Assembly (NCBI RefSeq): GCF_014874095.1
Contig: NZ_JADBEB010000001.1
Span: forward strand, 8,370,001 to 8,434,000
DNA from: Plantactinospora soyae
GTDB lineage: Bacteria > Actinomycetota > Actinomycetes > Mycobacteriales > Micromonosporaceae
DNA length: 64,000 nt
Direction: 5' to 3'
The notes under the pieces are model-generated. The model saw only the letters and a list, made by a program, of their open reading frames with translations, made no database searches and was not told where the DNA came from. Positions 1-64,000 of the stretch are shown in pieces; the first letter of the stretch is position 1, and every line of letters starts with the position of its first letter. The translations under genes were made by a program, and so were the position numbers.

Positions 1-177
1 TCAGGGGCGGTGCGGTGACCTCACGAGGGTGGGTTTGTCAGCCCTTGGCAGCGGGCACCGTCGATCATGATCCGTGCCCGTGGGTGGGGTCTGCCGGGAC
101 CTCATCGGGCCATTCCCAATCGGTACACGAGGTTCGACGTGTCCACCGACTCGAAAACGCAACAGCGCCAGAACTCC

Positions 178-672
178 TAACTCTTTGGGTGTTGGAGTCG
201 GCGCCAGCAGATGATGGCGCAGCCGAGGTGAGGAAGGCTTCGTGGATGTCGTCGCGGTTTTCCGGCGGGTAGCCGCGGTCGGCATACAGCCTCTCGGGTC
301 GTTGCCGAGGACGCCCCCGGATGCCCTTGACCGATGGGATCGCCTCGACCAGGGGGATCAGTTGGGTGACGTCGTGGCGGTTGCCGCCGGTCAGGCTCGC
401 GGTGAGGGAGATACCGCCCGCGTCGGTGATGACGTGGTGTTTCGAGCCTGGCTTGCGGCGGTCGACCGGGCTCGGTCCGGTTTTGGGCCGCCTTTGAGCG
501 CCCGTACGTGGGAGCCGTCGATCACCGCCCGGGACATGTCCAGTTGGCCGGCGGCTCTCAGTTTGGCCAGCAGGACCTCGTGCAACTGTTGCCACACGCC
601 CGCGTCGTTCCAGTCCCGCAACCTGAGGGCTTTCGTTATCCGATGATTCCGTTTGCCGGCCCAGCGGAACAT
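178..672 (-). pseudogene. Broken IS5-family (IS427-like) transposase
   Basis: Two overlapping minus-strand frames together read as an IS5-family DDE transposase. Frame A (672 down to about 481) has WNDAGVWQQLHEVLLAKL and SRAVIDGSHVRALKGG, the first catalytic Asp region. Frame B continues with KTGPSPVDRRKPGSKHHV and runs to LYADRGYP, the second Asp region. The frames meet at a CCCAAAA heptamer on the minus strand (487-481) in the correct phase for -1 slippage. After YADRGYP the sequence jumps directly to DDIHEAFL, so the segment with the catalytic Glu is deleted. The original C-terminus (LGCAIICWRRLQ, stop at 178-180) is one base out of frame. The N-terminus is also missing. The element cannot encode an active enzyme as seen. 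Weak similarity to another IS5 N-terminus lies further upstream (about 790-900, minus strand). Confidence 0.8.
481..487 (-). other. Candidate -1 frameshift heptamer C_CCA_AAA
   Basis: On the minus strand the sequence reads C CCA AAA in the frame of the upstream half-transposase. A one-base backward slip brings translation exactly into the frame encoding KTGPSPVDR. This fits the X XXY YYZ slippery rule, and programmed -1 shifting is known in several IS5 groups. It suggests the split of the transposase was originally programmed rather than a decay mutation. Confidence 0.55.
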
Positions 673-923
673 GGCGGCTTCGTGGTGCTTGCGGTAAGTC
701 GTTCGTCACCGCGGATGCCGCAGCGGTGTCGGGTGACCCATGCCTGCACCGGCAGCGGTGCCGGATCGCTTCACGATCTGCACCATGAGCCGCGGCCGAG
801 CGCGGACCCAGTCCAGCTGGGCGGGGGCGGGATCAGCCGCTCGACCGTCGCCCGAACGGCGTCTACGACCTCTGGGTCCAGAGGATGGGTCCGCCTCCGG
901 GAGTGGTCCCGCCCCTCAGGACG

Positions 924-1313
924 TCACACGACGGCGACGGCGTCGATCTCGACTAGGAACCCGGGGCCCAAGCCGGCCACGACGTGGACCGTGATGGCCG
1001 GCGGCGGGTCGGCCCGGTTCCACACCTGCTGGAAGGCGGCCACACCCTCGTCGAATGAGTGCCCATCCGCCACCGCGATGCGCCAATGCACGATGTTCGC
1101 CAGGCTCGCCCCCTCGCTCTCCAGGATGGTCGCGAGGTTGCGGAACGCCTGCCCGGCCTGCTCCCCGACCGTAGGACCCACGACCTTACCGTCAGCATCG
1201 ACGCCGTTCTGCCCGCCAACGTAGATCGTCTTCGCCGGCTGCTCGACCACGACGGCCTGGCTGAAGGCCGGGCTGCGGTGAAGTCCCTCGGGGTTGATGT
1301 GCCTCACACCCAT
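924..1313 (-). CDS. RidA/YjgF/YER057c-family protein
   Basis: The 129-residue product has the length and fold pattern of the Rid family: IYVGGQNGVDADGKVVGPT early, and GFLVEIDAVAVV at the C-terminus. Classical RidA deaminates reactive enamines and imines from PLP enzymes using an Arg just after a P-x-A stretch. Here that place is Ile107 (DPPPAITVHV), so this is probably not an imine deaminase but one of the Arg-lacking Rid subgroups, whose substrates are mostly unknown. The start ATG at 1313 has a GGGAGG ribosome binding site about seven bases upstream. It is divergent from the CGNR regulator at 1380, with paired repeats in the shared promoter, which suggests joint control. Confidence 0.85.
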   Translation of the reverse strand: MGVRHINPEGLHRSPAFSQAVVVEQPAKTIYVGGQNGVDADGKVVGPTVGEQAGQAFRNLATILESEGASLANIVHWRIAVADGHSFDEGVAAFQQVWNRADPPPAITVHVVAGLGPGFLVEIDAVAVV

Positions 1314-1334
1314 GTGTTGCCTCCCTGATGATGA

Positions 1335-1378
1335 AACCAGTTATAGCGGTTTCGTTCGCGACACCAGTTATAGTGGTT
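1335..1378. promoter_or_regulatory. Divergent promoter with two 16-bp direct repeats
   Basis: The 66-base gap between the rid gene and the CGNR regulator contains two copies of ACCAGTTATAGYGGTT, at 1336-1351 and 1363-1378, spaced 27 bp apart. Each copy is flanked by AACC/GGTT-type ends. Each holds a -10-like hexamer: TATAGT on the plus strand (1369-1374), six bases before the ATG at 1380, and TATAAC on the minus strand. The regulator has no visible ribosome binding site, so its mRNA is probably leaderless. The repeats are likely operators for the neighbouring regulator. Confidence 0.6.
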
Positions 1379-1379
1379 C

Positions 1380-1982
1380 ATGCGAACGAACGCAACCGGA
1401 CGACTGCTGAACGACACCCGGGGAGGATCGTTCCGGTTCGACGCCGGCGCCATCTGCCTGGACTTCGCCCACACAGGCGGCGAGGGCCAGTACGCAGTCT
1501 TCGAGACCCTCCACGAGCCTGCCGACCTAGCCGAATGGCTGGCCCAGCCGCCGCTGACCGCGGTCATGACGGCCCCTGTCACAGCCCGTGAGCTGACCAC
1601 GGCCAAGGCCCTCCGGCAGGCAATCTGGGATACGGCCCACGCCCAGGCAGCGCGTCGCCCCCTTCCCACCAGGGCGGTCTCGACCATCAATCAGGCTGCG
1701 GCCGTGGCGCCGCTGATCCCCGAACTCACCGCCGACGCCACGACCGTCGGATGGGCGCCACCAGTGCGGGCAACGCAAGTGCTGTCGACGCTGGCGCGGG
1801 AGATGATCGAGCTGTTGTCCGGACCGCTCTCCGGGCGCATCCGCGAGTGCGCAAGCGACAACTGCCCGATGGTGTTCGTCGACTCGTCCCGCCCCGGCGC
1901 CCGACGCTGGTGCGCGATGGAGCGCTGCGGCAACCGCCACAAACTCCGGGCACTCCGCACCCGGCGGGCCACGGACCCGTGA
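1380..1982 (+). CDS. ABATE-domain transcriptional regulator with CGNR zinc finger
   Basis: The 200-residue protein begins with the stress-sensor ABATE region (GGSFRFDAGAICLDFAHT, residues 15-32). It ends with a CGNR zinc finger: Cys157, Cys162, Cys178 and Cys183, the last starting the diagnostic C-G-N-R, followed by a basic helix (HKLRALRTRR). The family is common in actinobacteria and thought to bind DNA through the finger. The start is chosen because the ATG sits six bases after a TATAGT hexamer, consistent with a leaderless transcript. It is divergent to the rid-family gene, which is its probable target. Confidence 0.88.
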   Translation: MRTNATGRLLNDTRGGSFRFDAGAICLDFAHTGGEGQYAVFETLHEPADLAEWLAQPPLTAVMTAPVTARELTTAKALRQAIWDTAHAQAARRPLPTRAVSTINQAAAVAPLIPELTADATTVGWAPPVRATQVLSTLAREMIELLSGPLSGRIRECASDNCPMVFVDSSRPGARRWCAMERCGNRHKLRALRTRRATDP

Positions 1983-2059
1983 CACACCCTCAAGCACGGC
2001 GAACCCTGAATTATCCCAGATCTGGGGGTTGGCTGCGGGCGTAGACGGCCTCCGAGTAC

Positions 2060-2710
2060 ATGATGAGTACCAACATCTCCCGGCGCGGATTCGTCGCCGG
2101 ACTCGGCGCGGCGGCGGTCGCCACCACCTCGACCGTCACCCTCTCCCGACCCGCCGAAGCCGGCCACGCGCCCGCGCCCAAACCGACCGTCGTGCTCGTC
2201 CACGGCGGGTTCGCCCATGCCTCCGCCAGCTGGAACGACGTCGTCCAGCAGTTGCAGAAGCGCGGCTACCCGGTGATGGCGCCGGCCAACCCGCTGCCGG
2301 GCGTGGCGCCGGTGCTGTGCGTCACCCTGGTCTTCGTGCTGGCTCACACCATCCTCTACACCTCCATCGCAGCCTTCCTCGACCGGTTCGGCATGAGTGA
2401 CTCCACCGACCTCGTTCTCCTGGCCTTCGGGGCTACCTGCCTGCTGAGCATCTGGCTCATGGGTGCCCGAATCCACCGTCGGCTGCGCACCCTCACCATC
2501 GGCAGCATCCTCCTGGTCGCCGCAGCGGCTGCTGTCCTGGCCCTGATGGCTGACAGCGCCGCTCTGGTCTACGTCGCGGTGATGCTGTGGGGGCTCGGGC
2601 GGGGAGGTGCTCCAACTCTGCTACAGACGGCCGTCGGCGACGCGGGAGGTGATTCGGGGGACGCCGCGCAAGCCATGCTCGTCACGCTCTGGAACGTGGC
2701 CATCCGGTAG
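2060..2710 (+). pseudogene. Chimeric ORF: Tat-signal alpha/beta hydrolase start fused to MFS transporter segment
   Basis: One 216-codon frame joins two unrelated gene pieces. Residues 1 to about 75 are the beginning of an exported alpha/beta hydrolase: Tat motif SRRGFVAGLGAA, then PTVVLVHGGFAHASASWNDV with the oxyanion-hole HGG. No catalytic Ser, Asp or His region follows. From about residue 80 the sequence becomes several membrane segments of an MFS drug/sugar exporter (LCVTLVFVLAHTILYTSIAA through AAQAMLVTLWNVAI), lacking both ends of that family. At the 3' end it runs into a reversed merR fragment. Expression is uncertain; the product would be a Tat-type leader followed by a few membrane helices. 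I regard it as rearrangement debris. Confidence 0.75.
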
Positions 2711-2829
2711 TTGTTGGCGGCGCGCCCGGCGGGTGGCAGGAGTCCCGCGTCCAGGTAGTTGCGCACCTGTTGCTCGGTGATCCCGGCCAGCCGTGCCAGC
2801 TCGACCAGTCGCCACCGCCGCTCGCTCAC
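2704..2829 (-). pseudogene. N-terminal fragment of a MerR-family regulator
   Basis: Starting from GTG at 2829, 42 codons encode a MerR helix-turn-helix: RRWRLVELARLAGITEQQVR then NYLDAGLLPPAGRAANNYR. The homology stops at the junction with the MFS segment of the neighbouring chimeric ORF, so the dimerisation helix and effector domain are gone. This defines a rearrangement breakpoint near 2704-2710. Confidence 0.75.
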
Positions 2830-2833
2830 GTTG

Positions 2834-3304
2834 GCAGTGTGAGGGCTGCGACGGCGCCGGTGCGGGCGGGCCAGTCGATCGCCGGGCTGGACGAGGAGGG
2901 GTCGATCGCCCCGCCCGCACGAGCTTGACGGTGGACAGCAGCGCGGCGAGGTTCCTCCGCGGTATGAGGGTTGCCCGCCCACGGGCACTGCGCCGCCGCC
3001 CCGAACGGACGAAAAGTCTCCGGCACCGATTCAACGGAATGCTGGAAAGCATGACTGCCGGCGACAACAAGCGGCCCGGGGCGCATGAGCCTCCGAGCCT
3101 GGACATGCGATACGGCTCAACCGGGGCCGGACGGAGCGAAGGCGCGTCCGCCGGACGAGGCCCCGGCCCTGTCCGGCGAGATCGGGTTCCTCGGCACCGA
3201 GTCCGCCCATGGCATGGCGGCCGAGGCCAGGGGGGGCATCGCTCCCTGCTCCCTGAACGGGCCGCCGCCGCGCCGCCGCCAACGCCGGCCGGACGGCCAT
3301 GAGT
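2834..3304. other. Gap without recognisable gene
   Basis: About 470 bases lie between the merR fragment and the MFS fragment. Several frames are open because of the high GC content, but none has a convincing start site, ribosome binding site or recognisable domain. The stretch is probably decayed coding DNA joined by rearrangement. Confidence 0.5.
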
Positions 3305-3652
3305 TTGTCCGCGGCGACCGGGGTCAACTGGCAACAGGCCGGCCTGGCCAGCGGACTGATCAACACCAGCCAACAGATCGGCGGCGCCCTCGGCCTCGCC
3401 GTCCTGTCCAGCGTTGCCTTCGCCCAACTCGATCAGGGCAGCACCGCGACCGTGGAGGCGCTCACCGACGGCTACACCTCCGCCTTCATCGGCGCCGCCG
3501 TGATCGCAGCCCTCGGCCTCCTCGTGACCGTCACCGTGATCCGGACCAGCGACAGCCGAGCCCACGTGGAGCTGACCCGCCGATCGAAAGCCGCCACCAC
3601 GTCGAGCCCTGCCACGCAGCCCGCGGTAGCGACCCGGGAATCCGTCGGCTGA
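3305..3652 (+). pseudogene. C-terminal fragment of a DHA2-type MFS transporter
   Basis: The frame reads QQAGLASGLINTSQQIGGAL followed by GLAVLSSVAFA and a final membrane helix (AFIGAAVIAALGLLVTVTVI), then a polar tail. This is the highly conserved last quarter (TM11-TM14 region) of EmrB/QacA drug exporters. About 350 residues of N-terminal sequence are absent. It does not continue the MFS segment at 2290-2700, which looks like a shorter DHA1-type protein, so two different transporters left remnants here. Confidence 0.75.
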
Positions 3653-3777
3653 CCGGTCGCCCGCAATGCTGAGCTGGTCCGGCGGCCGGGCTCGTCACCA
3701 CCTGGCCGCCGGACCAGAGCCCCCAAACCAGGACCGGTGCTCTGGCACCCGTTCCCTCAACGCCCGCAACCACCTGA

Positions 3778-4098
3778 AGCCAATCGATCCGGCGCGGCGC
3801 CTGGCTGTCCCCGCAGAACGTCCGCCGCCAGTGGCGCCAAGCCCGCGCCGACAGCGGCCTCGAATGGGTCACCCCACATCCCTTCCGCAAGACGGTCGCC
3901 ACTCTCATCGACAAGGAGGCCGACGCCAAGAGCGCCTCCGCCCAGCTCGGGCACGCCAGCGAGGACGTCACCAACACGTACTACATCGTCAAAACCGCCC
4001 TCGCCCCGGACAGCTCCCACATCCTCGAACAGCTCGGCGCCAGCCCGATGACAACCGGCCCCGAACGCCGCGATCATGGGCCGTCCCGGGCAACGTAG
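3778..4098 (+). pseudogene. C-terminal half of a tyrosine recombinase (integrase)
   Basis: The frame opens just after an in-frame TGA (3775-3777) and has no start codon. It encodes GAWLSPQNVRRQWRQARA, then the catalytic box HPFRKTVAT (H-x-x-R), LGHAS, and the nucleophile Tyr in DVTNTYYIV. These are the last three active-site regions of phage/ICE-type integrases. The first catalytic Arg and the arm-binding domain are missing. The tail ends at TAG 4096-4098. Its position just beside two tRNA-like genes suggests the remains of a tRNA-targeted integrative element. Confidence 0.8.
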
Positions 4099-4099
4099 C

Positions 4100-4182
4100 C
4101 CCCCACAAACGACTGACACCCCACAGTACGGACAGGCCCACTCGGCCCGACGAACGTGGTCGCCGGCAGGCGTTTGTGGGGG
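4100..4182. repeat. 12-bp perfect inverted repeat downstream of integrase remnant
   Basis: CCCCCACAAACG at 4100-4111 is the exact reverse complement of 4171-4182, with a 59-base spacer. It begins two bases after the integrase stop codon. It could be a long-loop terminator or an old recombination site; nothing in the sequence decides between them. Confidence 0.4.
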
Positions 4183-4212
4183 TTTTCGGGGGATGATTCA
4201 AAATCGCATAGA

Positions 4213-4262
4213 CAAGCATCAGGCCCCGGCCAGCGTTATCCCTGGTCAGGGCCTGATGCTTG
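4213..4262. terminator. Hairpin abutting the tRNA-like gene
   Basis: A 14-bp perfect inverted repeat (4213-4226 and 4249-4262) with a shorter inner pairing (CCAG/CTGG) encloses a 22-base loop region. Its right arm touches the 3' end of the minus-strand tRNA-like gene. After the left arm the minus strand continues into a GATTTTG run. It is well placed as the transcription terminator of the tRNA-like pair. Confidence 0.55.
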
Positions 4263-4334
4263 CAGACCGACTGGATTCGAACCAGCGTCCCCCCTTCTGA
4301 GAAAAGGGTGCGACGACCTCTGCGCTACGGCCCG
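4262..4334 (-). tRNA. tRNA-like gene, predicted anticodon CUC (Glu)
   Basis: The minus strand folds as a 73-nt cloverleaf. It has a 7-bp acceptor (CGGGCCG with CGGTCTG, two G-T pairs), TA at 8-9, a short D stem (GCGC, 3 pairs), anticodon stem CCCTT/AAGGG, loop TTCTCAG, five-base variable loop, T stem GCTGG/CCAGT and loop TTCGAAT. The anticodon is CTC (plus-strand 4299-4301). Odd features are the C1-G72 first pair, a possible extra G-C pair before it, G at position 38, and no encoded CCA. It differs from ordinary bacterial tRNA-Glu, so it may be an element-borne or decayed tRNA. A tRNA search with isotype scoring would decide. Confidence 0.55.
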
Positions 4335-4366
4335 CTCGGAGCGCAGTCTAGGCGAGGAGGCAGGTG

Positions 4367-4442
4367 GTGAACCGACCGGAATCGAACCGGCGTCCTTCCG
4401 ATCCTCTGGAGCCGGACGCGACGACCTCTGCGCTACGGTCCA
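4367..4442 (-). tRNA. Second tRNA-like gene, aberrant anticodon arm
   Basis: This shares a run of about 20 nt over the acceptor/D-arm boundary with the copy at 4262-4334. It has an equally good acceptor (TGGACCG/CGGTTCA) and T arm (GCCGG-TTCGATT-CCGGT). Its anticodon arm is 20 nt instead of 17, giving a 5-bp stem (TCCGG/TCGGA) with a 10-nt loop. CCA within CTCCAGA could be read as a Trp anticodon, but the loop does not close normally. It is probably a pseudo-tRNA or an atypical tRNA arranged in tandem with the first. Confidence 0.45.
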
Positions 4443-4518
4443 CCGCGCTACATCCTGGCCGACCGAACCTCGAACAGGAAGCGCTCCACGCCGGCCCGCC
4501 CGCGAGGTGCCGCCGGTT

Positions 4519-4566
4519 AGGAAGGGCCCCTTTATCTACAGAAAACGATAAGCGGGGGCCCTTCCT
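4519..4566. terminator. GGAAGGGCCCC palindromic element, copy A
   Basis: Twelve-base perfect arms (4519-4530 and 4555-4566) flank a loop that on the minus strand reads TTATCGTTTTCTGTAGAT. The same arms and loop core recur at 25875-25930 and 58306-58353. It lies 13 bases past the stop of the minus-strand propeller gene, so it probably terminates that gene. Confidence 0.65.
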
Positions 4567-4578
4567 TACATGTCTGCG

Positions 4579-6981
4579 TCAGGCGCGGCAGGAGGCGAGT
4601 GCGGCGACGACACCGACGCCGGGCTTGCGTAGCGGCAGCCGGGTCGACGCCCAGGGGCACCGGGGCACCGTCACGTCGTAGACGCCCCGGCCGAACGTGG
4701 CGGCGGTCAGCTGGCGGGTCGGTTCGTGGTACCGCAGGTACATCACGGCCGCGTTCGGCAGGTTCGCACCCAGCGCAGCCCATTCGCCGCCGTTCCAGGC
4801 CGAGATGTAGACGCCGACGTCCGTGCCGACCACGAGCAGGCCGTCGGAGGTCGGGATCACCGAGTTCACCGGTGCGTCCGGCAACCCACGGCCGATGTCC
4901 GTCCAGTTCCGGCCGCCGTCCTGGGTCACCATGACGTGTGGGCGGTCGCTGCCGGACCGGAAGGCGGAGAAGGTGGCGTACGCGATGTCCTTGTTCGTCG
5001 GATGCACCGCCACCCGGGTCACCCAGGTACCGGGCAACTCCGCCGGAGCGACCTGGTTCCAGTTCACCCCGAGGTCGTCGGTCCACCACAGCCGGCCGTC
5101 GTCGGTGCCGACGTAGAGCTTGTTGCCGTCGGCCGGCGCCGCCGCGATCGTGGTGATCGTGCCCCAGGGGTAGCCGGACGGATCGTTGGGTCCACCGCCG
5201 GTCAGGTCCGGGCTGATCGCCGTCCAGGTACGGCCGTTGTCGGTCGACCGGTTGACGATGTTGCCGGCGTAGTACATGACGTTGGGGTCGGACGGGTCGA
5301 ACTGGAGCGGCGTCAGCCAGTTGCGCCGCTGCGAGGTGGTCTGGCCCGTGCCGATGGTCTGCCTCGGGGTGCCGCCGCTGTTCTCCGAGCGGTAGCAGGA
5401 GCCGTACTGGCTGCATCCGAAGACGATGTTCGACTGCTCGGGATGGATGATCACCTGGAGTCCGTCACCGCAGCCGATGGACTCCCACGGGCCGCCCGGA
5501 CCGTTGTAGCCCCGGTTGCAGCCGTTGTCCTGGGCACCGGCGACCTTCAGTGACGGATCGGTCTGTGCGACGTCCACCGTGTAGAACTGGGTGTACGGCT
5601 CGTACGTGGCCTTGGCCCAGCCGCCCGCGACCCCGTTGACGTCCGAGCGGTACATGCCACCGTCGTTGCCGAGGTAGGCCCGGTCGGGGACCTTGGGGTC
5701 CCAGCGCATCACGTGCTGGTCGGCATGCACGCCGCCGACCGAGGAGAAACTCTGCGCGCCGTCGGTCGAGCGCCCCAGGTTCACCCCGGCGAGGAAGACG
5801 TGGTCGGCGTCCTTCGGGTCCACCCAGAGCTTGCCGAACCACCAACTGAAGGTGGACTGCGAGGCCTGGTTCGCGGTGACCGGAGTCTGGGTCCAGTTGT
5901 CGCCCCCGTCGTCGGAGCGGTAGAAGCCCCGGAACGGGCCGATGGCGGTGCCGACGTAGGCGTACAGCCGCTTCGGGTCTCCCGGGGCGAGCGCCAGTCC
6001 CCAGCGGCCCTGGTCGGCGTCGGTCGGCAGCCCGTTCGTCATCCGCTGCCAGGTCCGGCCGCCGTCGTCGGAGCGCCAGAGGCTGGAGCCGGGCCCGCCG
6101 TACGTCCGCTGGTGCGGCTCGCGCAGGTGGTCCCACAACGCCGCGTACATCCGCTTGGGATTGGTCGGGTCGATGATGACCTCGGTCGCCCCCGTCGTAC
6201 TGTTCGGCGGGGTGAGGACCCGGCGCCAGCTGCTGCCGCCGTTCTCGGAGAGGTAGACGCCGCGCTCGCCGCCGGGCTTGAACAGGTTGCCGGCGGCGGC
6301 GGCGAAGATCCGCCGCTCGTTGCTCGGATCGATGGCGAACCGGGCGATGGCATGGCTGTCCTTGAGCCCGACCCGCTGCCAGGTTCTGCCCCGGTTGACG
6401 GAACGGTAGACCCCGTCGCCCCCGAAGGTGATCGATCCGCCGCCCGGCTGCGCCTCTCCGGTGCCGGCGAAGAGCACGCCAGCACTGGTCATCGCGACCG
6501 CGCCCATGCTCTGCACCCAGTCCTGCGGCCACACCGACTCGTACGTCATGCCGGCGTCGCGGGACTTCCAGACCCCGCCCGAGGCGGCGGCGATGAAGAG
6601 CTGGTCGTCGACCTTCGGATCGATCGCGATGTCGACGACCCGGCCGCCGATGTCGACGGGGCCGAAGAAGTTCCACTTGCGATTCGCCAGGTCCCGATAC
6701 GCGCCACGGGTACGTCCGAAGATCCCGTTCGCCTCGCCGCGTGCCTTGACGTACTTGGCGGCGGAGAGTTCCCGGCTGCCATCGCTGAGCCGCTGGGAGG
6801 TCATCCACTCGGCGGGCAGTTCCATCGGACCGGTCGGTGTGGTCGTGGTCAGGGATTCCTTGGCGTTGGCCTGCTGGCCACGGTTCGGCGAGTTCGAGGC
6901 CGCCAGAGCGCCTACGGCAAGCAGTGCCAGGGTCGCTGTCACTGCGGTGCCGGGGCGATGTCGGAAGAGTCGTACCTTCAT
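4579..6981 (-). CDS. Secreted BNR/VPS10-type beta-propeller glycosyl-hydrolase-like protein
   Basis: The 800-residue protein starts with a signal peptide (MKVRLFRHRPGTAVTATLAL, then AVGALAAS). It then carries many BNR/Asp-box-like blades of the form S-x-D-x-G-x-T-W: WKSRDAGMTYES, YRSVNRGRTW, YLSENGGSSW, WRSDDGGRTW, YRSDDGGDNW, NRSTDNGRTW and VTQDGGRNW. These fit the sialidase/xyloglucanase (GH74) and VPS10 propeller superfamily. The precise enzyme activity cannot be told; GH74 acids are not obvious, so it may bind rather than cleave polysaccharide. Cysteines near the C-terminus (CPW, ASCRA) may form a disulfide. A ribosome binding site AGGGGAG and a TTGACC/TAGCCT promoter lie upstream. Confidence 0.85.
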   Translation of the reverse strand: MKVRLFRHRPGTAVTATLALLAVGALAASNSPNRGQQANAKESLTTTTPTGPMELPAEWMTSQRLSDGSRELSAAKYVKARGEANGIFGRTRGAYRDLANRKWNFFGPVDIGGRVVDIAIDPKVDDQLFIAAASGGVWKSRDAGMTYESVWPQDWVQSMGAVAMTSAGVLFAGTGEAQPGGGSITFGGDGVYRSVNRGRTWQRVGLKDSHAIARFAIDPSNERRIFAAAAGNLFKPGGERGVYLSENGGSSWRRVLTPPNSTTGATEVIIDPTNPKRMYAALWDHLREPHQRTYGGPGSSLWRSDDGGRTWQRMTNGLPTDADQGRWGLALAPGDPKRLYAYVGTAIGPFRGFYRSDDGGDNWTQTPVTANQASQSTFSWWFGKLWVDPKDADHVFLAGVNLGRSTDGAQSFSSVGGVHADQHVMRWDPKVPDRAYLGNDGGMYRSDVNGVAGGWAKATYEPYTQFYTVDVAQTDPSLKVAGAQDNGCNRGYNGPGGPWESIGCGDGLQVIIHPEQSNIVFGCSQYGSCYRSENSGGTPRQTIGTGQTTSQRRNWLTPLQFDPSDPNVMYYAGNIVNRSTDNGRTWTAISPDLTGGGPNDPSGYPWGTITTIAAAPADGNKLYVGTDDGRLWWTDDLGVNWNQVAPAELPGTWVTRVAVHPTNKDIAYATFSAFRSGSDRPHVMVTQDGGRNWTDIGRGLPDAPVNSVIPTSDGLLVVGTDVGVYISAWNGGEWAALGANLPNAAVMYLRYHEPTRQLTAATFGRGVYDVTVPRCPWASTRLPLRKPGVGVVAALASCRA

Positions 6982-7038
6982 GCGGTGTCTCCCCTGTCCA
7001 CATTGGAGCGCGAGCGAAGAACCGGTCGGTGTGTGGCC

Positions 7039-7067
7039 AGGCTAAACAGATCACAGATCAAGGTCAA
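7039..7067 (-). promoter_or_regulatory. Sigma70-type promoter of the propeller gene
   Basis: On the minus strand, TTGACC (7067-7062) and TAGCCT (7044-7039) are separated by exactly 17 bases. They lie about 60 bases upstream of the ATG at 6981. This is a close match to primary-sigma promoters of actinobacteria. Confidence 0.55.
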
Positions 7068-7117
7068 TGAGAGGTCCGCCGGGGAGCGCTTCCACGGGGC
7101 GGAACATCGGTCGGAAT

Positions 7118-7612
7118 CTAACCGGCGCCGCTGCGGAACCCCGGCAGGCCCGCGTCCTCCGAGTCCGGTCCGACCACGGCGGTCAACGCCGTCCCGTCCG
7201 CACACAGCGCGGTCGCCCGTAGGTACATCCGCCGCTCCTGCGCCCTCAGGAGTATCTCGGACTCGAAGATCTCGTCCTCGACGCTCAGCAGCTCGACGTC
7301 GGTGCGGCCCTCGTAGTGGGCACGCACGTCCAGCGGTGTCAGCCGGATCGTCGCCTCCACCGTCGTCAGAGCCCCCTGCGCGACCGTCGACGTCACCCGC
7401 GCCCCGTCCGGCAGCACCAGACCGGGGACGTCGGCTGCGACCTCGGCACCCTCGTCGAGCGGCACCCGGTCACAGCTCGGCAGGTTCGCCAGCATCCCCT
7501 GAGCACGGTCCGGGGCCGCCTGGGTGTCGCCCCCGCCCCCGCCGCATCCGGCGAGCCCGAGTCCGAGGGCCACGACGCCGACGGCGGCGACCACGAGCAC
7601 CCGCACTCTCAT
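7118..7612 (-). CDS. Putative lipoprotein of unknown function
   Basis: This 164-residue protein has a lipoprotein signal peptide (VVALGLGLAGC, lipid-attachment Cys23) followed by a Gly-rich spacer. The mature domain has no motif I recognise; it contains pairs of Cys (SCDRV and ALCADG). It starts 18 bases after the stop of the sugar-ABC permease and is probably the last gene of that operon, so it may assist the transporter at the membrane surface. The proposed role is inference from position only. Confidence 0.65.
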   Translation of the reverse strand: MRVRVLVVAAVGVVALGLGLAGCGGGGGDTQAAPDRAQGMLANLPSCDRVPLDEGAEVAADVPGLVLPDGARVTSTVAQGALTTVEATIRLTPLDVRAHYEGRTDVELLSVEDEIFESEILLRAQERRMYLRATALCADGTALTAVVGPDSEDAGLPGFRSGAG

Positions 7613-7630
7613 CCGTGCAGGATGTCACGG

Positions 7631-8512
7631 TCAGCGCAGCACCCGCCAGCGTCGCACCGTGAGCAACTGCGCGGTGATGATGACCGCGCTGATCGCCATC
7701 AGCACGATCGTGATCAGGGCGCCGTAGGCGAACCCGGAGAACTCGAAGGCGTGGTCGAAGATGTAGACCGGCAGGTACTGGGTGGCGTTGGCGGGACGGC
7801 CATCGGTGAGGACGTACGCCGGAACGAAGTTGACCTGAAGGGTGAGGATCGTGTCCCGGACCACGAGCAGCACCAGCACCGGGGCCAGCAGCGGCAGGGT
7901 GAGCCGGCGCAGTTGACCGAACGGGCCGCAGCCCTCCAGCGCGGCAGCCTCGTACAGCCGCCCGTCCAGCATCCGACGGGCCGCGAGGACCACGATGAAG
8001 CCCTCCCCGATCGGGAACAGCAGCATCAGGATCACTCCCACCCGCGCGGTCGTGGGCTCGGCGAGCCAGGTGAAACCGGGATGGCCGACCAGGCCGAGGA
8101 GCTGGTTCAGCGGGCCGTAGAGCGGGTTGAGCACCCAGAGGAACAGCACCGCCAGCGCCACGTCGGGAATCACCGTCGGCAGGTAGACGGCGGTCCGGAA
8201 CCACCGACCACCGGGGCGTGGGGCGGCGAGCAGCAGCCCGAGCCCGACCGCCGCGAGCAACCGCAGCGGGACCGAGACCGCCACGTGGAACAGTGACGCC
8301 TCCAGGCTGTCGAGGAAGAAGTCGTCGGCGAGCAGCCGGCGCAGGTTGGCCAGCCCGACGAACTGCGGATCCCGGGTCAGTCCGGTGTGGTCGGTGAAGG
8401 CGTAGCCGAAGTTGAGCAGTGCCGGCAGCGCGATCAGCAGTACGACCGCCACGCCGTACGGGGCCAGGAACATCCACGCTGATTGGGGACGCCGGGTCCG
8501 CGCCGCGGTCAT
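7631..8512 (-). CDS. Sugar ABC transporter permease (MalF/UgpA-like)
   Basis: A 293-residue membrane protein of the binding-protein-dependent permease family, with six predicted helices beginning at MFLAPYGVAVVLLIALPALL. The cytoplasmic EAA loop is present (EAAALEGCGPFGQLRRLTLP) and contacts the ATPase. It overlaps the ATPase gene by four bases (ATGA). The operon order is permease G, binding protein, ATPase, permease F, lipoprotein. It would import a sugar or glycerol-phosphate-like substrate; the substrate is not evident. Confidence 0.9.
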   Translation of the reverse strand: MTAARTRRPQSAWMFLAPYGVAVVLLIALPALLNFGYAFTDHTGLTRDPQFVGLANLRRLLADDFFLDSLEASLFHVAVSVPLRLLAAVGLGLLLAAPRPGGRWFRTAVYLPTVIPDVALAVLFLWVLNPLYGPLNQLLGLVGHPGFTWLAEPTTARVGVILMLLFPIGEGFIVVLAARRMLDGRLYEAAALEGCGPFGQLRRLTLPLLAPVLVLLVVRDTILTLQVNFVPAYVLTDGRPANATQYLPVYIFDHAFEFSGFAYGALITIVLMAISAVIITAQLLTVRRWRVLR

Positions 8513-9576
8513 CGACGGCGACCCGTCTCGGTGTCGAACCGATGGATCCGGGCCGGGTCGGGCCGCAGTCGCAGCCGGTCGCCGGGACGAACACCGTGGC
8601 GTGGACCGGTCCGGACCGTCAGCCGGACACCGGCACCGGCAGCAGCAGCGGCAGCAGCAGCAGCAGGGTCGCGGGTGCTGGCACGGGCGCGGGTCAGCAG
8701 GATCGCCTCGCTGCCGAGCGTCTCCATCGCCTCGACCGTGACCTCGATTGGGCCCTCCGGGTCGAGCGCCAGGTCCTCGGGACGCACCCCGAGAGTGAGC
8801 CCGGGGGCGTCGCCCAGCACACCACCGCCGACGACGAGGTTCATCGGCGGGCTGCCGAGGAACCCGGCCACGAAGACGTCGGCGGGTTCGTCGTACACCT
8901 CCTGGGGTGGGCCGACCTGCCGGACCCGACCCCGGTCCAGCACCACCACCCGGTCCCCGAGCGTCATCGCCTCCGCCTGGTCGTGCGTGACGTGGACCAT
9001 CGTCGTCCGCAGTTCCTGGTGCATGGCGAGCAGATCGGTCCGGGTGGCGAACCGCAACTGGGCGTCGAGGCTGGCCAGCGGCTCGTCGAGCAGGTACACG
9101 CTGGGGTCCCGGACCAGGGCCCGGGCCAGGGCGACGCGCTGGCGCTGCCCGCCGGACATCTGGTCCGGGTACCGGTCGAGCAGGTCGGCGATCTCCAGTC
9201 GTTCCGCCGCCGCCCGGGCCTGCCGGTCGGCCTCGGCGCGCGGCACCCGGCGGACCCGCAACCCGAAGAGCAGATTGTCGCGTACGGTCAGGTGCGGGTA
9301 GAGCGCGTAGTCCTGGAAGACCATCGCGATGGCCCGGCGGTGCGGCGGGACCCGGCCGACGTCCTTCCCGTCGACGAGGACCCGACCGGCGTCCGGCCGG
9401 TCCAGTCCGGCGATCAGGCGCAGGATCGTCGACTTGCCCGAGCCCGACGGTCCGACCAGGGTGATCAGCTCACCGGCCCGTACCTCCAGGTCGACACCGT
9501 CGAGGGCGGTGACCCGCCCATAGCTCTTCGACAGCGATTCGAGCCGGATCTGCCCTGGCGCGACGCCCACCCTCAC
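8509..9576 (-). CDS. Sugar ABC transporter ATP-binding protein (MalK/UgpC-like)
   Basis: The 355-residue ATPase shows Walker A GPSGSGKST, signature MSGGQRQRVALARAL, Walker B SVYLLDEPLASLD and switch HVTHDQAEAM. A C-terminal OB-like regulatory domain is typical of the MalK/UgpC group. Within that domain a run of about ten alanines is encoded by a GCN repeat (8632-8666), an expansion not expected in the family. The protein would energise import with the two flanking permeases. It overlaps both neighbours by four bases, so expression is coupled. Confidence 0.93.
   Translation of the reverse strand: MRVGVAPGQIRLESLSKSYGRVTALDGVDLEVRAGELITLVGPSGSGKSTILRLIAGLDRPDAGRVLVDGKDVGRVPPHRRAIAMVFQDYALYPHLTVRDNLLFGLRVRRVPRAEADRQARAAAERLEIADLLDRYPDQMSGGQRQRVALARALVRDPSVYLLDEPLASLDAQLRFATRTDLLAMHQELRTTMVHVTHDQAEAMTLGDRVVVLDRGRVRQVGPPQEVYDEPADVFVAGFLGSPPMNLVVGGGVLGDAPGLTLGVRPEDLALDPEGPIEVTVEAMETLGSEAILLTRARASTRDPAAAAAAAAAGAGVRLTVRTGPRHGVRPGDRLRLRPDPARIHRFDTETGRRR
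8632..8666 (-). repeat. GCN trinucleotide run encoding poly-alanine
   Basis: The plus strand reads repeated GCA/GGC units, giving about ten consecutive Ala codons near the C-terminus of the ATPase gene. Such runs can expand or contract by slippage. Confidence 0.6.
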
Positions 9577-10859
9577 CGGGGCGGTTCCGCAAAGAGCGGA
9601 CGGATCTTCTCCTCCAGTTCCCGCAGTCCCTTCTCACGCTCGACCCGGCCGTAGAACAGCTCTTCGAGCAGGGCGTCCGTCTCCCGCTCCACCCGGGACC
9701 AGGTGGCGGTGCGCGGGGTGGCCCGCAGATGCGGATCGGCGTCGAGATAAACCTGTGCCGAGCGCGGCGGCAGACTCGGCTTCAGGAAGGCGTCGGACCT
9801 GGCCACGTCGAGCCGGGACGGCACCGTCCGGCCGGACTCCGCGAGGATTCCCTGCCCCTTCGGGCCCATCGCGAACTCGATGAACCGCCAGGCGTCGGTG
9901 TGGTTGGGCCGGCCGGCGCTCATGCAGTAGGCGTCGCTGTGCAGGATCGAGGCGGGGGCGCCGCCCGGTGCGACCGGCAGCGGCGCCACGTCCCAGCCAA
10001 AATCCTTGATGGTACGCAGCGTCGGCACCGCCACCCGGCTGTTCAGGTACATGCCCAGTGTTCCGCGTAGGAAGCGCGCCTCGCTCGACTCGCTCTGCTC
10101 CTCGGCGTCCGGCGGGACGACCTTGTGCACCAGTTGGAGGTCCAGGAACCAGTCGACGGCCTTCCTGGTCGCCGGCTGGCCGGTCAGGGTCAGCCGGGTG
10201 GGGCGGTTCGGGTCGTCGACCAGTTCGCCCCCGTTGGACCAGACGAACGGGGCGATCCGCGGCACCGACGGCTCTACACCCACGCCGTACCGTCCGTCGC
10301 CGGTGAGCGCCTTCGCCGTGACGAGGAAGTTGTCCCAGGTCCAGCCGGCCTTCGGCACCGGTACGCCCGCCTTGGCGAACAGGTCGGCGTTGTAGTAGAC
10401 GACCAGGGACGACAGGTTCTGGGGCATACAGGTCAGCGCCTTGCCGTCGAATCGGAAGGCGTCCAGGGCGCGCGGGCTGAAGTCGCCCTCGTCCAGCGCC
10501 TCGCTGCCGTCCAGGTACGACTGTGCCGGCTCGATCGCCCCCTGCGCGGCGAACTGGCCGTAGCGGCGGTAGTTCAGCAGGAAGACGTCCGGCGGCGTCC
10601 CACCCGCGAACGACGTCGTCAGCTTGGCCATCAACTCGTCCTGGGTGGCAACGGGAGACAGCGTGACGTCGACGTCGGGGGTGGCAGCCTCGAAGGCCTC
10701 GACCATGGTGCGGTAGCCGGCGATCTCCTCGGCGTCACCGAACAGCACGACGGTGATCCCCGACGCGCCCTCGGTGCGGTCGTCCGCCCCACATCCGGCG
10801 AGCAGGGCGGCGACGAGCAGTCCCGCACACCAGCGCGGCCACGATCGGGTTCTCGTCAT
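9573..10859 (-). CDS. Sugar ABC transporter substrate-binding lipoprotein
   Basis: The 428-residue family-1 extracellular solute-binding protein has a lipobox LLAGC (Cys23) and the start of the mature domain ITVVLFGDAEEIAGYRTMVEAF. Family features include DVFLLNYRRYGQFA and a C-terminal lobe with GQGILAESGRTVPSR. The ATG at 10859 overlaps the upstream permease stop by four bases; a longer upstream open frame is just a shadow of that permease. It captures the substrate outside the membrane for the two permeases. Confidence 0.9.
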   Translation of the reverse strand: MTRTRSWPRWCAGLLVAALLAGCGADDRTEGASGITVVLFGDAEEIAGYRTMVEAFEAATPDVDVTLSPVATQDELMAKLTTSFAGGTPPDVFLLNYRRYGQFAAQGAIEPAQSYLDGSEALDEGDFSPRALDAFRFDGKALTCMPQNLSSLVVYYNADLFAKAGVPVPKAGWTWDNFLVTAKALTGDGRYGVGVEPSVPRIAPFVWSNGGELVDDPNRPTRLTLTGQPATRKAVDWFLDLQLVHKVVPPDAEEQSESSEARFLRGTLGMYLNSRVAVPTLRTIKDFGWDVAPLPVAPGGAPASILHSDAYCMSAGRPNHTDAWRFIEFAMGPKGQGILAESGRTVPSRLDVARSDAFLKPSLPPRSAQVYLDADPHLRATPRTATWSRVERETDALLEELFYGRVEREKGLRELEEKIRPLFAEPPR

Positions 10860-11689
10860 CTGCGTCCTCCAGATCTCAGTGCCACCAACGGGTTGTCGTT
10901 CAGCAGAATCCGCTGAGCCAGTAGGAACACCAGTACGCACGGCGCCGTCGCGATCACGCAGCCGGCCATCAGCAGCGGCCAGTCCGTCGGGTTCAGCAGC
11001 CGTAGGAACTGCAGGCCGAGCGCGTAGGTGTAGCGGTCGCCGCTGTGCAGGTACAGCAGCGGGTCGATGAAGTTGGCCCAGTGGAAGGTGAACGCGAGCA
11101 CCGCCACCGCCAGGGTCGCCGGCCGTACCTGGGGCAGCGCCACCCGCCGCCAGATCGCGATCCACCGGGCGCCCTCCAGGCGGGCCGCCTCAAGCTGGGT
11201 GTTCGGTACGCCGCCGAAGCTCCAGGCGTAGAGCAGGACCAGGAACGGGCTACCCGCGAGCATCGCCGGCGCCAGCAGCGGGATGTACGTGTCGACCACC
11301 CCGGCCAGCCGGAACAGCTCGAACCGGGTCGCCCAGACCGCGGTGACGGGAACCAGGAGCACCACCAGCAGGCCGATGGTCACCCGCCGACGCGCCGACG
11401 AGGCGAGCAGTCGCAGCCCGAACCCGGTCAACGAGGCGACGACGACGGTCAGCGGTACGGCGAGCGCGACGACCAGCGCCGAGTTCGCCAGGTACCGGAA
11501 CAGCGGCATCAGCTCGGGCAGCCGGGTGTAGGCGGCCACGGTCGGATCGGGCGGAAAGATCTCCAGCGTACGCGGCGGCGGCAGGCCGACGGGACGGAGC
11601 GAGCCGACCGCCATGAACCACAGTGGCGCGGCAAATAACGCCGCGAACAGGGCCGGTACGACGAACCGCCCGATCAGTCGAGATATCAC
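10856..11689 (-). CDS. Sugar ABC transporter permease (MalG/UgpE-like)
   Basis: The 277-residue membrane protein opens with an N-terminal helix VVPALFAALFAAPLWFMAVG and carries an EAA loop (LEAARLEGARWIAIWRRVAL). It is the first gene of a five-gene minus-strand operon that runs to 7118. The order (permease G, binding protein, ATPase, permease F) is unusual, since the binding protein is normally first. No clear operator for a sugar regulator is visible in the 160 bases upstream. Confidence 0.9.
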   Translation of the reverse strand: MISRLIGRFVVPALFAALFAAPLWFMAVGSLRPVGLPPPRTLEIFPPDPTVAAYTRLPELMPLFRYLANSALVVALAVPLTVVVASLTGFGLRLLASSARRRVTIGLLVVLLVPVTAVWATRFELFRLAGVVDTYIPLLAPAMLAGSPFLVLLYAWSFGGVPNTQLEAARLEGARWIAIWRRVALPQVRPATLAVAVLAFTFHWANFIDPLLYLHSGDRYTYALGLQFLRLLNPTDWPLLMAGCVIATAPCVLVFLLAQRILLNDNPLVALRSGGRR

Positions 11690-11851
11690 GCGGTCCCACC
11701 CGTCGCCGCCAGGCGCCCATCCTACGCTGATGATCGACTATGTCATCCAGTGCTGGGGCCCGGCTCTGCGTTCCACCTGGACGAGTAGGGGCTCTGGGAT
11801 CGGTGGCGGCTGACGTTGCAGCGGCAAACCGACTCCTCATAGGTTGATCTC

Positions 11852-12364
11852 ATGGGACTCTTCGACAAGCTGACCGGAACCAAGCGCCCCGTCGACGGTG
11901 TCGCCCCGCGGTCCGCCGCCGAGGTCCACGCGGCGGTGCTCGGGCTCAACCGCCCCGACGTCCCGTACGTCATCCGGGACGGCCGCGAGGAGGGCGCGGA
12001 TCTGGTGGCCGAGTGGCGCATCCTGGACCCGGCCTGGCGGACCTTCTTCGTCGGCACACAGGTGAGTCGAGTGTTCCAGGTCCGTATGCGCCTGGTGCCG
12101 GAGAAGAACGAAGTCCGCTCTCTCGACCAGCAGTACGAGGTCACCTGGGTCGGCGACACCCCGAGGCTGGCCATCGCGGCCGAGGCCCAGCGTGGCCAGG
12201 TGCGGACGGTCTCGAAGCGCTGGACGCTCGGCCGGGGCGAAGACAACGGCCTCGAAGCGACCGAGACGTTCAGCTTCGACAGCTCTGACCTGAAGAACCC
12301 CCTGCGGGACACCGTCCTGGGTGCGGGGTGGACCTGGCGCGGAGTCGTCATCGGCAAGCTGTGA
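11852..12364 (+). CDS. Hypothetical protein (170 aa)
   Basis: The start MGLFDKLTGTKRPVDGVAPR resembles small cytoplasmic actinobacterial proteins of unknown function. The remainder (VPYVIRDGREEGADLVAEWR, then ETFSFDSSDLKNPLRD) is soluble, with regular beta-strand-like alternation, no signal peptide and no cysteine motif. Codon use is normal for the window. It stands alone on the plus strand between the ABC operon and pseudogene debris. I do not recognise a function. Confidence 0.65.
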   Translation: MGLFDKLTGTKRPVDGVAPRSAAEVHAAVLGLNRPDVPYVIRDGREEGADLVAEWRILDPAWRTFFVGTQVSRVFQVRMRLVPEKNEVRSLDQQYEVTWVGDTPRLAIAAEAQRGQVRTVSKRWTLGRGEDNGLEATETFSFDSSDLKNPLRDTVLGAGWTWRGVVIGKL

Positions 12365-12394
12365 GGTTGGCGAGCCCCTGACCGCCCTACCGCA

Positions 12395-12480
12395 CCGCAG
12401 CGCGTACCCCCGGTCGGCGAACCGGCAGCGGAAGGTCCCCTGCCAGACGAGCGTTTCCGTGGCAAGCACGTCGAGCCGGC
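12395..12480 (-). pseudogene. Fragment of a sulfotransferase gene
   Basis: The minus strand encodes ETLVWQGTF followed by RFADRGYALR, matching ETLIWQGIF and RFDDREYALR of the intact sulfotransferase at 13806-14480. No start, stop or P-loop is present. It is a short leftover of a paralogue. Confidence 0.55.
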
Positions 12481-12481
12481 C

Positions 12482-12843
12482 GACCCGGTGCATGTGGTCC
12501 GCGTCGTGGCCCCGGCGAGGCGCTGCTCTCCCCTGCCGGCGGGGCTCGCGGCGCTCCTCGACAACATCCCGTACCTCGCCACCATGGCGCCGGTGGTCGA
12601 GGGGCTGGTCGCGGAGGCGCCGGACCCGGGCACCGGTCAGGCGCTCTGGTGGGCCTTCGGCTTCAGCGGGGACTTCGGCGGCAACGGCACCGCAGTCGCG
12701 GCCAGCGCCAACGTGGTGGCTATCGGCATCGCCGCCCGGACGGGTCACCAGATCTCGTTCCGGTAGTTCACCCGGTACGGCATCGTCGTCACGATCATAA
12801 GCGCCCTGATCGCCTGGCTGTACGTCTGGCTGCAGTACTTCTA
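12482..12843 (+). pseudogene. C-terminal remnant of an ArsB/NhaD/SLC13-type anion permease
   Basis: The frame reads LLDNIPYLATMAPVVEGLVA, ALWWAFGFSGDFGGNGTAVA and SANVVAIGIAARTGHQISF, the conserved last third of ArsB/CitM-like permeases. Where the family has W-Q-F the sequence has CGG TAG TTC. One change makes Trp into Arg and the next makes Gln into a stop, both single transitions. Beyond the stop the frame continues TRYGIVVTIISALIAWLYVW to TAG at 12841-12843. The N-terminal two thirds are missing. Confidence 0.75.
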
Positions 12844-12847
12844 GCCT

Positions 12848-12877
12848 GGGCCACCCGGTACCCCGACCGGGTGGCCC
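12848..12877. terminator. 12-bp hairpin
   Basis: GGGCCACCCGGT (12848-12859) pairs perfectly with ACCGGGTGGCCC (12866-12877) around a six-base loop. It lies five bases after the end of the permease remnant and just past the stop of the convergent MerR gene. It is probably a bidirectional terminator. Confidence 0.6.
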
Positions 12878-12882
12878 GGTGT

Positions 12883-13248
12883 TCAGCCGGCCTGGCCGGC
12901 CGCCCGCAACGGGCATCCGGTGCCGATGCGCGTGTCGAGGTCGGCCCGCAGCGCGGCGAGTTCGGCCATGCGCGCGTCGATGATCCGGATCTTCTCCTCG
13001 AACAGCGCGGACAACGCCTCGGCGGCGTCGGGCGCGGCACGCAGCTCCTCGCCGAGCCGTCCGATCTCCGCCAGCGAGAACCCGAGTGCCTGCGCGGTAC
13101 GGACGTACCGCAGCCAGGCCACGGTCTCGGGTGCGAAGTCGCGGTAGCCGTTGGCGAGCCGTCGTCCCTCGACCAGGCCGACCTTCTCGTAGAACCGGAT
13201 GGTGTCCCTGGTCAAGCCCGCCTGGGCGGCCAGCTCTCCGATACGCAT
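12883..13248 (-). CDS. MerR-family transcriptional regulator
   Basis: The 121-residue protein has the MerR DNA-binding start MRIGELAAQAGLTRDTIRFY and EKVGLVEGRRLANGYRDF, then a long dimerisation helix and a short C-terminal tail with a single Cys112 (GTGCPLR). The length and tail resemble metal- or thiol-responsive members, but only one cysteine is present, so the effector is uncertain. It is divergent from the membrane protein at 13340. A promoter with an over-long spacer between them is typical of a MerR target. Confidence 0.88.
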   Translation of the reverse strand: MRIGELAAQAGLTRDTIRFYEKVGLVEGRRLANGYRDFAPETVAWLRYVRTAQALGFSLAEIGRLGEELRAAPDAAEALSALFEEKIRIIDARMAELAALRADLDTRIGTGCPLRAAGQAG

Positions 13249-13271
13249 GATCCTCCGCCAGACGACGCGGC

Positions 13272-13301
13272 TTGACCTTGGAGCCTACTCCACTGTTTAG
13301 C
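13272..13301 (+). promoter_or_regulatory. MerR-type promoter
   Basis: TTGACC (13272-13277) is followed by a spacer containing the inverted repeat GGAG-CCTA-CTCC, and then by TTTAGC (13296-13301) or TTAGCG, a spacing of 18-19 bases. The long spacer with a centred palindrome is the hallmark of promoters that MerR proteins activate by DNA distortion. It points to the gene at 13340. Confidence 0.55.
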
Positions 13302-13339
13302 GTGGATCGTCGCTGTCGCGAGACCAACGGGAGTCCATC

Positions 13340-13780
13340 GTGATCCGCCTGTCCACCCCTTCCCACCCCGGCTATCTCCGCGTCGTGCGCGCGAGTGCCT
13401 GGTACGACCTCGTCGTCACAGCGGGATTCGCGACACCGTGGACGTACGCGCTGCTGCACCGCGCACTGTCGTCGCTGGGCGGCGCGCTGGGCCTCGGCGT
13501 CCTACCCGCTCCCGACCCGGTGCTGACCCTGTACGCGAACCTGATGGGTTCGGTCGTGGTCGTCTGGGCCCTGTTGCGCATCGTCAGGCCGCTGTCGGTG
13601 TACGGACTGGCCGACGGCGTCGCCCGCACACTGTTCGCGATGTGGCAGGCCTACGCACTGGCCCACGGCGCCTTCCGGGTGCTGTGGCTGCTCCTCGTCG
13701 CCGAGGTGGCGTTCGGCGTCGTCCAGCTCGTGCCGTGGTGGCGGAGCCGGCACACCCACAAAGTCGCGCCGCTGAGGTGA
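13340..13780 (+). CDS. Small integral membrane protein
   Basis: This 146-residue protein has about four hydrophobic segments, including YDLVVTAGFATPWTYALLHR, LTLYANLMGSVVVVWALLRI, LFAMWQAYALAHGAF and VLWLLLVAEVAFGVVQLVPW, and ends in a basic, His-containing tail. No transporter or enzyme motif is visible. It sits behind a MerR-type promoter and is the likely target of the adjacent MerR regulator. A role in efflux or envelope stress is guesswork. Confidence 0.7.
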   Translation: MIRLSTPSHPGYLRVVRASAWYDLVVTAGFATPWTYALLHRALSSLGGALGLGVLPAPDPVLTLYANLMGSVVVVWALLRIVRPLSVYGLADGVARTLFAMWQAYALAHGAFRVLWLLLVAEVAFGVVQLVPWWRSRHTHKVAPLR

Positions 13781-13805
13781 GTACCCGACGTCGCCATCGG
13801 TCCGC

Positions 13806-14480
13806 TCAGGGTTCGCGCCGCAGGCCGGCCGGGTCCGCAAGCTGCCGCCGGAAAGCGGCCGTCGTGTTCAGCAGCGGAAACGGCGTCTCCGGTACCTCGA
13901 CACCGAGGAAGTCGCAGAGCGGCTCCCAGCCCTGCGCCGGGTCGAATTCGAGCAGCCGCTCGGCCGGTACGGTGGTCCGTACCTCAGCGACGTGGTCGGC
14001 GTAGACGCGCAGCGCGTACTCCCGGTCGTCGAACCGGCCGTCGAAGATCCCCTGCCAGATGAGCGTCTCCGCCAGCCTCGGCTGGTCCCGCAACTCCGGT
14101 TGGGCCTCGACCGCCTGCTGCAGGCCGGGCGGCAGGTTCTCCGGATCGAAGGACTTGCCCCGGTAGATGGTGTTGCTGACGCTGTCGTACCAGCGTTCCG
14201 GGTCGCGTACGGTCAGCAGCACCTTGGCCTCGGGGTAGACCCCCATCAGCTCGCGCCAGTACGCGGCGCTGGGCCAGTCCACCGCCGAGCGGTAGCCGCC
14301 GAGCAGCCCGTCCCAGTCGGCCGACCCACCCTGTGCCACGCGCAGCCAGTCCCCGATCGTCTCCGGGTGCGCGAACAGTTCGGTCATGTGGTGGCAGGGC
14401 CCGAGGCCGAGCAGCTCCAGGGCTTCCTTCGTCGACTTGGTGCCCGTACGCCCGAAACCCGCACCGATGACCTTCAGCAT
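13806..14480 (-). CDS. Sulfotransferase family protein
   Basis: The 224-residue protein begins MLKVIGAGFGRTGTKSTKEA; G-F-G-R-T-G-T-K-S is the PAPS 5'-phosphosulfate loop of the sulfotransferase-4 family. A second region (KVLLTVRDPERWYDSV) matches the 3'-phosphate binding strand with Arg and Ser. The length is normal. The ATG at 14480 is used because the motif starts immediately after it; an upstream in-frame start would add non-homologous residues. It would transfer sulfate from PAPS to an unknown small acceptor. A fragment of a paralogue lies at 12395-12480. Confidence 0.85.
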   Translation of the reverse strand: MLKVIGAGFGRTGTKSTKEALELLGLGPCHHMTELFAHPETIGDWLRVAQGGSADWDGLLGGYRSAVDWPSAAYWRELMGVYPEAKVLLTVRDPERWYDSVSNTIYRGKSFDPENLPPGLQQAVEAQPELRDQPRLAETLIWQGIFDGRFDDREYALRVYADHVAEVRTTVPAERLLEFDPAQGWEPLCDFLGVEVPETPFPLLNTTAAFRRQLADPAGLRREP

Positions 14481-14569
14481 GCCGTCCCTCGCCCGTAGTG
14501 ACCGTCGATCGGCCACAGTCTTCACCAAGCAGGCGGGTTGGTCGACCCTGCTCGATCAGTCCCACGACG

Positions 14570-14622
14570 TCAGCCCTTGATGGCTCCGGCGGTCATGCCG
14601 GCCCCCGCGCCCCGGATCACCC
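14570..14622 (-). pseudogene. C-terminal tail of a sugar ABC permease
   Basis: The minus strand reads IRGAGAGMTAGAIKG followed by TGA (14572-14570). That is the usual end of MalG-type permeases (G-x-T-x-G-A-x-K-G-stop). Nothing upstream continues the gene; the plus-strand propeller gene starts at 14666. I infer a deletion remnant. Confidence 0.4.
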
Positions 14623-14665
14623 GCACCGGCCCGACCGGACGTCCCCGTCGTGCCACACTTGGCCG

Positions 14666-15793
14666 ATGCGGAGCCTGTCGGTCCCGGCGGTGGCCGCGAT
14701 GCTGGTGCTCGGCGCCGGTGGCACGGCAGGCCATGCGGCCGTCGGCGGCCCGCCCGCGAGGTCGACGGCCACCGGCGACAGCACCCGGATCTGCGAGATC
14801 GGCGACAAGCGGCTGACCGAGATATCCGGCCTGGTGGCCACCGCCAACGGCTACATCGTGATCAACGACGGTTCCGACCGGGAGAGCAATCGGCGGATCT
14901 TCTTCCTCGACCGCACCTGCGCGGTGACCCGAGCCGTCGCCTACCCTTCCCGGCCGCGTGACACCGAGGATCTGGCCCGGGCGCCGGACGGCACGGTCTG
15001 GGTCGCCGACATCGGCGACAACAACCGGTCCCGGGAGAACGTCGCGCTCTGGAAGCTCGCCCCGAACGGACGCTCACCGGTACTGCACCGGCTCAGCTAT
15101 CCGGACGGCCCGCACGACGCCGAGGCGTTCCTGCTGTCCGGCGACGGCACCCCGATCATCGTCACCAAGGATTCCGGCACCCCGGGCCTGTACGTGCCGA
15201 CCGGCGCGCTGCGCGCGGGCGCGACCGTACCGATGCGCAGGGTAGGCGAGTTCAGGCTGCCGAGGTCCACCACCAGCAACCCGTTCTACGGCTTCGGAAC
15301 GCGTCTCGTCACCGGTGCCGCGCTCGCACCGGACGGCGGCCGGGTCGTGCTGCGTACCTACGCCGACGCCTTCGAGTTCGACGTCACCGGCGGCGACGTG
15401 GCCGGAGCCATCACCAACGGCGTACCCCGGGTCACTGCGCTGCCCGACGAGCCCCAGGGCGAGTCGATCACCTACAGCGCCGACGGGAGGTCGCTGCTGA
15501 CCGTGTCGGAGATCGCCGAGGGATCCCCGGCCACGAAGCCGGTCGTCCTCGGCTACACCCCGGCGGCGAATCCCCGCCCGGCGCCGTCGGCCACGCCGAC
15601 CTCGGCCGCGCCCACGACCGCCACGCCGGCCGCGAGCGGCGGGGCCGGCGGCGAGCCCCGGCGATCGGGGTGGGGGGCGGAAAAGACCGGGTACCTGGCC
15701 GGAGCGGTGGTACTGGTCCTGGTCACGACCGGGGTCTTCGTCGTACTGCGACTCCGTGGCCTGGCCGCCCGACGCCGGGGACGTTCCGGATAG
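14666..15793 (+). CDS. Membrane-anchored secreted beta-propeller-like protein
   Basis: The 375-residue protein starts with a signal peptide (MRSLSVPAVAAMLVLGAGGT). The exported part has propeller-type strands (SGLVATANGYIVINDGSDRE, WVADIGDNNRSRENVALWKL, GESITYSADGRSLLTVSEI). It is followed by a Pro/Ala/Thr-rich linker (about residues 300-335), one membrane helix (AGAVVLVLVTTGVFVVLRLR) and a basic tail. This is a surface-anchored architecture without an LPXTG site. The extracellular domain resembles actinobacterial proteins of unknown function; the DIGDNN motif is characteristic. The start is set at the ATG beginning the signal peptide. Confidence 0.75.
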   Translation: MRSLSVPAVAAMLVLGAGGTAGHAAVGGPPARSTATGDSTRICEIGDKRLTEISGLVATANGYIVINDGSDRESNRRIFFLDRTCAVTRAVAYPSRPRDTEDLARAPDGTVWVADIGDNNRSRENVALWKLAPNGRSPVLHRLSYPDGPHDAEAFLLSGDGTPIIVTKDSGTPGLYVPTGALRAGATVPMRRVGEFRLPRSTTSNPFYGFGTRLVTGAALAPDGGRVVLRTYADAFEFDVTGGDVAGAITNGVPRVTALPDEPQGESITYSADGRSLLTVSEIAEGSPATKPVVLGYTPAANPRPAPSATPTSAAPTTATPAASGGAGGEPRRSGWGAEKTGYLAGAVVLVLVTTGVFVVLRLRGLAARRRGRSG

Positions 15794-15823
15794 CGAGGCT
15801 GGCCGGAGCGGGAACGGGCGGGT

Positions 15824-16432
15824 TCAATCCGTCGCGGCGGCGGGCGCGGTCAGCTGGAGTTGCCAGCGGGAGCCGCGCCCGGTCAGGCGTACGACCGCCA
15901 GGGGCGCCACGTCCAGTTGCCAGAAGACCGGGGGCGGCAGCCCCAGCGCCCGTACCAGCACGGCGCGGATCACCACCGGATGGGTGACCACGCCGATTCG
16001 CCCGCCCCGGTCGGCCTGCCCGTCGAGCCAGCCACCGACCCGGCGCAGCAGCGCGCCGATCGACTCGCCGCCGTGTGGCGCCGCGTCCGGCTCGGTCAGC
16101 CAGCTCCGCACCGCGTCGGGCTCCCAGTCGGCAACCTCTTCCAGAGACCGTCCGGTCCAGCGCCCGTAGTCGCAGTCGGCCAGCGCCGGTTCCGGGGTGG
16201 GTCGCAGACCCAGCGCGTACGCGGTCTGCAACCCCGCCGCCGCCGGGGTGCTGAGGCAGACGTCGATCCGCCCGAGCGGTCCCCTGCCATCCGGTCCGGT
16301 CGGGGCGAGCGCGGAAGCGGCCCGGCTGCCGCCCTCGTCCAGCGGTTCGGCACCGCCACCGAACACCGCGCGCCGGAGCGCGGCGGTGTGGGCGTGCGCG
16401 ACCAGCCGGAGGCTGGTCGCGGTCACACTCAT
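15824..16432 (-). CDS. Histidine-phosphatase-family protein, CobC-like, RHG motif altered
   Basis: The 202-residue protein has the histidine phosphatase layout: RLVAHAHT at the N-terminus, DYGRWTGRSLEEV, PHGGESIGALLRRV and GRIGVVTHPVVIRAVLV. In active enzymes the first motif is R-H-G-E-T. Here the Arg is Ala12 and Gly-Glu is Ala-His, while His13 and the distal His are kept. Phosphatase activity may therefore be reduced or altered. It overlaps cbtA by four bases, the same operon as cbtB, so its role is presumably alpha-ribazole phosphate dephosphorylation (CobC) or another cobalamin step. That role rests on context. Confidence 0.75.
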   Translation of the reverse strand: MSVTATSLRLVAHAHTAALRRAVFGGGAEPLDEGGSRAASALAPTGPDGRGPLGRIDVCLSTPAAAGLQTAYALGLRPTPEPALADCDYGRWTGRSLEEVADWEPDAVRSWLTEPDAAPHGGESIGALLRRVGGWLDGQADRGGRIGVVTHPVVIRAVLVRALGLPPPVFWQLDVAPLAVVRLTGRGSRWQLQLTAPAAATD

Positions 16433-17235
16433 GGTCGGGCGGGGGCGTCGACGCCGTCCCTCGCCTCGTCGGCTCCCACCGGTTCGCCGCCGGGCAACGG
16501 GGCGGCGGCGGTCGGACGCCGGCCGCTCCAACTCAACAGGGCGGCGAAGAGCAACCCGATGCCGGTCCAGAGCACCAGCTGGGTGCCGAGGGAGGCCAGC
16601 CGGAAGTCCCACAGCAGGGCCGCCGGGAAGTCGTCCGGCACCTCGTGGAACGACGGCAGCACGGTGTAGGCGACCACGGTGACGAGCAGGAACCCGCCGA
16701 CCGCCGCCGCGGCACGCTGCCAGTCCGGTGCATCCGGCCGCAGCGCCCGGTGGCCGAGGGCACCGGCCCAGACGGCCACCAGACCGAGCACCACCAGCAG
16801 CAGATAGCTGCCGGTCCGCTGGTTGATGGTGTCGGGGTTGCCGACCGCCGGTGGATTCGCCGGGTACTTCAGGAACGGTACGACCACCGCGCCGAGCAGC
16901 GCGCCACCGGCCAGCAGCAGCGCCGCCCGACCGTCGTCCCGGGTACGCAGCCGGCGCCGCAGCAGGACGTACGCGGTGGCCAGCATGCCGCCCATGGCGA
17001 CGCCGAACAGGCCGGTGGCCAGGAACAGGCCGGCCCGCTGGCCGTCCCGGCTGACCAGTTCGTCCTCGTGGTGGTCCTCGCCCGTGGTGGGCTCGGAATG
17101 GGTCGCCTGTTCCTCGATGGCGATCGCCGCGTCGATCCGCGGCTCACCGGCGAAGTAGGCGAAGGTCCCGGCGATCAGACCGGCGACCAGGCCTGCGAGC
17201 AGGCCACGCAGTAGTACAGACAGGAAGCTGGGCAC
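16429..17235 (-). CDS. cbtA: Cobalt transporter subunit CbtA
   Basis: The 268-residue membrane protein shows CbtA features: LLRGLLAGLVAGLIAGTFAY with FAGEPRIDAAIAIEEQATHS, a His/acid-rich external loop (TGEDHHEDELVSRDGQR), and KYPANPPAVGNPDTINQRTG. There are about six hydrophobic segments. It lies 13 bases after cbtB behind a cobalamin riboswitch. The family is inferred to take up cobalt for B12 synthesis. Its partner CbtB supplies a single-helix subunit. Confidence 0.92.
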   Translation of the reverse strand: MPSFLSVLLRGLLAGLVAGLIAGTFAYFAGEPRIDAAIAIEEQATHSEPTTGEDHHEDELVSRDGQRAGLFLATGLFGVAMGGMLATAYVLLRRRLRTRDDGRAALLLAGGALLGAVVVPFLKYPANPPAVGNPDTINQRTGSYLLLVVLGLVAVWAGALGHRALRPDAPDWQRAAAAVGGFLLVTVVAYTVLPSFHEVPDDFPAALLWDFRLASLGTQLVLWTGIGLLFAALLSWSGRRPTAAAPLPGGEPVGADEARDGVDAPARP

Positions 17236-17248
17236 CGGTACGCGGCGG

Positions 17249-17452
17249 TCAGTGGCAGGGAACGCCGAGGAGGTGCCGGCCGTCGTGCATCAGCTCGTGC
17301 AGGTACATGCCGCTCTGCGAGACGGCGCCCTGGTCGAACGCGACCAGGTAGGTCAGCAGCGAGAGGACGGCGACGACGGCGAGTGCCAGCCAGAGCAGGC
17401 GGGCGGAGATCGCGGGGTGGGCCAGGGTGCGGGCCGGAGTGGAACTGGACAT
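17249..17452 (-). CDS. cbtB: Cobalt transporter subunit CbtB
   Basis: A 67-residue, single-membrane-helix protein (LLWLALAVVAVLSLLTYLVA). It ends with the diagnostic metal-binding tail HELMHDGRHLLGVPCH. It is the first gene after a cobalamin riboswitch and is followed at once by cbtA. The start ATG at 17452 follows an AAGGAGG ribosome binding site. Confidence 0.93.
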   Translation of the reverse strand: MSSSTPARTLAHPAISARLLWLALAVVAVLSLLTYLVAFDQGAVSQSGMYLHELMHDGRHLLGVPCH

Positions 17453-17474
17453 GCGCGGTAGAACCTCCTTGGGG

Positions 17475-17645
17475 ATGACGCGTCCCCTTCGACAGGCTGC
17501 GACGACCGAGCGTCCTGGCTCGCGGGCCCGAGTTACCTCGGGACCGCTCACAGTGGCGCGACCGCTCCGGATTCTCACCGGCTTCCCTCGCGACGCCGCA
17601 GATGGCGAGTTGACGGTATCCGCGCCGTACCCTGCGGTCAACCGG
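17475..17645 (-). ncRNA. Cobalamin riboswitch upstream of cbtB
   Basis: The minus strand carries the B12 element: GCCGGTGAGAATCCGGAGC followed by GCCACTG (17557-17551), then GGTCCCGAGGTAACTCGGGC. The aptamer ends shortly before the AAGGAGG of cbtB, as expected for translational control. High cobalamin should shut off cobalt import. Confidence 0.88.
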
Positions 17646-17779
17646 ACGACGTGTCGATCCGGCGCTGTCCGGGATGGCTGCCGCGCCGGCCGAGGGAGCG
17701 TGCCGGGTAGTGGGGTGTCAGAGGTCACGGGTGGGTGGGCGCGCTTGTCGCCCGTCCGCACGGCCGATACCGTCGCGCC

Positions 17780-18532
17780 GTGACGACCCGGGTGCTGCTG
17801 CTCGGCGGCACGGCCGAGGCGAGAGAACTGGCCGCCGCCCTGGTCGGCCGCCCCGACACCGTCGTGGTCTCCTCACTGGCCGGTCGGGTCGCCAATCCCC
17901 GGCTGCCGGTCGGCGAGGTCCGGATCGGCGGGTTCGGTGGAGTCGACGGCCTCACCCAATGGCTCGTCGAGCATCAGGTCGATGTGCTGATCGACGCCAC
18001 CCACCCGTACGCGGAACGGATCCGCTCCTCGGCGGTCCGGGCGGCCGAGGCGACCGGGGTGCCACACCTGCGGTTGGAACGTCCCGGCTGGACGAGCGGG
18101 CCGGGAGACCGGTGGCACCGGGTGCCGCACCTCGCCGCCGCCGCGGATCTGGTGCCCCGGTTGGGCGGCCGGGCCTTCGTCACCACCGGCCGGCAGGGGC
18201 TGGACGCCTTCCTCCCACTGCGGGACACCTGGCTGCTCGTCCGGGTCGTCGACGAGCCGCAGACGCCGCTGCCGGCCAACGTCTCGGTGATCCGGGACCG
18301 TGGCCCGTACCAGCTGGCGGCGGAGACGGCGCTGATGACGGCGCACCGGATCGACGTACTGGTCACCAAGGACAGCGGTGGCACGTACACGATGGCGAAG
18401 CTCGCCGCCGCCCGCGACCTCGGCCTGCCCGTGGTGATGGTCGACCGACCGGCGGCGGTGGCCGTACCGGTGCAGGCGTCGGAGATCGGCGCGGCGGTGG
18501 CCTGGCTGGAGACCGTGCTGTCGCGGCGATAG
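17780..18532 (+). CDS. cobK: Precorrin-6A reductase CobK
   Basis: The 250-residue enzyme reduces precorrin-6A to dihydro-precorrin-6A with NADPH. Visible motifs are VLLLGGTAEARELAAAL (nucleotide-binding loop), DATHPYAERI, TTGRQGLDAF and VTKDSGGTYTMAKL, in the order typical of CobK/CbiJ. GTG at 17780 is chosen because VTTRVLLLGG is the usual beginning and a TACCGT -10-like hexamer lies seven bases before it, suggesting a leaderless mRNA. It is convergent with cobIJ and divergent from cbtB. Confidence 0.92.
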   Translation: MTTRVLLLGGTAEARELAAALVGRPDTVVVSSLAGRVANPRLPVGEVRIGGFGGVDGLTQWLVEHQVDVLIDATHPYAERIRSSAVRAAEATGVPHLRLERPGWTSGPGDRWHRVPHLAAAADLVPRLGGRAFVTTGRQGLDAFLPLRDTWLLVRVVDEPQTPLPANVSVIRDRGPYQLAAETALMTAHRIDVLVTKDSGGTYTMAKLAAARDLGLPVVMVDRPAAVAVPVQASEIGAAVAWLETVLSRR

Positions 18533-18553
18533 GCCACGACCGGCCCGGAAGGG

Positions 18554-20125
18554 TCAGCCCGGGTACGTCCGGGGCGTCCAGACCACGGTCGAGCCGTCCG
18601 CGCGCCGGTCCACTCGGGTGGTCGACGAGCCGACGATCAGCAGGCAGCGCATGTCCACCTCCGCCGGGTCGAGTTTGGAGAGTTCCACCACGCTGATCCG
18701 CTCCCCTGGCCGGCCGACGTCCCGGGCGATGACCACCGGAGTCTCCGCCGACCGGTGCCGCAGCAGGACGTCCCGGGCCGCCGCGACCTGCCACCGGCGG
18801 CTCGCGGAGGCGGGGTTGTAGAGCGCCAGCACCAGATCTGCGGCGGCGGCACCGGCCAGCCGCTGTTCGATCACCGCCCACGGCTTGAGCCGGTCGGAGA
18901 GCGAGAGCACCGCGAAGTCGTGACCGAGCGGGGCGCCGATCCGACTCGCCGCCGCCTGCGCGGCGGTCAGCCCCGGCAGCACCCGTACCGGGACCGGGCC
19001 GAACCGCTCGTCGGTGGTGGCGACCTCCAGCACCGCCGTGGCCATCGCGAAGATCCCCGGGTCGCCGGACGAGACCACGGCCACCCGCGCGCCGGCCAGG
19101 GCGAGTTCCAGCGCGTGCCGGGCCCGGTCGATCTCGACCTGGTTGCCCGAGGTGTGCCGGTGCTGGCCGGGGCGGTGCGGCACCCGGTCGACGTACGGGG
19201 CGTAGCCGACGAGATGTTCCGCCTCGCGCAGCGCCTGCGCGGTCTCCGGGGTGAGCCACTTCGTTCCGGCCGGACCGAGCCCGACCACGGTCACCTCGCC
19301 CGCCGGCCGCTCGGCGTCGACACCTGCCGACCCGTCGGTGCCGGTTGCCGCGTCCGCGCCGGCCTGGCCCGAGACTCCCGCCGCCACGGCCGCGCCCGTC
19401 GGGCTGGTCAGCACCGCCAGGGAGAAGTACGGCACCCCGTCCGGATCCACCTCGGCCAGCGGCAGTTCCCGGCCGATGTCGGTGGTGGCCCGCTCGACGT
19501 ACCACGCGTCGTCGAGCCGTCCGGCGTCGGCGAACGCCGCCCGTACCTGGGGAAAGGTGCGGCCGAGCTTGAGTACGGCGGCGGCGTCGGTGTCGGCCAG
19601 CCGGCGGGTCAACTCGTCGGCGGGCAGGGTTCCGGGCAGTACGGTGAGCACCTCGTCCCGCTCGACCAGCGGCCGGCCCAGTACGGCGGTGGCGGCGCTG
19701 ATCGAGGTGACCCCCGGCACCACCTCGGCCGGGAACAGGTGTGCCAGCCGTTCGTGCAGGTACATGTAGGAGCCGTAGAACATCGGGTCGCCGGCGCAGA
19801 GCACCACCACGTCCCGCCCGGCCGACAGGTGTTCGGCGAGCCGTTCCGCGCTGGCGTCGTAGAACTCGGTGATGGCCGCCTCGTAGCCGCCCGGATGATC
19901 GGTGGTCTCGGTGGTGACCGGGTACACCAGCGGCTCCAGCACCTGCCCGTCGCTCAGGTACGACGCGGCGATGGACCGGGCGATGCTCCGGCCGTGCCGG
20001 GCCGAGTAGTACGCGACCACGTCGGCGGCGGCGATCACCCGGGCCGCCTTGACGGTCAGCAGTTCGGGGTCACCCGGTCCGACCCCGACCCCCCGGAGCG
20101 TGCCCGGTTCCGCGTGGCTGTTCAT
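18554..20125 (-). CDS. cobIJ: Fused precorrin-2 C20- / precorrin-3B C17-methyltransferase CobIJ
   Basis: The 523-residue protein contains two SAM-dependent methyltransferases. Residues 1-245 are CobI: GVGVGPGDPELLTVKAARVI, VLCAGDPMFYGSYMYLH and VVPGVTSISAATA. A short Gly/Ala-rich linker follows. Residues about 275-523 are CobJ: VTVVGLGPAGTKWLTPE, VAVVSSGDPGIFAMA and LPGLTAAQAAASRIGAPLGH. The fusion is known in actinobacteria. It performs two successive methylations of the aerobic corrin pathway around the CobG step. It overlaps cobH by four bases. Confidence 0.95.
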   Translation of the reverse strand: MNSHAEPGTLRGVGVGPGDPELLTVKAARVIAAADVVAYYSARHGRSIARSIAASYLSDGQVLEPLVYPVTTETTDHPGGYEAAITEFYDASAERLAEHLSAGRDVVVLCAGDPMFYGSYMYLHERLAHLFPAEVVPGVTSISAATAVLGRPLVERDEVLTVLPGTLPADELTRRLADTDAAAVLKLGRTFPQVRAAFADAGRLDDAWYVERATTDIGRELPLAEVDPDGVPYFSLAVLTSPTGAAVAAGVSGQAGADAATGTDGSAGVDAERPAGEVTVVGLGPAGTKWLTPETAQALREAEHLVGYAPYVDRVPHRPGQHRHTSGNQVEIDRARHALELALAGARVAVVSSGDPGIFAMATAVLEVATTDERFGPVPVRVLPGLTAAQAAASRIGAPLGHDFAVLSLSDRLKPWAVIEQRLAGAAAADLVLALYNPASASRRWQVAAARDVLLRHRSAETPVVIARDVGRPGERISVVELSKLDPAEVDMRCLLIVGSSTTRVDRRADGSTVVWTPRTYPG

Positions 20126-20751
20126 TCGACCTCGTTCGCGATGGCGTTGACCGCGGCGACGGTGATGGCGCTGCCGCCCCGTCGACCGTGCACCACCAGG
20201 TACGGAATGCCGGCATCATGCGCGGCCAGGGCCTGCTTCGACTCGGCCGCCCCGATGAAGCCCACCGGGACGCCGATGATCACCGCCGGCCGGGCGGCCC
20301 CCTCGTCGATCATCTCCAGCAGCCGGAACAACGCGGTGGGGGCGTTGCCGATCGCCACCACCGCACCGTCGAGCCGGTCCCGCCACAGCTCCAGGGCGGC
20401 GGCGCTCCGCGTCGTGCCGAGTCGCTGGGCCAGGCCGGGTACGGCGGGATCGCGCAGCATGCAGAGCACCTGGTTACCGCTGGGCAGCCGGGCCCGGGTG
20501 ATGCCGGAGGCGACCATCGCCGCGTCACAGAGGATCGGCGCGCCGGCCCGCAACGCCGTACGCCCGGCGGTGACCAGATCGGGGCTGGCCGCGATGTCGC
20601 CGACCAGGTCCACGCAGCCGGAGGCGTGGATCATCCGTACCGCCACCTGCGCGATGTCCGGCGGCAGCGCGGAGAGGTCGGCTTCGGCCCGGATCGTCGC
20701 GAACGACTGTCGGTAGATCTCCGCACCGTCGCGGATGTATTCGTAGCTCAC
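20122..20751 (-). CDS. cobH: Precorrin-8X methylmutase CobH
   Basis: The 209-residue enzyme moves the C11 methyl to C12, giving hydrogenobyrinate. It begins VSYEYIRDGAEIYRQSFATI and includes RMIHASGCVDLVGDI with the catalytic His, and GVPVGFIGAAESKQAL. GTG at 20751 overlaps the cobG stop (GTGA). The gene is translationally coupled on both sides in the order cobG-cobH-cobIJ. Confidence 0.95.
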   Translation of the reverse strand: MSYEYIRDGAEIYRQSFATIRAEADLSALPPDIAQVAVRMIHASGCVDLVGDIAASPDLVTAGRTALRAGAPILCDAAMVASGITRARLPSGNQVLCMLRDPAVPGLAQRLGTTRSAAALELWRDRLDGAVVAIGNAPTALFRLLEMIDEGAARPAVIIGVPVGFIGAAESKQALAAHDAGIPYLVVHGRRGGSAITVAAVNAIANEVE

Positions 20752-22016
20752 TGTCGCCCTTCTGCCCGTGCGGCCAGTGCCGCCGACGGGTTGCCGATCC
20801 AACTACGGCCGGCCGCCTCGATGCGGTACCCGGAACCGGTGGCCACGGCCAGCACGGCGGGCCCGGCCGGGCGCCCGCAACACCGGTCACAGCCGACGAC
20901 GTGCACCGGCAGCATCCGCCCTCCCACCGTTCCGCCCTCGCCCACCGTTGCCGGTGTCTCGGCCCCGGTCGCCGCGTCGGCCAGCGCGTCCGTCAGGTCC
21001 TGCCGCACGTCGGCGAGGGCGCTGGCGCAGCCGGGGCGGCCGGTGCAGGCGCTGACTCCCCGCCACGGCGACGACGGCTCGACCAGCAGCCCGGCCGTGG
21101 CCAGGCGGCCGACGGTATCCGGTCGCGTCGAGTCGAGCACGACGCTGCGCCACGGGGTGATGATGATCTCGTCCGTAGCGGCGAGTTCGGCCAGTTCCCG
21201 GGCCTGGCCGGCGGTCAGCCGTCCCAGCCGGGCACCGGCCACCACCAGGCCGTCCGGCCGGACACCCACCGTCGGCACCGCCTCCCCGCCCACCGCCGGC
21301 CCATCCGCCGGCAGTGGCGGGTCCGGTTGCGCGACCGGGCGGCCGAGCGCGGCGGTCACCCGGGCCGGCCCGTCCGGCAGGTCCGCCAGTCGCCACAGGT
21401 CGCTGCGGTCACCGCGTACCCGGAGGAAGGCTCGGGCAGCCTCGATCAGCAGCTCGACCGCCGCCGCCGGACCGGCCCGCAGACCCGTGTCGGTACCGGC
21501 GAGCCGGAGCGCGTCCTCGCCCGCCACCCAGCACAGGTCGGCGCCGAGGGTGGTCACGTCGTACCGGCCGTCGTCGAGGGCGAACAGGAACCTGCCGCTG
21601 AGCGACGCCAGGTCGGCGGCGCCCCGCAGCGCCGCGTCCAGGTCCCGCACCATCGGGCGTACGTCGAGCCGGCCGCGCCCGTCGCGACCGCTCAGCGGGG
21701 AGGCGAGCAGGTTGCGGACGCGTTCGTGGGTGGGGGTCGGCAGCAGGCCGGCGGCGGCGATCCGTTCGGCGGCCCGGCGTACGGCGTCGTCGTCGGCGAG
21801 CCCCCGGATCTGGAGGTTGGCCCGGGAGGTCAACTCCAGCGTCCCGTCACCGTCCGTGTCGGCGACGTCGGCGAGTACCCGGAGTTGGCCGGGGCGGAGT
21901 TGGCCGCCGGGCAGCCGTACCCGGACCAGCAGCCCGTCGGCGGCCTGGTGCGCCCGCAACGCGCCGGGACAGCGGTCCTCCGGCGATCGTGGGGACGGGG
22001 TGGCGGGGGCGGACAC
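20748..22016 (-). CDS. cobG: Precorrin-3B synthase CobG
   Basis: The 422-residue protein is a nitrite/sulfite-reductase-like Fe-S monooxygenase that makes precorrin-3B in the oxygen-dependent pathway. Visible features are TLELTSRANLQIRGL, ACTGRPGCASALADVR and HVVGCDRCCGRPAGP, giving the cysteines for the iron-sulfur cluster. Its presence marks the aerobic route. GTG 22016 starts six bases after a TACGAT hexamer, so the mRNA may be leaderless. The start is divergent from the cobN riboswitch. Confidence 0.92.
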   Translation of the reverse strand: MSAPATPSPRSPEDRCPGALRAHQAADGLLVRVRLPGGQLRPGQLRVLADVADTDGDGTLELTSRANLQIRGLADDDAVRRAAERIAAAGLLPTPTHERVRNLLASPLSGRDGRGRLDVRPMVRDLDAALRGAADLASLSGRFLFALDDGRYDVTTLGADLCWVAGEDALRLAGTDTGLRAGPAAAVELLIEAARAFLRVRGDRSDLWRLADLPDGPARVTAALGRPVAQPDPPLPADGPAVGGEAVPTVGVRPDGLVVAGARLGRLTAGQARELAELAATDEIIITPWRSVVLDSTRPDTVGRLATAGLLVEPSSPWRGVSACTGRPGCASALADVRQDLTDALADAATGAETPATVGEGGTVGGRMLPVHVVGCDRCCGRPAGPAVLAVATGSGYRIEAAGRSWIGNPSAALAARAEGRQ

Positions 22017-22029
22017 GGGCTCATCGTAG

Positions 22030-22195
22030 AGTCAGGGTCCTCGGCGCCTGCCGGCCCGAGAGAAGCATCACGCGGCGAACCCGGAGGAACCCGGTGCAAG
22101 TCCGGGGCGGTCCCGCCACTGTCACCGAGCTGGGAATTCAGCTCGGAAGCCAGACACTCCGGATCACCGCACGATCGACCACGACCACGGGCGCG
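22030..22195 (+). ncRNA. Cobalamin riboswitch upstream of cobN
   Basis: The plus strand reads GAGGAACCCGGTGCAAGTCC, then GGCGGTCCCGCCACTGTCAC (B12 box GCCACTG at 22115-22121), and CTCGGAAGCCAGACACTC. It is a textbook cobalamin aptamer, ending just ahead of the GAGGAGG of cobN. Confidence 0.93.
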
Positions 22196-22215
22196 GACCC
22201 GAGGAGGAGTCACCC

Positions 22216-25200
22216 ATGTCTGCGGCGGACGCTGCCACCACGATTCTCCTGTTGTCGACTTCGGACACGGACCTACTTTCCGCCCGAGCCAGCGGCGCGG
22301 TCTACCGGCTGGCCAATCCGGCCCGGCTCGACCTCGCCGACCTGCCCGACCTGGTCGCCGGGGTCGACCTGGTGGTGGTACGGATCCTCGGCGGCCACCG
22401 GATGTGGGAGGAGGGCCTGGCGGCACTGCGCGCCGGTTCCCTACCCGTGGTGGCGCTCGGCGGTGAGCAGGCGCCGGACGCGGAGCTGATGTCCCGGTCG
22501 ACGGTGCCGGCCGGAATCGCCGCCCAGGCGCACGCGTACCTGGCCCAGGGTGGGCCGGAGAACCTGCGTGAGCTGCACGGCTTCCTCTCCGACACGGTGC
22601 TGCTGACCGGTCACGGCTTCAACCCGCCCGTCGAGCAGCCGAACTGGGGCGTCCATCCCCGAACCCCGGGTACGTCGTCCGGGCCGGTGGTCGGCATCCT
22701 CTACTACCGGGCCCACCAGTTGAGCGGGAACGTCGGGTTCGTCGAGGCGCTGGCCGCCGCCGTCGAGGACGCCGGGGGGCAGGCCCTGCCGATCTTCTGC
22801 GCCAGTCTGCGTACCCCCGAACCGGAACTGCTGGCGGCGCTCGGCGCGGCCGACGCGCTGCTGGTCACGGTGCTCGCGGCCGGTGGTACCCGGCCGGCGG
22901 ACGCCGCCGCCGGTGGCTCCGAGCAGGCCTGGGACGTCGGCGCGCTGGCCGCGCTGGACGTACCGATCCTCCAAGCGCTCTGCCTGACCTCGTCCCGGCA
23001 GACCTGGTCGGACAGCGACGACGGGGTCTCCCCGCTGGACGCGGCCACCCAGGTCGCGGTGCCCGAGTTCGACGGGCGACTGATCACCGTGCCGTTCTCG
23101 TTCAAGGAGACCGACGCCGACGGGCTGCCCCGGTACGTCGCCGATCCGGAACGGGCGGCCCGGGTGGCCGGCACCGCCGTCCGGCTCGGCCGGCTGCGCC
23201 ACACCCCGCCGGAGCAACGCCGGCTGGCGCTGGTGCTGTCGGCGTACCCGACCAAGCATGCCCGGGTCGGCAACGCCGTCGGGCTGGACACCCCGGCCAG
23301 TGCGATCCGGCTGCTGCGGACGCTGCGCGACCTCGGTTACGACCTCGGGCCGGTCGACGGCCCGGACGCCCTGCCCGGTCTGATCCCCGCCCCGGACGCC
23401 GAACTGCCCGACGGTGACCGGCTGATCCACGCCCTGATCGCGGCGGGCGGGCAGGACCAGGAGTTCCTCACCGAGGAGCAGCTCGCCGCCAACCCGGTAC
23501 GGGTGCCGCTGCGCAGCTACCAGCGGTGGTTCGACGCGCTGCCGGCCGATTTGCGGGAGGCGATGGTCGAACACTGGGGGCCGCCGCCGGGGCAGCTCTA
23601 CGTCGACACCTCCGCCGATCCCGACGGCGAGATCGTGCTGGCCTGCCTGCGGGCCGGAAACGTGATCATCATGATCCAGCCGCCGCGCGGCTTCGGCGAG
23701 AACCCGGTGGCCATCTACCACGATCCGGACCTGCCGCCGACCCACCACTACCTGGCCGCGTACCGGTGGCTGGACGAGGAGTTCGGCGCCGACGCCGTGG
23801 TCCACCTCGGCAAGCACGGCTCGCTGGAGTGGCTGCCCGGCAAGACGGTCGGCCTCTCCGCCGCCTGCGGTCCGGACGCGGTGCTCGGCTCGCTGCCGCT
23901 GATCTATCCGTTCCTGGTCAACGACCCGGGCGAGGGCGCCCAGGCCAAGCGCCGGGCGCACGCGGTCATCGTGGACCACCTGGTGCCGCCGATGGCCCGC
24001 GCGGAGAGCTACGGCGACATCGCCCGGCTGGAACAACTGCTCGACGAGTACGCCAACATCGCCGCCATGGACCCGGCCAAGCTGCCGGCGATCCGGGGCC
24101 AGATCTGGACGCTGATCCAGGCGGCCCGGCTCGACCACGACCTGGGCCTGGACCAGCGCCCGCACGACGCCGAGTTCGACGAGTTCCTGCTGCACGTGGA
24201 CGGCTGGCTCTGCGAGGTGAAGGACGCGCAGATCCGCGACGGCCTGCACATCCTGGGTGAGCCGCCGGCCGGCGAGGCCCGGGTGAACCTGGTGCTGGCG
24301 ATCCTGCGGGCCCGACAGGTCTGGGGCGGACGGGCCGGCGCCGTCGACGGGCTACGCGCCGCGCTGGGCCTCGCCGAGTCCGGCACCGAGGACTCCGCCA
24401 CCGTCGACCGGGCCGAGGCGGTGGCCCGGTCCCTGGTGGAGGCGATGGAGGCGTACGGCTGGTCCGTCGGGGCCGTACCGGCGGTGCTCGCCGACGTACT
24501 CGGCGACGACGATCCCCGGGCCGAAGCCGTACGGCCGGTGCTGGAGTTCGCCGCGACCGAGGTCGTACCCCGGCTGGCCCGCACCACCGACGAGATCGAC
24601 CACATCGTGCACGCCCTGGGCGGCGGGTACGTTCCGGCCGGGCCGAGCGGGTCACCGCTGCGTGGCCTGGTGAACGTGCTGCCGACCGGCCGCAACTTCT
24701 ACACCGTCGACCCGAAGGCGATCCCGAGCCGACTCGCGTACGCCACCGGGCAGGCGATGGCGACGTCGCTGGTCGAGCGGTACCGGCAGGACACCGGGGA
24801 CTGGCCCCGCTCGGTCGGGCTGTCCGCCTGGGGCACCTCGGCGATGCGTACCGCCGGGGACGACGTGGCCGAGGTGCTGGCGCTGATCGGTGTGGCGCCG
24901 ACCTGGGACGAGGCGTCCCGGCGGGTGAACGGGTTCGAGATCATCCCGCTCGCCGAGCTGGGCCGGCCGCGGATCGACGTGACGGTCCGGATCAGCGGCT
25001 TCTTCCGGGACGCGTTCCCGCACGTGCTGCTCCTGCTCGACGACGCGGTCCGGGCGGTCGCCGCGCTCGACGAGCCGGACGAGCAGAACTTCCTGCGGGC
25101 GCACGCCCGGGCCGACACCGCCCGGCACGGCGACGAGCGGCGGGCCACCAGCCGGATCTTCGGCTCGAAGCCGGGCGCGTACGGTGCCGGCCTGCTGCCG

Positions 25201-25872
25201 CTGATCGACAGCGGGAACTGGCGCGACGACGCCGATCTCGCCGAGGTCTACACGGTCTGGGGCGGCTTCGCGTACGGCCGGGGGCTGGACGGTCGGCCCG
25301 CCCGGGAGGACATGGAGAACGCGTACCGGCGGATCACGGTTGCGGCGAAGAACACCGACACCCGGGAACACGACATCGCGGACTCCGACGACTACTTCCA
25401 GTACCACGGCGGCATGATCGCCACGGTCCGGGCGCTGACCGGGCAGGCGCCCCGGGCGTACATCGGGGACAGCACCACGCCGGACGCGATCCGGACCCGC
25501 TCGTTGACCGAGGAGACCGCCCGGGTGTTCCGGGCCCGGGTGGTCAACCCGCGCTGGCTCTCCGCGATGCGCCGGCACGGCTACAAGGGCGCGTTCGAGC
25601 TGGCCGCCACGGTCGACTACCTCTTCGGGTACGACGCCACCGCCGGCGTGGTCGGCGACTGGATGTACGAGCAGCTGGCCCAGACGTACGCCCTCGACCC
25701 GGAGAACCAGGAGTTCCTGCGCCGCTCCAACCCGTGGGCGCTGCGGAACATCATCGAACGCCTCTCCGAGGCCGCCGACCGAGGCCTGTGGGCCAAGCCC
25801 GATCCGGCCACGATGGAGGCGCTCCGCGACACCTACCTCCAGATCGAGGGCGACCTGGAGGGCTCCGACTGA
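22216..25872 (+). CDS. cobN: Cobaltochelatase subunit CobN
   Basis: The 1218-residue protein is the large subunit of the ATP-dependent aerobic cobaltochelatase, which inserts cobalt into hydrogenobyrinate a,c-diamide. Family motifs include GILYYRAHQLSGNVGFVEAL, HLGKHGSLEWLPGKTVGLSA, LNDPGEGAQAKRR-like FLVNDPGEGAQAKRRAHAVI, RISGFFRDAFPHVLLLLD and ENAYRRITVAAKNTDTREHD. The length is normal. It follows a cobalamin riboswitch and an RBS eight bases before ATG. The small chelatase subunits are probably replaced by the ChlI/ChlD-type protein at 32488-34755. Confidence 0.96.
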   Translation: MSAADAATTILLLSTSDTDLLSARASGAVYRLANPARLDLADLPDLVAGVDLVVVRILGGHRMWEEGLAALRAGSLPVVALGGEQAPDAELMSRSTVPAGIAAQAHAYLAQGGPENLRELHGFLSDTVLLTGHGFNPPVEQPNWGVHPRTPGTSSGPVVGILYYRAHQLSGNVGFVEALAAAVEDAGGQALPIFCASLRTPEPELLAALGAADALLVTVLAAGGTRPADAAAGGSEQAWDVGALAALDVPILQALCLTSSRQTWSDSDDGVSPLDAATQVAVPEFDGRLITVPFSFKETDADGLPRYVADPERAARVAGTAVRLGRLRHTPPEQRRLALVLSAYPTKHARVGNAVGLDTPASAIRLLRTLRDLGYDLGPVDGPDALPGLIPAPDAELPDGDRLIHALIAAGGQDQEFLTEEQLAANPVRVPLRSYQRWFDALPADLREAMVEHWGPPPGQLYVDTSADPDGEIVLACLRAGNVIIMIQPPRGFGENPVAIYHDPDLPPTHHYLAAYRWLDEEFGADAVVHLGKHGSLEWLPGKTVGLSAACGPDAVLGSLPLIYPFLVNDPGEGAQAKRRAHAVIVDHLVPPMARAESYGDIARLEQLLDEYANIAAMDPAKLPAIRGQIWTLIQAARLDHDLGLDQRPHDAEFDEFLLHVDGWLCEVKDAQIRDGLHILGEPPAGEARVNLVLAILRARQVWGGRAGAVDGLRAALGLAESGTEDSATVDRAEAVARSLVEAMEAYGWSVGAVPAVLADVLGDDDPRAEAVRPVLEFAATEVVPRLARTTDEIDHIVHALGGGYVPAGPSGSPLRGLVNVLPTGRNFYTVDPKAIPSRLAYATGQAMATSLVERYRQDTGDWPRSVGLSAWGTSAMRTAGDDVAEVLALIGVAPTWDEASRRVNGFEIIPLAELGRPRIDVTVRISGFFRDAFPHVLLLLDDAVRAVAALDEPDEQNFLRAHARADTARHGDERRATSRIFGSKPGAYGAGLLPLIDSGNWRDDADLAEVYTVWGGFAYGRGLDGRPAREDMENAYRRITVAAKNTDTREHDIADSDDYFQYHGGMIATVRALTGQAPRAYIGDSTTPDAIRTRSLTEETARVFRARVVNPRWLSAMRRHGYKGAFELAATVDYLFGYDATAGVVGDWMYEQLAQTYALDPENQEFLRRSNPWALRNIIERLSEAADRGLWAKPDPATMEALRDTYLQIEGDLEGSD

Positions 25873-25874
25873 GG

Positions 25875-25930
25875 TGCAAGGAAGGGCCCCTTCTTATCGC
25901 TTTTTGTATAAGAAGGGGCCCTTCCTTGCA
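25875..25930. terminator. GGAAGGGCCCC palindromic element, copy B
   Basis: Arms of 22 bases (25875-25896 and 25909-25930) are perfect reverse complements around a 12-base loop TCGCTTTTTGTA. It starts two bases past the cobN stop and is the most perfect of the three copies. It should act as a strong terminator isolating cobN from the pectate lyase gene. Confidence 0.8.
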
Positions 25931-25987
25931 CCCAGACTCGGGCGGGATCTTGCCAGACCGATCGACATCGTCCTATCCTTCGATTTC

Positions 25988-26001
25988 GGAAAGCGCTTTC
26001 C
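25988..26001. promoter_or_regulatory. Perfect LacI-type operator palindrome
   Basis: GGAAAGCGCTTTCC is a 14-bp perfect palindrome centred on GC, located 51 bases before the pectate lyase ATG. LacI-family regulators of polysaccharide hydrolases in actinobacteria bind sequences of this kind. No LacI gene lies in the window. Confidence 0.65.
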
Positions 26002-26051
26002 TGTCTGCCTGGCTCGTCCTGGTGGATGCGGGGACGAGAGGTGAGGCGAGG

Positions 26052-27626
26052 ATGAGACGACCAGTCGTACTGCGGCTCTATGCGGCACTGGCCACCACGG
26101 CCATCGCGGCCGCGACCGGTGTGGTCATGTCGATGCCCGAGGCATCGGCGGCGACCGGCGGCGTCACCGGCTACGCCACCCAGAACGGGGGGACCACCGG
26201 CGGGGCCGGCGGGCAGACGGTGCGGGCCAGCACGGGTACCGCGATCCATGCGGCCCTGTGCGGCCGGGCCAGCAGCAGCACCCCGATCATCATCGAGGTG
26301 TCCGGGACCATCAACCACGGCAACACCACCAAGGTGTCGGGCGACAGCTGCAACACCGCCGCCGGCGTGATCGAGCTCAAGCAGATCAGCAACGTCTCGA
26401 TCATCGGGGTCGGCGGCGCCGTCTTCGACCAGCTGGGCATCCACATCCGCGACTCCAGCAACATCATCATCCAGAACGTGACCGTCCGGAACGTCAAGAA
26501 GTCGGGCTCGCCCACGTCCAACGGCGGTGACGCCATCGGCATGGAGAGCACCGTCCGCAACGTCTGGGTCGACCACGTCACCCTGGAGGCGTCGGGCGGG
26601 GAGGCAGAGGGCTTCGACGGCCTCTTCGACCTGAAGGACAACGTCCAGTACGTGACCCTGTCCTACGCCACCCTGCGCAACTCCGGCCGGGGCGGTCTCG
26701 TCGGGTCCAGCGAGAGCGACACGTCGAACGGCTTCATCACGTACCACCACAACCTGTACGAGAACATCGACTCCCGTACGCCCCTGCTGCGCGGCGGCAT
26801 CGCCCACATCTACAACAACTCGTACGTGAGCCTGCACGAGTCCGGCATCAACTCCCGGGCCGGGGCACGGGCCAAGGTGGACAACAACTACTTCCGGAAC
26901 TCCAAGGACGTGCTGGGCACCTTCTACACCGACCAGGCCGGCTACTGGCAGGTCAGCGGCAACATCTTCGACAACGTGACCTGGTCCAGCCCGGGCGACG
27001 ACACCAACCCCGCCGGCCCCAACCCGCAGTCCAACACCAGCGTCAGCATCCCGTACTCCTACACGCTCGACGGGGCCAGTTGCGTGCCGAGCATCGTGAG
27101 CCAGACGGCCGGCGCCAACAAGGGCAACCAGGTGTCGAACGGCAACTGCTCGCCGACGACGCCGACGACGGGGCCGACCAACCCCACGCCACGGCCGACC
27201 ACGCCGACTCCGACCAACCCCACGCCGCAACCCACCACTCCCACGCCGGGCCAGCCCGGCGGGACCAACCTCAGCCTCGGGGCCGGTGCCGACGGCTCCA
27301 GCAAGGCCAGCGGAACGAGCTACGGCAACGTGCGGGACGGCAACATGAGCAGCTACTGGTCGCCGGCCGGCGCGACCGGCTCCATCTCGATCAAGTGGGG
27401 CTCCGCCACCACGGTCTCCAGGATCAACATCCGGGAGGCGGCAGGCTCCACCGGAGGCATCGGCTCCTGGCGGGTCGTCAACGCCGACAACGGCGCCGTC
27501 CTGACCTCGGGCAGCGGGGCGGGCGTCATCACCTTCGCCAGCACCTCGCTGACCAAGATCACCTTCGACATCACCGGTTCGACCGGGGCGCCGAGGGTCG
27601 CCGAGTTCGAGACATACGCCGGATAG
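26052..27626 (+). CDS. Secreted pectate lyase (PL1) with C-terminal discoidin-type domain
   Basis: The 524-residue protein has a signal peptide (LYAALATTAIAAATGVVMSM, cleavage near SAA). A PL1 right-handed beta-helix catalytic domain (about 35-360) follows: VWVDHVTLE, ISNVSIIGVGG-like strands, and DSRTPLLRGGIAHIYNNSY with the catalytic Arg. After a Pro/Thr-rich linker (about 365-400) comes a domain of about 120 residues (NLSLGAGADGSSKAS to RVAEFETYA) resembling F5/8-type C carbohydrate-binding modules. It should cleave polygalacturonate by beta-elimination outside the cell. A LacI-like operator precedes it. The start is the ATG heading the signal peptide. Confidence 0.92.
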   Translation: MRRPVVLRLYAALATTAIAAATGVVMSMPEASAATGGVTGYATQNGGTTGGAGGQTVRASTGTAIHAALCGRASSSTPIIIEVSGTINHGNTTKVSGDSCNTAAGVIELKQISNVSIIGVGGAVFDQLGIHIRDSSNIIIQNVTVRNVKKSGSPTSNGGDAIGMESTVRNVWVDHVTLEASGGEAEGFDGLFDLKDNVQYVTLSYATLRNSGRGGLVGSSESDTSNGFITYHHNLYENIDSRTPLLRGGIAHIYNNSYVSLHESGINSRAGARAKVDNNYFRNSKDVLGTFYTDQAGYWQVSGNIFDNVTWSSPGDDTNPAGPNPQSNTSVSIPYSYTLDGASCVPSIVSQTAGANKGNQVSNGNCSPTTPTTGPTNPTPRPTTPTPTNPTPQPTTPTPGQPGGTNLSLGAGADGSSKASGTSYGNVRDGNMSSYWSPAGATGSISIKWGSATTVSRINIREAAGSTGGIGSWRVVNADNGAVLTSGSGAGVITFASTSLTKITFDITGSTGAPRVAEFETYAG

Positions 27627-27710
27627 CGGCGCGGTTCCACCGGCCGTCCGGGACCGGGACGCGGGTTGCCCCCCGCGCCACGGCTCGGGCGGCCGGCCGC
27701 GTGCACCCGG

Positions 27711-27914
27711 TCAGCGGCCGTCCGGCCGTACCCGGTCGAGACGATCGCGAGTGACGGCGGGCACTCCGGCGTACCGAGCCGCCGCCGTGACGAACCGGGC
27801 GGCCAGCTCCGGGTGCCCGGCCCAGTGCACGTGCAGGTAGGACGCGTGCAGGCTGGTGTCGACGATGCCCTCCTCGACCGCCGTACCGAGCCCGTGCGGG
27901 CGGGACGGCCGGGG
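27711..27914 (-). pseudogene. Partial duplicate of the cobB 3' end
   Basis: About 149 bases (27766-27914) match 30484-30632 of cobB with about three mismatches. In protein terms it reads GLGTAVEEGIVDTSLHASYL then HVHWAGHPELAARFVTAAAR, followed by its own ending and a stop at 27711. There is no start or upstream cobB sequence. Homology stops abruptly at 27914, where a membrane-protein fragment begins. It marks one edge of an insertion or duplication. Confidence 0.85.
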
Positions 27915-28138
27915 GCCGACAGCCTCCTGCTGGCCGCGTTCCTGATCGGCGCGGCACTCACGCACGCGTGGAGCCTGGTGTGGTCGCTGCCCGCCATCTC
28001 CTGTACGGAGAATCGCTCGGCTGGTGGAACGCAGTCTCGCTGGCGCTCGTGGTGGCGGGCGCCATCGCGTTCTGCCTGATCCAGATCCGGACCACGGGTG
28101 TCGGGACGGCGGCACGGCGAGCCATGGCCACCGGATGA
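27915..28138 (+). pseudogene. Truncated membrane protein upstream of the GntR gene
   Basis: Two frames encode pieces of one membrane protein: ADSLLLAAFLIGAALTHAWS, then after a frameshift near 27995-28000 LLYGESLGWWNAVSLALVVA and GAIAFCLIQIRTTG. The stop (28136-28138) overlaps the GntR ATG (ATGA). The 5' end is cut off at the cobB duplicate. It was probably the partner of the GntR regulator. Confidence 0.6.
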
Positions 28139-28500
28139 TCGTCATCGACGCGGCCTCGCCGACGCCGCCGTACGAGCAGCTCCGGGCCCAGCTCGCGAGG
28201 CAGATCCAGGACCGCTCGCTCGCCGTCGGCACGAGACTGCCGACGATCCGCCGGCTCGCGGCCGACCTCGGCCTCGCCGTGAACACCGTCGGTCGGGCGT
28301 ACCGGGAGCTGGAGGAGGCCGGGCTGATCGAGACCCGCAGGCGGGCCGGCTCGTTCGTCTCGGCCGCCGGCGAACAGGCCCTCGAGCAGGCCCACCGCGC
28401 CGCCCGCGACTACGCGGCGGTCATCGCCAGCGTCGGCATCGACCCCACCGAGGCGATCCGGATCGTCGAGGCGGCACTGGGCCATGCTTCGACGCCGTAA
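28135..28500 (+). CDS. GntR-family regulator, YtrA subfamily
   Basis: The 121-residue protein consists of a winged helix (YEQLRAQLARQIQDRSLAVG, LPTIRRLAADLGLAVNTVGR, AYRELEEAGLIETRRRAGSF) and a short helical tail of about 45 residues. The small C-terminal part is typical of YtrA-type regulators, which usually control adjacent ABC or membrane protein genes. The ATG overlaps the stop of the truncated membrane protein before it, so the native operon has lost its first gene and possibly its own promoter. Confidence 0.88.
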   Translation: MIVIDAASPTPPYEQLRAQLARQIQDRSLAVGTRLPTIRRLAADLGLAVNTVGRAYRELEEAGLIETRRRAGSFVSAAGEQALEQAHRAARDYAAVIASVGIDPTEAIRIVEAALGHASTP

Positions 28501-28507
28501 ACCACCG

Positions 28508-29281
28508 TCAGAGGTCGAAGCCGCCGGAAACCTCGATGTTCTGCCCGGTGATCCAGCGACTCTCCTCGCCGAGCAGGGTGGCGATCACCATGCCGACGTC
28601 GTCGGGTTCGCCGATCCGGCCGAGGGCGGTCTTGGCGGCGAGCATGGGGATCACCTCGGGGTACGCCTCGAAGCCGACGACCCCCGATGAGTCGGCGAGC
28701 CGGGTACGGGTGGGGCCGGGCGAGACGGCGTTCACCCGGATGCCCCGGGTGGCGAACTCCTTGGCCATGTAGCGGCTCAGCACGTTCAGGCCGCCCTTCA
28801 TCGTGGCGTACGCGGAGTAGCCGGCGTCCACCAGGCCGGTGGGCAGCGCAGAGTTGCTGCTGACGTTGACGATGGCGCCGCCGTCAGTCAGTAGTGGCAA
28901 CAGCGCCTGGGTCAGGAAGTACGGTCCCTTGAGCAGGACCCGCATGAACTTGTCGAACAGTTCCTCGGTGGTGTCCTCGAACATCGCCATCCCGCCGAAG
29001 CCGGCGTTGTTGACCAGGTAGTCGAACGTGTCCTGCTGCCAGGTGTCGCGCAGGATGGCGACGACCTGCTCGCGGAAGGCCGGGAAGGTTTCGCTGCGCC
29101 CGACGTCCAGCCGTAGCGCGACGGCGGCACCGCCGTCCTTCTCGATGGCGGCCACCGTGTCCTGCGCGCCGGCCTGGTTGCCGCTGTAGGTCAGGATGAC
29201 GGCCGTTCCACGCTTGGCGAGCTGGATGGCCGTACTCTGCCCGATGCCGGAGCTGGCGCCGATCACGATCGCGATCCGCAC
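28508..29281 (-). CDS. Short-chain dehydrogenase/reductase
   Basis: The 257-residue SDR shows the cofactor loop IGASSGIGQSTAIQLAKRG, LDVGRSETFP, the NNAGFGG motif, catalytic Ser in NVSSNSALPTG and Y-x-x-x-K in SAYATMKGG, and ends near GQNIEVSGGFDL. GTG at 29281 is chosen because AGGTAGGTGA precedes it; an upstream in-frame GTG has poor spacing. It is divergent from the AraC regulator, which probably controls it. The substrate is unknown. Confidence 0.9.
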   Translation of the reverse strand: MRIAIVIGASSGIGQSTAIQLAKRGTAVILTYSGNQAGAQDTVAAIEKDGGAAVALRLDVGRSETFPAFREQVVAILRDTWQQDTFDYLVNNAGFGGMAMFEDTTEELFDKFMRVLLKGPYFLTQALLPLLTDGGAIVNVSSNSALPTGLVDAGYSAYATMKGGLNVLSRYMAKEFATRGIRVNAVSPGPTRTRLADSSGVVGFEAYPEVIPMLAAKTALGRIGEPDDVGMVIATLLGEESRWITGQNIEVSGGFDL

Positions 29282-29441
29282 GATTTCACCTACCTGTTCA
29301 TTCGTGGAGCGACGTTTCACTCCCTGCGATTTCGATGTATTTATCAGACCATCTAGACCAGGTGAAACATTAGAACAATGCTCCTCGCCTCTTGCCTGAT
29401 CCTCTCATCGCCGAGAACAGGTCGGGTGCTTTAATCGATCC

Positions 29442-30347
29442 GTGCTGCTCGACGAACTACGCGCGTTGCTGACTCGGCACGCCCGAGCCGACCGGACCAC
29501 CCCCATCGACGGTGTCCTGGTCGGCACGGCCGAACGGGCGCACGAGTCCTCGGCGTCGATGTCCGGCACGGTGATGGCGCTCATCGCGCAGGGCGCGAAG
29601 ACGCTCGCACTGGGCGACCGGATGTACGAGTACCGCGCCGGCCAGTACCTGATCGCCTCGATCGACCTGCCGGTCACCGGCCACTACACCGAGGCCAGCC
29701 GCGAGCGGCCGGCGCTCGGGTTCGGCCTTGCCCTGGAGCCGTCGGCGATCGCCGACCTACTGCTCCAGGCACCCCCCGGCAACCTCCCACGCGCGGGCGG
29801 CGGCACACCGTCCGCGCTGGCGGTCAGCGACGCGCCGGTCGAACTCGTCGACGCGGCGGTACGGATGCTTCGCCTGATCGACCGGCCGCGCGACATCCCG
29901 GTGCTCGCACCGTTGATCAAGCGGGAGATCCTGTGGCGGCTCATCACCGGCGAGCAGGGCGCGACCGTCCGCCAGCTCGGCCTGGCCGACAGCAGCCTGG
30001 CCCACATCGCCCGCGCGGTCCGGTGGATCCGCGACAACTACCGGGAGTCGTTCCGGGTGGAAGATCTGGCGCAGATGTCCGCCATGAGCCCGTCTGCGTT
30101 CTACCGCAACTTCCAGGCGGTCACCGCGATGAGCCCCATCCAGTTCCAGAAACAGATCCGGCTCCAGCAGGCCCGGCTGCTGCTGGCCACCCACCCCCAC
30201 GACGTCACCGCGGTCAGCCAGCGGGTGGGATACGACAGCCCGTCACAGTTCAGCCGCGAGTACCGCCGCCAGTTCGGCGCGCCACCGAGCCAGGACGCCG
30301 CCCGCCTGCGCGACGCCGCGCTCACTCCTGCGCCGTCTGTGCCGTAA
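29442..30347 (+). CDS. AraC-family transcriptional regulator
   Basis: The 301-residue protein has an N-terminal AraC-N-type cupin region (LALGDRMYEYRAGQYLIASI, DLPVTGHYTEASRERPALGF). It has two C-terminal helix-turn-helix units (FRVEDLAQMSAMSPSAFYRN, DVTAVSQRVGYDSPSQFSRE). It is divergent from the SDR gene with 160 bases between them; a 7-bp inverted pair GTTTCAC/GTGAAAC (29314-29320, 29362-29368) in that gap may be an operator. This pairing (AraC with divergent SDR) is common for aldehyde or xenobiotic response. Confidence 0.9.
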   Translation: MLLDELRALLTRHARADRTTPIDGVLVGTAERAHESSASMSGTVMALIAQGAKTLALGDRMYEYRAGQYLIASIDLPVTGHYTEASRERPALGFGLALEPSAIADLLLQAPPGNLPRAGGGTPSALAVSDAPVELVDAAVRMLRLIDRPRDIPVLAPLIKREILWRLITGEQGATVRQLGLADSSLAHIARAVRWIRDNYRESFRVEDLAQMSAMSPSAFYRNFQAVTAMSPIQFQKQIRLQQARLLLATHPHDVTAVSQRVGYDSPSQFSREYRRQFGAPPSQDAARLRDAALTPAPSVP

Positions 30348-30416
30348 CAGCCCGTTGCCCTGCCCACGGGACGCCACGCCAACCTGTACCACACAACTCC
30401 CGGCAGCCTGGGCACC

Positions 30417-31877
30417 TCAGCCAGGGCCCGGCCGCACCGGGCTCCGGGTCGGCCGGTCCGCCGGACGGTCCGGGAGAGGCGCCCCGGCGTACCGGGCCGC
30501 CGCCGTGACGAACCGGGCGGCCAGCTCCGGGTGCCCGGCCCAGTGCACGTGCAGGTAGGACGCGTGCAGGCTGGTGTCGACCACGCCCTCCTCGACCGCC
30601 GTACCGAGCCCGTGCGGGCGGGACGGCCGGGGCCGGAAGCGCCACGCGGGGGTCCGGTCGGGGGCGTACTCGACCTGGGTGCGGTGGAACTCGTGCCCGG
30701 TCACCACCGTCCCCGGCTCGGCCAGCAGGCTGGCGCCGACCGCGACACCCTCCCGGTAGCCGAGGGTGAGCCGCCCGGTCATCCGGGCCGAGGCGTCCAG
30801 CACGCCGGTCATCGGATGGTCGTCGAGATCCCGGCAGAGATAGAGCAGGCCGGCGCACTCGGCCACCACCGGCAGGCCGCCCCGGGCCGCCCGGCCCACC
30901 GCCTCGCGCAGCCGGCCGTTGGCGGAGAGTTCGGCCGCGTACACCTCGGGGAAGCCGCCGCCGAGATAGAGGCCCGCGCAGCCGGCGGGCAGTTCCTCGT
31001 CGCGCAGCGGATCGAGCGGTACGACCCGCAGCCCGGCGGCGCCGAGCAGTTCCTCGGTCTCCGGGTAGCGGAAGGTGAACGCCGAGCCTCCGGCGACCGC
31101 GACGGTGACCGGCGGTCCCGCCCCGACGAACGGCGCCGACCCGTCCGGCTCCCACGGCCGGCCCGGCAGCCCGGGTGCCCGGCGGGCGACGGCCAGTACG
31201 GCGTCCAGGTCCACCGCGCGGGCGAGGTGACCGGCGAGCGCCTCGACGGTACGTCGGGCCTCGGCGCCCCGTTCGGCGGCCGGAACCAGCCCGAGGTGTC
31301 GGCTCGGGGTGTCCAGGGCGGCGTTCCGGCGCAGCGCCCCGAGCACCGGTACGCCGGTCCGGGCGACCGCCTGCCGCACCTCCGCCTCGTGGGTCTCCGA
31401 GCCGACCTTGTTCAGGATCACCCCGGCGATGGTCAGCCCGGGGTCGTACGTCGCGAAGCCGTGCACCAGCGCGCCGATGCTGCGGGAGCTGCCGGAGACG
31501 TCCACCACCAGCAGCACCGGGCTGCCGGTCAACCGCGCGACGTGCGCGGTGGAGGCGAACCCCTCCCGGCCGACCGCACCGTCGTGCAGCCCCATCACCC
31601 CCTCGACGATGGCGACGTCGGCCGGCGCCGGCACGGTCGCGCCGTGCAACAGCAGCGGGACGATCCGCTCCTCCCCCTGCAGGTGCGGATCCAGGTTGCG
31701 TCCCGGTCGGCCGGTCGCCAGGGCGTGGTAGCCGGGGTCGATGTAGTCCGGCCCGACCTTGTGCCCGCTGACGGCCAGCCCGCGTTCGCGCAGCGCGGCC
31801 ATCAGCCCGGTGGCCACGGTGGTCTTGCCCTGCCCGGAGGCGGGTGCGGCGACCACCACCCGGGGCAGCGGGGTCAC
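30417..31877 (-). CDS. cobB: Hydrogenobyrinate/cobyrinate a,c-diamide synthase
   Basis: The 486-residue glutamine amidotransferase amidates the a and c side chains. The N-terminal ATPase has VVAAPASGQGKTTVATGLMA and KVGPDYIDPGYH, with GVMGLHDGA. The C-terminal glutaminase has LYLGGGFPEVYAAELS, the nucleophile in VVAECAGLLYLC, and the final SYLHVHWAGHPELAARF. GTG 31877 overlaps the cobO stop (GTGA). The last about 60 residues are duplicated as a pseudogene fragment at 27711-27914. The Pro/Arg-rich tail after ARYAGAP differs between the two copies. Confidence 0.95.
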   Translation of the reverse strand: MTPLPRVVVAAPASGQGKTTVATGLMAALRERGLAVSGHKVGPDYIDPGYHALATGRPGRNLDPHLQGEERIVPLLLHGATVPAPADVAIVEGVMGLHDGAVGREGFASTAHVARLTGSPVLLVVDVSGSSRSIGALVHGFATYDPGLTIAGVILNKVGSETHEAEVRQAVARTGVPVLGALRRNAALDTPSRHLGLVPAAERGAEARRTVEALAGHLARAVDLDAVLAVARRAPGLPGRPWEPDGSAPFVGAGPPVTVAVAGGSAFTFRYPETEELLGAAGLRVVPLDPLRDEELPAGCAGLYLGGGFPEVYAAELSANGRLREAVGRAARGGLPVVAECAGLLYLCRDLDDHPMTGVLDASARMTGRLTLGYREGVAVGASLLAEPGTVVTGHEFHRTQVEYAPDRTPAWRFRPRPSRPHGLGTAVEEGVVDTSLHASYLHVHWAGHPELAARFVTAAARYAGAPLPDRPADRPTRSPVRPGPG

Positions 31878-32488
31878 CACTCGATCCCCCGTTGTCCCTT
31901 CTGTCCCGTGTCCATCGGATGCTTCACCTTGGTCATCTCGACGACCAGGTCGGCCGCCTCGACCAGCCGGGGGTCGGCGTCCCGACCGGTGATCACCACG
32001 TGCTGGTGGCCGGGCCGGTTCCGCAGGGTGTCGACGACCTCGTCGACGTCGATCCAGCCCCACTTCATCGGATAGGTGAACTCGTCGAGCACGTAGAACT
32101 GGTGCCGCTCCCCGGCCAGCCGGCGCTGGATCTCCCGCCAGCCCTCGACGGCGTCGGCGGCGTGGTCGGACTCGGCGCCGGCCTTGCGGCTCCAGCTCCA
32201 GCCCGAACCCATCTTGTGCCACTCGACCGGCCCGCCCTCGCCGGTCTGTTCGTGCACCCGGCCGAGGGCGAGCAGACCGGCCTCCTCGCCGACCCGCCAC
32301 CGGGCCGACTTCACGAACTGGAACACTGCGATCGACCAGCCCTGGTTCCAGCCCCGCATGGCCAGGCCGAACGCCGCCGTCGACTTACCCTTCATCGCTC
32401 CGGTGTGGACGATAAGCAGCGGGCGGTTGCGGCGCTGTCGGGTGGTCAGCCCGTCCTGCGGTACGACCTCGGGTTGTCCCTGCGGCAT
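31874..32488 (-). CDS. cobO: Cob(I)yrinic acid a,c-diamide adenosyltransferase CobO
   Basis: The 204-residue enzyme attaches the adenosyl ligand to cobalt. It carries LLIVHTGAMKGKSTAAFGLA (P-loop), VFQFVKSARWRVGEE, YVLDEFTYPMKWGWID and GHQHVVITGRDADPRLVEAA, all CobO/CobA-type. It lies between the chelatase (TGATG overlap) and cobB (GTGA overlap) in one riboswitch-controlled operon. Confidence 0.95.
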   Translation of the reverse strand: MPQGQPEVVPQDGLTTRQRRNRPLLIVHTGAMKGKSTAAFGLAMRGWNQGWSIAVFQFVKSARWRVGEEAGLLALGRVHEQTGEGGPVEWHKMGSGWSWSRKAGAESDHAADAVEGWREIQRRLAGERHQFYVLDEFTYPMKWGWIDVDEVVDTLRNRPGHQHVVITGRDADPRLVEAADLVVEMTKVKHPMDTGQKGQRGIEW

Positions 32489-34755
32489 CAGGCAGCCCTT
32501 CCGGTACGTCGCCGCGGTACGCCGACCTCAGCCGGTCGCTGCGGTACGTCGATGTCAACCGGTCCGGCGGAACGCGCTCCGTCCCCGGGTCGCCCGGCGG
32601 TACGGGTGCGTACGGCGGTGGTCAGCGTTCCCGCCGCGACCTGTTCCAGCGGCAGGTGTTCCGCGTCCAGCGCGTCGGCCAACGCGGAGCCCAGCCCCAG
32701 CCGGATCCGTCCCGACTCACAGTCGAGCACCACCGACCGTACTCCGCTGGCGGCCAGCAGCCGGGCGGCGTACCGGGCCCGGGGTACCGCGTCCGGACCG
32801 GCGGTGGCCCGACCGTCCGTCACCACCACCAGTAGCGCGCGTCGGCGCGGATCCCGGATGCCCTCCACCCGCAACGCCTCACCGGCCCGCAGCAGCCCCT
32901 CCGCCAGGGGCGTACGGCCACCGGTCGGCAGGTCGTCGAGTCGGGCGGCGGCGACGTCCACACTGGAGGTCGGCGGCAGCGCCAGTTCGGCGGTGTGGCC
33001 CCGGAAGGTGACCAGACCGACCTTGTCCCGCCGCTGGTAGGCGTCCAGCAGCAGGGACAGTACCGCGGTCTTGACCTCCCGCATCCGCTGTCGGGCCGCC
33101 ATCGAGCCGGAGGCGTCGACACAGAACAGGATCAGGTTGCCCTCCCTCCCCTGCCGGACCGGCACCCGGACGTCCTCCGGCCGCAACTCCAGCCCCGGTC
33201 CCCGCCGGCCCCGCTGCCGCTGGTGCGGGGCCGCCGCCCAGAGCGTGGCGACCAGGTGCGGGCGGCGTACCGGTCCGGCGCCCGGCAGCGTGGTCCGGAC
33301 CGTCTGGCCCACCGTCGTCACCGCCGGTGACCGCCGGCCGGCCGCACCCGCGCCGACCCCGGGTACGACGAGCAGCCGGGCCCGGTACGGCTGGTCCGCG
33401 CCGAGCGCGTTCGCGCCGGTCGGAGCGGTCTCGCGGCCCTTCCCCGGCTCGCCCGCTCCGGTCGGTTCCGCCGGATCGCCGGACGGCACCGGACCGTCGC
33501 GGTCACCCGGGCCGGCACCGTGCTCCGCTTCCGGTGCCGAGTCCGGCGCGGCTCCCGGTGCCGACTCCGAGCTGGCCTCGCCGTCGTCGGGAACCGGTGC
33601 GCCGCCGGGGCCGCCGGGATCGGGATCGTCGGGACCGGACCCCGGTGGCGGCGGATCGATCTCCGGCATCGGTGGATCGGTCGGCTGGTCCAGACCGGCA
33701 TCGGCGAGTGCCTGGTCCAGCCGCTCCTGCTCGATGCCCGGCGGATCGAAGGGGTTGCGCCGACGTCGGTGCGGCAGGGCGAGCCGGGCCGCCGCCCGGA
33801 TGTCCCCTGCGGTGACGGTGGTCCGCCCGCACCAGGCGGCGTGCGCCATCGCGGTCCGCGCGGTGACCAGGTCGGCGCGCATCCCGTCGACCTCGAACGA
33901 GGCGCAGAGCGTGGCGATCCGGAGCAACGTGTCATCGTCGAGCCGGACCGAGGGGAGCAGTCGACGGGCGGCGGCGATCCGGCCGGCCCGCTCGGCGTCC
34001 GCCGCCGCGTACCGGTCGGCGAACCCGTCCGGGTCTGCCTCGTACCCGAGCCGTCGGCGGGTCACCTCGGCCCGTACCGAGGGATCACGGCTGGCCGCCA
34101 CCTCGACCGTCAACCCGAACCGGTCGAGGAGCTGCGGCCGGAGTTCCCCCTCCTCCGGGTTCATGGTGCCGACCAGGACGAACCGGGCGGCGTACGCGAT
34201 CGACACGCCCTCCCGCTCCACCGTGGCCCGGCCCATGGCCGCCGCGTCGAGCAGTACGTCGACCAGGTGGTCGTGCAGCAGGTTCACCTCGTCGACGTAG
34301 AGCAGTCCCCGGTGTGCGCCGGCGAGCAGCCCAGGCTCGTACGCGGTGACGCCCTCCCGCAACGCCCGTTCCAGGTGCAGCGATCCGAGTACCCGGTCCT
34401 CGGTCGCCCCGACGGGCAACTCGACGAGCCGGGCCGGCCGGGTGATGGTCGTGCCGGCGGGGTGGGCAACGCCGTCCGGCGTACCGGCGGGGTGAGCGCC
34501 GTCCGGCGTACCGGCGGGGTGGGCGCCGTCCGGGCAGTCCGGGTCCGGTGCGGCCGGGTCGCAGGAGAACCGGCAGTCGGAAAGTACCGTCACCGGCGGC
34601 AGCAGTGTGGTCAGGGCCCGGACGATGGTGGACTTCGCGGTGCCCTTCTCGCCCCGGACCAGCACCCCGCCGATGGCCGGCGAGACGGCGCTGAGGGTGA
34701 GCGCGAGCACCATGTCGTCCATGCCGACGACGGCGGAGAACGGGTACGACCGCAC
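32488..34755 (-). CDS. ChlI/ChlD-type chelatase subunit (putative cobaltochelatase AAA+/VWA protein)
   Basis: The 755-residue protein joins an AAA+ module (Walker A VRGEKGTAKSTIV, Walker B RGLLYVDEVNLLHDHLVDVL, sensor VGTMNPEEGELRPQLLDRFG) to a long acidic Pro-rich linker (about 360-480). A C-terminal VWA domain has the MIDAS motif FCVDASGSMAARQRM. It combines the I and D subunits of magnesium chelatase. Placed with cobO/cobB behind a cobalamin riboswitch, it most likely powers CobN in place of CobS/CobT. A 27-base tandem repeat (34451-34533) lengthens a loop after the Walker A helix. GTG 34755 follows TAGGAGG. Confidence 0.92.
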   Translation of the reverse strand: MRSYPFSAVVGMDDMVLALTLSAVSPAIGGVLVRGEKGTAKSTIVRALTTLLPPVTVLSDCRFSCDPAAPDPDCPDGAHPAGTPDGAHPAGTPDGVAHPAGTTITRPARLVELPVGATEDRVLGSLHLERALREGVTAYEPGLLAGAHRGLLYVDEVNLLHDHLVDVLLDAAAMGRATVEREGVSIAYAARFVLVGTMNPEEGELRPQLLDRFGLTVEVAASRDPSVRAEVTRRRLGYEADPDGFADRYAAADAERAGRIAAARRLLPSVRLDDDTLLRIATLCASFEVDGMRADLVTARTAMAHAAWCGRTTVTAGDIRAAARLALPHRRRRNPFDPPGIEQERLDQALADAGLDQPTDPPMPEIDPPPPGSGPDDPDPGGPGGAPVPDDGEASSESAPGAAPDSAPEAEHGAGPGDRDGPVPSGDPAEPTGAGEPGKGRETAPTGANALGADQPYRARLLVVPGVGAGAAGRRSPAVTTVGQTVRTTLPGAGPVRRPHLVATLWAAAPHQRQRGRRGPGLELRPEDVRVPVRQGREGNLILFCVDASGSMAARQRMREVKTAVLSLLLDAYQRRDKVGLVTFRGHTAELALPPTSSVDVAAARLDDLPTGGRTPLAEGLLRAGEALRVEGIRDPRRRALLVVVTDGRATAGPDAVPRARYAARLLAASGVRSVVLDCESGRIRLGLGSALADALDAEHLPLEQVAAGTLTTAVRTRTAGRPGDGARSAGPVDIDVPQRPAEVGVPRRRTGRAA
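34451..34533 (-). repeat. 27-bp tandem repeat inside the chelatase gene
   Basis: Roughly three copies of a unit encoding HPAGTPDGA are present in frame. The repeat enlarges a loop in the AAA+ domain. Its copy number could vary between strains without breaking the frame. Confidence 0.7.
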
Positions 34756-34799
34756 GGGCCAACCTCCTACCCCGTGGGTGTCCGCGCCCACGACCGGTT

Positions 34800-34965
34800 C
34801 GGTACCGCGTCGCCCGGAGACCGACACGGGACGGGGGCGGAGTGTCTGGCTTCCGACCCGCAGGGCCGGTCACAGTGGCGGGACCGCCCCGGATTCGCTG
34901 GCCTTCGCAGACCAGCCCACCGGTGTTCCTCGCGCGCCGTCGCCGCCGATAATGACACAGCCCAC
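34800..34965 (-). ncRNA. Cobalamin riboswitch upstream of the chelatase-cobO-cobB operon
   Basis: The minus strand shows AATCCGGGGCGGTCCC then GCCACTG (34879-34873), TGACCGGCCCTGCGGGTCGG, and AAGCCAGACACTCC. These are the conserved parts of the B12 aptamer. It precedes GTG 34755 by about 45 bases. Confidence 0.92.
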
Positions 34966-35009
34966 CCGCCAGGGCACCATCGGCGGCAGGTCGGCTAACG
35001 TTCCGCGAC

Positions 35010-36236
35010 GTGACCGCGACGAGTGCCAGACCTGCGCTGACGGTGGTCGGGATCGGCGCGGACGGCTGGGCCGGGCTCGGCGAGACCGGCCGACTCGCGC
35101 TCCGCGCGGCCGAGGTCGTCCTCGCCGGCCGCCGGCACCTCGACCTGATTCCACCGGACCTGACGGCCCGCCGGGTGGTGTGGCCCAGCCCGTTGCTGCC
35201 CGCCCTGCCCGGCCTGCTCGACGAGCACGCCGACCGGCGGGTCTGCGTGCTCGCCAGCGGCGACCCGATGTGGTTCGGCATCGGCGCGCGCCTCGCCGAA
35301 CTGGTCGGCGCCGACCGGCTGACGGTGCTGCCGCATCCGTCGGCGATCACCCTGGCCTGCGCCCGGCTCGGTTGGCCGGTCGAGCGGGTCACCGTGGTCA
35401 GCGCCGTCGGCCGGAACCTGGCCCGGGTACGCCGGGTGCTCACCCCCGGCCGCCGGATCCTGGTGCTCAGCGCCGACGCGTCGACGCCGTCCGCCCTGGC
35501 CGCCCTGCTCACCGACGCCGGCTACGGAACGAGCCAGCTGACCGTGCTGGCGTCGCTGGGCGCCGGGCACGAGCACCGGGTCGACGGGATCGCGGAGAAC
35601 TGGGCGCATCCGGAGGGCGACCCCCTGAACGTCGTGGCCGTGCACGCCACCGCCGGGCCCGACACCCGGCTCCGGTCGACGGTGCCGGGCCTGCCGGACG
35701 AGGCGTACGCGCACGACGGGGCGCTGACCAAGCGGGAGGCCCGCGCCCTGGCGCTGTCCCGGCTCGCCCCGGCCCCCGGCGAGCTGCTCTGGGACGTGGG
35801 CGCCGGATCGGGCAGCATCGGCATCGAGTGGCTGCGGGCCGAGCCGAGCTGCCGCGCGGTGGCGGTCGAGGCGAGGGCGGACCGGGCGGAACGGATCGCC
35901 GGCAACGCGGCGGCGCTGGGCGTACCGGAGCTTCGGGTGGTGCGGGGCCGGGCCCCGGCGGCCCTGGCCGGGCTCCCGGCTCCGGACGCGGTCTTCGTCG
36001 GCGGCGGACTCGCCACCGACGGTCTCCTCGACGCCTGTTGGGCCGCGCTGGCTTCCGGCGGCCGGCTGGTGGCGCACGCGGTGACCGTCGAGGGGGAACG
36101 GGAGTTGACCACCCGGGCCGGCCTGCTCGGTGGCGAGCTGACCCGGCTCGGTGTCGAACGGGTCGAGCCGCTGGGCGGCTTCACCGCCTGGCGTCCGGCC
36201 CGGACCCTGGTGCAGTGGATGGTGGGGAAGCCATGA
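35010..36236 (+). CDS. cobL: Precorrin-6Y C5,15-methyltransferase (decarboxylating) CobL
   Basis: The 408-residue bifunctional enzyme has an N-terminal C5-methyltransferase (LTVVGIGADGWAGLGETGRL, CVLASGDPMWFGIG) and a C-terminal CbiT-like domain (ELLWDVGAGSGSIGIEWLRA, a class I SAM fold) that decarboxylates and methylates C15. GTG at 35010 is nine bases after a TAACGT hexamer, and no clear RBS is seen. Its stop overlaps the cobM ATG. Divergent from the chelatase operon. Confidence 0.94.
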   Translation: MTATSARPALTVVGIGADGWAGLGETGRLALRAAEVVLAGRRHLDLIPPDLTARRVVWPSPLLPALPGLLDEHADRRVCVLASGDPMWFGIGARLAELVGADRLTVLPHPSAITLACARLGWPVERVTVVSAVGRNLARVRRVLTPGRRILVLSADASTPSALAALLTDAGYGTSQLTVLASLGAGHEHRVDGIAENWAHPEGDPLNVVAVHATAGPDTRLRSTVPGLPDEAYAHDGALTKREARALALSRLAPAPGELLWDVGAGSGSIGIEWLRAEPSCRAVAVEARADRAERIAGNAAALGVPELRVVRGRAPAALAGLPAPDAVFVGGGLATDGLLDACWAALASGGRLVAHAVTVEGERELTTRAGLLGGELTRLGVERVEPLGGFTAWRPARTLVQWMVGKP

Positions 36237-36994
36237 CGGTAACGTTCATCGGCGCCGGTCCCGGCGCCGCCGACCTGATCACGGTACGCGGCCAGCGGGT
36301 GCTGACCCGGGCGCAGGTCTGCCTCTACGCCGGAAGTCTGGTACCGGCCGAGTTGCTCGACTCCTGCCCGCCGGGCGCCGAACTGGTCGACACGGCGGAC
36401 CTCACGCTGGACGAGATCGTCGCCCGGATGGTCGAGGCGGACCGGGCCGGCCTGGACGTGGCCCGGCTCTGCTCCGGTGACCCGTCGATCTACAGCGCGG
36501 TGGCCGAACAGATGCGCCGGCTCGACGAGGCGGGCGTCGCGTACGACGTCGTGCCCGGGGTGCCGGCCTTCGCGGCGGCGGCCGCGACCCTGCGCCGGGA
36601 GCTGACCGTGCCGACGGTCGGCCAGACGGTGGTGCTGACCCGGGCCCAGTCCCGGTCGACGGCGATGCCGGCCGGCGAGGACCTCGCGGTACTCGGGGCC
36701 ACCCGGGCAACCCTGGTGCTGCACCTCGCGGTCGGCCGGACCCGGGCGCTGGCCGAGCGGCTCGTGCCGCACTACGGCGCGGACTGCCCGGTCGCGGTGG
36801 TGGCCAGGGCCAGCCGCCCCGACGAACTCGTGCTGCGCGGCACCCTCGCCGACATCGCCGACCAGGTCGAACAAGCCGGGGTACGCCGAACGGCAGTGAT
36901 CATCGTCGGCGAGGTGCTGGCCGCCGAGGGCTTCCCCGACAGCTACCTCTACTCCGCCGGCCGGGACCGGTCGGCGAAGCGCCCGGTCGGTTAG
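36233..36994 (+). CDS. cobM: Precorrin-4 C11-methyltransferase CobM
   Basis: The 253-residue enzyme shows FIGAGPGAADLITVRGQRVL, CLYAGSLVPAELL, VARLCSGDPSIYSAVAEQMR, VVPGVPAFAAAAATLRRELT and TVVLTRAQSRSTAMP, all CobM-typical. It is translationally coupled to cobL (ATGA). It transfers a methyl group from SAM to C11. Confidence 0.95.
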   Translation: MTVTFIGAGPGAADLITVRGQRVLTRAQVCLYAGSLVPAELLDSCPPGAELVDTADLTLDEIVARMVEADRAGLDVARLCSGDPSIYSAVAEQMRRLDEAGVAYDVVPGVPAFAAAAATLRRELTVPTVGQTVVLTRAQSRSTAMPAGEDLAVLGATRATLVLHLAVGRTRALAERLVPHYGADCPVAVVARASRPDELVLRGTLADIADQVEQAGVRRTAVIIVGEVLAAEGFPDSYLYSAGRDRSAKRPVG

Positions 36995-37007
36995 GGGACG
37001 TCGACTC

Positions 37008-37781
37008 ATGCGAAAGATCCTGGTCATCGGCATCGGTGCGGGTGATCCCGAGCAGCTGACCCTGGAGGCGGTCCGGGCGCTCGGTGAGGTCGACGTCTTC
37101 TTCGTGCTCGACAAGGGCGCGCAGAAGCACGACCTGGTCGGACTGCGGCAGGAGATCCTGCGCCGGCACCCGACGAAACCCGGGCACCGGGTGGTGGAGT
37201 TGCGGGATCCGGACCGGGACCGGAGCGACCTCGGCACCGCCGGCTACGTCAGCGCGGTGGACGACTGGCGTCGACGGCGGGCCGAGTTGCTGCGGGTGCT
37301 GATCCGCGACGAGGTGCCCGAGGACGGCTGCGGCGCCTTCCTGGTCTGGGGCGACCCGGCGTTGTACGACAGCACCCTCGGCGTCGTCGAGGAGATGCTC
37401 GCCGACGAGACCGTCCACTTCGACTACACGGTGATTCCCGGGGTGAGTAGTGTCTCGACGCTGGCCGCCCGACACCGGATCGGGCTGAACCGGGTCGGCC
37501 GGCCGTTCCAGGTCACCACCGGTCGGCTGCTCGCCCAGGGCTGGCCGTCGGAGGTGGACGACCTGGTGGTGATGCTGGACGCGCACTGCACCTTCACCCG
37601 GGTCACCGAGCCGAACGTGGACATCTACTGGGGGGCGTACCTCGGCACCCCGGACGAGATCCTGGTCGCCGGCCCGCTCGCCGAGGTCGGCACCCGGATC
37701 GTGGACGTACGCCGGGCGGCGCGGGAGCGCAAGGGTTGGATCATGGACACGTATCTGCTGCGGCGCCGTCGAACGGACTGA
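37008..37781 (+). CDS. cobF: Precorrin-6A synthase (deacetylating) CobF
   Basis: The 257-residue enzyme methylates C1 and removes the acetyl group, a step found only in the aerobic pathway. Motifs: ILVIGIGAGDPEQLTLEAVR, VFFVLDKGAQKHDLVGLRQE, FLVWGDPALYDSTLGVVEEM and VIPGVSSVSTLAARHRIGLN. It follows cobM by 13 bases. It completes a set lacking only cobC/D/P/Q/S/T-type late steps in this window. Confidence 0.95.
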   Translation: MRKILVIGIGAGDPEQLTLEAVRALGEVDVFFVLDKGAQKHDLVGLRQEILRRHPTKPGHRVVELRDPDRDRSDLGTAGYVSAVDDWRRRRAELLRVLIRDEVPEDGCGAFLVWGDPALYDSTLGVVEEMLADETVHFDYTVIPGVSSVSTLAARHRIGLNRVGRPFQVTTGRLLAQGWPSEVDDLVVMLDAHCTFTRVTEPNVDIYWGAYLGTPDEILVAGPLAEVGTRIVDVRRAARERKGWIMDTYLLRRRRTD

Positions 37782-37847
37782 CTGACCGACGGACTGACCG
37801 ACCGGTCCGGGGCAACCGGAAGACCGATGCGCACGCTGGATCCAAAT

Positions 37848-37864
37848 CCTACAGTGGAGATAGG
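37848..37864 (+). promoter_or_regulatory. CCTA-N9-TAGG motif upstream of the GST-like gene
   Basis: CCTACAGTGGAGATAGG lies 41 bases before the ATG at 37906. It matches 13 of 17 positions with the site before the second leader peptide, in the same orientation relative to the gene. Its GATAGG end may overlap the -10 region, fitting a repressor site. Confidence 0.5.
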
Positions 37865-37905
37865 CTTTAGGACGGCTGCCACGCTCCGGTCCATCGGAGG
37901 TACCC

Positions 37906-38826
37906 ATGCCAACACTGTCGCCCTTCAGCCGCCTGGCCAGCCCGGTCGACACCGCGACCTACGGCGAGTACCGGATCACCCGCCGGGCCGACGACCCCCG
38001 CCCGCTCTACCGCTTCACCGGACGTGTCGGCGAGAACAGCCGGGCCGGCTTCACTCCCCGGGTCGGGCGCTACCACGTCTACGCGGGCTGGTTCTGCCCG
38101 TGGTCGCACCGGGTGACCATCACCCGCTCCCTCGCCGGGCTGGACGACGTCGTGAGCGTGTCGTACGTGGACAACGCGCGGGACGGGCGCGGCTGGGCCT
38201 TCCGCGAGCGGTACGGGCCCGATCCGGTGAACGGCTTCACCCTGCTGCGCCAGGTCTACGAGGCGACGGAGGAGGGCTTCGACGGCCACGTCTCGGTGCC
38301 GACCCTCTGGGACCGGGCCACCGCGAGCGTGGTCAGCAACGACTTCCGGACGATCGGGATCGACCTCGCCACCGAATTCCGGCGGCACGCCACTCCGGTC
38401 GTGGAGACGTACCCCGAGGAGCACCGCGCCGAGATCGAGGACCTCGACGCCTGGCTCGGCCCGGTGGTCAACCGGGGCGTACCCGCGGCCGGCCGGCCCG
38501 GTCCGGCCGGCGCCCGCGCCCGGACCGCGCTGCTCGACGCCTTCGCCGCCCTCGACGAGCGGCTGGCCATCCGGCGCTACCTGGTCGGATCGGCGCCGAC
38601 CGAGGCGGACGTCCGGCTCTGGGTGACCCTGGTCCGCTACGACGCCGGCCCGAACGCCCACCGCACCATCAACCCCGGCCTGTCCGCCTATCCGCACCTG
38701 TGGGCCTACGCACGGGATCTCTACACACTGCCCGCCTTCCGGAACACCACCGACTTCGACTCCTTCACCGCACCCGGCGTCGACGTCCCCGACTGGCACG
38801 CGCCAGCCGACCGGCCGACGCCGTAG
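37906..38826 (+). CDS. Glutathione/mycothiol S-transferase-like (hydroquinone reductase) protein
   Basis: The 306-residue protein belongs to the Xi/omega-type GST family (glutathionyl-hydroquinone reductases): YHVYAGWFCPWSHRVTITRS with catalytic Cys64 in C-P-W, then VSVPTLWDRATASVVSNDFR and a helical C-terminal domain (YLVGSAPTEADVRLWVTLVR). Actinobacteria generally use mycothiol, so the real thiol may be mycothiol. It carries a CCTA-N9-TAGG site like those near the sulfur island, which suggests thiol or sulfur regulation. Start ATG with GGAGG. Confidence 0.88.
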   Translation: MPTLSPFSRLASPVDTATYGEYRITRRADDPRPLYRFTGRVGENSRAGFTPRVGRYHVYAGWFCPWSHRVTITRSLAGLDDVVSVSYVDNARDGRGWAFRERYGPDPVNGFTLLRQVYEATEEGFDGHVSVPTLWDRATASVVSNDFRTIGIDLATEFRRHATPVVETYPEEHRAEIEDLDAWLGPVVNRGVPAAGRPGPAGARARTALLDAFAALDERLAIRRYLVGSAPTEADVRLWVTLVRYDAGPNAHRTINPGLSAYPHLWAYARDLYTLPAFRNTTDFDSFTAPGVDVPDWHAPADRPTP

Positions 38827-38866
38827 CCGCCGGCCGGCATCGGCGGTCCCGTCGACCGGCGTCGAC

Positions 38867-39349
38867 TCAGACCCGGTCGGCCAGTTCGGCCACGTACCCC
38901 TCTGCCAGACCCGGATCGGCCAGGTCCGCCTCGGTCACCGCCAGGCCGGGGCGTACCTCGGCCCCCAGTTCGGCGAGCAGGCCCCGCAGATGCCGCTCCG
39001 ACTGCCCCGCCTGCTCCCGCGTCGCACCCACGGTCACCGGCACCGCCACCACCCCGGCCAGGCCACGGTGCGGCAGGTTGTCCAGGAACACCTTCAGTAT
39101 TCCGGTGTAGCTGCCCTTGTAGGTCGGTGTCGCCACCACCAGCACCCGGGCGGCGCGCGCCCTGGCCAGCCCACCGGCCACCCGTACCTCGTCCGGGGCG
39201 AGCAGCGCCGGCCCGTACGCCGCCAGGTCGACGACCGCCGGCGCCGCGGCACCCTCGCGTCGGGCCACCGCCGCACCCACCGACTCGGCGAGCACCCGGG
39301 TACGTGACCCGGGTCGCGGGTTACCCGAAACGACGACGACCTCGCTCAC
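38867..39349 (-). CDS. NADPH-dependent FMN reductase (SsuE-like)
   Basis: The 160-residue flavodoxin-like protein starts VSEVVVVSGNPRPGSRTRVL (phosphate-binding G-N-P-R-P-G-S-R) and contains VVATPTYKGSYTGILKVFLD. This is the pattern of SsuE/MsuE-type reductases that supply reduced flavin to monooxygenases. It is the last gene of the sulfonate operon. GTG 39349 overlaps the aldo/keto reductase stop. Confidence 0.85.
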   Translation of the reverse strand: MSEVVVVSGNPRPGSRTRVLAESVGAAVARREGAAAPAVVDLAAYGPALLAPDEVRVAGGLARARAARVLVVATPTYKGSYTGILKVFLDNLPHRGLAGVVAVPVTVGATREQAGQSERHLRGLLAELGAEVRPGLAVTEADLADPGLAEGYVAELADRV

Positions 39350-40410
39350 CCGGTCCTCCCGTCGATGTCGCCCGGACGCCCCGATCGACGGCGCAGGGCG
39401 GGATCGGCCAGGGACGGCGGCAGGTATCCGGCGTCGGCCGGGTTCAGCGTCGTACCGGGCGGCACGATCTCGTCGATCCGGTCCAGCACGTCCCGGGACA
39501 GGGTCACCTTGGCCGCGTCGAGCTGCGACTCCAGGTGCTCCAGGGTCCGTGGGCCGATGATCGCGGAACTGACCGCCGGATGTTCCAGCACGAAGGCGAT
39601 GGCCAGGTGGATCAGGGACAGGCCGGCCTCCTCGGCGAGCGCCGCGAGCTGCTGCACCGCGTCGAGCTTCCGTACGTTCTCCGGCAGCCGCGGGTCGAAC
39701 CGGGCCGGAAAGCGCTCCGCCCGCCGGGAGATCGGCTCGGTCAGCCCCGGCCGGTACCGGCCGGCGAGCCAGCCGCCGGCCAGCGGGCTCCACGGGATCA
39801 CCGCCAGGCCGTACCGCTGGGCCACCGGCAGCACCTCGCGCTCGACCTCCCGGGCCAGGATCGAGTACGGCGGCTGCTCGCTGACCACCCGCTCCCGGCC
39901 CCGGCGCTGCGCGATCCACTGTCCCTCGACGATCGCCGACGGCTCGAACGTGGACGTGCCGAGGTAGCGCACCTTGCCCTGGTGCACGAGATCGCTGAGT
40001 GCGCCCAGGGTCTCGTCGAAGTCGGTTCCCGGCTCCGGCCGGTGCACCTGGTAGAGGTCGATCCACTCGGTACGCAGCCGGCGCAGGCTCTGCTCGACCT
40101 CGCGGATGATCCACCGCCGCGAGTTCCCCCGGTGGTGCGGGCTCTCGCCGATCTGGCCGTGGAACTTGGTGGCCAGGAACACCTCGTCGCGCCGGCCCTC
40201 GGCCAGGGCCTTGCCGACGATCTCCTCCGACTCGCCCTGGGAGTAGACGTCGGCGGTGTCGATCACGTTGATGCCCTCGTCGAGGGCCCGATGGATGATC
40301 CGGATGCTGTCGTCGTGGTCCGGATTGCCCCGGCTGCCGAAGTTCATCGCGCCCAGCGTCAACGGGCTGACGAGCACACCGGTACGGCCGAAGGGTCGGT
40401 AGTCGACCAT
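39346..40410 (-). CDS. Aldo/keto reductase
   Basis: The 354-residue TIM-barrel oxidoreductase has GVLVSPLTLGAMNFG, NVIDTADVYSQGESEEIVG (catalytic Asp and Tyr), FLATKFHG (Lys) and LYQVHRPEP (His). NADPH-binding GPRTLEHLESQL is near the end. It lies in the sulfonate operon and may reduce aldehydes released when organosulfur compounds are cleaved. The substrate is inferred only from position. Confidence 0.88.
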   Translation of the reverse strand: MVDYRPFGRTGVLVSPLTLGAMNFGSRGNPDHDDSIRIIHRALDEGINVIDTADVYSQGESEEIVGKALAEGRRDEVFLATKFHGQIGESPHHRGNSRRWIIREVEQSLRRLRTEWIDLYQVHRPEPGTDFDETLGALSDLVHQGKVRYLGTSTFEPSAIVEGQWIAQRRGRERVVSEQPPYSILAREVEREVLPVAQRYGLAVIPWSPLAGGWLAGRYRPGLTEPISRRAERFPARFDPRLPENVRKLDAVQQLAALAEEAGLSLIHLAIAFVLEHPAVSSAIIGPRTLEHLESQLDAAKVTLSRDVLDRIDEIVPPGTTLNPADAGYLPPSLADPALRRRSGRPGDIDGRTG

Positions 40411-40417
40411 GTCACTC

Positions 40418-41770
40418 CTAGGAGACGGGGGTCGGAACAGCGGTCGGAGGCTGGAACTGGTTGACCGGGCGCGGCAGCCCGTAGTGGTCCCGCAGCGTAC
40501 GGCCGGTGTACTCGGTCCGGAACAGCCCACGCCGTTGCAGCACCGGCACCACGTGGTCGACGAACTCCTCCAGCCCGGAGGGGAGCAGCGGAGGCATGAT
40601 GTTGAAGCCGTCCGCCGCACCGGAGCCGAACCACTCCTCGATCGTGTCGGCGATCTGCTCCGGGGTACCGACGAAGGTCCGGTGCCCGCGACCACCGCCG
40701 AGCCGGGCGAGCAGTTGCCGCACCGTCAGATTCTCCCGCCGAGCCAGGTCGGTGACCAGGGCGAACCGGCTCTGCATGCCCTGTACCGCGCTGACGTCGC
40801 CGACCTCCGGCAGTGGGCTGTCCAGGTCGGCCTCGGTCAGCTCGATCCCGGTGAGGCTGGCGAGCTGACGCAACCCGTACGCCGGCACCTGGAGCCGGGC
40901 CAGTTCGTCGGCCCGCTCCCGGGCCTGCGCCTCGGTCGTCCCGATCACCGGCACGATTCCGGGCAGGATCTTCACCAGCCCGGGGTCCCGGCCCTCGGCG
41001 GCCACCCGCGCCTTCAGGTCGGCGTAGAACGCCTGCCCCTCGGCCAGGGTCTGTTGGGCGGTGAAGACCGCCTCTGCGTACCGGGCGGCGAACTGGCGCC
41101 CGTCCTCGGAGGAGCCGGCCTGGACCAGCAACGGATAGCCCTGTGGTGTCCGAGGTACGTTGAGCGGGCCCTGGACCCGGAAGAACCGACCCTCGTGCGC
41201 GATGGGCCGGATCCGGTCCCCGTACGCGAACCGGCCGTTCGCCTTGTCGCCGAGCAGGAAGTCGTCCGCCCAGCTGTCCCAGAGCTTGCGGCAGACGTCG
41301 ACGAACTCGGCCGCGCGCTCGTACCGGTGCCGGTGCTCGGGCACGTCGTCCAGGCCGAAGTTCCGGGCGGCGTCCCGGCCGGCGGTCGTCACGATGTTCC
41401 AGCCGGCCCGGCCGGCGCTGACGTGGTCGATGGTGGCGAACCGCCGGGCCAGGTTGTACGGCTCGTTGTAGGTGGTCGACGCCGTGGCGACCAGGCCGAT
41501 CCGCTCGGTCGCGGCGGCCAGCGCCGGCAGCAGCACCGTCGGATCGAGCCGGCCCACCGGTCGGTACCGGATATCGCCCTGAAGCGACGGGCCGTCACCG
41601 AAGAAGACGGAGTCGAACCTGCCCCGCTCGGCGACCTGGGCGAGGTGCCGGTAGTGCGCGACGTCCCAGGTGCCGGTCAGACTGCTCTCCGGGAACCGCC
41701 AGGCCGACTCGTGGTGGCCGATGGTCATCAGGAAGGCGTTCAGGTGCAGTTGTCGCCGTGCCACCGTCAC
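40418..41770 (-). CDS. LLM-class flavin monooxygenase (NtaA/SnaA/DszA family), copy 1
   Basis: The 450-residue luciferase-like enzyme has family motifs LHLNAFLMTIGHHESAWRF, RFDSVFFGDGPS, YNEPYNLARRFATIDHVS, GRAGWNIVTTAG and YPLLVQAGSSEDGRQFAARY. Such enzymes use FMNH2 and oxygen to break C-S or C-N bonds. It is a paralogue of the next gene and shares an 82-base identical block at the 3' end. The start is GTG 41770, which overlaps the previous stop (GTGA); GTG 41764 is also possible. The substrate is likely an organosulfur compound by context. Confidence 0.9.
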   Translation of the reverse strand: MTVARRQLHLNAFLMTIGHHESAWRFPESSLTGTWDVAHYRHLAQVAERGRFDSVFFGDGPSLQGDIRYRPVGRLDPTVLLPALAAATERIGLVATASTTYNEPYNLARRFATIDHVSAGRAGWNIVTTAGRDAARNFGLDDVPEHRHRYERAAEFVDVCRKLWDSWADDFLLGDKANGRFAYGDRIRPIAHEGRFFRVQGPLNVPRTPQGYPLLVQAGSSEDGRQFAARYAEAVFTAQQTLAEGQAFYADLKARVAAEGRDPGLVKILPGIVPVIGTTEAQARERADELARLQVPAYGLRQLASLTGIELTEADLDSPLPEVGDVSAVQGMQSRFALVTDLARRENLTVRQLLARLGGGRGHRTFVGTPEQIADTIEEWFGSGAADGFNIMPPLLPSGLEEFVDHVVPVLQRRGLFRTEYTGRTLRDHYGLPRPVNQFQPPTAVPTPVS

Positions 41771-43122
41771 ACCGCCTGCCCGACGAGCCGCCGGTCCGCC
41801 GCGTTGCGGTTGACCGGGCGCGGCAGCCCGTAGTGGTCCCGCAGCGTACGGCCGGTGTACTCGGTCCGGAACAGCCCACGCCGTTGCAGGATCGGCACCA
41901 CGTGGTCCACGAACGCGACAAGTCCGGAGGGCAGCGCCGGCGGCATGATGTTGAAGCCGTCGGCGGCACCGTTGTGCCACCAGTCCTCGATGGCGTCGGC
42001 CACCTGCTCCGGGGTGCCGGCGAAGGTGTGGTGCCCGCGACCTCCGCCCAGCCGCCCGATCAACTGGCGGACGGTCAGCCGCTCCCGGCGGGCCAGCGCG
42101 ACGATCAGGGTACGACGGCTCTTCGCCCCCTCGATCTGGTCCTCGTCGGGCAGTTCCGCCGGCAGTTCCCGGTCAAGGTCCAGGTCGTCCGGCGGGATGC
42201 CGAGCGTGGTGGCGAGCTGGCGCTTGGCGTACTCCGGTTTGATCAGCCGGTCCAGCTCGTCCGCCAGAACGTGCGCCTGCGCCTCGGTCGCGCCGAGAAC
42301 CGGCACGATGCCCGGCAGGATCTTGATGCCGTCCGGATCCCGTCCCACCGCTCGGGTCCGGGCCTTGAGGTCGGCGTAGAACGCCTGCGCCTCGGCCAGG
42401 GTCTGTTGGGCGGTGAAGACGGCCTCGGCGTACCGGGCGGCCAACTCCTTGCCGTCGGTCGAGGAGCCGGCCTGCACCAGCAGCGGGTAGCCCTGGGGAG
42501 CGCGCGGCAGGTTGAGCGCACCGGCCACCTTGAAGAACCGCCCGACGTGTCCGGGCGGGAAGATCCGATCCTGGTCGCCCCAGATCCCGGCCGCCTTGTC
42601 CCCGAGCGCGGCGTCGTCGGCCCAGCTGTCCCAGAGCTTGCGCGAGACGTCGATGAACTCGGCGGCCCGCTCGTACCGGTCCCGGTGTGCGGGCAGGTCG
42701 TCCAGGTTGAAGTTGCGGGCCGCGTCCGCACCGGCCGTGGTCACGATGTTCCAGCCGGCCCGGCCGCCGCTGACGTGGTCCACCGAGGCGAACCGCCGGG
42801 CCAGGTTGTACGGCTCGTTGTACGTGGTGGAGGCGGTCGCGATCAGCCCGATGTGCCGGGTCACCCCGGCGAGTGCGGTGAGCAGTACGGTCGGCTCCAG
42901 CGCGCCGGACGGCCGGCGGCCGACGTTGTTCCACAGCACTGGACTGTCGGCCAGGAACAGCGAGTCCAGCTTGCCGCGTTCGGCGATCCGGGCCAGTTCC
43001 TGGAAATGCGCGACGTCGGTGTGCGCGAACGGGTCGCTCTCGGGCAGCCGCCAGGCCGCCTCGTGGTGTCCCACCCCCATCAGGAACGCGTTGAGGTGCA
43101 GGGTTCCCGGTCGTCGGCTCAT
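41767..43122 (-). CDS. LLM-class flavin monooxygenase (NtaA/SnaA/DszA family), copy 2
   Basis: The 451-residue paralogue of the previous gene has LHLNAFLMGVGHHEAAWRLP, ASTTYNEPYNLARRFASVDH, GRAGWNIVTTAGADAARNFN and QGYPLLVQAGSSTDGKELAA. The C-terminal stretch LQRRGLFRTEYTGRTLRDHY is identical in both. It overlaps SsuB (ATGA). Two adjacent paralogues may form a heteromeric enzyme or cover different substrates. Confidence 0.9.
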   Translation of the reverse strand: MSRRPGTLHLNAFLMGVGHHEAAWRLPESDPFAHTDVAHFQELARIAERGKLDSLFLADSPVLWNNVGRRPSGALEPTVLLTALAGVTRHIGLIATASTTYNEPYNLARRFASVDHVSGGRAGWNIVTTAGADAARNFNLDDLPAHRDRYERAAEFIDVSRKLWDSWADDAALGDKAAGIWGDQDRIFPPGHVGRFFKVAGALNLPRAPQGYPLLVQAGSSTDGKELAARYAEAVFTAQQTLAEAQAFYADLKARTRAVGRDPDGIKILPGIVPVLGATEAQAHVLADELDRLIKPEYAKRQLATTLGIPPDDLDLDRELPAELPDEDQIEGAKSRRTLIVALARRERLTVRQLIGRLGGGRGHHTFAGTPEQVADAIEDWWHNGAADGFNIMPPALPSGLVAFVDHVVPILQRRGLFRTEYTGRTLRDHYGLPRPVNRNAADRRLVGQAV

Positions 43123-43883
43123 GCGGGGATCTCCTCGGTCTGGGTGACGCCGAGCGCGGCGAGCAGCCGTTCCCGGTAGGTCAGGAAGTGCGGATGCCGG
43201 TGCTCGCGCGGCGCGGGCAGCTCGATGGCGGTGTCGACGGTGATCCGGCCGGCGTCGAGCACCAGTACCCGGTCGGCGAGGGCGACCGCCTCGTCGACGT
43301 CGTGGGTGACGAGCAGCACCGCCGGCCGGTGCCGCTGGCACAGCTCGCGCAGCAGGCCGTGCATCCTGATCCGGGTCAGCGCGTCCAGCGCGCCGAAGGG
43401 CTCGTCGGCGAGCAGCAGCCTCGGCTCGCTGACCAGTGACCGGGCCAGCGCCACGCGCTGCTGCTCGCCGCCGGAGAGCTGGTTGGGCCAGGCCCGCTCC
43501 CGACCGGCGAGGCCGACCTCGGCCAGCCGCTCCCGACCCCGCTGCATCGCCCCCGGCCCACCGAGTCCAAGTACGACGTTGGCCAGCACCCGCTGCCAGG
43601 GCAGCAGCCGGGCATCCTGGAAGATCACCGAGGAGTTCTCCGGTACGTCGACCTGCCCGTCGCCGGCCACGTCCGGGTCCAGCCCGGCCAGCGCCCGGAG
43701 CAGGGTGCTCTTGCCCGAGCCGCTGCGCCCCAGCAGGGCGACGAACTCGTTCTCGCCGATCTCCAGGTCCAGGTCGTCCAGCACCGTACGCCCACCGAAC
43801 CGCCGGCTCAGCCCGCGTATCCGTACCACCGGGTCGAGCGCGGTGCTGCCGTCGGCGGTCAGTCCGCCAGGGTGCGTCGCCAT
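43119..43883 (-). CDS. ssuB: Aliphatic sulfonate ABC transporter ATPase (SsuB-like)
   Basis: The 254-residue ATPase shows LLGRSGSGKSTLLRALAGLD (Walker A), FQDARLLPWQRVLANVVLGL (the Q-loop with LLPW typical of nitrate/sulfonate/taurine importers), LSGGEQQRVALARSL, LLLADEPFGALDAL and VTHDVDEAVALADRVL. It overlaps the permease gene by 25 bases. Confidence 0.93.
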   Translation of the reverse strand: MATHPGGLTADGSTALDPVVRIRGLSRRFGGRTVLDDLDLEIGENEFVALLGRSGSGKSTLLRALAGLDPDVAGDGQVDVPENSSVIFQDARLLPWQRVLANVVLGLGGPGAMQRGRERLAEVGLAGRERAWPNQLSGGEQQRVALARSLVSEPRLLLADEPFGALDALTRIRMHGLLRELCQRHRPAVLLVTHDVDEAVALADRVLVLDAGRITVDTAIELPAPREHRHPHFLTYRERLLAALGVTQTEEIPA

Positions 43884-44782
43884 GAGAGCGCCCTCCGCTG
43901 CACGAGTCGGACGGCGCCGTCGGAGAGCAGTCCGAGGATGCCGTAGAGGACCAGCCCGACGACGATGATGTCGGTCTGGCCGTACTGCCGGGCCAACTCC
44001 ATCAGGTAGCCGATCCCGCTGGTCGAGTTGATCTGCTCGACCACCACCAGGGAGAGCCAGGCGGAGACCACCGCGAACCGCAGCCCGAGCAGGAAGCCGG
44101 GCAGCGCACCCGGCAGCACCACCCGGCGGAGGAACTGGCCAGGGCTCAGCCGCAGCGCCTCGGCGAGTTCGACGTAGCGTTGGTCGATGCTGCGCAGCCC
44201 GTTGTGGGTGTGGATGTAGACCGGTACGAAGACGCCGAGGGTGATGGTGACGATCTTCATCTGCTCGTCGATGCCGAGCCAGAGGATCAGCAGGGGCAAC
44301 AGGGCCAGCGCCGGAATCGCCCGCTTGATCTGCACCGGTCCGTCGATCACCGCCTCGCCCCACCGGCTGAGTCCGGCGATCACGGCGAGGACCGTTCCGA
44401 TCAGGACGCCGAAGGCCAGCCCGAGCCCGGCCCGCTGGGTTGAGATCAGCAGGCTCTCCTGGAGCCGACCGCTGGCGATCAGGTCGCCACTGGTGGAGAC
44501 GACCGTCCACGGCGCCGAGAGGGTCCGCTCGTCGAGTACGCCGGTCAGCGAGCCGAGCGACCAGAGCGCGAGCAGCAGCAGCGGCCCGAGCGCGGCGCCG
44601 AACGGGATCGGCCGGCCCGGTCCGAGGCGTCGTCGACGCCGTGTTCCCGATCGTCGGCCGGCGGAAGTGCCCGTTCCCCGGGCGGGGCGGGAGGACTCGA
44701 CCCGCTCCGGCCGGGCCGTCGGCGCCGGCTGGGCCGTCTGCGCGGGTGTCCGGGCGGCCACGGGGTTCACCTGGGTGGTCAC
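43859..44782 (-). CDS. ssuC: Aliphatic sulfonate ABC transporter permease (SsuC-like)
   Basis: The 307-residue permease has a long charged N-terminus (about 60 residues) before the first helix, then helices and the SsuC/TauC EAA region (ELAEALRLSPGQFLRRVVLP with GALPGFLLGLRF) and LEQINSTSGIG-like VVVEQINSTSGIGYLM. GTG 44782 overlaps the binding protein stop. The N-terminal extension is rich in Arg, Ala and Pro and is unusual for the family. Confidence 0.92.
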   Translation of the reverse strand: MTTQVNPVAARTPAQTAQPAPTARPERVESSRPARGTGTSAGRRSGTRRRRRLGPGRPIPFGAALGPLLLLALWSLGSLTGVLDERTLSAPWTVVSTSGDLIASGRLQESLLISTQRAGLGLAFGVLIGTVLAVIAGLSRWGEAVIDGPVQIKRAIPALALLPLLILWLGIDEQMKIVTITLGVFVPVYIHTHNGLRSIDQRYVELAEALRLSPGQFLRRVVLPGALPGFLLGLRFAVVSAWLSLVVVEQINSTSGIGYLMELARQYGQTDIIVVGLVLYGILGLLSDGAVRLVQRRALSWRRTLAD

Positions 44783-45870
44783 TTCAGCCCCTCCTCGAAC
44801 GCGGTGGCGCCGACCGACTCGTAGCGGCGGTCGTAGAGGTCGGCGGCGTTCAGGGATTTGTTGCCGGTCTCCTTGGCGAGCAGGTCGATGGTCTGCTGGT
44901 GTCGGGCGATCACGTCCGACCAGCTCGGCGGGATGTCCGGTACCCCGGCGTTGTCGACCAGCCACTGACCGTCCGCCCGGGACAGCCCCTGGTCCTTGAC
45001 GTAGTACCGGTCGATCCACTCGTCCGGGTGCCGCTCGATCCAGACCCAGGCTCGGGCCCAGGCCTGGACGTACTCCCGGATCGCCGCCGCCTTGGCCGGG
45101 TCCTGGAGGGTCTCGGCCCGGACGTAGAGGTGGCCCGGGTCGTCCCGGAGTCCGTGCGAGATGGTGGTGGCGCCGTCCCGGGCGTACTTGGCCAGATAGC
45201 GCTTGATGTTGATGCCGCCGATCGGTGCCACGTCGACCTGGCGGCTGGCCAGCGCGGTCGGGTACACATCGCCGGTGCTGGCCAGTTCGACCAGTTTGAC
45301 GTCGCCCCTGGTCAGTCCGGCCTGGTGCAGCACCCGCAGCACCAGCGCACCCTGGGCCTGCCCGGGGCTGTAGGCGATCCTCTTTCCGCGCAGGTCGGCG
45401 ACGGTGGAGACGCCGGCTCCGGGCGCGATGCCGAGCTGGTAGATCGGGTGGTTCACCGGGTCCTGCCGGAACTTGGCCGCGACGATCTTCGTGGCCAGCC
45501 CGGTCCAGGCGGCGTGGATCGGCGGGATGTCGGCCACCGAACCGATGTCCAACGCGTCCGCCCGGAACGCCTCCAGGGTCTCCGGACCGCCGCTGATGTT
45601 CGCCCACGAGACGTCGAAGCTGAGCTTCGCCGCCTCACCGGAGAACTCGATCGCCTTCTGTAGTTCCTTGTCGCCGACCCGGAGCACCGTGCCGCCCGGC
45701 ACCTGCGCCGGCAGCGGTGCGTCGAGGGCCAGCCGGACCGTGGGCCCGTCGTCCCCCGCGCAGCCGGTCAGTCCGGCGGCGGCGACCCCGAGCGTGGCCG
45801 CGAGGAGGGTACGCCGACGGAGCACCGGCGGGCCGGAAAACGGAGTAGCGGAACTGTGCGGAGGTGACAT
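44779..45870 (-). CDS. ssuA: Sulfonate/taurine ABC transporter substrate-binding lipoprotein (SsuA-like)
   Basis: The 363-residue protein begins with a signal containing RRRTLLAATLGVAAAGLTGC (lipid Cys37). The mature part has the SsuA/TauA pattern: VSWANISGGPETLEAFRADA, LDIGSVADIPPIHAAWTGLA and GKRIAYSPGQAQGALVLRVL. It delivers sulfonates to SsuC/SsuB. A 142-base gap with GGCGGCGCGGGTCGGAGG repeats separates it from the flavin reductase gene. Confidence 0.92.
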   Translation of the reverse strand: MSPPHSSATPFSGPPVLRRRTLLAATLGVAAAGLTGCAGDDGPTVRLALDAPLPAQVPGGTVLRVGDKELQKAIEFSGEAAKLSFDVSWANISGGPETLEAFRADALDIGSVADIPPIHAAWTGLATKIVAAKFRQDPVNHPIYQLGIAPGAGVSTVADLRGKRIAYSPGQAQGALVLRVLHQAGLTRGDVKLVELASTGDVYPTALASRQVDVAPIGGINIKRYLAKYARDGATTISHGLRDDPGHLYVRAETLQDPAKAAAIREYVQAWARAWVWIERHPDEWIDRYYVKDQGLSRADGQWLVDNAGVPDIPPSWSDVIARHQQTIDLLAKETGNKSLNAADLYDRRYESVGATAFEEGLK

Positions 45871-46012
45871 GACGGAACTCCCGTGCGAGGGGCCCGATGG
45901 GCCGGCGAAGTGGCGCGGAGGAAGGGCGGCGCGGGTCGGAGGCGGCGGAGGGGCGGCGCGGGTCGGAGGCGGCGCGCGGCGGAGGGACGGCGCGGGTCAG
46001 GCGGCGACCGGG

Positions 46013-46510
46013 TCAGGCGGCGAGGGACGCGTACCGGCCCATGTGGTAGAGCAGCGGCGCGTCGTCGTCTCCGCCGTGTCCGCCGACCAGTGGCTCGGCC
46101 AGCACGATCGCGTGGTCACCGGCGACGACCCGCTCCACGACCCGACACACCAGCCAGGCGACGGGCCCGTCCAGCAGCGGCACGTCGTACGGGCCGAGCC
46201 GCCATTGCGGGTGGGCGGCGAACCGGTCGATGCCACTGGTGGCGAACGTCCGGGCCACCTCGTGCTGTCCCTGCGCCAGCAGGTGTACGCCGACGTGTCC
46301 GGTGTCGGCCACCGTCGGCCAGCTCGACGACGTCCGGGAGAGGCAGAAGGAGACCAGCGGCGGATGCAGCGAGACCGAGGTGAACGACGTCGCGGTGAAG
46401 CCGACCGGTGGCTGGCCGGCGGCGGTCACCACGGTCACCGCGGCGGCCTGCCGGCGGAGCAGGGACCGGAACCGTGTCGCGTCGATCGGGGTCAGGTCGG
46501 TGATGCTCAT
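46013..46510 (-). CDS. Flavin reductase (RutF/HpaC-like)
   Basis: The 165-residue FMN-binding split-barrel protein has RSLLRRQAAAVTVVTAAGQP, GFTATSFTSVSLHPPLVSFC and DHAIVLAEPLVGG. It reduces flavin with NAD(P)H for partner monooxygenases, here the LLM enzymes. It is the first large gene after the leader peptide at 46730. An AGGAGAG ribosome binding site precedes ATG 46510. Confidence 0.9.
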   Translation of the reverse strand: MSITDLTPIDATRFRSLLRRQAAAVTVVTAAGQPPVGFTATSFTSVSLHPPLVSFCLSRTSSSWPTVADTGHVGVHLLAQGQHEVARTFATSGIDRFAAHPQWRLGPYDVPLLDGPVAWLVCRVVERVVAGDHAIVLAEPLVGGHGGDDDAPLLYHMGRYASLAA

Positions 46511-46533
46511 GACGTCTCTCCTAACCGTCCGGG

Positions 46534-46556
46534 AACTGCCACGATCGGCGGCAGTT
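46534..46556 (-). promoter_or_regulatory. 7-bp hairpin just upstream of the flavin reductase RBS
   Basis: AACTGCC (46534-46540) and GGCAGTT (46550-46556) pair perfectly around nine bases. It lies within the 219-base stretch between the leader peptide and the first structural gene, which also contains a GCGGG-TTTG-CCCGC hairpin (46630-46643). These could be alternative structures for attenuation, but I cannot fold the RNA here. Confidence 0.3.
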
Positions 46557-46729
46557 GGGCAGCGACCATCCCCGGTACCGGGATGCGTGCGATGGCAGCG
46601 GCCGGTACCAGCGGGGTGGTTCACGAAGGCGGGTTTGCCCGCACGACGGTGTGCGGCGGGATGACGTGGGCTGGAGTCAGCGGGCGTCGGCCCGACGACG
46701 CGGCCGGCAGTGTGCCGGTCCGGTCGTGG

Positions 46730-46813
46730 TCAGCGGGGACAGCCTGCGCTGGCGTGACGCACCAGATCGATGTGCAGGCGGCTGACGAGGTGGAGGATGT
46801 ATCGCCGCTGCAT
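46730..46813 (-). CDS. Leader peptide 1 upstream of the sulfonate operon
   Basis: A 27-codon ORF starts at ATG 46813 with a GGAGG site nine bases upstream. Its C-terminal half reads SRLHIDLVRHASAGC-PR. This is the pattern of the short actinobacterial peptides annotated as putative leader peptide ([RL]-H-[VI]-D-L-x-R-x-x-S-A-x-C) that precede sulfur-assimilation genes. The single Cys codon is third from last. A matching ORF precedes the second LLM operon. It probably mediates cysteine-responsive attenuation. It lies 219 bases before the flavin reductase. Confidence 0.75.
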   Translation of the reverse strand: MQRRYILHLVSRLHIDLVRHASAGCPR

Positions 46814-46854
46814 GTGATCTATCCTCCGCGACCGGCCCAACGCGGTCAACGATG

Positions 46855-46869
46855 TTCCATATTCTGGAA
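46855..46869. promoter_or_regulatory. Inverted repeat upstream of leader 1
   Basis: TTCCA-TATTC-TGGAA is a 5-bp perfect inverted pair, about 42 bases upstream of the leader ATG, and probably in the promoter region (GAATAT on the minus strand is a possible -10). The binding factor is unknown; it does not match the CCTA-N9-TAGG motif. Confidence 0.35.
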
Positions 46870-47053
46870 GATAAGCATCTCTGCTTCGCCGCAACCGTGT
46901 CCTCATCCACCGTCCGATTCGGAACTGCGAGCAAAACCCCAGCTCTTCTGCCATACAGGCGCGATCGCTCCGCCCTCCACCACGTGCTCGTATTACCTAC
47001 TGCACCGATGGGATTTCGGAGATTTTTCTCCGGATCGGCGGCACCGCCGGCCG

Positions 47054-48184
47054 TCACTCGAACCACTCCTTGGCCAGCAGTTCGTACGACTCGACCCGGG
47101 CGCCGTGGTCGTGGGTGATCGTGGTGACCAGCAGCTCGTCGGCCCGGGTGGCGTCCCGCAGGATCCGCAGCCCGGCCGCCACCGTCGCCGGTGAGCCGAC
47201 GAACTGGGTCGCGATCCGGTCCGCCACCAGTTCACGATCGGCCACACTCCACTCGTGCGCGGCGGCCTGCTGCGGTGTGGGGAACGGAATCGCCCCCTCC
47301 CCACGGCGGATGCTCCGCACCCAGAGCCCGTACGGCGCGGCCTGTTCCCGAGCCGTCCCGGTGCTGGCCGCCACCACCGCGTCGGCGGAGACGACGACGT
47401 ACGGCTCGGCGAGTACGGCGGAAGGCGTGAACGCCGCCCGGTACGCCCGTACCGCCTCCAGCACCGTCGCCGGACTGACGTGGTAGTTGGCGACGAACGG
47501 CAGCCCGAGCGCGCCGGCCAGCTGGGCACTCTGGCCGGCACTGCTGCCCAGCAGCCAGACCTGGAGGTCGGCCCCCTCCCCCGGCACCGCGTGCGCGTCC
47601 AGCTCCGACTCGTCGCGGTACTCCCCGCGCAGCAGAGCCAGGATGTCGCCGACCTGCTCGGCGAAGTCCGGCGGCTCGGCGCCGGGCTGCTGCAACAGAT
47701 TGGAGTAGAGGGCGAACCGGGGCGAGGCGATCAGACTGGCGAAGGAGAACGGGGCCGGAATCAGCAGCCCGTCGACCACCCGGGCCTCGGGCGGTGGCGG
47801 TGCCGGCGTTCCCGTCGCCAGTTCCCGGACGGCCTCGGCGCGACGCTGGCCGGACCGGCCGAGACCGAGGTCGATCCGACCGGGAAACAGCGCGTCCAGG
47901 GTGCCGAACTGCTCGACCACGGCCAGCGGCGTCTGGTGTCCCAGTTGCACCGCGCCCGAGCCGACCCGGATCGACCGGGTCGCGGCCGCGACCTGTCCGA
48001 TCAGGACTGCCGGCGCCGCGCTGGCGACCCCGGCGGCGAAGTGGTGCTCGGCGAGCCAGTACCGCCGGTAGCCGAACTGCTCGGCCCGGCGGGCCAGGTC
48101 GATGGTGTTGCGCAGGGCGTCGCCGACCGTACCGCCGGCGGGCACCGGCGAGAGATCGAGCACGGACAGTGGCGTCGGTGACAT
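47054..48184 (-). CDS. LLM-class oxidoreductase (luciferase-like, single-domain bacterial type)
   Basis: The 376-residue protein begins PLSVLDLSPVPAGGTVGDAL and has YRRYWLAEHHFAAGVASAAP, VGSGAVQLGHQTPLAVVEQF, GRIDLGLGRSGQ and LQVWLLGSSAGQSAQLAGAL. These are the features of the MsnO8/YwcH-type LLM group rather than NtaA-type. It is the last gene of the second leader-controlled operon, 16 bases after a 38-residue ORF. Flavin supply probably comes from the reductases of the first operon. Confidence 0.9.
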   Translation of the reverse strand: MSPTPLSVLDLSPVPAGGTVGDALRNTIDLARRAEQFGYRRYWLAEHHFAAGVASAAPAVLIGQVAAATRSIRVGSGAVQLGHQTPLAVVEQFGTLDALFPGRIDLGLGRSGQRRAEAVRELATGTPAPPPPEARVVDGLLIPAPFSFASLIASPRFALYSNLLQQPGAEPPDFAEQVGDILALLRGEYRDESELDAHAVPGEGADLQVWLLGSSAGQSAQLAGALGLPFVANYHVSPATVLEAVRAYRAAFTPSAVLAEPYVVVSADAVVAASTGTAREQAAPYGLWVRSIRRGEGAIPFPTPQQAAAHEWSVADRELVADRIATQFVGSPATVAAGLRILRDATRADELLVTTITHDHGARVESYELLAKEWFE

Positions 48185-48200
48185 GGCGATTCCGATCCGG

Positions 48201-48317
48201 TCAGGCCGCGACCGCGGCGGAACAGGTGACCTTCTCCCCCAGCCGGAGCCGGCGGAACAGCTGGTAGCCCTCCCGGATCCGCTGCCGCTGCCGGTCGGCC
48301 GACGGAAACGTCGTCAT
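48201..48317 (-). CDS. 38-residue small protein between LLM genes
   Basis: ATG 48317 overlaps the stop of the upstream LLM gene (ATGA) and the stop lies 16 bases before the next LLM start, so the ORF is embedded in the operon. The product is basic and helical: SADRQRQRIREGYQLFRRL then RLGEKVTCSAAVAA, with one Cys. Spacing and coupling argue for translation. I do not recognise the family; it could be a small cofactor or chaperone for the LLM enzymes. Confidence 0.55.
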   Translation of the reverse strand: MTTFPSADRQRQRIREGYQLFRRLRLGEKVTCSAAVAA

Positions 48318-49672
48318 CCGACGACGGCGGGCTCGGCCGCCACGCGGGCCGGGCCGAGGCCGAGGTGACCCCGCAGCGTCCGGCTGGTGTATTCGGTGCG
48401 GAACACCCCGCGCCCCTGGAGCAGCGGCACCACCCGGTCGACGAAGTCGTCCAGCCCGCCCGGCGTCAGGTGCGGTACCAGGATGAAGCCGTCCGCCGCG
48501 TCGGCCTGCACGAAGTGGTCCATCTGCTCGGCCACCCGGGCCGGGGTGCCGACGAACGACTGTCTACCCGTCACCTCGATGATCAGGTCCCGGATGCCGA
48601 GCCCCTTCTCCTGCGCCAGCGCCCGCCACTTCCGGGCCGTCGCCACCGGATCGGCGTACATCCGGGTCCGGCCGTCGGCGATCGACGAGTCCGAGACGTC
48701 AGGGTCCTCGGCCGGCAGTGGCCCGTCCGGGTCGTGGCCGGACAGGTCCCGGTTCCACACCTGTTCCAGCAGCAGGATCGCGGTCTGCGGGCTGACCTGC
48801 TGGCGGCGGATGTACTGCGCGCGCTCCTGCGCGTCGGCGTCGGTGTCACCGAGTACGAAGGTCACCCCTGGGATGATCTTCAACTCCTCCGGTGTCCGGC
48901 CGTACCGGGCCAGTCGGGACTTCACGTCGGCGTAGAACGCCCGGCCGGACTCCAGGGTGCCGTGCCGGGAGAAGACGACGTCGGCGTCGGCCGCCGCGAA
49001 CTCCCGTCCCTCGGCCGAGTCGCCGGCCTGGATGATCACCGGATGCCCCTGTGGGCTGGGCGGCACCGTGAAGTGCCCGGCGATGTCGAACTGCTCGCCG
49101 TGGTGTGCGAAGGCGCCCGGATCGGGATGTCGGACGAACCGGCCGGTGGCCCGGTCACCCAGCACCGCGTCCACCGGCCAGGAGTCCCACAGCCGCCGGG
49201 CGACCCGGACGAACTCGGCCGCCCGCTCGTAGCGCAGCGGGTAGTCCAGGAAACCGCCCCGGCGGAAGTTCTCCCCGGTGAAGGCGTTGGACGAGGTGAC
49301 CACGTTCCAGCCCGCCCGGCCGTCCGACAGGTGGTCCAGGGTGGCCAACTGACGGGCCAGCTCGTACGGCTCCCGGAAGGTGGCGTTCATCGTCCCGGCC
49401 AGCCCCAGGTGGGTGGTGACCGAGGCCAGCGCGGCCAACAGGGTGAGGCTGTCCGGCCGGCCGACCACGTCCAGGTCGTAGATTCTCCCGCGCTGCTCCC
49501 GCAGGCGCAGTCCCTCGGCCAGGAAGAAGAAATCGAATTTGCCGCGCTCCGCCGTCCTGGCCAGGCGGACGAAGGAGGCGAAATCGATCTGGCTGCCGGA
49601 CTCCGGATCACTCCACACCGTCTGGTTGTTCACCCCGGGGAAGTGCGCGGCGAGGATCATCTGCTTGGGCAT
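48314..49672 (-). CDS. LLM-class flavin monooxygenase (NtaA/DmoA family), copy 3
   Basis: The 452-residue enzyme starts MPKQMILAAHFPGVNNQTVW and carries GKFDFFFLAEGLRLRE, YELARQLATLDHLSDGRAGW, NVVTSSNAFTGENFRRGGF and GHPVIIQAGDSAEGREFAAA. It resembles DszA/DmoA-like enzymes (dibenzothiophene sulfone and dimethylsulfide monooxygenases). ATG 49672 with AAGGTGG upstream is preferred to the GTG nine bases earlier. It lies 17 bases after the copy-4 stop. Confidence 0.9.
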   Translation of the reverse strand: MPKQMILAAHFPGVNNQTVWSDPESGSQIDFASFVRLARTAERGKFDFFFLAEGLRLREQRGRIYDLDVVGRPDSLTLLAALASVTTHLGLAGTMNATFREPYELARQLATLDHLSDGRAGWNVVTSSNAFTGENFRRGGFLDYPLRYERAAEFVRVARRLWDSWPVDAVLGDRATGRFVRHPDPGAFAHHGEQFDIAGHFTVPPSPQGHPVIIQAGDSAEGREFAAADADVVFSRHGTLESGRAFYADVKSRLARYGRTPEELKIIPGVTFVLGDTDADAQERAQYIRRQQVSPQTAILLLEQVWNRDLSGHDPDGPLPAEDPDVSDSSIADGRTRMYADPVATARKWRALAQEKGLGIRDLIIEVTGRQSFVGTPARVAEQMDHFVQADAADGFILVPHLTPGGLDDFVDRVVPLLQGRGVFRTEYTSRTLRGHLGLGPARVAAEPAVVG

Positions 49673-49689
49673 GGCTACCACCTTCGAGG

Positions 49690-50898
49690 TCAGGTTGGCG
49701 TTCCGACGGCGTACCGGTTGGCTGGTCGGGTCAGGCCCAGCAGGTCACGCAGGGTGCCGCCGGGGTAGGCGGCCCGGAACAGGCCCCGGTCGCGCAGGGC
49801 CGGCACCAGCGTCCGACTGATCGCGGCGAGGTCGTCCGGGAGCACGGCGGGACGCAGCCGGAACCCGTCGAGGCCGGCCCGGCGCCAGTGGCCGAGCAGG
49901 TCGGCGAGTTCGTCGGCGGTGCCGGCGAAGACCGGGGCGTCGAAGACCGGCTCCGCGCCGTGCAGCCCGTCGAGCCGGTCCCGACGGCGCCACGCCGCCG
50001 AGGCGTCCTCGTCGAGGAGTACGACCAGGTCGGCGAGGACCTTCAGCGGCTCACAGATCCGGCCGACCGTGTCCTCCGCCGCCCGGACCTCGGTCACGAT
50101 CGCCTCGGCCGCGTCGGCGTCGGGCGGGGTCACGAAGACGACGTCCGCACTGGCTGCGGCGAAGGCGTACGGCACCGACGAGTGCGCCAGCGTGGCGACC
50201 ACCGGCTGCCCCTGCGGCGGCCGGGGCACGATGGACGGTCCCTTGACGCTGAACCACCGGCCCCGGAAGTCGATGTAGTGCAACCGGTCCCGGTCGACGA
50301 AGCGACCGCTCGGCAGATCACGGATCACCGCGTCGTCCTGCCAGCTGTCCCAGAGCCGCCGTACCACCTCCACCACGTCCGCAGCCTCGGTGAACAGGTC
50401 GCCGACGAGTTCGACGTACGCCGGTTCGGCGAACAGGTCCGGGCGCAGCTCGGGCAGGTCGCGGCGGCCGAAGTGGCCCGTCTCGGACCGCCGAGCCGAG
50501 ATCCTCGGGCGCCAGCCGGCCCGGCCGGAACTGACGTGGTCGAGGGTGGCGATCGCGGTTGAGACGTGGAACGGCTCGGTGTGCGTGGTGCTGGTGGTCG
50601 GGATCAGCCCGATGTGCCTGGTCAGCGGCGCGATCCGGGCGGCCAGCAACACCGCGTCGAGCCGGCCGCGCACCTGGTCGGTACGCCCGTCCGGACCGTC
50701 CGGGCGGGACGACTGCAGATCGAGGGAGTCTTCGATGGTGACGAAGTCGAGCAGTCCGCGTTCCGCCTCGGCGACCAGGTTGGCCCAGTAGGACGCGGAC
50801 CAGAGTGCCTCGGGGGCGGTGCCGGCGAGCCGCCAGGCGGCCGGATGCCAACCGGCCCCGTCGAGGGCGGCGGCGAGATGCAGGGGTGGGTGGGGCAT
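49690..50898 (-). CDS. LLM-class flavin monooxygenase, copy 4
   Basis: The 402-residue protein is a more divergent LLM member: LHLAAALDGAGWHPAAWRL, AERGLLDFVTIEDSLDLQSS, TRHIGLIPTTSTTHTEPFHV, ATLDHVSSGRAGWRPR and GQPVVATLAHSSVPYAFAAA. It opens the operon after leader 2. The N-terminal TIM-barrel motifs are retained, but the sequence after GRAGW (W-R-P-R instead of W-N-V-V-T-S) differs from the others, so the substrate is likely different. Confidence 0.88.
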   Translation of the reverse strand: MPHPPLHLAAALDGAGWHPAAWRLAGTAPEALWSASYWANLVAEAERGLLDFVTIEDSLDLQSSRPDGPDGRTDQVRGRLDAVLLAARIAPLTRHIGLIPTTSTTHTEPFHVSTAIATLDHVSSGRAGWRPRISARRSETGHFGRRDLPELRPDLFAEPAYVELVGDLFTEAADVVEVVRRLWDSWQDDAVIRDLPSGRFVDRDRLHYIDFRGRWFSVKGPSIVPRPPQGQPVVATLAHSSVPYAFAAASADVVFVTPPDADAAEAIVTEVRAAEDTVGRICEPLKVLADLVVLLDEDASAAWRRRDRLDGLHGAEPVFDAPVFAGTADELADLLGHWRRAGLDGFRLRPAVLPDDLAAISRTLVPALRDRGLFRAAYPGGTLRDLLGLTRPANRYAVGTPT

Positions 50899-51018
50899 CG
50901 GATTCCTCCAGGTCTACGGCGGCGGGGTGTACCGGGGGTTTCCGCCGGAGTGGCTGGATCGGTGGAGCTACGGTGCGACCGCTGCGGCGCGATCGACCGC
51001 CGGAGCGGGGGCGGTTCG

Positions 51019-51114
51019 TCAGGAGATGACGCCGCGCCGTCCGGGACAGATCGGCGAGGCAACCCGCATCAGGTCGACAACCCTGCGGGAGGTGAGTCGG
51101 ATGCCGGCCAGCAT
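51019..51114 (-). CDS. Leader peptide 2 upstream of the second LLM operon
   Basis: A 31-codon ORF starts at ATG 51114. It includes TSRRVVDLMRVASPIC-PG, which aligns with leader 1: S-R-x-x-[IV]-D-L-x-R-x-A-S-x-x-C-P. The stop at 51019 is 120 bases before the first LLM gene. GGGGAG directly precedes the ATG and AGGA lies further upstream, so the exact RBS is uncertain. A CCTA-N9-TAGG site lies 12 bases upstream. It is too short for routine gene callers. Confidence 0.7.
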   Translation of the reverse strand: MLAGIRLTSRRVVDLMRVASPICPGRRGVIS

Positions 51115-51125
51115 CTCCCCATTTT

Positions 51126-51142
51126 CCTATCGACTCAGTAGG
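51126..51142 (-). promoter_or_regulatory. CCTA-N9-TAGG motif upstream of leader 2
   Basis: On the minus strand CCTACTGAGTCGATAGG ends 12 bases before the leader ATG. It matches 13 of 17 positions with the site at 37848. The neighbouring Rrf2 protein is the obvious candidate to bind it. Confidence 0.5.
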
Positions 51143-51256
51143 TATTGCAAGGCCCCGTGCACGACAACCGGTCGGCCGTCCACCACCGGCGCGGCGCCCT
51201 CGGCCGTTCGGCGCCGAGCAGCGCCGGAAAGTCCACCCCGCTCGACCTTGCCTCTT

Positions 51257-51293
51257 CCCTACTAAGGCCTTAATCTCGATCGAGATAGTAGGG
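51257..51293. promoter_or_regulatory. Palindromic operator region of the rrf2 gene
   Basis: CCCTACTA (51257-51264) and TAGTAGGG (51286-51293) are perfect inverted arms. Between them lie AAGGCCTT and the 14-bp palindrome ATCTCGATCGAGAT (51273-51286). Positions 51276-51292 match the reverse complement of the leader-2 motif at 12 of 17 bases. This suggests autoregulation by Rrf2. Confidence 0.55.
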
Positions 51294-51362
51294 TTTTGAA
51301 GCGGCGCTCACCCCCGACGACTACGCCGGTAGCCGTCACCCCCAGCGAGGGATCCCGATGCC

Positions 51363-51788
51363 GTGCATGTCTCAGCTCGTAGCGACTACGCGGTCCAGGC
51401 GATGTTAGGCATCGCCGCCGCCGGCGGGGCCACCGGTTACCCCGTCACCGCAGCCAGTCTCTCCGACACCCAACACATCCCGTTGAGCTTCCTGCAGAGC
51501 ATCCTGCTGGACCTACGCCGTGCCGGCCTGCTCGTCAGCCACCGAGGCACCGATGGTGGTTACGTACTGGCCCGATCCCCCGCCGAGATCACCGTCGGCG
51601 AGATCCTCCGCTGCGTGAGCGGCGAACTGAGCAGCATCCGTGGCACACCCGCACGACTGACCACGTACGACGGTGCGGCGTACGGGCTGCACGAGTTCTG
51701 GATGTCCGTACACCAGGCCATCACGGACCTCGTCGACGACACCACGCTCACGGATTTGCTGACCAGGCAGCGGCGCCCGGTCAGCTGA
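51363..51788 (+). CDS. Rrf2-family transcriptional regulator (CymR-like, no Fe-S cysteines)
   Basis: The 141-residue protein starts MHVSARSDYAVQAMLGIAAA with the Rrf2 winged helix (SLSDTQHIPLSFLQSILLDL, RRAGLLVSHRGTDGGYVLAR, EITVGEILRCVSGEL). Iron-sulfur members such as IscR have three spaced cysteines; here only Cys84 is present, so it is closer to CymR, which senses cysteine through a partner enzyme. It is divergent from the leader-2 operon and upstream of a TSUP permease, which fits control of sulfur genes. Start is GTG. Confidence 0.9.
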   Translation: MHVSARSDYAVQAMLGIAAAGGATGYPVTAASLSDTQHIPLSFLQSILLDLRRAGLLVSHRGTDGGYVLARSPAEITVGEILRCVSGELSSIRGTPARLTTYDGAAYGLHEFWMSVHQAITDLVDDTTLTDLLTRQRRPVS

Positions 51789-51830
51789 CACCCCCATCGA
51801 AACCCCCACCCCGGACTGGTGGTACAGCAC

Positions 51831-52775
51831 ATGCGAAGACTCCTCCTCCTCGCCCTCGTCGGCCTCGGAGCCCAGCTCGTCGACGGCAGCCTCGGCATGG
51901 CGTACGGCGTGACCTCGACAACCCTGCTACTCGCCATCGGCACCAACCCGGCCGCCGCGTCGGCCACGGTCCACCTCGCCGAGATCGGCACGACCCTGGT
52001 CTCCGGTGCCTCGCACTGGAAGTTCGGCAACGTCGACTGGAAGGTCGTCGCGAAGATCGGCATACCGGGTGCGGTCGGCGCCTTCGCCGGTGCCACCTTC
52101 CTCTCCGGCCTCTCCACCGAGACCGCCGCGCCGCTGATGTCGATCATCCTGCTGGCTCTCGGCCTCTACATCCTGGTCCGGTTCACCACGTTCGGCCTGC
52201 CCAAGGGGAACCTCGGCAAGCCGCTGCGCAAGCGCTTCCTGGCCCCGCTGGGCGTCGTCGCCGGCTTCGTCGACTCCACCGGCGGTGGCGGCTGGGGTCC
52301 GGTCGGCACTCCCGCCATCCTGGCCAGTGGTCGCCTCGAACCGCGCAAGACGATCGGCTCGATCGACACCAGCGAGTTCCTCGTGGCCGTCGCCGCCAGT
52401 CTCGGCTTCTTCGTCGGCATCGGCTCGGAGAACATCAACTTCACCTGGGTCGCCGCGCTGCTCATCGGTGGCGTCATCGCGGCGCCGCTCGCGGCCTGGC
52501 TGGTCCGGCACATCCCGCCGAGGGTGCTCGGCTCGGCGGTCGGCGGAATCATCATCCTGACCAACATCCGCACCCTGCTGCGCAGCGACTGGATCGACGC
52601 CCCCGACAACGTCCGGTACACGGTCTACGCCGTGATCTACGTGGTCTGGGCTGCCGCGCTGGCGTACTCCATCCGGGCGTACCTGGCCAACCGCGAGCAG
52701 GAGCGGCTCGATCTCGAGACCGCCCTGGCCAGCGGACCGACGGACGACGAGAAGGCTGCCACTCCGGCCCCGTGA
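51831..52775 (+). CDS. TSUP-family permease (TauE/SafE sulfite/sulfonate type)
   Basis: The 314-residue membrane protein has eight or so helices with the two-fold repeat of the TSUP family: MRRLLLLALVGLGAQLVDGS-type first half (GMAYGVTSTTLLLAIG, AEIGTTLVSGASHWKFGNVD) and second half (GVVAGFVDSTGGGGWGPVGT, IGSIDTSEFLVAVAASLGFF). The family moves sulfite, sulfonates or sulfate. It follows rrf2 by 42 bases and probably exports sulfite released by the LLM enzymes or imports sulfur anions. An in-frame GTG at 51819 is an alternative start. Confidence 0.9.
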   Translation: MRRLLLLALVGLGAQLVDGSLGMAYGVTSTTLLLAIGTNPAAASATVHLAEIGTTLVSGASHWKFGNVDWKVVAKIGIPGAVGAFAGATFLSGLSTETAAPLMSIILLALGLYILVRFTTFGLPKGNLGKPLRKRFLAPLGVVAGFVDSTGGGGWGPVGTPAILASGRLEPRKTIGSIDTSEFLVAVAASLGFFVGIGSENINFTWVAALLIGGVIAAPLAAWLVRHIPPRVLGSAVGGIIILTNIRTLLRSDWIDAPDNVRYTVYAVIYVVWAAALAYSIRAYLANREQERLDLETALASGPTDDEKAATPAP

Positions 52776-52780
52776 CCGCA

Positions 52781-52821
52781 CCGGGGTGGGGCCGGCGACC
52801 AAACCGTCGGCCCCACCCCGG
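52781..52821. terminator. Strong bidirectional hairpin terminator
   Basis: CCGGGGTGGGGCCGGCG (52781-52797) pairs with CGTCGGCCCCACCCCGG (52805-52821) with a single mismatch and a seven-base loop. It lies between the converging TSUP gene and the lipoprotein gene. Confidence 0.75.
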
Positions 52822-52909
52822 CCTGCACAACCGCCCCCGCCACTCCCGGCACAACCACCCCCGCCATTCTCGGCGCGGCCGACCCGCCAGTCCCGACGCA
52901 GCCGGCCGG

Positions 52910-53800
52910 TCAGCCTCGGCGGAGCCGGCCGGTTTCGCCGCCCACCGCGTCGAGGAGCACCAACACCTCGCCGTCCAGGCCGGCCCGCCGGGTAGCGCCG
53001 AGCCAACTCCCCACCGGAACGTTGGCGCAACCGATCTCGGTACTCGGCCCGGTGGTGGCGAGCAGGGCACCCGCCGGGCCGGCGACCCACCGCCCGCCCT
53101 GGCCGTTGCAGCCGTCGGAGCCGCTCCAGCCGCCGTCCGCGCCCAGTTCCACGTACGCCTTGGGCGCCCGACCACCGATTGGCACCCATCGGCCGGTCAG
53201 CGCGGCGCGAGCGGGCGGGACCAGGGCCGACGGCAGCTTCGCCGCCGGTGCGAGGGATCGCCGTACCTCGTCGGTGACCACCGGCGGCTCCACCTCGGAC
53301 TGTGCCAGGTCCGGTCCGGCCGTCGGTCTGGCACCGGGCAGCAGCCGAGCGATCTGGTCGCCCTGATCGTCCACGAGGATCCGGCTGTCGCCGTCGGACC
53401 GGAATCCGGTCACCTGACTCAGCCAGTGCGAGGTCGGATCGGTCGCCGGAGCGCAGCCCTCGGCCTCGTCGGGCCCGGGAAAGCCGTACAGTCCGGCGAC
53501 GAACAGGCCGTTCGCGTCGGCCCGCCAGTCGCCCCGTCGTATCCCGCACCGACCGAACACCTGCGCGTCGTGCGGTGCCAGCCGCAGGATCGAACCCTCG
53601 TCCTCGTCCGCCTCGGCCACGGTCCACGAGCCGATCAACCTGGCCGGATCGGGCGGATCGGCCGGTGCCGAGGAAGTTGTACCGGATGCCGGCGGTACGG
53701 GCGGGGCCGAAGCCGTCCCGGCCGTACCGCCCCGATCGGCGCAGCCCGCGAGCAGCATCCCGACCACGAGCAGCGTCATGACGTACCCGATGCGCCTCAT
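52910..53800 (-). CDS. META/HslJ-like lipoprotein
   Basis: The 296-residue protein has a lipoprotein signal (VMTLLVVGMLLAGC, Cys20) and a Thr/Ser/Pro-rich spacer. Two small domains follow: one around LIGSWTVAEADEDEGSILRL, the other TGRWVPIGGRAPKAYVELGA then GGWSGSDGCNGQGGRW, the latter resembling META-domain proteins. Its function is unknown. ATG 53800 overlaps the MFS stop by one base (TGATG), so it is coupled to the exporter. Confidence 0.75.
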   Translation of the reverse strand: MRRIGYVMTLLVVGMLLAGCADRGGTAGTASAPPVPPASGTTSSAPADPPDPARLIGSWTVAEADEDEGSILRLAPHDAQVFGRCGIRRGDWRADANGLFVAGLYGFPGPDEAEGCAPATDPTSHWLSQVTGFRSDGDSRILVDDQGDQIARLLPGARPTAGPDLAQSEVEPPVVTDEVRRSLAPAAKLPSALVPPARAALTGRWVPIGGRAPKAYVELGADGGWSGSDGCNGQGGRWVAGPAGALLATTGPSTEIGCANVPVGSWLGATRRAGLDGEVLVLLDAVGGETGRLRRG

Positions 53801-55353
53801 CAGATTCCCCTCGTCCCGCCGTCTTCGTCCTTCGACGTGGCGGAGCGGCCATCGGTTGCGATCACCTCGGGCAGCCGACGCAGGAAGGCGATGCCGAGCA
53901 GCGCGATCGTCCCCGCGACTCCGACGACGGCCCAACCGACGGCGTGCAGTCCCAGGACGTACGCCGTCCGCGCGGCGTCGAGCGCCGCGGGCAGGCCGGT
54001 GTCGACCGCTCCGGGAAGTCCGTCGTGGATTCGCGATTGCGCCGCCGGTGGAAGGTCCTCCGGCAGTACCAGTCGGGCGCGGTAGACGACGGTCGCCAGG
54101 CTGCCCAGGACGGCGACGCCGAACGCGAAGCCGAACTCCGTCCCGGTCTCGGCGATCGCTCCGGCGGATCCCGCGTTCCCGGTCGGCAGGGCGGCGAGGA
54201 TGAGCGTCGTACCCAGGGCCACCACCGGGCTGTTGCCTCCGGTGGCGATCGCGAGGCCGACGATCACGGCGCTGGCGTCGCCGCTCGCGGCCAACGTAGT
54301 GAACAGCCACGCGCCGAAGCCCGCGACGAGCATGCCCGCCACGATGATCACGACCGGCCGGACCGTCCGGGCGAGGTACGGCGTGGCGGCGATGGCCAGC
54401 AGCGAGGTGACCGCGGCGGGCAGCATCGCGAACGCGGCCTCCAGCGCGGTCATCCGGGCGACGAGTTGCAGGTACTGCGCGGTGAAGAACATCAGCGCGC
54501 TGACCACGGTGACGAGGACCATGATCAGGGCGATCGCCGCGAACGCCCGGTTCGTGAAGAGCGAGACGTCGAGCAGCGGATCGTCGAGCCGACGCTGTCG
54601 CCGGACGAACCACACCCCGAAGGCGACCCCGAGTCCGACGGCGGCACCGACATGGAGCTGCGGACCCGAGTTCGCCAGTTCCTTGAGCCCGTGCACGGTC
54701 GGCAGGATCGCCCCGAGACAGAGCCCGACGCTCACCAGGTCGAGCCGGCCGGCTCCTCGGCGTCCACTCTCGACGATGGTGAACGGGCCGAGGACGAGCA
54801 GCAGCACCATCGCCGGCACGCCGAGGAGGAAGACCGAACCCCACCAGAAATGCCCGATCAGCAGGCCGCCCAGGACCGGTCCGACCAGCGCGCCGCCCAT
54901 GAAACACATCTGCCAGACGCTCACCGCGACCGCGCGCTGCCGCGGGTCGGGAAACATCCCGGAGATCAGGCCGAGGGTGGCGGGGGCCAGCGTCGCCCCG
55001 GCGATCCCGAGCACCCCACGCGCCGCGATCAGCATCTCGGGGCTTCCGGAGAACGCGGCGACGATCGACGCCACCGCGAAGACCGTCGCGCCGGCCAGGA
55101 GCAGCCTGCGTCGCCCGATCCGGTCGCCCAGCGTACCCGCCGTGATCATGAACCCGACGAGCATGAAGCCGTAGACATCGGTGATCCAGAGCTGTTGCAC
55201 CGCCGTCGCGCCCAACTCGCGGGAGATGTCCGGCAACGCGAGCAGCAGCACGAACACGTCGACGGAGGTCACGAAGGCGACCAGGCTCAACACGCCCAGC
55301 CCGAGCCACTCCCGCCCGGTGGCGTACCGGACGGAGACCTGCGGTCGGTACAC
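53800..55353 (-). CDS. DHA2-family MFS drug exporter (EmrB/QacA type)
   Basis: The 517-residue protein has 14 predicted helices, motif A (GTLGDRIGRRRLLLAGATVF), motif C (ARGVLGIAGATLAPATLGLI then GMFPDPRQRAVAVSVWQMCF, GGALVGPVLGGLL). It probably pumps cationic or lipophilic compounds out with protons. GTG 55353 is chosen because GAGGAGG lies five bases upstream; the longer upstream frame lacks a ribosome binding site. It is followed by the lipoprotein gene. Confidence 0.92.
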   Translation of the reverse strand: MYRPQVSVRYATGREWLGLGVLSLVAFVTSVDVFVLLLALPDISRELGATAVQQLWITDVYGFMLVGFMITAGTLGDRIGRRRLLLAGATVFAVASIVAAFSGSPEMLIAARGVLGIAGATLAPATLGLISGMFPDPRQRAVAVSVWQMCFMGGALVGPVLGGLLIGHFWWGSVFLLGVPAMVLLLVLGPFTIVESGRRGAGRLDLVSVGLCLGAILPTVHGLKELANSGPQLHVGAAVGLGVAFGVWFVRRQRRLDDPLLDVSLFTNRAFAAIALIMVLVTVVSALMFFTAQYLQLVARMTALEAAFAMLPAAVTSLLAIAATPYLARTVRPVVIIVAGMLVAGFGAWLFTTLAASGDASAVIVGLAIATGGNSPVVALGTTLILAALPTGNAGSAGAIAETGTEFGFAFGVAVLGSLATVVYRARLVLPEDLPPAAQSRIHDGLPGAVDTGLPAALDAARTAYVLGLHAVGWAVVGVAGTIALLGIAFLRRLPEVIATDGRSATSKDEDGGTRGI

Positions 55354-55468
55354 CGGATCCTCCTCGTCGACGCACCCGGCGTACACCGGTGGGGTCCGGG
55401 CCGCCGTGAGACGGTCCGGACCCACCGGCGGACGTCGGCCGGCGCGGACGCCGACCGGACCCGACCAG

Positions 55469-58270
55469 CTACTGCGGTACGACGTTGTACGTGCCACCCG
55501 CCTGCGTGCTGAAACTGATCACGTTGCCGCTCACGGTGTGCGCGACCACCCCGCCGCCGACCCGGGTGACCACGACCGCCTGGCTGCCCCACGGGTTCTG
55601 CAACCGGACCGGCCTACCCGCCTCGCTGGTGACGTCCACGTAGCCGACCCGGCCACCGGTGAACACGCTCGACACCAGCAACGCGTCCTTGTCCCGCAGT
55701 TTGACGAAGCTCGCGTCGCGGCCGGCCGGCCAGACCGGGAAGACCCGCAGGATGCCGTCGTCGCTCTGCAACAGCAGGTTGTTGACCGCCTCGGTCGCGC
55801 CCGCCTTCTCCAGGCCGTGGAACGGATCCCGGATCCGGAGGTTCGGATCGATCTTGGTGTTGATCTGGTTCCGCAACTGGTCGATCAGCGCCTGTGCCGG
55901 GTAGCCGACCCGGGCCGCCTGGGTGAACACCTTGGGGAAGCTGTTGTCCTGTCCCCAGGAGTTCATCGCGTTCAGGGTGTTGACGGCGATCTGCCGGTCG
56001 CCGGCCGGCGAGTTGATCCCGAGCACCTCGCCCGGATGGATGAACTCCAGGTTCACCGTGTTGTCGCCCGGCCGGATCGCCCGTGTGTCGCCGCCGGTGA
56101 TAGTCCCCGGATCGGCCAGGGCGAAGACCGGCTGGCCGTTGTGGGTGGTGGTCGGGGTGGGCGGCAGACCGGTCAGGATCTGCTGCCAACCGGCCCGGAG
56201 TCCGGCATCGGCGTTCAGGTCCACGCTCGCGTCGATCAGCGCCGCGAACAGGTACTTCAGCAGCCCCACGTCCGGGCTCGGGTTGCGGCCCCAGGTGCCC
56301 TCGTGCGGGCCGCCCCAGACCGTGTAGCGACCGGTACCCGAGTTGTACTCCAGGTAACTCCGGAAGAACGTGGCCACCTCCTTCATGAAGGGGTACGCCT
56401 TCGTACTCAGGAAGGTCCGGTCCTGGGTGTAGTCGTAGTACGCGATGAACTGCGACACCGCGAAGAGCGAGTTGACCACCTGCTGGTGGTAGTTGTCGTC
56501 GGCGGTCGAGCCGAACGGGCCGATGCCGACCGGGAAGAGCACGCCACCCGGGATCCCGCCGGTGCCGAACCGGCCACCGATGTAACCGGGGTTGACCCGG
56601 TTCAGGTCCTGCGTCGACCGGCGCCGCGCCTCCGGCAGGTACGCCAGCACCAGGTCGTGGTACGGCAACGCGTACTCGGCCCGGTTCGCGGAGTACGCGC
56701 CGTAGAAGTTGGCCATGAAGTTGTAGTTCAGGTGCATGTCGCCACTGAACTGGGGCGAGTCGCTGGTCGCCCAGATGCCGTACAGCCCGGGGGCGGTTCT
56801 GCCGTTCCGGGTGGACGAGCCGAAGTGGTAGAGCGCGCCGTAGTAGAACTTCTCCAGCACGTCGTCGTTCAGGTCGACGTACGACCGGAGCCAGTACTGC
56901 TTCCACCACTCGACGTGCTGGTCGTAGAGCGTGTCGAGCGAGCCACCGCTCTGTGCCTCGGCGAGACTCCGGGCCGACGGTGCCGGATCGGCCGGATTCT
57001 GCCCACCACCGGCCACGGCGGTGACCAGTCGGATCGTCTGGTTCGGCGCCAGGTCGAAGCTCAGCCGCGCGGTGTTGCCGCTCGCCGTCGGCGTGCCCAC
57101 CGGGCTGCCGCCGACCAACCGGGTGGCCAGCGCCGCCCGGGACACCCACCGGCTGCCGGTCGGAGTGCTCCGGGCCGCCCAGGTGGTGCTGCCGGAGACC
57201 CCGGCGGTGTTACTGAAACCCGACCGGGCGTCCTGCGAGCCGGACCAGGTCTGCGCCTCCAGGCGTACCGGGCCGGTGCCCCGGGACTGAATCGAGGTCA
57301 CCATCAGGTTGTCGTTGGCGGCGGTCCAGGTCCGCATGGTCACCGGCTGCCCGCCGATGGTCATCGTCGTGTCGACGTCGCCCCGGAGGATGTTCTGCTC
57401 CTCCAGGAACGGGCCGGCCGGCGGCGGGGTCGGCCCACCACCGGGGCCGTACAGCTCGAACTGGCCGATCCGGGCGCGCGGGTTGGCCGCCGAGTCCGGC
57501 GTACTGCCCTGGGTCGGCTCGCTGATCTGCAACCGGACGTACCGGGCCGTCGCCCCGGCCACCGTCCGGTCGGTGGTCGCGGCGGTGTTGTTGGTGACGG
57601 TGTCGAGCGTCGACCATGCCGAGCCGTTACCGGAGACCTGCACCTGGAAGTTCCGGGTGTTGTTCGCCGTCTCCGCCGGCCGGGCCGCGCTGTCGTGCCG
57701 TACCAGGTAACGGGTGAACGTCTTCGCCGTACCGAGGTCGACGGTCAGGGTCTGCGGCTTGCCGACCTCGGAGACCCAGCCCTCGTACCCGGAACCCCAC
57801 TGCCCGCTCACCGCCCGCCCCGGCGGAAGACTCGGATGACTGCTCGACGCCGAGGCCGACGCGCCGAGGGCCAGGTTGGTCGATCCGGTGCCACCCCCGA
57901 CCGGGACGATCGTCAACCCGCCCAGCGCGACGAAGCTCGGGTTCGGATTGCCCTGCCAGAAGTTGCCCTTGGAGACGTAGAAGGTCTTGAATCCGGCACC
58001 GCCGCCGGAGGTGACCCCGATGTCACCGTTGCCCAGCAGGGCGGTGCTCGGCATGGCCCGGGTCACCGCGCCGGCGTAGCTCTGGTCGGTCCAGCGGCCC
58101 CTGATCCCGGAGAGCAGTTGCTGGACCTGCGTCCACTGCTGCTCGGGGGTGGGGGTCGCGGCGTACGCCGCCGCCCCCGGAACGACCAGCCCCGCGGCGA
58201 CGACCGCGGTGATCACGACTCCGCCGAGCGTACGTCGGTGGTGCCGCGGTAGTGGTGGTGAACCTCTCAC
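55469..58270 (-). CDS. Secreted GH95-like glycosidase with inserted discoidin domain
   Basis: The 933-residue protein has a basic N-terminus and signal peptide (RTLGGVVITAVVAAGLVVPG). A GH95-type beta domain begins near residue 38 (AMPSTALLGNGDIGVTSGGG). A F5/8-type C domain is inserted at about 130-290 (NLALGASASASSSHPSLPPG, WVSEVGKPQTLTVDLGTA). The (alpha/alpha)6 barrel shows GIWATSDSPQFSGDMHLNYN, FMANFYGAYSANR and NLEFIHPGEVLG. GH95 enzymes are mostly alpha-L-fucosidases or alpha-L-galactosidases; the exact substrate is unclear. GTG 58270 has AAGGGAG upstream. Confidence 0.85.
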   Translation of the reverse strand: MRGSPPLPRHHRRTLGGVVITAVVAAGLVVPGAAAYAATPTPEQQWTQVQQLLSGIRGRWTDQSYAGAVTRAMPSTALLGNGDIGVTSGGGAGFKTFYVSKGNFWQGNPNPSFVALGGLTIVPVGGGTGSTNLALGASASASSSHPSLPPGRAVSGQWGSGYEGWVSEVGKPQTLTVDLGTAKTFTRYLVRHDSAARPAETANNTRNFQVQVSGNGSAWSTLDTVTNNTAATTDRTVAGATARYVRLQISEPTQGSTPDSAANPRARIGQFELYGPGGGPTPPPAGPFLEEQNILRGDVDTTMTIGGQPVTMRTWTAANDNLMVTSIQSRGTGPVRLEAQTWSGSQDARSGFSNTAGVSGSTTWAARSTPTGSRWVSRAALATRLVGGSPVGTPTASGNTARLSFDLAPNQTIRLVTAVAGGGQNPADPAPSARSLAEAQSGGSLDTLYDQHVEWWKQYWLRSYVDLNDDVLEKFYYGALYHFGSSTRNGRTAPGLYGIWATSDSPQFSGDMHLNYNFMANFYGAYSANRAEYALPYHDLVLAYLPEARRRSTQDLNRVNPGYIGGRFGTGGIPGGVLFPVGIGPFGSTADDNYHQQVVNSLFAVSQFIAYYDYTQDRTFLSTKAYPFMKEVATFFRSYLEYNSGTGRYTVWGGPHEGTWGRNPSPDVGLLKYLFAALIDASVDLNADAGLRAGWQQILTGLPPTPTTTHNGQPVFALADPGTITGGDTRAIRPGDNTVNLEFIHPGEVLGINSPAGDRQIAVNTLNAMNSWGQDNSFPKVFTQAARVGYPAQALIDQLRNQINTKIDPNLRIRDPFHGLEKAGATEAVNNLLLQSDDGILRVFPVWPAGRDASFVKLRDKDALLVSSVFTGGRVGYVDVTSEAGRPVRLQNPWGSQAVVVTRVGGGVVAHTVSGNVISFSTQAGGTYNVVPQ

Positions 58271-58305
58271 GACGCTCCCTTCCTGGTACGGGTAGGGGGT
58301 TTGCA

Positions 58306-58353
58306 AGGAAGGGCCCCTTGTTATCGCTTTCTGTAGATGCGGGGGCCCTTCCT
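58306..58353. terminator. GGAAGGGCCCC palindromic element, copy C
   Basis: Twelve-base arms (58306-58317 and 58342-58353) enclose TTATCGCTTTCTGTA. It lies just after the stop of the minus-strand glycosidase at 58369 and ahead of the GH95 gene, so it should end transcription of the ABC/glycosidase operon. Confidence 0.65.
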
Positions 58354-58368
58354 AACACCTGTGGGAAA

Positions 58369-61209
58369 TCAGCGCGGTGCGACGGCCGGCAGGTGTGCCG
58401 GCGTGATGTTGAGGTTGGTCAGCTCCCCGACGTCCGGGCAGCGGACGGTGCCGGGCGGTACGGGGGTGCCGGTGCCGAGGTCAACGAAGCTGGGCTCGAT
58501 CCCGAACAGCCCCGAGAGAACGGCTTCGGCCGTGGCCGCACCGCCGATCGAGTCCCGGTTGGCGACCCCGAGTTCGGCGACCCGGACCCGGAACCGGCCC
58601 GGGTCGTCCTCGACGAGTTCCATCGCCTGGCCCCACAGTGCGCCGGAGGCCGCCCCGGGGGTGGCGCCGAGCAGCGCGATCGCCAGGTCGCGGCGGCCCA
58701 ACCGGGCCAGGCCATACGCGGTCACCCCGGGCCAGGCGCAGAACGCGCCGCTGGCGCCGTGGTCGGCCCGGTCGCAGAACGGCGCGATCGGGTCGTCGGC
58801 GGCCAGCGCCCGCATCCACGGTGCCCGGAGCAGCTTCTGCACGGCGAAGGTCACCATCTCGGTACGCTGCCGCTCGGTCAGCTCTGCGCCGAGAGCGGCG
58901 GCGACCAGGCCGAAGTCCAAGCTGTGCCCGATCGTGTCGGTGCCACCCGGATGCCGGACCTGCCAGCGTCCGGACCCGGCGTAGAGATCGAGGACGGCGG
59001 CGGCGAGCCGGTCCGCGTCGACCCGGGCCCGTTCAGCGTCGTCGTCGCGTCCCCGAAACCGCAGCAGCCCGGCGAGCGAGCGGAGCATGCCGACGTACGC
59101 GGCGTTGAACCCGGCGACCACGTTCGTGTAATTGGGTACGCACTCCAGTAGTTGCCAGGAGTCGTCGCCGAAGTCGGCCAGTACGCCTCCGGTCGCCGGA
59201 TCGCGCCGGTCCCGCCAGCCGTACGCGAGCCGTTCGAGATGCTCCGCGACGGTGGCCGCCCCGGCGGGCTCGTCCAGGAACGCCAGGTCCCCGGTGACGC
59301 AGACGTAGTGCTCGGTCAGCCGGAACAGCGAGTAGTGGTTCGACGAGTAGTTGTTGCCCAGCGGCCCGCCACCGCGTACGTCGAACCCGAACGACGCGTC
59401 GTACGGGCCGGTCAGCGCCCGGAGCAGCCAGGATCGCAGGCCGGCCGGTTCGAGCAGGGCGTACATCCGGCTCCACTCGGTGTGGTCCCAGTAGAACGTC
59501 GTGGTGGGGCCGAGTCGGGGGCCACCGGTCAGGAACACCGGCTCGGTCGGGCTGGCGGTGAGGTTGCGCAGGTAGAGCGCGACGAGCGCACCCATGTAGT
59601 ACGCCCGGGACAGGTCGGCGTTGGCGGTGCGCAGGGTCGGCAGGTGACCGCTGAAGTCGTCGTTGCCCGGGGTGAACATGTTCGCCCAGTGCCGCCGCAT
59701 TCCCTGTTCGGTGCCGGACATCGTGGCCGGCAGGGCAGCGGCCGTACGCGCGGCCACCGTGGCGACGACGGCCGGATCGGTGCCGTACGCGCAGACCACG
59801 CCGAGGGTCCGGGTCTGGCCGGGACCGAGCGGCAGGGTCCAGGTCGCCGTCGCACCGACGCCGAGCGGAACGAGTGCGCTGGGCGGGGTGGCGAAGGCGT
59901 ACCGGGCGCGGGCCGGGGAGAGCCGGTCGGCGATCTCGACCGTGGCGCCGGAGACCTCGGTGCCGGAGACCTCGGTGCCGGAGACCTCGGTGCCGGAGAC
60001 CTCGGTGCCGGAGACCGTACTCGCCCATCGGACCGGGCGGGACCAGTGTCCGGTACGGGCGACCGGCCGGCCGTCGAGGCGGAGCACGATCCCGTGGTCG
60101 CCGACGACGACGGTTATGCCGTGCCACTGCCCGACCCGCAGGGGCTGGTCGGCGTACTCCCGTTCGCCGCAGATCCCGATCCAGAGCCGGTCACCGTCGA
60201 GTCCGAGTTGCAGCGAGTCGGGGTGGTTGCCGTGGGTGAGCAGGATTCCGGCGTGGCCGAGGCTGGCCGGGCGGAACTCGAAGCCGAGTGACAGGCCGGC
60301 CCGCAGTTCGAACTCGTCGAGGCTGACCGCGCTGTCCCGGTCCAGGTCGACGGCGGCGGGATGGTCGAGGACGACCGCGTCTGTGGGTACCGGATCGGCC
60401 GCGTCGGCGGGTAATGGATCGGCCGCGTCTGCGGGTGCCGGATCGGCCGCGTCGGCGTCCGTCCGGGCGCAGCGCAGGGCGCGCAGCGTGCCCTTCGCGG
60501 ACTCCCGGTGCGGGTAGACCGTGTCCACGCTGACGTGCTGCGGCAACTCGTGTTCGAGCAGCATCGGCGCGACGTCGTCGTCGCGCTGGATGCCCGGCTG
60601 GCGCGGCCGGCCGAGGCGTAGCCGCCGGCTGCCGGAGCCGAGCAGGTACGGGGTTTCGGCCCGGCCGGCCCGGGTGGTGTCGCGGATCCGCTCCAGCGAG
60701 TGGTAGTCGTGGTGGTCGCCACCGTTCCACGGCACGTTGTAGAGCCAGCCCCAGCCGATCTCGCTGTGCGCGACCGGCGCGAAGAGGTCCTGTTCGACCG
60801 TGACGGTCGCGGCGTGGTCCCGCTCGTTGGTGATCTCGATCTGCCAGAGCAGGACGTCCTCGGCGAGCGCCAGCCGGGTGTCGGTGCACACCGAGAGACC
60901 GCCGGACCGGTGTTCGCGACGGACTCCCCACGGCTTCCACCGGAACCGCTGGGCGTCCACCATCGTCCCGTCCACCCGCAGGACCCCGGTGTGGTAGCCG
61001 AACGAGTACGGCGGTGCCGCCAGCCAGGACAGCGACGTCAGGTCGTGGTTGACGTGCGCCTGCCCACGCTGGTTGCGCAGTGACGGAAGGTGGGCGAGTT
61101 CGGCCGCCTCGACCCACTCCCCCGCCACCTCGTCGAGGTCCGGTACGCCGGGCGGCCGCTCCCCGGGCTCGGCGCCGCTGATCCAGTGCTCCCCGGGCTC
61201 GGCGCTCAC
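58369..61209 (-). CDS. Six-hairpin-type glycosidase with inserted LamG-like domain
   Basis: The 946-residue cytoplasmic protein (no signal) has an N-terminal beta domain (FGYHTGVLRVDGTMVDAQRF, SEIGWGWLYNVPWNGGDHHD). A LamG/concanavalin-like insertion follows (SLGFEFRPASLGHAGILLTH, GQWHGITVVVGDHGIVLRLD). A helical toroid has FLTGGPRLGPTTTFYWDHTE, GGPLGNNYSSNHYSLFRLTE and DFGDDSWQLLECVPNYTNVV. Two low-complexity stretches occur: repeated SGTEV and repeated ADAADP units. The glycosidase family cannot be assigned. GTG 61209 overlaps the permease stop, so it probably cleaves the imported oligosaccharide. Confidence 0.75.
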   Translation of the reverse strand: MSAEPGEHWISGAEPGERPPGVPDLDEVAGEWVEAAELAHLPSLRNQRGQAHVNHDLTSLSWLAAPPYSFGYHTGVLRVDGTMVDAQRFRWKPWGVRREHRSGGLSVCTDTRLALAEDVLLWQIEITNERDHAATVTVEQDLFAPVAHSEIGWGWLYNVPWNGGDHHDYHSLERIRDTTRAGRAETPYLLGSGSRRLRLGRPRQPGIQRDDDVAPMLLEHELPQHVSVDTVYPHRESAKGTLRALRCARTDADAADPAPADAADPLPADAADPVPTDAVVLDHPAAVDLDRDSAVSLDEFELRAGLSLGFEFRPASLGHAGILLTHGNHPDSLQLGLDGDRLWIGICGEREYADQPLRVGQWHGITVVVGDHGIVLRLDGRPVARTGHWSRPVRWASTVSGTEVSGTEVSGTEVSGTEVSGATVEIADRLSPARARYAFATPPSALVPLGVGATATWTLPLGPGQTRTLGVVCAYGTDPAVVATVAARTAAALPATMSGTEQGMRRHWANMFTPGNDDFSGHLPTLRTANADLSRAYYMGALVALYLRNLTASPTEPVFLTGGPRLGPTTTFYWDHTEWSRMYALLEPAGLRSWLLRALTGPYDASFGFDVRGGGPLGNNYSSNHYSLFRLTEHYVCVTGDLAFLDEPAGAATVAEHLERLAYGWRDRRDPATGGVLADFGDDSWQLLECVPNYTNVVAGFNAAYVGMLRSLAGLLRFRGRDDDAERARVDADRLAAAVLDLYAGSGRWQVRHPGGTDTIGHSLDFGLVAAALGAELTERQRTEMVTFAVQKLLRAPWMRALAADDPIAPFCDRADHGASGAFCAWPGVTAYGLARLGRRDLAIALLGATPGAASGALWGQAMELVEDDPGRFRVRVAELGVANRDSIGGAATAEAVLSGLFGIEPSFVDLGTGTPVPPGTVRCPDVGELTNLNITPAHLPAVAPR
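59945..60016 (-). repeat. 15-bp tandem repeat encoding SGTEV units
   Basis: Four to five copies of a 15-base unit are arranged head to tail in frame within the glycosidase gene. Slippage would change length by five residues without a frameshift. Confidence 0.8.
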
Positions 61210-62138
61210 TTGGTGGACCCCGCGGTGAGGCCGGCGACGAACTGCTTCTGCGCGGCCAGGTAGCCCAGCACCGGCAGCACCCCCGCCAGGAACATGATGC
61301 CGAAGAGCTGGCCGTAGTCCACTGAGTACTGTCCGATCGTCAGGTAGAGCCCGGTGGTGATGGTCTGGCCCTGCAACGGGCCGAGGATGAACAGCGGGTT
61401 GAGGAAGTCGTTCCAGATCCACAGCGACAGGAAGATCGCGACGGTCGCGCTGGCCGGCCGGACCAGCGGCATCACGATCTGCCACCAGATCCGCAGTCCG
61501 CTGGCGCCGTCGATCCGGGCGGCCTGGATGATCTCGTCGGGTATGCCGCGCATGAAGCCGACGTAGACGAAAACGGCGAAGGAGAGGTACCCGCCGCCGA
61601 GGTTCGACAGGATCAGTCCCGGGTAGCTGTGGTCGAGGCCGAGCCAGGTGAGGATCTGGATCGTCGGGAGCAGGGTCACCTGCGGTGGGACCATCAGGCC
61701 GGCGGCCAGCGCGACCAGGATGGCGGCCCGGGTCCGGGTCCGCCGCCGGGAGATGTGGAAGCTGAACGCGGCGCCGAGCGGGATGAGCAGCGCCACCGAG
61801 CAGACCACCACGATCAACGAGTTGCGCAGGCCGAGCGGGATCAGGTTGTCCGGTCGGGTCAGCGCGGTACCGAGGTTGTCCAGGATCGGCGGGATCGGCA
61901 GCGACGCCGGGTTCGCCACGATCCGGTCCTGCCCCTTGAAGGCGTTGACCAGCATCAGGTAGATCGGTGCGACGAAGACCAGCGTGACGAGCGCGGCGAG
62001 CACGGCCCGGACCCGCGCCCGGGTACGTCGGGCGGCGAGGCCGGCACCCGTAGGCCGGGCAGGCGACCCGGACCCCGGCCCGCCGGTACCGGCGGGCGGG
62101 CCGGCGTCCCGCGCGGTGTGGGCGTTCAGGGCGGTCAC
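61206..62138 (-). CDS. Sugar ABC transporter permease (MalG-like)
   Basis: The 310-residue permease has a 40-residue charged and Gly-rich N-terminal extension before the first helix (VRAVLAALVTLVFVAPIYLM). The EAA motif is present (IIQAARIDGASGLRIWWQIV) and the end FVAGLTAGSTK is typical. It overlaps both the MalF gene (GTGA) and the glycosidase gene (GTGA). Confidence 0.92.
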   Translation of the reverse strand: MTALNAHTARDAGPPAGTGGPGSGSPARPTGAGLAARRTRARVRAVLAALVTLVFVAPIYLMLVNAFKGQDRIVANPASLPIPPILDNLGTALTRPDNLIPLGLRNSLIVVVCSVALLIPLGAAFSFHISRRRTRTRAAILVALAAGLMVPPQVTLLPTIQILTWLGLDHSYPGLILSNLGGGYLSFAVFVYVGFMRGIPDEIIQAARIDGASGLRIWWQIVMPLVRPASATVAIFLSLWIWNDFLNPLFILGPLQGQTITTGLYLTIGQYSVDYGQLFGIMFLAGVLPVLGYLAAQKQFVAGLTAGSTK

Positions 62139-63079
62139 AGGCTCACCTCCCGGCGGCGCAGCGCACTGGTGACGGTCAGCGCGGCGACGGCGGAGAGCGC
62201 GAGCAGCAGCATCGCCACGGCCGACGCGTAGCCGACCCGGTCGCTGGTGAAGGCGAGCTTGACGATGTAGAGCGCCGTCGACTGGGTCGAGTTGGCCGGC
62301 CCGCCACCGGTGAGCACCGCGATGATGTCGTAGAGCTTGAGGACGGTGATCAGCGAGATCGTCACGCTGATGGTGGTGCCGGGCGCGATCAGCGGCCAGG
62401 TGATGGTGCGGAACCGTTGGCCTCCCCGGACGCCGTCGATCTCGGCCATGTCGTTCAACTCCACGGGAATGCCCTGTAGGGCGGCCAGGTAGACGACCGT
62501 GGTGAACCCGCTGAGCACCCAGGTGACCACGACGCCGATGGAGAACAGCGCCGCCCGGGGACTGCCCAGCCAGGGGTACGGCTCGTCGAGCAGCCCGATC
62601 CCGGTCAGCATGCTGTTGAGCAGGCCGTTCTGGGTCAGGATGGTCTGCCAGACGAAGGCGACGATGACGCCGGAGAGCACCTGGGGCAGGAACGCGATGG
62701 TCCGCATCACCCGGTAGCTCAGGCTGGTCCGGTTGAGCAGGATCGCGAAGGCGACGCCCAGGACGTTGGCGGCGATGGTCACCCCGACCGCGAGGGTCAG
62801 GGTGAAGGCCAGACTGGCCCGCAACTGCTCGTCGCCGGCCATCTCGGTGTAGTTGCGCAGTCCGATGAATTCGTTCGTGGCCCGCAGCGGGTTCTGGTTG
62901 GTGAAGCTGCTGCGCAGGCTGAGCAGCAGCGGCAGCACCAGGAACATCAGGTAGGGGCCAAACGCCAGGGCGGCCAGCAGGAACAGTCCACGGTCGCCCC
63001 GCGCCGCGGGTAGCCACGACCGGGTCCGGCGCGGGGCCGGCCGGGCCGGGTCGGGTGGGGTCGCCGCCCCGGTCAACAT
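62135..63079 (-). CDS. Sugar ABC transporter permease (MalF-like)
   Basis: The 314-residue permease has six helices, the first being FLLAALAFGPYLMFLVLPLL. The EAA loop reads VELNDMAEIDGVRGGQRFRT. It lies 142 bases after the binding protein gene; no open frame or clear hairpin is visible in that gap. Together with the MalG gene it forms the channel for the sugar captured by the upstream binding protein. Confidence 0.92.
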   Translation of the reverse strand: MLTGAATPPDPARPAPRRTRSWLPAARGDRGLFLLAALAFGPYLMFLVLPLLLSLRSSFTNQNPLRATNEFIGLRNYTEMAGDEQLRASLAFTLTLAVGVTIAANVLGVAFAILLNRTSLSYRVMRTIAFLPQVLSGVIVAFVWQTILTQNGLLNSMLTGIGLLDEPYPWLGSPRAALFSIGVVVTWVLSGFTTVVYLAALQGIPVELNDMAEIDGVRGGQRFRTITWPLIAPGTTISVTISLITVLKLYDIIAVLTGGGPANSTQSTALYIVKLAFTSDRVGYASAVAMLLLALSAVAALTVTSALRRREVSL

Positions 63080-63221
63080 GTCAGATCCGTCAGCATGTCA
63101 CTTTCCTCGACGCACCGGGCGGCTGCCCGGCGGGATTGACCGGGCCGGAGCCCGCCGTCTTCGGTCTCCCGTGCCGGCCGGGGATCCGCGATCGGCGCGC
63201 GGATCCCCGGGCGGAGAACGC

Positions 63222-64000
63222 CTACTGGGTCGCCGTCTTCCAGGCGCCGTCGAGCTTCGCCAGCTCGCCGGCGACGTCGTCGCTGGTGAACAGGGCCTGG
63301 CTGGCCGCGTAGAACTGGTCGTTAAGGCCCGGCGGGAGCGAGTCGTCGTTCGTCGCCCAGCCGATCGCGCTGACCTTGTTGTTCTGCTCGGTGACGTAGG
63401 CGTACGAGTCCTTGAAGACCTGGGTCACGGTGACGCCGTAGTCGTCGAGGGTCTTCTCCTTGAGCATCGGGAACGCACCGTCGGTCTCGATCAGCAGCTT
63501 CAGGTTGGCCGGGTTCAGCGACCAGGCCTGGGCGAACTTCGTCGCGCCCGCCGGATCCTTCGTCTTGGCGCTGATCGCCATCGAGCCGCCGACGACGAAC
63601 GGCACGACGACCGAGCCGTCGTCGGTGGGCCAGGGGAAGGAGCCGAAGCTGTCGGCCTTGTCCTTGGGTACGGCGCCGAGGAACCAGCTGCCCATCGGGT
63701 ACATCGCGGACTTGCCGCCGGTGAACCGGGTGATCGAGTCGGCGTACTTCACGCCCAGCGCACCCTTGTCGAAGTAGCCGTTGCTGACCAGCGTCCGGTA
63801 CTTCCCGACCGCGGTGACGACGTTCGCGTCGGCGAACTTCACCTTGTCCGCGTACCGGTCCTGGAGCCACTTCGGGTTCTTGCCGAGGATGTCGGCGCTG
63901 ATGATGCCGACCAGTGGCATCCCGGCGGCGAACGGGTCGGCGCCACCGAGTTCGATCGGGTTGACCCCGGCCGCCTTGAGCTTGGCGCAGGCGTCCAGGA
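63222..64000 (-). CDS. Sugar ABC transporter substrate-binding protein (partial at window edge)
   Basis: The frame is open to the edge of the window, so the signal peptide and N-terminal lobe are missing. The visible 259 residues include FTGGKSAMYPMGSWFLGAVP, TDDGSVVVPFVVGGSMAISA, KFAQAWSLNPANLKLLIETD and GAFPMLKEKTLDDYGVT. These are characteristic of family-1 binding proteins. It heads the operon binding protein, MalF, MalG, glycosidase, and defines which oligosaccharide is taken up. Confidence 0.9.
   Translation of the reverse strand, partial: LDACAKLKAAGVNPIELGGADPFAAGMPLVGIISADILGKNPKWLQDRYADKVKFADANVVTAVGKYRTLVSNGYFDKGALGVKYADSITRFTGGKSAMYPMGSWFLGAVPKDKADSFGSFPWPTDDGSVVVPFVVGGSMAISAKTKDPAGATKFAQAWSLNPANLKLLIETDGAFPMLKEKTLDDYGVTVTQVFKDSYAYVTEQNNKVSAIGWATNDDSLPPGLNDQFYAASQALFTSDDVAGELAKLDGAWKTATQ

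Follow-up and report, generated by a model that had tools for sequence, protein, structure and literature searches.

The 64,000-nt window of the Plantactinospora soyae genome that we analysed contains two short open reading frames (ORFs) that are very probably cis-acting, cysteine-responsive leaders, and the UGU codon that each carries nine residues after a conserved Asp (D+9) is, on sequence grounds, in all likelihood the sensing codon. Leader 1 (46730..46813, minus strand; 27 codons, translated as MQRRYILHLVSRLHIDLVRHASAGCPR and a stop) and leader 2 (51019..51114, minus strand; 31 codons, MLAGIRLTSRRVVDLMRVASPICPGRRGVIS and a stop) contain one Cys each. Both lie where an earlier sequence-only reading had placed them, and the core that it described, S-R-x-x-[IV]-D-L-x-R-x-A-S-x-x-C-P, is exact in each. 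Codon alignment locates the putative sensor codon at 46739..46741 in leader 1 and at 51046..51048 in leader 2 (minus strand), followed in both cases by C. A GGAGG at 46823..46827 (minus strand), 9 nt upstream of the ATG, reads as the likely Shine-Dalgarno sequence of leader 1. The two ORFs had been called unlinked; in fact they occupy one strand with 4.2 kb between them. They had also been called homologous, which holds for their common family but not for their loci, which are not orthologous.

Flavin-dependent sulfur-scavenging operons follow the leaders, as had been proposed, and a sulfur-gene context is present at both. Downstream of leader 1 lie a flavin reductase, the first gene (46013..46510; PF01613), an NMT1-type, sulfonate-like substrate-binding protein (44779..45870; PF09084), ABC transporter genes, and LLM enzymes, among them an LLM monooxygenase at 41767..43341 (PF00296; a mechanical ORF whose true start is internal). 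Leader 2 precedes three LLM monooxygenases (PF00296): LLM_e, the first gene (49690..50898), LLM_d (48314..49681), and LLM_c (47054..48184). The genes given with coordinates are on the minus strand.

Both window leaders are members of a large actinobacterial family, and the case for the UGU codon comes from comparing such leaders across loci. Our leader finder, in which [IVLMT]D[LYFHM] was obligatory and weight was placed on R and Cys, yielded leaders at 175 of 182 loci, giving 166 distinct leaders. These loci are a subset of the matches to an HMM with the Cys column built in; the presence of Cys at D+9 is therefore biased in this set, whereas its codon is unbiased. That codon is UGU in 165 of the 166 leaders; elsewhere, UGU accounts for 7/73 Cys codons at D+2, 7/55 at D+7, and 39/464 in adjacent ORFs. 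The third base at D+9 gives a G statistic of 802 (1 df), or 3.48 bits per codon, while no other column with at least 75 codons exceeds 0.65. An independent sample, assembled from neighbouring genes and a Cys-free motif with no HMM, has Cys in 68/68 leaders, encoded by UGU in 67/68, against 7 UGU among the 194 Cys codons of its anchor genes. Seven loci missed by the leader finder and checked later contribute eight more leaders, all with UGU, followed by a pyrimidine in seven; throughout the family the next base is almost always a pyrimidine (UGUY). The Cys-free motif also occurs in long open frames of the examined loci, where Cys is found at D+9 in 0/50 cases, so chance does not explain the core plus Cys. 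A single Cys, counted from the Asp onward with upstream residues excluded, is present in 67 of the 166 leaders. The expectations that the leaders would be conserved, that the Cys codon would be the most constrained one, and that the family would stand mostly in front of sulfur genes are all supported. All tRNA-Cys genes identified in the genome have GCA as their anticodon, which implies that UGU would have to be read by wobble. For two predicted tRNAs, from L460 and L474 respectively, no anticodon could be clearly assigned.

As UGUY is a constraint at the nucleotide level, UGU might be kept for an RNA structure or an RNA-binding site rather than for decoding. We consider this very unlikely: exchanging U and C at this position has no greater effect on folding than randomly placed C-to-U changes (p 0.14), which also led us to discard RNA folding as the cause of UGU; the bases 3' of UGUY are weakly conserved (at most 0.66 bits); and Rfam, searched with gathering thresholds, has no family that matches at leader 1 or leader 2. 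Other candidate causes were rejected too. The following base does not account for UGU, with Cys followed by C being UGU in just 13/156 background and 7/67 D+2 codons, and a short CAG...CTG hairpin around UGU was dropped because about 13% of the one-Cys leaders break its pairing. The prevalence of AGC for Ser at D+6 (97/107) was set aside as a nucleotide constraint, since two changes separate AGC from the TCN codons and descent can explain it.

Taken as a whole, the explanation that we judge probable from these sequence patterns joins a stall at UGU to an output through Rho, the Rho part by itself standing at about even chances. Both leaders would make the sulfur-scavenging operons respond to how much cysteinyl-tRNA is available. 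With D+9 in the A site, residues R-4 to D+8 would sit in the upper exit tunnel and may slow the ribosome; UGU would then be the sole step limited by charged tRNA-Cys, and the ribosome would arrest at this "hungry" codon. When cysteine is plentiful, the ribosome would pass UGU, terminate within a few codons, and leave a C-rich, G-poor spacer untranslated, on which Rho could load and end transcription. When cysteine is scarce, the ribosome would remain at the end of the leader, Rho would be excluded, and the operon would be transcribed.

The spacers have the composition expected of such an output. Those between leader 1 and the flavin reductase gene (46525..46729, minus strand; C-G skew 0.19) and between leader 2 and the LLM gene (50912..51018, minus strand; 0.28) are C-rich, G-poor, and presumably rut-like, and the mean skew of the family spacers is 0.212 (n=78) versus 0.011 in 5' regions taken as controls (n=57), a measure of composition only and no proof of Rho. 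Terminators are rare: 5 of 96 family spacers contain five consecutive T, and a scan of 46400-51400 for intrinsic terminators gave 1 against 0.9 expected, outside the spacers, with none in the spacers of the window. A sigma-70 promoter scan of the same region found none.

Output could also occur at the level of translation: RNA of the leader would pair with the first gene's ribosome-binding site and keep it hidden until a stall at Cys releases it. This alternative is possible, if on the unlikely side. The M. smegmatis mechanism of Canestrari 2020 is said to be sequestration of the ribosome-binding site. In PMC13236596, it is termed translation attenuation, which gives this alternative a precedent in mycobacterial relatives. 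The RNA from leader 1 to its gene is, moreover, more stable than its shuffles (z -2.98), but that of leader 2 is no better (z -0.69), and in the predicted fold of the leader 1 RNA the Shine-Dalgarno site of the first gene pairs with the start of that gene. Our stalled-ribosome scan, a thermodynamic prediction over 32 positions at 96 loci with one mononucleotide-shuffled spacer per locus, also speaks against it. The 96 loci, leader 2 included, are those with spacers of 15-260 nt out of 131 with a recognised Shine-Dalgarno sequence, themselves out of the 166 leaders; leader 1 lies outside them and was scanned separately with 10 shuffles. First-gene ORFs were selected from their GC content by codon position, which gave wrong choices at some loci. 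With the ribosome at D+9, predicted Shine-Dalgarno accessibility over the 96 loci rises by 0.032 (se 0.009) in native and by 0.028 (se 0.010) in shuffled spacers, so the gain is not specific. A ribosome stalled at the Cys codon takes accessibility from 0.468 to 0.426 at leader 1 and from 0.144 to 0.143 at leader 2, with no predicted opening. The alternative hairpins envisaged earlier were thus not recovered: no intrinsic terminator was found in either spacer, and the simulated stall opens no Shine-Dalgarno site beyond what shuffles give.

The proposed stall at UGU also draws on constraint in the peptide. In the 166 set, the residues R-4, D0, and R+3 never change while their synonymous codons vary freely, the finder having required D and weighted R; the motif of the independent sample demanded all three residues, so their invariance is no outcome of that sample. 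Constrained residues with free codons are equally what an arrest peptide would show, and E. coli TnaC provides a model: it too is a short peptide, has a critical Asp equally far from the A-site codon, and acts through Rho (PMC8429421). The nascent chain, perhaps together with free cysteine or another tunnel ligand, would then arrest at an A-site UGU, and tRNA charging would be secondary. Counted from the Asp, the invariant residues at -4, 0, and +3 and the A-site codon at +9 correspond in position to the critical Trp12, Asp16, Ile19, and the A-site stop of TnaC (PMC8429421), and one Cys from the Asp onward is enough in 67/166 leaders. However, this correspondence was drawn post hoc, with R in place of W at -4 and of I at +3, and the ligand is purely hypothetical here; we regard such an arrest as rather unlikely. 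TnaC further differs in that tryptophan induces it and a stop codon is its site of arrest (PMC8429421), sequence homology is not claimed, and its feature of a rut-like, C-rich, G-poor untranslated spacer is matched here by composition only. A bolder reading, which we hold to be less likely than not, is an actinobacterial nascent-chain sensor of sulfur status that uses the tunnel register of TnaC, in which R-x-x-[IV]-D-L-x-R would arrest the ribosome at one wobble-read UGU-pyrimidine codon and control many sulfur operons via Rho; the response to cysteine would then come from one codon instead of a run of Cys. If this were true, the UGU rule would imply that sensing lies in how one particular synonymous codon is decoded, and the state of tRNA-Cys might tune it.

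Leaders of the cysteine kind are not new. The family had been thought to be known only from annotation, yet Cys-rich mycobacterial members in front of cysA2 and nirA were mapped in 2015, with ribosomes on the cysA2 leader (PMC4633059), and citing papers credit Canestrari 2020 with cysteine-responsive attenuation in mycobacterial relatives. These leaders, Ms5788A and Ms4527A (NF042933 and NF042936; cysA2 and nirA), have an Asp-Leu core and target genes in common with the present family, but they are described as Cys-rich (PMC4633059), whereas the window leaders have one Cys each and lack a Cys codon run of the Canestrari type. The two specific models give 21.9 and 18.9 bits on the window leaders, far below the cut-off of 45, and the GGAGG of leader 1 argues against a leaderless mRNA of the Canestrari type. 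Seliverstov et al. 2005 (PMC1262725) predicted Cys leader peptides in Mycobacterium, Propionibacterium acnes, and Bifidobacterium longum that, as here, precede cys operons and lack terminators, and suggested a tna-like Rho mechanism, called weak there. Compared with our family by description only, those leaders carry Cys runs, and the consulted sections of that paper note no UGU rule. The Streptomyces trp, ilv, and leu attenuators likewise use a leader peptide with regulatory codons, but several have hairpins and U-rich terminators, whereas no intrinsic terminator was found in the spacers of leaders 1 and 2; in the part of the same source consulted, a list of 8 S. lividans leaders from a reannotation contains no Cys leader (PMC8079986).

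What we consider new is the one-Cys form before many sulfur genes, the near-fixed UGU at D+9 followed by a pyrimidine, the invariant R-4, D0, and R+3 with free codons, and the C-rich, G-poor, rut-like spacers with few terminators. Few cases are as clean as this near-invariant UGU, where selection acting on one synonymous codon at one position indicates what that codon does. If our reading is correct, cysteine attenuation would be a class-wide regulon, named Streptomyces included, rather than a mycobacterial peculiarity of Cys runs, and it would offer a handle on the sulfonate, sulfate-ester, and cysteine-use genes of soil actinobacteria.

Leader 1 scores 27.6 bits (E 1.6e-6) against NCBIfam NF042934 (cis_reg_atten, "putative leader peptide"), passing the cut-off of 27, and only 24.4 bits when taken as a 74-codon frame. 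Leader 2 scores 25.1 bits (E 9.8e-6), just below that cut-off, and is treated here as a homologue outside it. The NF042934 entry therefore covers leader 1 and nearly leader 2, and the database output obtained for it consists of a name and a score, without mechanism or codon rule. In the whole 9.7-Mb genome we judged five members credible, two of them the window leaders (genome-wide E 1.1e-4 and 7.5e-4 for leaders 1 and 2); the genome has cysA2-like and nirA leaders (L001 and L005), the target genes being those of the mycobacterial leaders. Non-conservation of the ORF or of the Cys codon would have refuted the sequence-only reading, but leader 1, its Cys codon, and its gene are conserved in three congeneric relatives (L077-L079), and a fourth (L398) has a diverged form.

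For leader 2 that refuting outcome does hold locally. It was not found 5' of the closest LLM_e orthologue (83%) or in five Micromonospora loci, and in the closest orthologues without it an ABC ATPase precedes the LLM gene; more distant orthologues have a leader, including Streptomyces ones with similar leaders upstream. Its absence from close relatives and its score under the NF042934 cut-off could mean that leader 2 is a non-functional copy, either decayed or recently moved. We find this unlikely, as leader 2 retains R-4, D0, R+3, UGU with the following C, and the C-rich spacer, and among 80 loci from named records, Streptomyces included, 23 have a leader in front of this gene. Among the Micromonosporaceae loci examined, own genome excluded, the motif stands 5' of only 2/29 LLM_e and 5/29 flavin reductase genes.

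Some family targets have no clear sulfur link, which, like the absence of leader 2 from its nearest orthologues and the low motif counts in Micromonosporaceae, counts against the UGU-stall reading. So do eight leaders of one look-alike group, all from a single genus (g72): two of them, checked with Pfam, stand before a gene for cysteine dioxygenase, which consumes cysteine and would not be expected to be induced when cysteine is low. One genus reaches at least 11 leader matches per genome among the matches listed.

The two short ORFs proposed as leaders in the sequence-only reading, leader 1 (46813-46730, minus strand) and leader 2 (51114-51019, minus strand), were confirmed in position and peptide by direct reading of the sequence. 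Leader 1 carries a GGAGG, its likely Shine-Dalgarno sequence, 9 nt 5' of its ATG, precedes genes for a flavin reductase, an NMT1-type binding protein, an ABC transporter and LLM monooxygenases, and falls inside NF042934, the NCBIfam family of putative leader peptides (27.6 bits; cut-off, 27). Leader 2 precedes three LLM enzymes and lies just outside that family (25.1 bits), and no well-spaced Shine-Dalgarno site was found for it. A gene for a TauE/SafE-type sulfite exporter (51819-52775, plus strand) is divergent from the leader 2 operon, and the window also holds two cobalamin riboswitch matches (17488-17628, minus strand; 22084-22159, plus strand).

Counting from the invariant Asp (D0), the Cys at D+9 is encoded by UGU in 165 of 166 leaders, and the next base is mostly C (80%) and otherwise nearly always T (19%). 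Elsewhere UGU is rare, accounting for 7/73 Cys codons at D+2, 7/55 at D+7 and 39/464 in adjacent ORFs. Third-base statistics reach 3.48 bits per codon at D+9 (G 802), and no other column of 75 or more codons exceeds 0.65 bits. Because the HMM used to collect the leaders contains the Cys column, the test was redone on a sample chosen without it: protein searches supplied orthologues of LLM_e (an LLM monooxygenase), flavin reductase and NirA, and the 600 nt 5' of each gene were examined for short frames containing R..[IVM]D[LFYHM].R. This motif was present upstream of 74 of 224 distinct anchor genes (LLM_e, 32/135; flavin reductase, 19/59; NirA, 23/30), giving 68 distinct leaders, 8 of them shared with the first set. 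All 68 have Cys at D+9, encoded by UGU in 67 and followed by a pyrimidine in 65, while the anchor genes' own Cys codons are UGU in 7/194; in long open frames with the same motif, Cys at D+9 was found in none of 50. At D+2, an internal control, C follows the Cys codon in 67/73 cases, and 60 of those 67 codons are UGC. The effect on folding energy of U versus C at the D+9 third base is ordinary. Among 65 tRNA matches in the genome, whose loci were scanned with ARAGORN (two predictions lacked a clear anticodon), two tRNA-Cys genes were identified, both with anticodon GCA. By established decoding rules GCA reads UGU by wobble; since the tRNA-Cys genes identified have GCA only, the D+9 codon would be read in this way, and we take the UGU rule to reflect selection on decoding. 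The survey also met an array of roughly 20 tRNA genes that includes degenerate copies (G000:C1:8870666-8873020), perhaps part of a mobile element or phage.

The family itself is already known; the new part, within the literature searched, is the UGU rule and the one-Cys form. Searches with core peptide strings and family names returned no papers, and no paper naming either feature was found, with subscription papers thinly covered and Canestrari 2020 among those outside; the UGU rule may already have been noticed there. The leader table of a Streptomyces lividans reannotation has eight peptides, with no cysteine leader among them (PMC8079986).

Arg occupies R-4 and R+3 in 166/166 leaders each, figures that may overstate invariance since the HMM and the leader finder favor Arg and Asp residues. 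The R-4 codons vary (CGA, CGC, CGG, CGT and AGG), and D0 is GAC in 119 leaders and GAT in 47; judged from these codons, the constraint at R-4 and D0 acts at the amino acid level, leaving codons free. In six leaders a stop codon immediately follows the D+9 Cys, so residues beyond it are dispensable in those six. The register resembles that of TnaC, for which Trp12, Asp16, Ile19 and Pro24 are described as critical while the A site holds the stop codon (PMC8429421); counted from an A site at +9, these residues fall at -4, 0, +3 and +8, although the TnaC residues at -4 and +3 are not those of the leaders. We calculate a chance of about 1 in 560 for exact register agreement (three marked positions in about 16), the comparison having been made post hoc.

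Structure prediction gave no support for alternative hairpins in the leader-to-gene RNA. When a ribosome was simulated at different positions in 96 loci, predicted folds showed no opening of the Shine-Dalgarno site specific to the leader; predicted accessibility rose at neither window leader (leader 1, 0.468 to 0.426; leader 2, 0.144 to 0.143), and no terminator was detected in either window spacer. Runs of five T occur in 5/96 spacers. Spacers have a C-G skew of 0.213 (93 loci), versus -0.010 upstream of leaders and 0.047 in ORFs; over the interval -120 to -14 it is 0.212 (n = 78), versus 0.011 in 57 further 5' regions taken from these loci and from the window. The window spacers are likewise C-rich and G-poor (0.19 for leader 1, 0.28 for leader 2). 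Rho-dependent attenuation is the better guess for the output stage; a tna-like Rho mechanism was suggested for mycobacterial cys leaders, and termed weak, by Seliverstov et al. in 2005 (PMC1262725).

The expectation that the motif precedes sulfur genes in relatives held for many targets. Counting the first query protein matched within 2.5 kb downstream of the 166 distinct leaders gave cysA2-like proteins (48), nirA (34), cysM-like proteins (8), L003-type binding proteins (7), flavin reductase (5), sulfonate-type binding proteins (2) and LLM enzymes (8: LLM_e 5; LLM_a, LLM_c and LLM_d, 1 each). No query matched within that distance for 54, of which 30 were scanned with Pfam. These yielded two PAPS reductase domains, two sulfatases, three NMT1 and six SBP_bac_5 binding proteins, two cysteine dioxygenases, and one each of a sirohaem-synthase-like protein (tetrapyrrole methylase plus NAD-binding domain), a Cys/Met metabolism enzyme, a sodium:dicarboxylate symporter, an FMN reductase and an LLM enzyme. 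For 10 of the 30, a sulfur link is not evident by Pfam alone: two ABC permeases, SBP_bac_11, a carboxypeptidase, two ROK proteins, a short-chain dehydrogenase, a pyruvate:ferredoxin oxidoreductase, an acyl-CoA dehydrogenase and one sub-threshold match only.

In the window's own genome the family gave 19 matches at E <= 10, five of them credible by sequence and context. Besides the window pair, these are a leader with three Cys before a cysA2-like sulfurtransferase (L001), one with a single Cys before nirA, a sulfite/nitrite reductase (L005), and one with two Cys before an ABC binding protein of the amino-acid type (L003), gene names being our assignments from sequence. Mycobacterial leaders described in 2015 precede cysA2, Rv0485 and nirA (PMC4633059), and the family tie is thus a target-gene tie too. 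A SAM riboswitch (RF00162) lies directly 5' of the Cys leader that precedes the ABC binding-protein gene at all seven orthologous loci scanned (L003, 1700-1608, minus strand; L117-L121; L125), an arrangement that points to tandem SAM/cysteine control; at L109, in another family, a SAM-IV riboswitch lies 5' of a leader.

Matches occur in 54/61 genomes of relatives (E <= 0.01, own genome counted) and, among the matches listed, in 110/148 of a class-wide draw (E <= 0.001), where ten genomes of one genus, g72, hold 4 to 11 each. Fourteen control genomes, including the actinobacterium Corynebacterium glutamicum, gave none at either E limit; ten had matches at E <= 10, all below the family's score cut-off. 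Five divergent leader pairs, with about 65-180 nt between matched cores, perhaps share a promoter region (G058:C57:40374-40553, G048:C1:6931167-6931447, G052:C1:2790303-2790584, G080:C251:3248-3485 and G187:C520:3768-3939).

Conservation at orthologous loci was partial. Named Streptomyces have leaders of the same family upstream of the LLM_e gene, but leader 2 is missing at its closest LLM orthologues, L367 (same genus, 83% identity) and L368 (same family), where an ABC ATPase occupies its place before LLM_e. In Micromonospora humi (L257) the upstream end matches that of L368, and the motif was not found at five Micromonospora loci. In the Micromonosporaceae loci analysed, the top-ranking part of a fuller match list, it precedes 2/29 LLM_e and 5/29 flavin reductase genes. 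Eight look-alike leaders in g72 (L146-L152 and L194; VRLWRRVHMDL[VL]RYAGCVCRPS[CF]) keep the UGU rule, and both of those checked with Pfam are followed by a cysteine dioxygenase, a cysteine-consuming enzyme. A simple starvation switch fails to explain these leaders, and the sign of regulation is puzzling. In a genome of the window's genus (L398), a single flavin reductase gene is preceded by a tandem pair of leader-like ORFs, each carrying UGU at D+9.
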